DNA of 21,555 bases. Origin: a virus. The stretch covers positions 1 through 21,555 of IMG/VR virus record IMGVR_UViG_3300031746_000197; one strand, 5' to 3'. This document shows, in pieces, positions 1 to 21,555 of this stretch (its first letter is position 1; every line of letters starts with the position of its first letter). Both the position numbers and the translations under genes were made by a program. Under the pieces are notes generated by a model that had not been told where the DNA came from, searched no databases, and saw nothing but the letters and a program-made list of their open reading frames with translations.

Positions 1-33
1 GCTAGATTTCTTAGCGTACGGGTGTGGATATGA
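1..33 (+). CDS. Possible 3' end of an upstream gene (partial)
   Basis: The first frame is open from the window edge and ends at TGA 31-33, overlapping the ATG at 30 in an ATGA arrangement. Only about ten codons are visible, so no product can be named. A second frame is also open from the edge and stops at 38-40, so which one is coding is undecided. The ATGA junction matches the overlap style of this operon, which is the only reason for preferring this frame. Confidence 0.22.
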   Translation, partial: ARFLSVRVWI

Positions 34-122
34 CGACTAAGAAGATTCCGAGGACCTGCTCGATGAGGCAAGCGCGAGGGCCAGGACAACTCCGGCTGGG
101 ATTCTCGGAGGTGACGGCATGA
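30..122 (+). CDS. Possible 30-aa ORF ahead of terminase
   Basis: An ATG at 30 opens a 30-codon frame that ends at TGA 120-122. Its start overlaps the stop of the preceding open frame (ATGA at 30-33), and its stop overlaps the small-terminase start (ATGA at 119-122). The predicted peptide is basic, with several Arg and Lys residues, and resembles no family I know. There is no convincing Shine-Dalgarno before 30, so it could only be made by translational coupling. The double ATGA chain is the whole case; chance is quite possible in GC-rich DNA. No other feature is visible in bases 1-118. Confidence 0.28.
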   Translation: MTTKKIPRTCSMRQARGPGQLRLGFSEVTA

Positions 123-553
123 AGGGTCCACCTCCTAAGCCCGCCCACCTGCGCCAGCGCAAGAACCGCACATCGACCGCGGCGGTGCTACGGGCTGAGG
201 GCGAAGGGCGCAAGCGAGCGCCCTCGCTGCCAAAGGATCGCGAGTGGCATTCGATGACGCTGGCTTGGTGGAGGGACGTGTGGCACAGCCCGATGGCCGC
301 CCAGTTCGTCAAGGCCGACGCGCACGGCCTCTATCGCTTGGCCGTCCTAGTCGATCGGTTCTGGCTTGAACCGACAACGACCCTAGCGGGGGAGATCCGC
401 CAGCAGCAAGCCGCCTACGGTCTCACGCCGCTTGACCGGCGCCGTCTCCAATGGGAAAGCGCCAAGGCTGAAGCGGCCGAGAAGAAACGCCGACCGCTAG
501 CGCCGCCGAGCGAGGGCGACCCGAGGAATCTGTTGAGGATGGTGGCAAGGTGA
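119..553 (+). CDS. terS: Terminase small subunit
   Basis: This 144-aa protein is the likely DNA-recognition subunit of the packaging motor. It would bind the phage pac or cos site and deliver it to the large subunit. The Pro/Lys-rich start (GPPPKPAHLRQRKNR), the Trp-rich block at about residues 44-53 (WHSMTLAWWRDVWHSPMAAQ), the following helical stretch and the segment YGLTPLDRRRLQW near residues 100-112 resemble small terminases of many high-GC siphophages. The ATG at 119 is preceded by GGAGGTGA at about 106-113. The last codons overlap the GTG start of the large terminase by 4 bases (GTGA, 550-553), so the two are probably translationally coupled. Family is inferred from motif and position; the exact family is uncertain. 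Confidence 0.82.
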   Translation: MKGPPPKPAHLRQRKNRTSTAAVLRAEGEGRKRAPSLPKDREWHSMTLAWWRDVWHSPMAAQFVKADAHGLYRLAVLVDRFWLEPTTTLAGEIRQQQAAYGLTPLDRRRLQWESAKAEAAEKKRRPLAPPSEGDPRNLLRMVAR

Positions 554-2175
554 TCCTCTGCGTCCCCTCGCTGGACGAAGAGCCGTACCCGACGCTCGGG
601 CAACAGGTTTGCGAGTTCATCACTGAGAACCTTGTGCATGGACCCGGCGACCTGCGCGGTGAGCCCGCGCGGCTAGACTCCGAGAAGAGGGCGCTCATCT
701 ATAGGGCATACGAGATATACCCCCTCGGCCACGCACAGGCTGGCCGGCGCCGCTTTCGGCGGGTCGCGATCTCGCTCCGCAAGGGTAGCGCGAAGACGGA
801 ACTGGCGGCGTGGCTTGTGGCCTGCGAACTCCACCCCGAAGCCCCGGTGCGATGCACTGGTTGGCAGAAAGACGGGGAGCCCATCGGCGGGCCCGTCAAC
901 GACCCTTACATCCCCCTCGTGGCCTACACCGAGGAACAGAGCGACGAGCTCTGCTACGCGACCTTGCTCGTGGTGCTCGGCGAGGGGCCGCTGGCCCAGG
1001 ACTTCGACATCGGCCTTCAGCGCATCGTTCGGCGCAAGGGCGATGGGAAGGCCGTGGCGCTGGCGACGGCACCCAGTGCCCGCGAGGGTGCCCGCACGAC
1101 CTTCGAAGTCTTCGATGAGACCTGGCTGTTCAGTCTCCCGCGGCTGAAGAACGCTCATCGCACGATGCTGGCGAACCTACCGAAGCGCATGGCGGCAGAC
1201 CCGTGGGCGCTTGAGGTGACGACGGCGCCGGTGCCGGGCGAGGGTTCGGTGGCCGAAGGGACGATGGAATACGCCCGCGCCATTGCCGAGGGGCACCTGA
1301 CCGATGCGCGGCTGTTCTTCTTCCACCGCCAAGCCTCGGATGGCCACGACCTCACGACGCCCGATGGATTGCGGGCGGCAGTCTTAGAGGCCTCTGGCCC
1401 CGTGGCGGACTGGTCGGACATCGAGGGCATCATCCAGCAGTGGCAGGACCCCCAGGCCGATCGCGCCCATCTTGAGCATGTCTGGCTCAACCGGCCTTCT
1501 CAGGCCTCCGACAAAGCCTTCGACGTGGAGCGCTGGAAGGAACTGGCGGACCCCGGCTACATCATCCCCGACGGCGCGCTGATCGTAGGCGGATTCGACG
1601 GCTCGCGTTTCCATGACTCGACGGCGCTCGTGATCACGGAAGTGGAGACAGGCCACCAGGCGCTCATCGGCCTCTGGGAGAAACCACTGACGGCCGGCGA
1701 CGATTGGGAGGTGCCCGAGGCCGAGGTCGACGCCGTGGTTCACGAAATGTTTGAGCGCTGGCAGGTCTGGCGACTCTATGCCGACCCCCACTACTGGGAG
1801 TCGACGGTCGCAAAATGGGCGGGCGAGTTCGGCGGGCAGAGGGTGATGGCCTGGTATACCAACCGGCTCGCGCAGATGGCTTACTCCCTACGCTCCTTCG
1901 CGACGGCGATCCAGGCGGGCGAACTGTCGCATGACGGGAACGAGGATCTGGCCCGGCACATCGGCAACGCCTGCAAGAGGACGCTGAACCTCCGCGATGA
2001 AGACGGGGAGAGGCTCTGCCTCATCCAAAAAGAACGCTGGGACTCGCCGTTCAAGATCGATGCGGCGATGGCGGCTGTGCTCTCGAACGAAGCGAGGATG
2101 GATGCGATCAAGAGCGGCGCCAAGGCTACCGCCTACCGCTCCGTCTATGAAGATCGCGGTGTTTTGCATGTTTAG
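550..2175 (+). CDS. terL: Terminase large subunit (ATPase-nuclease)
   Basis: This 541-aa motor protein translocates DNA into the prohead and cuts the concatemer. The N-terminal ATPase carries a Walker A-like loop at residues 75-84 (SLRKGSAKTE) and a Walker B with catalytic Glu at 185-191 (FEVFDET; D189, E190). The C-terminal RNase H-like nuclease shows three well-placed Asp residues: D350 in IVGGFDGSRFHDSTALV, D412 in RLYADPHYWES, and D504 in FKIDAAMAAV. The length is normal for the family and all expected catalytic residues are visible. Translation starts at GTG 550 inside the end of the small subunit gene. The next gene begins 15 bases downstream with its own GCGAGGTG ribosome site. Confidence 0.96.
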   Translation: MILCVPSLDEEPYPTLGQQVCEFITENLVHGPGDLRGEPARLDSEKRALIYRAYEIYPLGHAQAGRRRFRRVAISLRKGSAKTELAAWLVACELHPEAPVRCTGWQKDGEPIGGPVNDPYIPLVAYTEEQSDELCYATLLVVLGEGPLAQDFDIGLQRIVRRKGDGKAVALATAPSAREGARTTFEVFDETWLFSLPRLKNAHRTMLANLPKRMAADPWALEVTTAPVPGEGSVAEGTMEYARAIAEGHLTDARLFFFHRQASDGHDLTTPDGLRAAVLEASGPVADWSDIEGIIQQWQDPQADRAHLEHVWLNRPSQASDKAFDVERWKELADPGYIIPDGALIVGGFDGSRFHDSTALVITEVETGHQALIGLWEKPLTAGDDWEVPEAEVDAVVHEMFERWQVWRLYADPHYWESTVAKWAGEFGGQRVMAWYTNRLAQMAYSLRSFATAIQAGELSHDGNEDLARHIGNACKRTLNLRDEDGERLCLIQKERWDSPFKIDAAMAAVLSNEARMDAIKSGAKATAYRSVYEDRGVLHV

Positions 2176-2190
2176 CGAGGTGCTACAGGC

Positions 2191-4161
2191 ATGAGGATAC
2201 CCTTCTGGACGGCCCGGCAAGAGCGGCGGGCCTGGCAACTCAACGCCGCTACCTCTGTCCTGGCAAACGCTGGGATACAAATACAGACGGCGACCGGCAT
2301 ATCAGTCAGCGAAAGGAAGGCGCTGACCTACATCCCGGTGCTCGCCTGTGCGCGGGTCCTGGCGGAAGACGTGGCGTCTTTGCCGCTCATCACCTATCGG
2401 CGTCTACAACCGCGCGGCAAGGAGCGGGCGACGGCCCATCCGCTGTATGATCTGCTTCACACCCAACCCAATCCCGAACAGGACTCATTCATGTTTCGTT
2501 CGATGCTTCAGATGCACGCCGCGACATGGGGTGGCGGCTACGCTGAAATTGTGACCGAAAATGGCTGGCCGATAGCACTCTGGCCTATCCCGCCCTGGCG
2601 GATGGAGGCCAGGCGTACCCCCGAAGGTCAACTCTTCTATCACGTCAGCTCGCCGTCCATCGATGAAGTAGGCCAGCGCCAGGGCGTGGACCTCTGGGCT
2701 TCGCAGGTCTTTCGCGTCTTCTGGCTTACGCTCGATGGCGTGACTCCCATTTCGCCCGTAGGCTTGGCCCGCGAGGCAATCGGCCTGGGGCTCGCTACTC
2801 AAGAATACGGTAGCCGCTTCTTCGCTAATGATGCGCGGCCTGGGTTCATCCTAGAGCACCCGGGCACCCTGAGCGATACGGCGTACAAGCGTGTCAGGGG
2901 AACATTTGAAGGCCGGCACCAGGGCCTCAGCCGTTCTCATCGCGTCGCACTTCTGGAAGAGGGCATGAAAGTTCACGAGGTGGGGATCCCGCCGGAGGAC
3001 GCTCAGTTCCTGGAGACGCGCAAGTACCAGCGAACCGAGGTCGCCGGCCTCTACCGGATGCCACCTCACAAGATCGGTGACCTCGAGCGGGCAACCTTCA
3101 CCAACATAGAGCAGCAGGCCCTTGAGTACGTCGTCGATTGTCTGCGGCCGTGGCTCGTGCGCTGGGAGCAGGCCATCTTGACGCAACTGATCCCGCGCGA
3201 ACAGCGGTCGGCTGTCTTCGCCGAGTTCTTGGTGGATGGCCTGCTACGCGGCGACACCGTGAGCCGCTATCAGGCTTATGCCATCGGCCGGCAGTGGGGA
3301 TGGTTCAGCGCCAACGACATCCTGGAAATGGAGAACCGTAATCCCATCGACGGAGGCGACGAATACCTGGTGCCCCTAAACATGGTGCCAGCGGGCAGCA
3401 CGCCCCGGCCCGCCCCAGTCGGCCAGCGCGAAGAGCGTTCTGTCGTTGGCCGGCGCCGGTTGGCTGGCGCCTACTATCGAATATTCGCCTTGGCCACAGA
3501 GCGCCTCATCCGCCGGGAGAAGGCTGAGGTCCTGAAATTGGCGGAGGCCCAACTCGTAAGCCGCAACGGCACATCATTCGCCGCTGGCCTAGCCGAGTTC
3601 TACGCGAAACACGAGGAGTTTGTCCGGCGGGAGATGGGGCCAGTCCTGCTCTCCTATGCGGAGGCTGTTCATGCCGAAGCGTCAGGAGATGTTCGGGCGG
3701 ATCAGGCGTTGCCGTCTGAGCTAGAGGTCTTCATGGCGGCCTATATTGCATCGTTCACCAGCCGCTGGATCGAGTCGTCTCAGGGCCAGATTCTGAGCGT
3801 GACGGGGATCGCCTTGGCCCAAGCGGGCGACCCAGTCGCATCGTTGGCGGACCGTTTCACCGAATGGCAGGCGACTCGGCCGGACAAGACCGCCGCCTGG
3901 GAGACCGTCCGGGCGGGCAACGCCGTTGCCAAGGAGACCTACCGCTTGGAGGGCATCGAGAAGCTGGTGTGGTCGGCCTCTGGGAACGCCTGCCCCTATT
4001 GCTCGGAACTTGACGGCAAGACGTGTGAGATCACGAAGAACTTCATCAGCGCCGGCACCGATTTTCAGCCGGACGGGGCCGACAGCCCTATGACGACGAC
4101 GGTCGATCTTGGGCATCCACCGCTGCACGCTGGCTGTGAATGCAGCATCGTGCCGGGATAG
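2191..4161 (+). CDS. Portal protein fused to a MuF/SPP1 gp7-like minor head domain
   Basis: This is a 656-aa protein with two parts. Residues about 1-410 match the HK97-type portal family that forms the dodecameric DNA channel at one head vertex: SERKALTYIPVLACARVLAE near 40-59, the helical region near 190-220, and RTEVAGLYRMPPHKIGDLE near 281-299. Residues about 425-656 are helical and end in a cysteine/histidine cluster: CPYC at 601-604 and HPPLHAGCEC at 642-651, with C601, C604, H642, H646, C649 and C651. This is the hallmark of the MuF/SPP1 gp7 minor head proteins, which normally follow the portal as a separate gene. The reading frame is continuous across the junction, so it is a true fusion and not a frameshift. 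The linker is Pro/Arg-rich (about 402-422). The role of the second domain (head assembly or an ejected protein) is inferred. Confidence 0.93.
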   Translation: MRIPFWTARQERRAWQLNAATSVLANAGIQIQTATGISVSERKALTYIPVLACARVLAEDVASLPLITYRRLQPRGKERATAHPLYDLLHTQPNPEQDSFMFRSMLQMHAATWGGGYAEIVTENGWPIALWPIPPWRMEARRTPEGQLFYHVSSPSIDEVGQRQGVDLWASQVFRVFWLTLDGVTPISPVGLAREAIGLGLATQEYGSRFFANDARPGFILEHPGTLSDTAYKRVRGTFEGRHQGLSRSHRVALLEEGMKVHEVGIPPEDAQFLETRKYQRTEVAGLYRMPPHKIGDLERATFTNIEQQALEYVVDCLRPWLVRWEQAILTQLIPREQRSAVFAEFLVDGLLRGDTVSRYQAYAIGRQWGWFSANDILEMENRNPIDGGDEYLVPLNMVPAGSTPRPAPVGQREERSVVGRRRLAGAYYRIFALATERLIRREKAEVLKLAEAQLVSRNGTSFAAGLAEFYAKHEEFVRREMGPVLLSYAEAVHAEASGDVRADQALPSELEVFMAAYIASFTSRWIESSQGQILSVTGIALAQAGDPVASLADRFTEWQATRPDKTAAWETVRAGNAVAKETYRLEGIEKLVWSASGNACPYCSELDGKTCEITKNFISAGTDFQPDGADSPMTTTVDLGHPPLHAGCECSIVPG

Positions 4162-4168
4162 AGGAGGG
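4161..4168 (+). promoter_or_regulatory. Ribosome binding site fixing the protease start
   Basis: GAGGAGGG lies 4 bases before the ATG at 4173 and directly after the portal stop codon (4159-4161). A longer in-frame start at 4140 exists, but it lies inside the portal gene and lacks a comparable site, so 4173 is chosen. Confidence 0.8.
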
Positions 4169-4172
4169 AATA

Positions 4173-5156
4173 ATGCCATACCCGAATGAGCACGCTTGCC
4201 GGTTGCGGGAGCCGGGAGACTTCGAGGCCGATGCGTTTCGCCGGGTCTCCCGTGACCACAAAGGCAAGACATACGACGTGATCATGGGGCGTCTCAAGGG
4301 CGAGGACACGCTGACCGAGCAGGCGTTCCGCTACAAGAAGGACGAGTGGGGCGCCGATGATGCTCGGGCCCACTGCCAGGAACACGACGGCACATTCGAG
4401 CCGGCGGAAGACGAGCGCCAGCGCCCCATAGAGGGTGCCGTTGAGCGGCGGATGTTCGATCTGGAGACGGTCGACCTGCGTGTCCTGCGCGAGGAGGGCC
4501 AACCTCTACGGATCGAGGGGCACGGCGCCGTCTTCAACAGGTGGTCGCTTCCCATCATGGGCTCCTTCAGGGAGCGCATCATGCCGGGCGCCTTCGCGAA
4601 GACGTTGCGCGAATCCGGCGATGTCCCGTCCCTCTACAACCACGACCCGAACATGGTCCTGGGGCGCACCAGCAACGGCCGCCTCGAACTAAGGGAAGAC
4701 GAATCCGGCCTCTGGTTCCGGGTGACACCGACGGACACCGCCTACGCCCGCGATCTCCTGACCAACATCGAGGAGCGGAACGTCACCGGCAACTCCTTCG
4801 GCTTCATCGCCGTCAAGGACCACTGGTATGACGAGAAGGGCGAGAACCGCCGTGATGTGATCGAGGCGCGCCTGCTGGACGTTGGCCCTGTCACCTTCCC
4901 TGCCTACCCGGACACCGACGTGGCCGTGCGCCATTTCCTGGACTGGGAGCAGCGCATTGGGCGACGCCTTCAGGGCAAGCGGTTGGAGCAACTCAAGACG
5001 CTTACCGGGAGCCTGAAGGACGCCGCTGCGGCCCTGGACGAACTGATCACCTGGGCCGCTGAAGATGACGAATCAGCGTCGAGCCGGTCTGGACTGGACC
5101 ACTCGGCGAAGTTGAGACGCCTGCGAAGGCGCGTGGACGTTCGCCTGAAGGCGTAA
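4173..5156 (+). CDS. HK97-family prohead maturation protease (U35)
   Basis: This 327-aa serine protease is expected to digest the scaffold (delta) domains of the capsid protein inside the prohead. The protease core spans about residues 90-262. Catalytic-site candidates are H157 in LYNHDPNMVLGR and S208 in NVTGNSFGF, followed by the typical LLDVGPVTFPAYPDTDVAVR segment at 234-253. In front is an extra domain of about 80 residues (PYPNEHACRLREPGDFE at 2-18 onward) that is seen in many prohead proteases. A Lys/Arg-rich, helical C-terminal tail follows from about 263. The gene starts 11 bases after the portal stop. It encodes a single protease plus tail; a separate scaffold gene is absent, which fits the HK97 strategy in which the capsid N-terminus acts as scaffold. 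Confidence 0.93.
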   Translation: MPYPNEHACRLREPGDFEADAFRRVSRDHKGKTYDVIMGRLKGEDTLTEQAFRYKKDEWGADDARAHCQEHDGTFEPAEDERQRPIEGAVERRMFDLETVDLRVLREEGQPLRIEGHGAVFNRWSLPIMGSFRERIMPGAFAKTLRESGDVPSLYNHDPNMVLGRTSNGRLELREDESGLWFRVTPTDTAYARDLLTNIEERNVTGNSFGFIAVKDHWYDEKGENRRDVIEARLLDVGPVTFPAYPDTDVAVRHFLDWEQRIGRRLQGKRLEQLKTLTGSLKDAAAALDELITWAAEDDESASSRSGLDHSAKLRRLRRRVDVRLKA

Positions 5157-5181
5157 TCGCCTCTGGGCTTACTAGTTGCGG

Positions 5182-5214
5182 GGCCGTCCAAGGGGGCGGC
5201 CTTTCCATAGGAGG
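5182..5214 (+). promoter_or_regulatory. Hairpin plus RBS leader of the major capsid gene
   Basis: GGCCGTCC (5182-5189) pairs with GGGCGGCC (5194-5201) around the loop AAGG, giving an 8-bp stem with one G-U pair, followed by TTTCCAT and then AGGAGG (5209-5214). TTG 5221 lies 6 bases further. A near-copy precedes the tail gene at 17032. It could act as a weak terminator, an RNA processing/stability element or a translation control element; which one is not visible. Confidence 0.6.
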
Positions 5215-5220
5215 AAGACA

Positions 5221-6543
5221 TTGGACATCGAAGCGTTGAAGAGGGAGCGGCTCGCTCACCTCAACAAGGCACGGGAGATCGTGGACAGCGCCGAGAAGGA
5301 GAACCGCGATCTCACGCCGGAAGAGCAGGAGTCATACGACGACTCCAACAAGCAGGGCGATAGCATCGAGCAGCGCATCAAGCGCGAAGAGGAGCTGAAC
5401 CAGAGGCACGGCGTCTTCGCGTCGCCCGGCCCGAAGACAGGGCGCCCGATGCCGACGCCCTTCATCGGCATGTCCGACCCCGAGATCGAGAAGTATTCGC
5501 TGATGCGGGCCATCCGGGCTGCGGCGAGCGGCGACTGGCAGGAGGCCAGCCTTGAGCTGGAGGCCTCGCGCGCCGTCGAGAAGACGATGGGCAGGAACCC
5601 CCGCGGCTTCTTCGTGCCGATGGACTGGATGCAGCGCCGGCAGCCGCTCACGCCTGAACAGCGCGATCAACTCAAGGGCACGGGGAGCGCCGGTGGCTTC
5701 ATGGTCGGCACCGAGCTCCTTGGGGCCAGCTTCATCGATCGCCTGGTGAACAAGATGGTGATGGCCCAGGCGGGCGTCACCTATCTCACCGGCCTCGTGG
5801 GCAGCGTGGCGATCCCGCGGCTGGCGACCGGCCCGACGAGCTACTGGGTGGCAGAGAATGCGGCCCCGACTGAGGGCGCGCAAGTCTTCGAGCAGGTCAC
5901 GCTCAGTCCCAAGACGAATGCGGCCTACATCGACATCTCGCGGCGCCTGCTTCAGCAGGCCTCGCTCGATGTAGAGAACATGGTCCGCAACGACCTGGCC
6001 CGCTCCGTCGCTCTGGCGCTGGACAAGGCCATCCTCCAGGGTGCGGGCACGAACGAGCCGACGGGTCTCCTCAACACCACCAGCGTCGTCGATTGCTCGG
6101 GCACCGACGGCGACACGACCGCCTGGGCATCCGTGATCGAACTGGAGACGACCGTCGCCACCGCCAACGCCGACGTAGGCCGCCTGGCCTACATCACCAA
6201 CCCGACGATCAGGGGCGTCATGAAGTCGACGCTGATCACGGCCACCTACGGCGAGCAGTTCCTGTGGGATTCGAAGAGTCCGGGCACGCCGGTCAACGGC
6301 TACCCGTGTTTGATCACTGCCCAGATCGGCGCCACCAACACCAAGGCCAGTTCCGGGGCTATCATGTCGTTCATTTTCTTCGGCAACTGGGAGGACGTGA
6401 TCGTGGGTTCCTGGGGCTCCCTGGACGTGCTAGTCGATCCGTACAGCGGCGGAACCGCCGGCACCGTGCGCGTCATCGTCTTCAACGACACGGACGTGGC
6501 AGTGCGGCACCCGGCCGGCTTCGCCTTCGGCTACTACAAGTAG
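5221..6543 (+). CDS. Major capsid protein, HK97 fold
   Basis: This 440-aa protein builds the icosahedral shell. The first 75 or so residues are strongly charged and helical (DIEALKRERLAHLNKAREI...), matching the delta/scaffold domain that the protease removes. The mature part contains typical family segments: LKGTGSAGGFMVGTEL near 155-170, the region from LLQQASLDVENMVRNDLARS near 244 to QGAGTNEPTGLL near 271-282, and a C-terminal NDTDVAVRHPAGFAFGYYK. The start is set at TTG 5221, which has an ideal AGGAGG 6 bases upstream. A longer in-frame TTG at 5176 has no such site and would include the hairpin leader. A TTG start for the most abundant virion protein is notable. A strong inverted repeat follows the stop codon. 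Confidence 0.95.
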   Translation: MDIEALKRERLAHLNKAREIVDSAEKENRDLTPEEQESYDDSNKQGDSIEQRIKREEELNQRHGVFASPGPKTGRPMPTPFIGMSDPEIEKYSLMRAIRAAASGDWQEASLELEASRAVEKTMGRNPRGFFVPMDWMQRRQPLTPEQRDQLKGTGSAGGFMVGTELLGASFIDRLVNKMVMAQAGVTYLTGLVGSVAIPRLATGPTSYWVAENAAPTEGAQVFEQVTLSPKTNAAYIDISRRLLQQASLDVENMVRNDLARSVALALDKAILQGAGTNEPTGLLNTTSVVDCSGTDGDTTAWASVIELETTVATANADVGRLAYITNPTIRGVMKSTLITATYGEQFLWDSKSPGTPVNGYPCLITAQIGATNTKASSGAIMSFIFFGNWEDVIVGSWGSLDVLVDPYSGGTAGTVRVIVFNDTDVAVRHPAGFAFGYYK

Positions 6544-6562
6544 GCATGGCACTGACGACCGA

Positions 6563-6595
6563 GAGCGGGCGGGGGTTGGTGACCCCCGCCCGCTC
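6563..6595 (+). terminator. Perfect 14-bp inverted repeat after the capsid gene
   Basis: GAGCGGGCGGGGGT (6563-6576) and ACCCCCGCCCGCTC (6582-6595) are exact reverse complements around a 5-base loop, TGGTG. It sits 19 bases after the capsid stop. No T-run follows, so it is not a classical intrinsic terminator. It may attenuate read-through or protect the 3' end of capsid mRNA. The RBS of the next gene (TTGGAGG at 6600-6606) follows immediately. Confidence 0.7.
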
Positions 6596-6611
6596 CAGCT
6601 TGGAGGCAAAC

Positions 6612-6911
6612 ATGAGGATTCGGATCACGAAGCGCGGGCGGAAGGGTTGCGCCGTGATTCTCATGCGTACGGACTGGCCGGACGGCGCCATTATCACCGT
6701 CTCGAAGCACGAAGGTGATGCGGCTATCCGCGACGGCTGGGCCGAACTCGTGACGGATGCGCCCGAACCACCCGAAGAGGAGATAGCGGAGGAGGAGGCA
6801 GGAGAGGAAGAAAGAGAGGAGCCCGAGCCGGAGACCGCGACGGCTGAGCCCTTCGGCGAGACCGCCATGCAGAAGCCGCCCAAGAAGCGGCGAGGAGGGA
6901 AACGATGGTAG
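6612..6911 (+). CDS. Small charge-segregated protein downstream of capsid
   Basis: A 99-aa protein with ATG at 6612 behind TTGGAGG. The first 50 residues are basic with a compact pattern (MRIRITKRGRKGCAVIL..., DGWAELV). They resemble the small proteins that often follow HK97-type capsid genes and end in a 'GxAELV'-like motif. Residues about 53-75 are dominated by Glu (PEPPEEEIAEEEAGEEEREE), and the C-terminus is basic (PPKKRRGGKR). No enzyme motif is seen. The gene ends inside the start of the next one (ATGGTAG, 6905-6911). A capsid-associated, minor scaffold or neck role is possible but only inferred from position. A longer overlapping frame starting at 6093 is an out-of-frame shadow of the capsid gene and was not used. 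Confidence 0.78.
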   Translation: MRIRITKRGRKGCAVILMRTDWPDGAIITVSKHEGDAAIRDGWAELVTDAPEPPEEEIAEEEAGEEEREEPEPETATAEPFGETAMQKPPKKRRGGKRW

Positions 6912-7336
6912 ATCGAATCTACGAGTACGCGCTCATTGCCCAGGCACTGTTGCCTGCATCGTCCAGCGGCGCCCGCAGCGGCGTCGCTATCGACATGATG
7001 GGCTGGGATGGCTGCGACTTCATCCTGACCGTCGGCGACATCGCTTCGACCGGGACGCTCAACGCGAAGGTTCAGAAGGACACAGTTACCAACTTCGCAT
7101 CGCCGACGGACATCACCAGCGCCGCCATCGTCGCGCTTGCCGACACCGACGACAACAACGTCTTTGTCATCTCGGTGTGTGAGCCCAGCGAGCGCTATCT
7201 GCGCATCGTCGTGACTGCGGCGACCGCAGCCAGCGTTTCGGGCGCCATCGCGATCCGCTGGTGCCGGCACGGCGGGGGCGGCCTTCCGCCGACCCAGGCA
7301 GCCGCTCAGGTCATCACCGTGGGGCCCGGCTGCTAG
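6905..7336 (+). CDS. Beta-rich virion protein, possibly capsid-associated
   Basis: A 143-aa protein whose ATG lies within the last codons of the previous gene, behind GAGGAGGGAAACG. Alternating short hydrophobic strands (GCDFILTVGDI, GTLNAKVQKD, VFVISV, YLRIVVTAAT, AIAIRW) suggest an all-beta sandwich. The N-terminal helix (YEYALIAQALLPAS) and a Gly-rich C-terminal segment frame it. Proteins of this look often sit just after capsid genes in siphophages and serve as decoration or head-associated proteins, but no catalytic or binding motif is visible, so the role is open. It could alternatively be the missing head-closure protein. Confidence 0.72.
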   Translation: MVDRIYEYALIAQALLPASSSGARSGVAIDMMGWDGCDFILTVGDIASTGTLNAKVQKDTVTNFASPTDITSAAIVALADTDDNNVFVISVCEPSERYLRIVVTAATAASVSGAIAIRWCRHGGGGLPPTQAAAQVITVGPGC

Positions 7337-7373
7337 AAGACTGACCAACAACATCAGGAAAGGCTAGAGAGCA

Positions 7374-8015
7374 ATGGCCGCCGTCACTGACGCCTATTTC
7401 CTTCCCGTAGAATACCGGGCGCGTACCGGGAAGAGTGACACTGGGGATGACGACGCTATCAAGGCCGAGGGCCTAACCGTCTCCCGGTTCCTTGATCTGC
7501 GGCTGCGGCGCTTCTTCACTCAGGACGCGCTGGTCGTGACGCGGGTCTACGACGGCAACGGCGAGACCCGCCTCTGGCTGCCGGATGATATCGCCACCAG
7601 CACTGGCCTCATCGTCAAGGTTGACCTGGACGGTGACTACTCGTTCGGCGATGAGACGGCGCTGACTCTGGATACCGACTTCTGGCCGGGGCCGCCGAAC
7701 GCGGACAAGGGCCCGGAACCCTTCCCTTGGGAGTACCTGGAGGTAAACCCGAACTCAGGCCAACTCTCCGAGTGGCCCGACCAGCAGCGCTCGATCCAAG
7801 TGACGGCGAAGTTCGGTTGGCCGGCTGTGCCGGGCGCGATCAAGGAAGCGGCGATCAGCATCACCCGCCAACTCAGGGACGCCCATCTTGGCGGCGCCGC
7901 CCTGACCGTGCAGGACATTGACACGGCCGTCTCTTTCAACCAGCAATTGGCTGACGTGAGGACGCTCCTCTGGCGGCTACAGCAGGCGTACGCGAAGGGG
8001 TTGAGCTTCGCATGA
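7374..8015 (+). CDS. Head-tail connector (HK97 gp6-like adaptor)
   Basis: A 213-aa protein expected to form the ring that docks below the portal. Features of the gp6-like connector family are visible: an N-terminal DAYFLPVEYRARTGKSDTGDD helix-turn region with successive helices (AIKAEGLTVSRFLDLRLRRFF), a central beta part with tail-facing loops, and a C-terminal helical end beginning VTAKFGWPAVPGAIKEAAI and running through TRQLRDAH to LLWRLQQAYAKG. The segment from VTAKFGWP to the helices is the most recognisable. The ATG at 7374 follows AGGAAAGG a little far upstream (about 12 bases), with AGAGAG nearer. The gene overlaps the next one by ATGA (8012-8015). Specificity within the connector families is inferred from order. 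Confidence 0.78.
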   Translation: MAAVTDAYFLPVEYRARTGKSDTGDDDAIKAEGLTVSRFLDLRLRRFFTQDALVVTRVYDGNGETRLWLPDDIATSTGLIVKVDLDGDYSFGDETALTLDTDFWPGPPNADKGPEPFPWEYLEVNPNSGQLSEWPDQQRSIQVTAKFGWPAVPGAIKEAAISITRQLRDAHLGGAALTVQDIDTAVSFNQQLADVRTLLWRLQQAYAKGLSFA

Positions 8016-8503
8016 GCGCCATCACCGTCGAAATCGAGGGCCTGGACAAGCTCGTTAAGAAGCTCGGCCACGTCACCGACCCGATGGGTGATCTGGTGAA
8101 AGAGGCCGGCGAGTTCGCCAAGAAGAAGGTGCGGGAGTACGCCAAGCCGCACCCCGTCGACAAAGGCACGCTGGCCGCCGGTATGGGAATGGAGTTGACG
8201 GGCAAGGGCGTGGCCATGCGGGCGCTGATCAGCCCCGCGCACGCCATCTGGGGTATTGCCCAGACCGTCGAGGAGGGCCGACGTGCCGGCAAGCCGCCGC
8301 CCATCAAGTCGATCGAGCGCTGGGGCGTAGCGCACGGTTTCATCAACAAGGGCGAGGGCTACAAGCTGCAGATCGAGATAGCGGCCCACGGCACCAAGGG
8401 CGTCAAGATGTTCGAGCGGGCGGCGAAGGACACCGACAAGGCCCTGCCCAAGATGGTCGAAGAATCGAAGAAGCGGGTTGAGGCCGCTTGGGGGGTCAAG
8501 TGA
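8012..8503 (+). CDS. HK97 gp10-like neck / tail completion protein
   Basis: A 163-aa protein that starts at the ATGA overlap with the connector. The N-terminal pattern ITVEIEGLDKLVKKLGHV, followed by a helix with AGEFAKKKVREYAKPHPVDKGTLAAGM, is the signature of the HK97 gp10-like family, which joins the neck to the tail or completes the tail top. The central strands (AMRALISPAHAIW) and the C-terminal amphipathic helix (KMFERAAKDTDKALPKMVEE) also fit. The length is normal. It ends in TGATG, which overlaps the start of a 37-aa zinc-ribbon-like microprotein by one base. Confidence 0.82.
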   Translation: MSAITVEIEGLDKLVKKLGHVTDPMGDLVKEAGEFAKKKVREYAKPHPVDKGTLAAGMGMELTGKGVAMRALISPAHAIWGIAQTVEEGRRAGKPPPIKSIERWGVAHGFINKGEGYKLQIEIAAHGTKGVKMFERAAKDTDKALPKMVEESKKRVEAAWGVK

Positions 8504-8616
8504 TGGGTGTGATAGTCGAGGCGGGCTTCTGCGCGAAATGCGGGAAGCCGCTCGACGATCACGTCGGTTGGCTGACAAAGGAAGGGCCGCGCTGTCCGAA
8601 GGCGAAGGGGAAGTGA
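8503..8616 (+). CDS. 37-aa zinc-ribbon-like microprotein
   Basis: ATG 8503 overlaps the stop of the gp10-like gene (TGATG), and TGA 8614-8616 overlaps the start of the next ORF in the same way. The 37-residue product has C10, C13, H20 and C31 (FCAKCGKPLDDH then PRCP), a spacing suited to one small zinc knuckle, and a basic C-terminus (PKAKGK). The GGAGG-like context before it is weak, so coupling to the upstream gene is likely. Such tiny CxxC proteins are known in phage genomes, but I know of no defined role in the neck module. Function is unknown; nucleic-acid or protein binding is a guess. Confidence 0.6.
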   Translation: MGVIVEAGFCAKCGKPLDDHVGWLTKEGPRCPKAKGK

Positions 8617-8702
8617 TGGGCAAGAAGAAGAAGAACAAAGGGAAGAGCCGCAAGGACAAGGCCCAGAAGCAGCCCCAGGTGACGGGCAAGCGGGGGAAGT
8701 AG
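8616..8702 (+). CDS. 28-aa very basic microprotein
   Basis: ATG 8616 sits in TGATG directly after the zinc-ribbon-like ORF and is preceded by AAGGGGAAG. The 28-residue product has 11 Lys and 2 Arg, opening with GKKKKNKGKSRKDK, and no hydrophobic core, so it is probably disordered and would bind nucleic acid or acidic proteins. The stop TAG is at 8700-8702, and the next gene starts one base later. The chained overlaps and good RBS support expression; function is not recognisable. It could also be read as a leader that carries ribosomes to the TTG-started terminator gene. Confidence 0.5.
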   Translation: MGKKKKNKGKSRKDKAQKQPQVTGKRGK

Positions 8703-8703
8703 C

Positions 8704-9141
8704 TTGACCTGGCGCCTCGCCCGAACACGAATCGCCGCCATCTTGGCGGCGATTGAGATCACGGACCCGACGGACGCCAATATCCTGCGCGTCTACGAGA
8801 CGCCGCCGGCAACGGTGGAGGATGCGCCCTGCTTCGTCATCTTACCGCCCGCTCTGAAGTTGGAACGTGCCGGAGGTGGGCTCCGCATCAAGACCTACAC
8901 CGTGCGGATGCGCTGCCTCGTGGCTGACGAAGCGGTGGATCGCGCCGCTGACCTGGTGGACGCCTTCCGCGAGGCCGTGGTAGACGCCTTCGATGTCGAC
9001 CTCACCCTCGCTGGCACAGCGACGCATATCGCTGGCCCGGACGTGGAAGAGGCCCGCGGCTGGCTCTATTCCGGGCGCGAGTTCGTGGGCATGGACTTCC
9101 TGCTCACCGTCACGATCAAGGAGGCTCGGGCCTTCGCTTAA
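8704..9141 (+). CDS. Tail terminator protein
   Basis: A 145-aa protein read from TTG 8704, one base after the preceding stop. The arrangement (N-terminal helix TWRLARTRIAAILAAIEIT, then RVYETPPATVEDAPCFVILP, a beta strand YTVRMRCLVA, a helix AADLVDAFREAVVDAF, and closing strands FVGMDFLLTVTIKEA) matches tail-terminator proteins that cap the tail tube and contact the neck. Its place just before the tube gene agrees. GGGGGAAG about 5 bases upstream serves as ribosome site. A 10-bp perfect inverted repeat lies in the first codons (8730-8754). Confidence 0.78.
   Translation: MTWRLARTRIAAILAAIEITDPTDANILRVYETPPATVEDAPCFVILPPALKLERAGGGLRIKTYTVRMRCLVADEAVDRAADLVDAFREAVVDAFDVDLTLAGTATHIAGPDVEEARGWLYSGREFVGMDFLLTVTIKEARAFA
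8730..8754 (+). repeat. Inverted repeat in the start of the tail-terminator gene
   Basis: AATCGCCGCC (8730-8739) and GGCGGCGATT (8745-8754) are exact reverse complements with a 5-base loop, ATCTT. It begins 26 bases inside the coding region, so it could form in the mRNA just downstream of the initiating ribosome and modulate its start. It may also be a chance result of Ala/Ile codons in GC-rich DNA. Confidence 0.55.
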
Positions 9142-9156
9142 GGAAAGGAGAAACGA

Positions 9157-10158
9157 ATGCCGACAACAATCTACCCACTGAGACTGGCCCAGAGGGGCAA
9201 GGAGACGATACGCGGGACTGCCGTACCCGCAACCCGCCGCTGGATAGGCGATCTGGAGCTCACAGAGCTCTCGAAAATCTACAGGCCGGCCTACCCCGTC
9301 GGTGTCCTGGTGCCCTACGGCGGCACCAGCATCGTCGTCGCCAGGGGCGCGGAACTGACCTACTCCAGCGACTGCACGTTCGAGGAGATCATCGACTTCC
9401 TCGCGATGGGGGTTAAGGGTGGCGTCTCGGGCGTCTCAGGCTCTGGAGCATACACCTGGACGTACCTCTTCGACCCCGACGACGACGCCGCCCCCGACAC
9501 CTTCACCATCGAAGGTGCGAACGACGACGGCACCACCCTTTTCGGCCGCGAGGTCGAATACTGCTTCGCCAAGTCCCTGAATATCTCGCGGACCATCGGC
9601 GAACCCATGAAGCTCAAGGCGGGACTCGTTGGGCGCCAGGTCACAGACTCCACGCCCACGACCCTCGGTATCCCCACGACGTGGGAGCCGGCGCTCGGCG
9701 ACAAGCTGACCCTCGCCATCGACGACACCTGGGCGAACCTCGGCGTGACACCGAAGGCTGGGGTGATGATCGACATGAACCTGGACATCACGACTGGGCT
9801 GGTGCCTGGCCTGCCGACGAGTGGCGGCCTCTTCAGCGCCTATAGGTTCGGCCCGGCCAAGTTCGACCTCACGATGATGTTCGAGTTCACGACCATCGCC
9901 GACGCCGAGCAGGAGAAGAGCCGCGACCGCTCGAAGCGGTTCGTTCGCCTGGAAGTGCCCGGCTCAGTCGTGGGAAGCACCACCAAGAAGATCACCATCG
10001 ACCTGTGCGGCGAGCACGCTGAGGGCTCGCTCATGGGGCCGTTCGCCGAACGCGAGGGCCAGGACACTCTACAGATGCACCTCGAAGGCGTCTATGACGC
10101 CACCTCCAGCAAGGTGCTTCAGATCGCCGTCATCAATTCGCTCGCGACGATCCCGTAA
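9157..10158 (+). CDS. Major tail (tube) protein
   Basis: A 333-aa, beta-rich protein predicted to polymerise into hexameric rings around the tape measure. Supporting points: it lies between the tail terminator and the tail chaperones; its start behind AAGGAAAGGAG is strong, as expected for an abundant product; and its sequence has the tube-type segments RWIGDLELTELSKIYRPAYP near the N-terminus, DTFTIEGANDDGT, a conserved-looking LNISRTIGEPMKLKAGLVGR near 147-166, and a C-terminal DTLQMHLEGVYDATSSKVLQ. Length (333 aa) is on the long side for tube proteins but common in high-GC phages. No added Ig-like domain was recognised. Confidence 0.85.
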   Translation: MPTTIYPLRLAQRGKETIRGTAVPATRRWIGDLELTELSKIYRPAYPVGVLVPYGGTSIVVARGAELTYSSDCTFEEIIDFLAMGVKGGVSGVSGSGAYTWTYLFDPDDDAAPDTFTIEGANDDGTTLFGREVEYCFAKSLNISRTIGEPMKLKAGLVGRQVTDSTPTTLGIPTTWEPALGDKLTLAIDDTWANLGVTPKAGVMIDMNLDITTGLVPGLPTSGGLFSAYRFGPAKFDLTMMFEFTTIADAEQEKSRDRSKRFVRLEVPGSVVGSTTKKITIDLCGEHAEGSLMGPFAEREGQDTLQMHLEGVYDATSSKVLQIAVINSLATIP

Positions 10159-10170
10159 GGAGGCGTAGGC

Positions 10171-10515
10171 ATGGCGAAAATACAATATCTCATCTGGAGG
10201 GGCGGCGACCCCTATCCCGGCTGGCCGGCGTCGGACCACGAGGAGCCCGACGCCAAGGTCTACCAGGCCAAGCTCGCCTCCAAGCTCTACCGCACAGCCG
10301 ACGACAAGGAAGACGAGGTGGTGCTGGTAGAGAAGGCGGCGGCGAAGGCACTGGCCAACGCCCAGGCGGCGGCTGACGCGCAGGCCGAGGCCGAGCGCGC
10401 ACAGGTTGCGGCTGACGAGGCTGCCCGGCTGGCTGCCGACCGCAAGGCTAACCTCGCGGCGCGGATAGCGGCGGCCCAGCGGACGATCAAGGAGGTGGAA
10501 GGTGGCAAGGACTGA
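10171..10515 (+). CDS. Helical coiled-coil protein between tube and chaperones
   Basis: A 114-aa protein with ATG 10171 behind AAGGAGGCG. The first 30 residues are Trp/Pro/Gly-rich (YLIWRGGDPYPGWPASD). From about residue 50 to the end it is almost pure Ala/Glu/Arg/Lys/Gln heptad-like helix (KAAAKALANAQAAADAQAEA onward), a clear coiled-coil candidate. No family is recognised. It overlaps the following GTG-started gene by 14 bases. Position suggests a tail-associated structural or assembly protein. Confidence 0.72.
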   Translation: MAKIQYLIWRGGDPYPGWPASDHEEPDAKVYQAKLASKLYRTADDKEDEVVLVEKAAAKALANAQAAADAQAEAERAQVAADEAARLAADRKANLAARIAAAQRTIKEVEGGKD

Positions 10516-10867
10516 ACTCACCGTCCAGGCGACCTCCAGAGATGGCCTGAACGTCACCAATGCATACCAGGCCGTCGCAGCCGCGGACGACGCTGCGGTC
10601 GTGAATGACGGTGCCACGAAGATCGTCATCTCGAACGCTTCCGGAAGCACAGTCAACATCGTTTTCGAGACGCCGGTCACGGTGCTGAGCGAGGCGCTGG
10701 CGATTGCCGACAAGACGGCCACGCTCGCGACGGCGAAGGTAGGCATCTTCGGGCCGTTCCCCGCCGCCTACTACAACAACCCATCGGGAGCGGACGCGGG
10801 AAAACTATATATCGACGTAGATCAAGCCGTGAGCATGGTGGCCTTCAGGGACGGCTCGGCAACCTAA
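10502..10867 (+). CDS. Beta-sandwich virion protein
   Basis: A 121-aa protein started by GTG 10502, with AAGGAGGTG about 5 bases upstream inside the previous gene. Short strands (ELTVQATS, TKIVISNAS, TVNIVFETP, GKLYIDVD, SMVAFRDG) and the phrase VGIFGPFPAAYYNNPSG resemble a widespread class of small phage proteins with a 'GPFP..YN' turn that are found near capsid or tail-tube genes. It is likely a virion decoration or tail-associated protein. The exact site of action cannot be told from sequence. A 53-base gap follows, holding only the RBS of the next gene. Confidence 0.7.
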   Translation: MARTELTVQATSRDGLNVTNAYQAVAAADDAAVVNDGATKIVISNASGSTVNIVFETPVTVLSEALAIADKTATLATAKVGIFGPFPAAYYNNPSGADAGKLYIDVDQAVSMVAFRDGSAT

Positions 10868-10920
10868 CGACCGAACGCAGCGAGGAGAGCTGGCCTGGCT
10901 AGCGCTTTAGGAGGTGCTTT

Positions 10921-11340
10921 GTGGGGCACTTCGTTGCCCAGGACGACCTGCACCGGATCGATCTCGGAGACGGCGAGTGGGTCGACATCAAGCGGGAGTT
11001 CGACACCGACGACTGGATTCGCGTCGAGGGCATGATCAGCGGCCTCGTTGACGAGACCACTGGTCAACTGAGGACCGGCGTCCTCTTTCGGAACGCCAAG
11101 GCCCTACTGTCCATTGCCATCAAGGCCTGGAACCTACTCGGGGCGGACGGTCAGGCCGTACCCCTTAGCGAGGAAAGTATCGGGCGACTGAACCGGGAGA
11201 CGCTGCTCAAGATCTCGGGCGCTGTCAACGAACTCAACCCGCTTCGGACGGAGACGGAACGAAAAGAATCCGCGCCCGCCTCTACTCGGCGTTCGAGAAG
11301 GGCGGGCGCTTCCCGAAAGAGCTTGACCGTCGTGCCGTAG
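10921..11340 (+). CDS. Tail assembly chaperone, short (G-type) product
   Basis: A 139-aa protein read from GTG 10921 behind TAGGAGGTG. Residues 1-115 look like a tail assembly chaperone: an N-terminal DLGDGEWVDIKREFDTDDW motif, then helices RNAKALLSIAIKAWNL and RETLLKISGAVNELNPL. After about residue 115 the zero frame turns into low-complexity Ser/Arg/Ala (STRRSRRAGASRK), which looks like a coding frame read out of register. Real coding signal continues in the -1 frame (see the GT entry). In lambda-like phages the short form helps load the tape measure during tail assembly. Confidence 0.82.
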   Translation: MGHFVAQDDLHRIDLGDGEWVDIKREFDTDDWIRVEGMISGLVDETTGQLRTGVLFRNAKALLSIAIKAWNLLGADGQAVPLSEESIGRLNRETLLKISGAVNELNPLRTETERKESAPASTRRSRRAGASRKSLTVVP

Positions 11341-11465
11341 CGATGGAGATCACGGGCTTCTGCTGGTGCCACCTGGGGCATCTGCCGGGGCGCGTGTTCG
11401 AGGACCTGATGCTGATCCACGAGGCGAAGGCGGAAGTCCAGAAGCACCAGCGGAAGGGCGGCTAG
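10921..11465 (+). CDS. Tail assembly chaperone, frameshifted (GT-type) product
   Basis: The -1 frame is open from 11169 to the stop at 11463-11465 and carries a coherent, non-repetitive segment: RARLYSAFEKGGRFPKELDRRA..., ITGFCWCHLGHLPGRVFEDL and a charged end. There is no separate start with a good RBS near its beginning; ATG 11343 gives only 40 aa. A slip at 11262-11265 (AAA on AAAA) would join 115 residues of G to 66 residues of T, a 181-aa fusion. This is the arrangement of the conserved G/GT pair just before the tape measure gene. The fusion itself is inferred; the open frame and downstream hairpin are seen. Confidence 0.78.
11262..11309 (+). promoter_or_regulatory. Probable -1 ribosomal frameshift site with stimulatory hairpin
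   Basis: In the G frame the codons are CGA AAA GAA, so tRNA-Lys on AAA (11263-11265) can re-pair perfectly with AAA one base back (11262-11264). The A-site re-pairing is poor, so this is not a canonical XXXYYYZ heptamer. Downstream, GCGCCCGCC (11272-11280) pairs perfectly with GGCGGGCGC (11301-11309), a 9-bp stem. The stem's 20-base loop holds a further CTCG/CGAG mini-stem. The short spacer (3 bases after GAA) is on the low side. Confidence 0.65.
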
Positions 11466-11614
11466 CGCCCACCGATGATGAAGATGATAAATGCCGCTCC
11501 CGCTATCAGGCCGATGGCGAGATAGGCCATGAAAGTGCCGATGGCGATTCCAAGGCCTAGAGTCACCGCGTCACTGAAGGAGACAAAAAGCCTGTGCGTG
11601 TCATATTCCTTCAT
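11462..11614 (-). CDS. 50-aa membrane protein on the opposite strand
   Basis: This is the only minus-strand gene supported in the window. ATG at 11614-11612 is preceded by a perfect AGGAGGT (11627-11621) with a 6-base spacer. The product is 50 aa: a polar N-terminus (MKEYDTHRLFVSFSD) and then a hydrophobic, Gly/Ala/Ile-rich stretch at residues 17-48 (LGIAIGTFMAYLAIGLIAGA and on to FIIFIIGG), either one long or two short membrane helices. It fills the gap between the tail chaperones and the tape measure. Its stop shares a CTAG with the stop of the GT frame. A lone membrane gene facing against a late operon is typical of a 'moron' expressed from the prophage. HK97 gp15, a small inner-membrane superinfection-exclusion protein, is likewise encoded among the tail genes. 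Function here is inferred. Confidence 0.72.
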   Translation of the reverse strand: MKEYDTHRLFVSFSDAVTLGLGIAIGTFMAYLAIGLIAGAAFIIFIIGGR

Positions 11615-11620
11615 CACCGC

Positions 11621-11627
11621 ACCTCCT
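11621..11627 (-). promoter_or_regulatory. Ribosome binding site of the minus-strand membrane gene
   Basis: The + strand ACCTCCT reads AGGAGGT on the minus strand, 6 bases before the ATG. A weak TAnnnT-type -10 candidate (TAGGCT, minus strand, 11639-11634) lies just upstream, but no clear -35 was found. Confidence 0.65.
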
Positions 11628-11667
11628 GTACCAAGCCTACCACAGGGACGGTTGTTTGAGGTAAATC

Positions 11668-14600
11668 ATGGCCTCTAACGCTGAACTCTCCATCTTGGTT
11701 GCCCTTAAAGACCAGGCTTCAGCCGGCCTCAAAGGCATCTCCAAAGAATCCGGCGGACTCGGCAGCGCCCTAAAGACGCTGGCCGTTGCCGCCGTCGCTG
11801 CTGTTGGGGCCTTTGCCACTTTCAAGACGCTTGAATCTATCGTTTCCACTACGCAGGATCTCGGGGCATCGGTCAACAAGCTCAAGCGGGAGATCGGCGG
11901 GACCGCCGAAGACTCCTCCAAGCTCCTCTTCGCCTTCCAGCACCTCGGCCTTTCTGGCGACGACGCCAGCGCGTCACTCGGTATCCTCGCCAAGAAACTG
12001 AAGGGCGTCTCAGACGAAGAGACGGGCGTCACCACGGGCGGCAAGACCACGGGGGATATCCTTGCGGACCTCGGCGTCAAAGCATTCACCGCAACCGGTG
12101 AACTGGCGTCGATGGGGCAGATCATGCCCCAGATCGCCGACATCTTTAAGAACATGCCCGATGGCGTTGAGAAGACCGGCCTCGCCATGCAACTCTTCGG
12201 GCGGTCGGGCAAGGACATGATCCCTGTCCTGAACAAGGGCGCGGAAGGGCTGCACGACCTGGGCGTGGAGGCTGAGAAGTTCGGCTTGGTCCTGAGTGAA
12301 CAGTCACTTCAGGACGTCAAGGATTACACCGCCGCGCAACGCGACCTGGGGGCGGGGTTTGAGGGAATCAAAGTCCAGCTCGGGCTCGCGGTCATGCCCG
12401 CCCTCACCGATCTGACGGCCTTGTTCGCTAGTTCGCTCCCTACTATCCGAGCGTGGATGGAAGAAGGCATCGGGAAGATCGGGGCCTATCTGGCGGAGCA
12501 CGAGGAGGATATCAGGAACTTCGGCCAAGGCGTGCTCGACCTTGCGGAGAACGGCTTCCAACGTCTCACTGAAGTTGCCCCGCCTCTTTTGACCGTTCTG
12601 GGTGACCTTGCCGCCATGTTCGCGGATGTGGCGTCTAACCTTGTCCCCTTACTCGCCAGTTCGCTAACTACGGTGGCTGGTCTTCTCCAAGATCATCCCG
12701 CCCTCGTCTATGCCATCATCGCCGCCTATGCGGCTTTTCAGGTAGGTAGCTTCGTTCAGGACTTGGCAAGCATCGTGGCTGGTCTCTTTGGCGTGGCAGG
12801 GGCGGCTGGCGTTGCAACGGGCAGCCTCATGACCCTCAAGGCTGCCCTCATCACCACCGGCATCGGCGCCCTCATCGTTGGGCTCGCGACGGCGGCCTAC
12901 CTTGTCTATACAAACTGGAGCACTATCTGGCCTGAACTAGCCGGGTTCATAGAAGCCTGGTACGCCAGAATTGCCCCCATCATCAACGCGGCCATTTCGG
13001 TCATCAACGCGCTGGGCTTCAGTATCGACAGCCTGCCTTCGTCGATAGACATAGATGATTCAGGTGTCGAGGACATAGGCATCCGGTTTGAAACGGCTGC
13101 TGGTCATGCTGCCCGCCTCGCCGCAGAAGCTGGACTCGCTGGAGACGTTGCGCTTCTGCTTAACAGGGGGTTGAACGCAACAGCGGCATCGGCTCAAAAA
13201 GCAGTCGCGCCATTTCACGATCTCGGCTCTGGCCTTGGCGGGCTCACTTCCGGCGCCGGCGGCGCGGCCGAAGCCTTCCGTGGTCTGGACGACGACCTCG
13301 CCGCCCTGCGCCGGCAGATGCGCGACACCGCTACGGCGGGGCTGGCGGTGCTTAACGCCGAGATCGCCAATGAGGAAGGTTACCTCACGAGCCTGAAGGG
13401 CTACCTGGAAGACGCCCAGGCCGCCCACGCCGATCTCGAAGAGCAGATTCGCACCTCCACCGATGCTATGACCGAATGGGAGAACGCCGCCCTACGCGGC
13501 ACGCGGGCCTTCTCAGACGCTTCGCACGGGCTTTCCCAGGAGCAGGATGCGCTCCAACTGAAGATCACGAACATCAAGATAGCCATGATGGATCAGGCCA
13601 AGGAGATGGACAAGACCGGCTACGCGTCCGGCGCGGTGACGGCGATGGTGCAGAAGCTGGCCCAAAGCCTGGGCATCTGGGATCAGGTGAACCGTGGTGG
13701 CCTGCTGACCCAGGAAGAGATCAACCGTGTCCTGGCCGCCGCCGGCGTCGAGATGGACGAGCTGCGGCTGAAGGCGGAGAAGGTTGACCTCACCAAGAAC
13801 CTGACCGTCGGCGATGACCAATACGAACTCGAGAAGTGGTTCGAGGACATGGGCGGCTACGCCGAGTTCACCATGAACCAGATCAAGGCTGGCTGGACCG
13901 GCTCGAGCGAAGAGCTCACCAAGTACCTGACGCTCCTGGCCCGCAACGAGAAGTACATGGAGGATGTGCAAGCAGGAATGACCCTGCACGAGTCCATCCT
14001 CGACAACCTGAAGGCGGCTCAGGACGAACTCACGGCGGCGCTGGAATCGGGCATCAATGAGAAGGTCAAAACCGCCTGGGAAGCGCGAGGCGATATCGTC
14101 GTCAAGTCTATTGACGATGCCTTCGCGGCGATGGATCGGGGTGACAAGGACGCCGCTACCGCCGCCCTCGCTGACGCCCAGGCCCTCTTCGACCGCATCA
14201 AGGCGCTTACGGGCGGTACTGAAACCGGCTTGTTCGCTGGCATCGAAAAGGTGCTCGCTGACGCTCAGGGCAGCATCAACGTGGACATCTCCGGCATGGC
14301 GGACCAGGTGAGCGGCGATCTGGCGAAGGTGGGCGTCACCGTCCAGAAGTCTACGGGCGACATCCTGACCACGCTCACGGGCACCGTCGCCTACTACCTG
14401 GAGGGCATTCAAAACCGTTCCGACATTATGGTCGACAGGCTCGTCGACATTCAGAACGTCCTCGGCTCTGTCCCCGTCGCCCAGCACGGCGGCGCCGTCC
14501 TCTCGGGCGGCCTCGTGCACGTGGAGGCGGGCGAAACGATCATCCCGCCGGGCCGTAGCGGTGGCGTCACCAATAACTATTACACTATCGCCCCCGACTT

Positions 14601-14688
14601 CTCCGGCGCCGTCTTCCTGGGCGACGCGCGCGAGAAGCGGGCCATCGTGGACGCCATCCTGCCCGAGCTGAAGAGGCGGGTCGGCTAA
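11668..14688 (+). CDS. Tape measure protein
   Basis: A 1006-aa protein that sets tail length and is thought to pass into or through the host envelope during DNA ejection. It starts at ATG 11668 after TTGAGGT. The N-terminus (LSILVALKDQASAGLKGISK, hydrophobic LAVAAVAAVGAFATFKTLES near 38-57) and the following charged helices are typical. Residues about 342-450 hold several hydrophobic segments (ALVYAIIAAYAAFQVGSFVQ, AALITTGIGALIVGLATAAY, APIINAAISVINALGF). A helical region follows to about 930, and the C-terminus has the Gly-rich AVLSGGLVHVEAGETIIPPG near 941-962. No peptidase or lysozyme domain was recognised. At about 0.15 nm per residue, the known rule of thumb, the tail would be near 150 nm. 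It overlaps the next gene by one base (TAATG). Confidence 0.94.
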   Translation: MASNAELSILVALKDQASAGLKGISKESGGLGSALKTLAVAAVAAVGAFATFKTLESIVSTTQDLGASVNKLKREIGGTAEDSSKLLFAFQHLGLSGDDASASLGILAKKLKGVSDEETGVTTGGKTTGDILADLGVKAFTATGELASMGQIMPQIADIFKNMPDGVEKTGLAMQLFGRSGKDMIPVLNKGAEGLHDLGVEAEKFGLVLSEQSLQDVKDYTAAQRDLGAGFEGIKVQLGLAVMPALTDLTALFASSLPTIRAWMEEGIGKIGAYLAEHEEDIRNFGQGVLDLAENGFQRLTEVAPPLLTVLGDLAAMFADVASNLVPLLASSLTTVAGLLQDHPALVYAIIAAYAAFQVGSFVQDLASIVAGLFGVAGAAGVATGSLMTLKAALITTGIGALIVGLATAAYLVYTNWSTIWPELAGFIEAWYARIAPIINAAISVINALGFSIDSLPSSIDIDDSGVEDIGIRFETAAGHAARLAAEAGLAGDVALLLNRGLNATAASAQKAVAPFHDLGSGLGGLTSGAGGAAEAFRGLDDDLAALRRQMRDTATAGLAVLNAEIANEEGYLTSLKGYLEDAQAAHADLEEQIRTSTDAMTEWENAALRGTRAFSDASHGLSQEQDALQLKITNIKIAMMDQAKEMDKTGYASGAVTAMVQKLAQSLGIWDQVNRGGLLTQEEINRVLAAAGVEMDELRLKAEKVDLTKNLTVGDDQYELEKWFEDMGGYAEFTMNQIKAGWTGSSEELTKYLTLLARNEKYMEDVQAGMTLHESILDNLKAAQDELTAALESGINEKVKTAWEARGDIVVKSIDDAFAAMDRGDKDAATAALADAQALFDRIKALTGGTETGLFAGIEKVLADAQGSINVDISGMADQVSGDLAKVGVTVQKSTGDILTTLTGTVAYYLEGIQNRSDIMVDRLVDIQNVLGSVPVAQHGGAVLSGGLVHVEAGETIIPPGRSGGVTNNYYTIAPDFSGAVFLGDAREKRAIVDAILPELKRRVG

Positions 14689-16715
14689 TGACCTGGTCAC
14701 TCACGGCTGACCTCGACGGTGACTCCAGCGGCGTCTTCGAGACGGACTGGACGGCCTACCTCCAGCGCGCCGTGATCAACCGTGGGCGCGAGCACTCGCT
14801 TGCCGCCATCGAGCCCGGAAAGGCGACCTTCACCCTCGACAACGGCGATGGGCGCTTCTCCCCCTACAAGGGGACGATCACCGGGCTCGACCATTTCAAG
14901 CGGGTGCGGCTGGCCGACACCACCAGTCTCTTTACGGGCTTCATCTCTGATTTCTCCTTCGAGCCCGGCCTTGATGAACAGTTGGCCTTCCTAGAGGCGG
15001 TGGACATCCTTGGCCTCGCGGCGGGCATCAAGATCAACATGGGCGTGATTGACGGCCGCACGAGCGACCTGTCGCTGCAACGCGTGCTCGACCTCTGCGA
15101 GCGCGGCGAGGTCGTCACCAACCCTACCGTATCAGTGGACTTGACCGGCTGGGCCGCCGTGGGCACTTGCACGATGACCCGCAGTCTCGTCTCCCCGTTC
15201 GAGGGCATCGCTTGCGTCAAGGCGGTCACGGGGAATGTGGCAGCGGGTGAGGGCGTCGAGTTTGACGTGACGGCGGGTACGGCCCCTAACTCTGCCTGGC
15301 TGCCCTCGGTGTTCGTCATAGGTTCAGCAAGTCTGCGTCTGGTGCTCTGGGATGATGTCTATGGCCAATACAATTTGACCGATCAAAATATCACTGGTAC
15401 GGCCGCTTGGCAATACGCGCGGAAAGACCCCGGCGGCATGGCGTTTCTTAACAACGGTTCGACGAAGCGGACTCTCCGCGTTGTGACCACCACCCAGCAA
15501 GCGAGTACCTTTTATGTCTGCCCTCTCCACATGGTGCCCTACGCCAACCGCATCGGGCGCACCTGCCAGGTGGGGCAGACCTCGCTTTACCGTGTGTCCT
15601 TCACCGACGAGAACGGCCTGGAAGCGATCCGCAAGATCGTCGACAGCGAGCCCGGCTTCCTGTGGGTGGACGGCACGGGCACGGTTCAGTTCAAGGCTCG
15701 TACTTACGCGCCCGCGCTGGAGATGACCTTCAGCGATGACATCACGGACGCCAACAAGCGCTATCAGTCCTTGCGCCCGAACTTCAGCAGCGGCGACCGC
15801 ATCTCGAAGGTCGTTGTCAACTGTGCCGCCCTGGAAGACGTGAGCACCGAGACCACTGTTATCTGGCGGCTCGAAACTAACGGCAACCCCACGCTCGGCC
15901 CCCTCGCAAACACCAGCGGGAATAGCACAGGTATCGGCTCTGCGTGGACTCGCAATGGCTACGCTTACCTCATCGACACGTCAAAGTCATGGGCCACGAA
16001 TGAATGGGTCGGCGCCCTAGTCGAAGTTGTAGAAGGCGGGCACTCTCATTGGCTGAACGTGAGTAACAACTCAGGCGACACGCTCCATGGGGCTAGGTGG
16101 TATCCTCATGAGCCGACCAGCGATGTTCTTGCCTACACGGTAACGCTTAACGGCTACCGGCGATATACCGCCAAGTTCGCCGCCCCCTGCCAGGCGCCCA
16201 CGATCGTTGTTGCGCCTGTCCAGGCGAGTTGCACGGCAGTCTGGGAATCCAGTACGCCCAACGGCGGGGTAATCCTTCTGACCAACGCCGGCGCGGTCAA
16301 CTGGACAATCACCGACCTCCATGTAGAGGGGCTCCCCGTCACAGTGATCTCCGGTGGAGGCGAGGCCGTCTACGAATACGAGCCCCCCAACGCGGTCCAG
16401 TTCGTCGACCGGGAACTCTCGCTCGATATGCCCTTCGACCTGGAGACAGCGGACATCGTGAGAGACACGGCCATCGCGGAAGGAAACAAGCGCGCGGACA
16501 TGGTTTTCCGCACGGCCTTGACGATCGACTCAGACTCCGATGCCTACTGGGCCTTGCTGCGAGCGCTGGACATCCGTGACCAGGTTCGGCTCATCAATAC
16601 TTGGCAGGCCCATTCCCTCGGCGTCGACACGAACTGCTGGATTGAGGGGATCGGCCTAGACCTTGAGGAACTTGGCAAGAAGCGCACGGTGACGCTGAAG
16701 GTGGAGGAAGTGTGA
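14688..16715 (+). CDS. Distal tail / tail-tip protein with inserted sugar-binding-like module
   Basis: A 675-aa protein directly after the tape measure, the usual place for Dit/Tal-type hub proteins. The N-terminal 120 residues (NRGREHSLAAIEPGKATFTL, DNGDGRFSPYKG) form the hub-like part. Residues about 145-280 begin NPTVSVDLTGWAAVGTCTMT and read as a jelly-roll carbohydrate-binding module of the CBM4/9-like type set into the frame. The hub resumes at SFTDENGLEAIRKIVDSEPG. A further small beta domain lies near 394-485 (SKSWATNEWVGALVEVVEG), of a kind seen in many tail proteins. The C-terminal part (AYWALLRALDIRDQVRLINT, WIEGIGLDLE) is Tal-like. It probably contacts host surface sugars. Domain names are by pattern, not by search. 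Confidence 0.82.
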   Translation: MTWSLTADLDGDSSGVFETDWTAYLQRAVINRGREHSLAAIEPGKATFTLDNGDGRFSPYKGTITGLDHFKRVRLADTTSLFTGFISDFSFEPGLDEQLAFLEAVDILGLAAGIKINMGVIDGRTSDLSLQRVLDLCERGEVVTNPTVSVDLTGWAAVGTCTMTRSLVSPFEGIACVKAVTGNVAAGEGVEFDVTAGTAPNSAWLPSVFVIGSASLRLVLWDDVYGQYNLTDQNITGTAAWQYARKDPGGMAFLNNGSTKRTLRVVTTTQQASTFYVCPLHMVPYANRIGRTCQVGQTSLYRVSFTDENGLEAIRKIVDSEPGFLWVDGTGTVQFKARTYAPALEMTFSDDITDANKRYQSLRPNFSSGDRISKVVVNCAALEDVSTETTVIWRLETNGNPTLGPLANTSGNSTGIGSAWTRNGYAYLIDTSKSWATNEWVGALVEVVEGGHSHWLNVSNNSGDTLHGARWYPHEPTSDVLAYTVTLNGYRRYTAKFAAPCQAPTIVVAPVQASCTAVWESSTPNGGVILLTNAGAVNWTITDLHVEGLPVTVISGGGEAVYEYEPPNAVQFVDRELSLDMPFDLETADIVRDTAIAEGNKRADMVFRTALTIDSDSDAYWALLRALDIRDQVRLINTWQAHSLGVDTNCWIEGIGLDLEELGKKRTVTLKVEEV

Positions 16716-16963
16716 TGCCACGCGACCCGCTGGACATCGATGGTCGCATAGACGACAAGCTGAACGCCCATCGCGCGCGGTCGCCGATCGATCACACGCC
16801 CAGAAGCGTCATGCCGCCCATCTACTCCGACGCCACCAGGCCGTCGGCGGCCAGCGTCGGCGCGGGCTATGTGATCTACAACAGCAGCGACAACGGCTTA
16901 AACGTCAGTGACGGCACCAACTGGAGGATGCCCGGCAGCGCGACCGCCTGGGTGACCACCTAA
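16715..16963 (+). CDS. Small tail-tip/fibre-associated protein
   Basis: An 82-aa protein. ATG 16715 is chosen over GTG 16712 because GGAGG at 16703-16707 gives a 7-base spacer. The start overlaps the preceding stop. The C-terminal half (DATRPSAASVGAGYVIYNSS, GLNVSDGTNWRMP) matches a short motif common in phage tail fibre and tip proteins, in which a 'xxRP' turn is followed by a beta hairpin ending in 'DGTNW'. Residues 1-30 are charged and helical. It is likely a fibre tip or adaptor; the exact partner is unknown. Confidence 0.72.
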   Translation: MPRDPLDIDGRIDDKLNAHRARSPIDHTPRSVMPPIYSDATRPSAASVGAGYVIYNSSDNGLNVSDGTNWRMPGSATAWVTT

Positions 16964-16989
16964 CAACTAAGCGATCAAATCGGCTAGAC

Positions 16990-17026
16990 GGCCCTGCGTA
17001 AGCGGGGCCTTTCCATTTGGAGGAGG
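16990..17026 (+). promoter_or_regulatory. Hairpin plus RBS leader (second copy)
   Basis: GGCCCTGC (16990-16997) pairs with GCGGGGCC (17002-17009) around a GTAA (GNRA-type) tetraloop, including one G-U pair, then TTTCCATTTGGAGGAGG. The layout is the same as the leader at 5182-5214 before the capsid gene: 8-bp stem, 4-base loop, G-U at the sixth pair, TTTCCAT, two bases, GGAGGA. Confidence 0.6.
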
Positions 17027-17031
17027 TTCCG

Positions 17032-17427
17032 ATGGCCGGAAACATAACGGATTTCTTGGAGAACGAGCTGCTGGACCACACGCTCAAGGTGGGCGGTGCC
17101 TATGGGCAGCCCTCCTACTGCAAGCTCGCTCTGTTCACGGCTGACCCGACGGACACCGGCAACGTGGCCGCCGAGGTTAGCGGCGGCGCCTACGCCCGCG
17201 TGAACGTGGTGTTCACGGCGGCGTCGGGTGGCAGCACGAGCAACGACGCCGACGTGACGTTCCCGCAGGCCACGGCGGACTGGGGCACGGTCACGCACAT
17301 CGCGATCATGGACGCCACCACCGGCGGGAACATGCTCTGGCATGGGGCGCTCACGGCATCCAAGACCGTGGCGAGCGGCGACACGTTCAAGATTCCGACG
17401 GGAGACCTTGACATCTCGCTTGCGTGA
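17032..17427 (+). CDS. Small beta-rich tail protein
   Basis: A 131-aa protein. ATG 17032 is chosen over an in-frame start at 17017 because TTGGAGGAGG (17017-17026) is the ribosome site. The pattern is that of a widespread small tail/fibre-associated family: NITDFLENELLDHTLKVG, then LALFTADPTDTGNVAAEVSG, GGAYARVNVVFTA, FPQATADWGTVTHIAIMDA, and a final DTFKIPTGDLDISL. The 'ADWGTVTHxAIMDA' segment is the most recognisable. It has its own hairpin leader, unlike its neighbours, which suggests separate control or high output. A 59-base gap with no visible element besides an RBS follows. Confidence 0.76.
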   Translation: MAGNITDFLENELLDHTLKVGGAYGQPSYCKLALFTADPTDTGNVAAEVSGGAYARVNVVFTAASGGSTSNDADVTFPQATADWGTVTHIAIMDATTGGNMLWHGALTASKTVASGDTFKIPTGDLDISLA

Positions 17428-17486
17428 CAGGGTGATATGGGCTGAACTTTAAGGTGTCCCCAGTCCAGCTCGACTAGGAGGAGATT

Positions 17487-18857
17487 ATGGTGAAGCGGTC
17501 GGTGAAACCGACTGCGGTCCTGGCTGTCTGCATCTACCGCTCCCTCGAAGCGGCGACGATGGTCTGCATCGAGCGGGCGGTGCAGACCGGCCATTACGTC
17601 CTGCTGCGCTACTACAACGACGCGCTGATCTGTCGGGCGCGGTCGATGGCCGCGTCCGACTTTCTGCGCCAGCACAAGAAGCTGGACGTGATGGTGTTCG
17701 TCGACGCGGACATGGTGTTCACGCCCGACGACCTGGAGCGGGTCGTGGCCCTGGCGCGGGAAAAGAAGGCTGTCGCGGGCGGCGGGTATCCCATCCGGAG
17801 AGCCCAGGAGGGATGGCCCGCCGTCCGCTTGCTGGACGGCGACGAGGCCCCGCTGGCGTTCGGCCCTGAGCAGCCGCCGCGGCTGGTGCGTTACGCGGGT
17901 ACTGGCTTTCTGGCCATCCACCGCAAGGCGATCGAGAGGCTGATCCTTGATCAGCCCTTCTGTACCGCCGCCGTGACGACGGGCTTCTGGCCCATCTTTC
18001 AGCCGCTTCCGTTCCAGCACCCCAACGGCGAATGGGAATACTTCGGCGAGGACTGGGCGTTCGGGGAGCGCTGCTACCAGGCCGGGATCGAGTGCTGGAT
18101 GGACATGAGCCTCGACATCGGCCACATGGGCACCTACCAGTACCGCCTCGCCGATGTGGCCCAGCGGCTCGACAACGACGACGAACGCAAGCTCGTGCTG
18201 CGCGACTTGGCCGATTACTGGCAGAAGCCGCTGGCGCAACTGATCCTTGACCTGCAGAACGCGGAGAACCCGAACGACACGATAGCCCAGGAGTGGCGCG
18301 AGCGGAAGCCCGAGACGCCGGAAGAGGTGGATCAGTTCTACCGCGAGCAGCAGGCGTACATCGCTGACCTCGTGCTGTGGAACACCTCGCCTCAGTTCTG
18401 GCACGACGTTACGGTCTTGCTGCGCTGTCGTGGTCGGGTAGCCGACTTCGGCGGCGGGATCGGGAGCCTGGCGCTCTCCCTGGCCCGCCGCGGGGCGAAG
18501 GTGGCCTATGTCGACCTGCCCAGCCCGCAGCGAGACTTCGCCGAGTGGCGGTTCAAGCGGCACGAAGATTGGGCTAAGGGTATCACCGTCCACACGTCCC
18601 TGGAGGAACTGGAGGGGCTAGACGTGATCGTGTCCAATGACACGATGGAGCACCTGCACCCGGACACGCTGCCCATGTTCGCCAAGCAGATGTTTGACGC
18701 GCTGCGGCCGGGCGGCCAGGTGCGGGCGGTAAACAGGTTCGGCGACCACGCGGCGCAACCGATGCACTACAACAGCGGCGAGCAGTACGTGGCGGCGATG
18801 AAGGAGGCCGGGTTTGAGGGCGGGCCTGTGATCTGGGCAAAGCCGGTGAAGGAGTAG
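17487..18857 (+). CDS. Bifunctional glycosyltransferase-methyltransferase
   Basis: A 456-aa two-domain enzyme behind CTAGGAGGAG. Residues about 8-230 are a GT-A glycosyltransferase: NDALICRARSMAASDFL near 44-60, the metal/sugar-nucleotide DxD motif in MVFVDADMVF (D73, D75), AGTGFLAIHRKAIE near 137-150, and the catalytic region GEDWAFGERCYQAGI then LDIGHMGTY near 187-217. Residues about 300-456 are a class I SAM-dependent methyltransferase: VADFGGGIGSLALSLARRG (318-336, the SAM-binding glycine loop), acidic D343 after strand 2, and DVIVSNDTMEHLHPD near 379-393. The linker is charged helix. It is likely to add and methylate a sugar on a phage protein or host glycan; mycobacteriophage virion glycosylation by phage-encoded GT and MTase genes is a known parallel. 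Substrate and target are not visible. An 8-bp inverted repeat lies at 17938-17956. Confidence 0.86.
   Translation: MVKRSVKPTAVLAVCIYRSLEAATMVCIERAVQTGHYVLLRYYNDALICRARSMAASDFLRQHKKLDVMVFVDADMVFTPDDLERVVALAREKKAVAGGGYPIRRAQEGWPAVRLLDGDEAPLAFGPEQPPRLVRYAGTGFLAIHRKAIERLILDQPFCTAAVTTGFWPIFQPLPFQHPNGEWEYFGEDWAFGERCYQAGIECWMDMSLDIGHMGTYQYRLADVAQRLDNDDERKLVLRDLADYWQKPLAQLILDLQNAENPNDTIAQEWRERKPETPEEVDQFYREQQAYIADLVLWNTSPQFWHDVTVLLRCRGRVADFGGGIGSLALSLARRGAKVAYVDLPSPQRDFAEWRFKRHEDWAKGITVHTSLEELEGLDVIVSNDTMEHLHPDTLPMFAKQMFDALRPGGQVRAVNRFGDHAAQPMHYNSGEQYVAAMKEAGFEGGPVIWAKPVKE
17938..17956 (+). repeat. Perfect 8-bp inverted repeat within the glycosyltransferase domain
   Basis: GGCTGATC (17938-17945) and GATCAGCC (17949-17956) are exact reverse complements with a 3-base loop, CTT. 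It is inside coding sequence for residues 151-157. No role is suggested; it may be chance. Confidence 0.4.
18849..18854 (+). promoter_or_regulatory. Ribosome binding site of the long fibre gene
   Basis: AAGGAG lies within the last codons of the glycosyltransferase-methyltransferase gene, 7 bases before TTG 18862. This supports TTG as start and implies coupled translation of enzyme and fibre. Confidence 0.6.
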
Positions 18858-18861
18858 CGTC

Positions 18862-21555
18862 TTGGCCGACTGGACTACCCCGACCGCCATCCACTCCGTC
18901 TGCGGGGAGACTACCACCTATTACGATCACCTCACGATCGACAGTGACACCGCGACCATGTGGGCGCACGTCACGGCCGAGTACCACTGGATCATCTTCG
19001 ACCTCGGCGTCGCGAAGGTCGTATCCAAGGTCCAGCTCTACCAGACGGTGGCGGCAGGCAACCGCTGGGGCGGCACCTCCGGGGCAACTGTTTATGTCAG
19101 CACCTCGGTCGATAGCTGGGGCGATTCTGTCTGGGAAGGGCTTCTCAACGCGGGGTCGGGCTGGCAGGAGTCGGGGGCGTTCTCTAAGACGGGCCGCTAC
19201 GTCAAGATGGTCAGCTTGCGGAGTAGCAACGCTGACCGAATGTGCGAGATGCAGGCGGAATGCACCCTCATTCCGCCGGAGCCCTCTGCGACCCTGTCGG
19301 GCAGCGGCACGCTGACAGCAGCCTGCTATGACCCCGACACGATCCTGCTCACGATGGCGTCTGGGGAGAACACCCCGCACGGCTCTGGCTACGCATCCGG
19401 CGTCGACAAGGCCTACATCTCCACCAAAACGACACCCTACAAGTTGTGTCGGTTTGACCCGACCACGATGGCCTACAGCGTTTACACCGGCGCGGCGGGC
19501 AGGCTGACGGCCCCTGCCCTTGTTGTCGTGGGGAGCACGGTCTACGTGGCGACGGCAGATGCCACGTATAGCTACATAGACCGCTTCGCCACAAGCACCT
19601 CGCCGCCATCCCTGGTCGGCTCTTGGAACCTGGGCGGCTATGGGGCGGGCGAGAGCATCGACAGCGACGGCACCTACCTGTATGTCGGGACCCCCACTAG
19701 ATATGTGCTGAAGGTGCGGATCAGCGATGGGGTGGTGACTGCCTCGCGACTGTTGACCAACCTGGGCGACAACTACATCCATGCGCTGCGCTACGATGCC
19801 GAAACTGGGAAGGTCTTCTGTACCACCATCAACGGGTACATCTACCGTCTCGCCGCTTCGGATTTGGCGGAGGAAGATTACGAAGCGACAGCAGCGCCCA
19901 CGCTCTCCGACGATATTGCCCTCTCCACCGGGTACATCTGGCTGCCCCCTGAAGCCGGGTATATAGCTGGTCGCAGCGGCTGGGTGATCAAGGTTTCGAA
20001 GACCGACCTGGCGGCTCAGACCCTCATGACCGTCGGGCCGAGCAACGCCACCTCTCTTGGGTGCTTCGAAGACCCAGGCGGAACCTACATCTGGGTGGCG
20101 TGGAGTGCCTCAAATCCGGTCAAGATTTCGCGCGTGAAGATCTCGGATGGCACGGTGGTGGTCTACTCCGTGGCGGGCGTGACCGTCCCGTACGCATCCG
20201 AAATCATCTTCGCGCCGGATGCAGACAAGCTGGTCGTCTCCCTCTATGGCGTCTCTCCCTTCCAGGTCTACAGATTCAACGACCTGGCGGTTCACTGGCC
20301 GGGCGTTCCAACCGTCTACGGCGCTGCTTCCCTATCCGGGAGCGGGACCGTTGTGGCGGCCGGTGACGTGGGGCTCACTGTGCAGGTTGCCGCCGCCGTG
20401 GATGACGGCGAGCTGTTCCCTATGGGTGGAACCTGGACGAACTCCACCACCTACATGGACATCGGGCGTAAGGATGTCCTTCCGCCTAACGGGGCTTGGA
20501 AGGACATCTTTGGCTGGTGGCGCTGGGCGGCCGTCAACGTCCCGCAGGGCGCGAACGTGACGGCGGCGAAGATACAGTTCAAGGCCCAATACACGGAGTC
20601 GACCGCTGTCGATCTGCGAGTCGAGGGCTGCGCGGAAGACGACTCCGATGCCCTCGCCTCCTACGTGGATTACGTCTCACGCCCCAAGCTACCCCTGGTC
20701 AACTGGAACGGCGTTGAGGGCTGGACGGCGGACGCCTGGCATTGGTCGACCGACATCTCGGCTATCGTCCAGGCGCTCGTCAACCGTCAGGGATGGGCGT
20801 CCGGCCAGGCGATGCAGGTCATCGTCAAGGGTATCGAGAGCGGCGTCTGGGCCGAGCGTCGGGCATACGCCTACGACACAGACCCGCTCTACGCCGCGAA
20901 GCTGAACGTCGAATGGTCTGGGGTATCGGAGGTAGGCGCCGCCGCCATCTCGGGCTCGGGGACGCTGACCGCCTCGGCGACCGTCACGAAGGTTGCCGCA
21001 GCGTCGCTGTCGGGCTCGGGCACAGTGACAGCAGTCGGCGCGAAGGCACACTTCGGCCAGGCCGCTCTGTCCGGCAGCGGCACGGCGACAGCAGCCGGAG
21101 CCCGTGTCCTTCGGGGCATCGCGGCCCTGGCCGGTTCGGGCGTCGCGAGCGCAGTCGCTGCGCTTGTCCTCACGGGTGCTGCCGTCCTGAGCGGGTCGGG
21201 CTCCGCGTCAGCAGTAGGCGGCGTCCAACGACCGGCGGCTGCGGGCCTGTCCGGGTCGGGCACTCTGGTGGCTACCGCTAGTGCCACGTCAGCCCATGCC
21301 GGTGCTGCCTCGCTTAGTGGGAGGGGCGTGGTCGGCCAAAGAATCAAGTATGGTAGCGGGCTCCTCTGGGGTGATGGCTGGGTTTGGGGGCGTGGCTACG
21401 TCGACGCGTCCGTCACGCGGGCTGGACAAGCCGCCCTCAGCGCCTCCGGGACGCTGGAAGCGCTCGGTGCGGTTGGCGGTGAAGCGCTCGGGAGAGCCGA
21501 CCTCAGTGGGGCTGGCACGCTCACGGCCCAAGGCACGCAAATCCACCGGGCCACC
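18862..21555 (+). CDS. Long multidomain tail fibre / receptor-binding protein (3' end beyond window)
   Basis: The frame is open for 898 codons from TTG 18862 to the window edge without a stop, so the gene is truncated by the window. Domains by residue: about 1-135 a discoidin (F5/8 type C)-like jelly roll (YHWIIFDLGVAKVVSKVQLY, GRYVKMVSLRSSN); 143-154 a first ALSGSGT-type linker; about 160-485 a beta-propeller-like region with repeated short strands (GTYLYVGTPTRYVLKVRISD, GKVFCTTINGYIYRL); 487-500 a second linker; about 514-691 a DNRLRE-like beta domain (WRWAAVNVPQGANVTAAKIQ, STDISAIVQALVNRQGWASG); and from 692 a run of roughly 20-residue Ser/Gly/Ala/Thr repeats. One repeat is interrupted by a Trp/Gly-rich stretch (LLWGDGWVWGRGY). 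It is likely the host-binding appendage and a candidate target of the enzyme encoded just upstream. Confidence 0.85.
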   Translation, partial: MADWTTPTAIHSVCGETTTYYDHLTIDSDTATMWAHVTAEYHWIIFDLGVAKVVSKVQLYQTVAAGNRWGGTSGATVYVSTSVDSWGDSVWEGLLNAGSGWQESGAFSKTGRYVKMVSLRSSNADRMCEMQAECTLIPPEPSATLSGSGTLTAACYDPDTILLTMASGENTPHGSGYASGVDKAYISTKTTPYKLCRFDPTTMAYSVYTGAAGRLTAPALVVVGSTVYVATADATYSYIDRFATSTSPPSLVGSWNLGGYGAGESIDSDGTYLYVGTPTRYVLKVRISDGVVTASRLLTNLGDNYIHALRYDAETGKVFCTTINGYIYRLAASDLAEEDYEATAAPTLSDDIALSTGYIWLPPEAGYIAGRSGWVIKVSKTDLAAQTLMTVGPSNATSLGCFEDPGGTYIWVAWSASNPVKISRVKISDGTVVVYSVAGVTVPYASEIIFAPDADKLVVSLYGVSPFQVYRFNDLAVHWPGVPTVYGAASLSGSGTVVAAGDVGLTVQVAAAVDDGELFPMGGTWTNSTTYMDIGRKDVLPPNGAWKDIFGWWRWAAVNVPQGANVTAAKIQFKAQYTESTAVDLRVEGCAEDDSDALASYVDYVSRPKLPLVNWNGVEGWTADAWHWSTDISAIVQALVNRQGWASGQAMQVIVKGIESGVWAERRAYAYDTDPLYAAKLNVEWSGVSEVGAAAISGSGTLTASATVTKVAAASLSGSGTVTAVGAKAHFGQAALSGSGTATAAGARVLRGIAALAGSGVASAVAALVLTGAAVLSGSGSASAVGGVQRPAAAGLSGSGTLVATASATSAHAGAASLSGRGVVGQRIKYGSGLLWGDGWVWGRGYVDASVTRAGQAALSASGTLEALGAVGGEALGRADLSGAGTLTAQGTQIHRAT
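20935..21555 (+). repeat. Tandem 60-bp-period coding repeats (LSGSGT array)
   Basis: About nine degenerate copies of a roughly 20-codon unit with core LSGSGT(L/V)TA follow one another, starting near 20935, 20998, 21061, 21121, 21181, 21238, 21304, 21430 and 21496. Two single copies lie earlier at 19288-19323 and 20320-20361, between the larger domains. Most neighbouring copies are spaced very close to 60 bases. The array continues past the window end. Confidence 0.85.

What the first reader, a model, noticed from the sequence alone, without database searches (positions are those of the whole stretch)
11462..11627. Hidden minus-strand gene for a 50-aa membrane protein inside the tail operon
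Seen: a perfect AGGAGGT, 6-base spacer, ATG and a 50-codon frame with a 32-residue hydrophobic block fill the gap between the tail chaperones and the tape measure on the opposite strand. It is too short for usual ORF cut-offs. Known: HK97 gp15 is a small inner-membrane superinfection-exclusion moron encoded among the tail genes. Inference: this is a moron, expressed from the prophage or antisense to the late transcript, that may block DNA entry of related phages or act with the tape measure.
Basis: partly seen in the sequence, partly recalled or inferred. Interest (0 to 1): 0.75.

Follow-up and report, generated by a model that had tools for sequence, protein, structure and literature searches.

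The report
Reverse-strand accessory gene in tail operon
The tiny backward gene is almost certainly real: related viruses carry different backward single genes at the same spot between two tail genes, so this is a docking site for optional "cargo" genes, and this cargo encodes a very small membrane protein that may protect the infected cell from other viruses.

Summary
In detail: AGGAGGT, 6 bases, ATG, 50 codons and one long hydrophobic helix on the minus strand, filling the gap between the frameshifted tail chaperones and the tape measure. Literal conservation of the frame fails, since no homologue was found. Related tail modules explain why. In all four other gap-bearing relatives the same gap holds a minus-strand small ORF: a 63-aa membrane protein (L002), two DUF4177-like proteins (L082, L109) and a PH-like protein (L111). 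A fifth relative, L108, keeps only the last codons of the L111-type gene, a probable decayed copy. Flanking genes stay alike while the cargo is swapped, so this is a "reverse moron" site at the position of HK97 gp15, but inverted. A minus-strand promoter is strong in L111, plausible in L082 and L109, weak in the window; no terminator was found. That the protein blocks DNA entry of other phages is inference from position, membrane nature and precedent (about 35%). Reverse-oriented cargo in late operons is known (HK97 gp23, phi80 taiEcA, Cluster O mycobacteriophages). Hence: a new member of a known kind, with a well-documented and diverse hotspot.

The parts
11462..11614 (-). reverse moron: 50-aa predicted single-helix membrane protein (ATG 11614, stop TAG 11464-11462)
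11621..11627 (-). AGGAGGT ribosome binding site, 6 bases before the ATG
11634..11665 (-). candidate promoter TTTACC-20-TAGGCT (weak; same -10-like hexamer and 20-base spacing as in L109, which has TTGACA)
   Evidence: not reported by the sigma-70 scan
10921..11340 (+). tail assembly chaperone, first product (flank)
   Evidence: synteny and homology to L082, L002, L108, L109, L111
11298..11465 (+). tail assembly chaperone -1 frameshift extension (flank); its stop shares CTAG with the minus gene's stop
   Evidence: 63% identical to L082 counterpart; weak PHROG tail assembly chaperone hit
11668..14688 (+). tail tape measure protein (flank)
   Evidence: PHROGs tape measure families, best such E 1.2e-22

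Best explanation
The ORF is a real accessory gene (a moron) sitting in reverse orientation at a site, between the tail chaperones and the tape measure, where this phage lineage swaps single minus-strand genes. It encodes a 50-aa single-pass inner-membrane protein. Shown: the ORF, its ribosome site, and the repeated use of the same gap by unrelated minus-strand genes in relatives, with one probable decayed copy. Inferred: transcription from a promoter in the ~53 bp between the gene and the tape measure while the late tail operon is silent (prophage or early infection), and shut-off by opposing late transcription. Inferred, about 35%: the protein sits in the inner membrane and hinders genome entry of related long-tailed phages, as HK97 gp15 does. 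The confidence given is for the reverse-moron part.
For: Same-gap minus ORFs: L002 11013-11204 (63 aa, C-terminal membrane stretch, AGGAGGT) and L082 10263-10442 (59 aa); L109 (66 aa) and L111 (91 aa). L082 protein passes the DUF4177 cut-off (26.0 vs 25 bits); L109 protein hits the same family weakly and is 21/53 identical to L082's (z 5.4). L111 protein is predicted as seven strands plus a helix, and its best fold matches are mostly PH domains, though the model is moderate (pLDDT 69). L108 lacks a full gene but keeps 21/32 identical bases in register after the chaperone stop (best of 4,027 other offsets is 17) and the frame AAVRALREAVAAG* against TAVGALREAIAAP*. Cargo changes faster than backbone: L109/L108 chaperones 88% identical, cargo different. 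Promoter-like hexamers on the minus strand: L111 TTGACA-17-TAGCAT, L082 TCCACA-17-TATGAT, L109 TTGACA-20-TAGGCT. L108's contig carries a tyrosine integrase. Codon-position GC of the ORF follows the coding order 3>1>2.
Against: The 50-aa protein itself has no homologue, so its own reading frame cannot be tested by substitution pattern. The window's promoter is weak and no minus-strand terminator was found. The window is a 21.5-kb fragment in which no integrase or repressor was found, so lysogeny of this phage is not shown. No exclusion phenotype can be computed. Cargo in relatives is not always a membrane protein, so one shared mechanism for the site is unlikely. More distant tail modules have no gap at all.
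Confidence: 0.8

Rival explanations
1. Chance ORF in a non-coding spacer.
For: Minus ORFs of 50 aa or more arise in 22% of shuffles; no homologue of the protein.
Against: Ribosome site of that strength plus length in 38/20,000 shuffles, none with a membrane stretch; every gap-bearing relative has a minus ORF in the gap, one a Pfam family member.
Confidence: 0.07
2. A lytic-phase protein (holin-like lysis helper or membrane partner of the phage's own tape measure) rather than prophage cargo.
For: Small one-helix membrane protein next to the tape measure; L002 also has a membrane protein there.
Against: It is antisense to the late operon, and relatives have DUF4177- or PH-like proteins or almost nothing at the site, so no essential tail or lysis role.
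Confidence: 0.1
3. Prophage cargo with a function other than entry exclusion, for example changing a host membrane process or blocking tail assembly of other phages as Tab and Tai do. (This rivals only the inferred function, not the reverse-moron reading.)
For: Cargo at the site is heterogeneous; Tab and Tai are moron-encoded and target the tape measure or tail assembly (PMC10884400; PMC11364771).
Against: A nearly all-membrane protein has little surface to bind a cytoplasmic tail protein; HK97 gp15, at the same site, acts on entry (PMC10883804).
Confidence: 0.4

Closest known systems
HK97 gp15 moron (superinfection exclusion protein)
   Same: Same gap between frameshifted tail chaperones and tape measure; small protein with one strongly hydrophobic segment; literature: predicted inner-membrane, blocks DNA injection, escaped by tail tube/tape measure swap (PMC10883804).
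   Different: Opposite orientation; no sequence similarity; hydrophobic part at the N-terminus in gp15, at the C-terminus here; gp15 has an annotated terminator, none found here.
HK97 gp23 'reverse moron'
   Same: Single small gene on the reverse strand inside the tail operon, annotated as reverse moron product.
   Different: Different site (before gene J) and an annotated terminator; sequences not compared.
phi80 taiEcA / noncontiguous operon
   Same: Defence gene reversed inside the late operon, expressed in the lysogen and reduced when the late operon is switched on by Q (PMC11364771).
   Different: Located near the packaging module in most phages; comes with a counter-defence gene; target is tail assembly; none of that shown here.
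Leftward genes in the structural operon of Cluster O mycobacteriophages
   Same: Small reverse genes interrupting a late operon, one with its own SigA-like promoter; an HNH gene inserted between chaperone and tape measure in some (PMC4351075).
   Different: The leftward gene named there (Corndog 53) was not shown to lie in this gap; no relation in sequence tested.

Membership tests
Phage moron | Extra gene, absent or replaced in relatives with the same flanking genes | tested here: met
   Different cargo in L002, L082, L109, L111; decayed in L108; no gap in more distant relatives
Phage moron | Own promoter | tested here: inconclusive
   Good -35/-10 in L111, fair in L082, -35 perfect with long spacing in L109; weak in L002 and the window
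Phage moron | Own terminator (usual, not present in all morons) | tested here: inconclusive
   No minus-strand terminator-like site in the window, L002 or L082 regions; a simple consensus scan only, so absence is not shown
Phage moron | Base composition differing from flanks | tested here: met
   Gap G+C 54%; ORF third-position G+C 0.68 against 0.77-0.88 in flanking genes; modest
Phage moron | Expressed in the lysogen while late genes are off | not testable with these tools
   No transcript data; one relative (L108 contig) has an integrase
HK97 gp15 exclusion protein | Position between tail chaperone and tape measure | tested here: met
HK97 gp15 exclusion protein | Sequence homology | tested here: not met
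   No BLASTP alignment
HK97 gp15 exclusion protein | Same orientation as tail genes | tested here: not met
   gp15 + strand; this ORF - strand
HK97 gp15 exclusion protein | Small inner-membrane protein | tested here: met
   By prediction only: hydropathy 2.58, one helix 3-48, pLDDT 89
HK97 gp15 exclusion protein | Blocks DNA injection of related phages | not testable with these tools
   needs an infection assay
Noncontiguous operon with defence gene (Tai type) | Defence gene reversed within the late operon | tested here: inconclusive
   Reversed within the late operon: yes; that it is a defence gene: unknown
Noncontiguous operon with defence gene (Tai type) | Linked counter-defence gene | not tested
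   No candidate sought; flanking genes have tail annotations or synteny

The most novel reading that the evidence does not exclude
This phage lineage keeps a dedicated docking site for single reverse-oriented defence genes at the chaperone/tape-measure junction, filled in turn by membrane, DUF4177-like and PH-like proteins, with late antisense transcription silencing the cargo during lytic growth; DUF4177-like and PH-like cargo would then be unrecognised anti-phage proteins.
Probability: 0.25. Interest if true: 0.6.

Novelty: new member of a known kind. Interest (0 to 1): 0.38.

Why it matters
Small reverse genes inside tail operons fall below annotation cut-offs and yet mark where prophages carry cargo. 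A site identified by position alone, with several unrelated kinds of cargo in five genomes, gives a way to collect candidate exclusion or host-modifying proteins from uncultivated phages.

Tried and rejected
Homologues of the 50-aa protein: none by tblastn in phages, back-translation scan of viral contigs, Pfam, PHROGs, NCBIfam, PADLOC; DUF7304 (E 0.13), NDUF_B12 and a PADLOC Lon-protease model (E 0.046) were judged chance. Homology of the window and L002 membrane proteins: not shown (BLASTP none; z 1.7). Relatives through the capsid mostly have an unrelated tail block without the gap. Host through genome contigs: no relative found. S-LBS1, a tape-measure relative, has an annotated minus ORF (A19) before its tape measure, but the plus strand there appears to read through as the chaperone extension, so I do not count it. 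PFR1 has no gap gene. RNA families: only chance matches far below cut-off. A local DNA alignment of the L108 remnant with L111 was not above shuffles (19 vs maximum 23); the in-register test is what supports it.

Full report
What is there. The window is a 21,555-base virus record with the order terminase, portal, protease/MCP, connectors, major tail protein, tail chaperones, tape measure, tip and fibres (some by synteny). On the minus strand at 11462-11614 lies a 50-codon ORF with AGGAGGT six bases before its ATG. Its stop codon shares CTAG with the stop of the frameshifted chaperone, and 53 bp separate its start from the tape-measure start.

Is it more than chance? Length alone is not: 22% of dinucleotide shuffles hold a minus ORF of 50 aa or more. 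A ribosome site of 6 nt or more with that length occurs in 38 of 20,000, and with a membrane-like stretch in none. In 356 kb of related structural DNA there are 27 minus-strand ORFs of this class, four of them in the gap discussed here. The ORF's codon-position G+C (0.52, 0.42, 0.68) follows the coding order of the genome. The model is a single helix over residues 3-48 (pLDDT 89, from one sequence).

What relatives show. No homologue of the protein itself was found. Relatives of the tail block were found through the capsid (L002), the major tail protein (L082) and a DNA pattern for the chaperone motif DLGDGEWV (L108, L109, L111). Each gap-bearing relative has a minus-strand ORF in the same gap. 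L002 has a 63-aa protein with a C-terminal membrane stretch behind AGGAGGT and a TTG start. L082 has a 59-aa protein that passes the Pfam cut-off for DUF4177; its ribosome site is weaker than the others. L109 has a 66-aa DUF4177-like protein, 21/53 identical to L082's. L111 has a 91-aa protein whose moderate-confidence model matches PH domains best. In the window, L082 and L111 the minus stop overlaps the chaperone stop; in L002 it lies 38 bases inside the chaperone and in L109 a few bases beyond it. L108 has only a ~60-bp gap, which reads in register as the last codons of the L111-type gene (21/32 bases identical, best other offset 17 of 32 among 4,027); I read it as a decayed copy. More distant tail blocks have chaperone and tape measure nearly abutting.

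Turnover. L109 and L108 chaperones are 88% identical, yet their cargo differs; L082 and L109 are distant (40%) yet share DUF4177-like cargo. The window's chaperone extension is nearest L082 (63%) but its tape-measure N-terminus is nearest L109 (58% against 35% to L082), so recombination has passed between the two flanking genes, that is, at or near this gap.

Expression. On the minus strand in front of the cargo genes, L111 has TTGACA-17-TAGCAT, L082 TCCACA-17-TATGAT (also found by the scan), L109 TTGACA-20-TAGGCT, L002 only a TATCAT, the window TTTACC-20-TAGGCT. These are suggestive, strong only in L111. No minus terminator was seen. The L108 contig has a tyrosine integrase, so the lineage includes temperate members; for the window itself this is unknown.

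How it most likely works. Shown: a reverse-oriented, exchangeable single gene. Inferred: it is read when the late operon is silent and opposed by late transcription, as reported for phi80 taiEcA, where the gene is reversed in the late operon, made in the lysogen and reduced when Q is expressed (PMC11364771). Inferred at about 35%: the protein hinders genome entry. [quoted passage not shown] Position next to the tape measure is not by itself evidence of contact with it.

Known or new. Morons between tail genes, reverse morons (HK97 gp23), and small reverse genes with their own promoter in a structural operon (Cluster O mycobacteriophages, PMC4351075) are known. What this adds is a documented site in uncultivated phages where several unrelated kinds of reverse cargo alternate. 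I found no earlier description of this site in the papers searched, but that library is partial. It is not a gp15 family member: homology and orientation were tested and not met.

Noticed in passing
window 11240-11300: Probable -1 frameshift site of the tail chaperones (CGA AAA GAA); the L082 counterpart has the classical A AAA AAA run (about L082 10067-10076). Extension conserved at 63%.
   Followed up: partly
window 11298-11668 against L082 and L109: Chaperone extension closest to L082, tape-measure N-terminus closest to L109: a recombination switch at or near the cargo gap.
   Followed up: partly
window 17487-18857: One protein with an N-terminal glycosyltransferase-2-like part and a C-terminal methyltransferase domain inside the fibre region.
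   Followed up: no
window 18862-21555: Long fibre-like ORF, open at the contig end, with an F5/8 type C domain and many repeats of ALSGSGT.
   Followed up: no
window 17017-17427: Strong match (155 bits) to Pfam Gp80, a podophage GP4 fibre protein, in a phage with a tape measure.
   Followed up: no
window 8488-8616: Small plus-strand ORF, 42 aa, CxxC...C pattern (possible zinc ribbon) in the gap before 8704; no Pfam match.
   Followed up: no
L111 3136-3411 (+ of the stored locus, antisense to the tail genes): Cargo protein with PH-domain-like predicted fold (pLDDT 69); fold hits also include phage proteins annotated as bacterial PH domain.
   Followed up: partly
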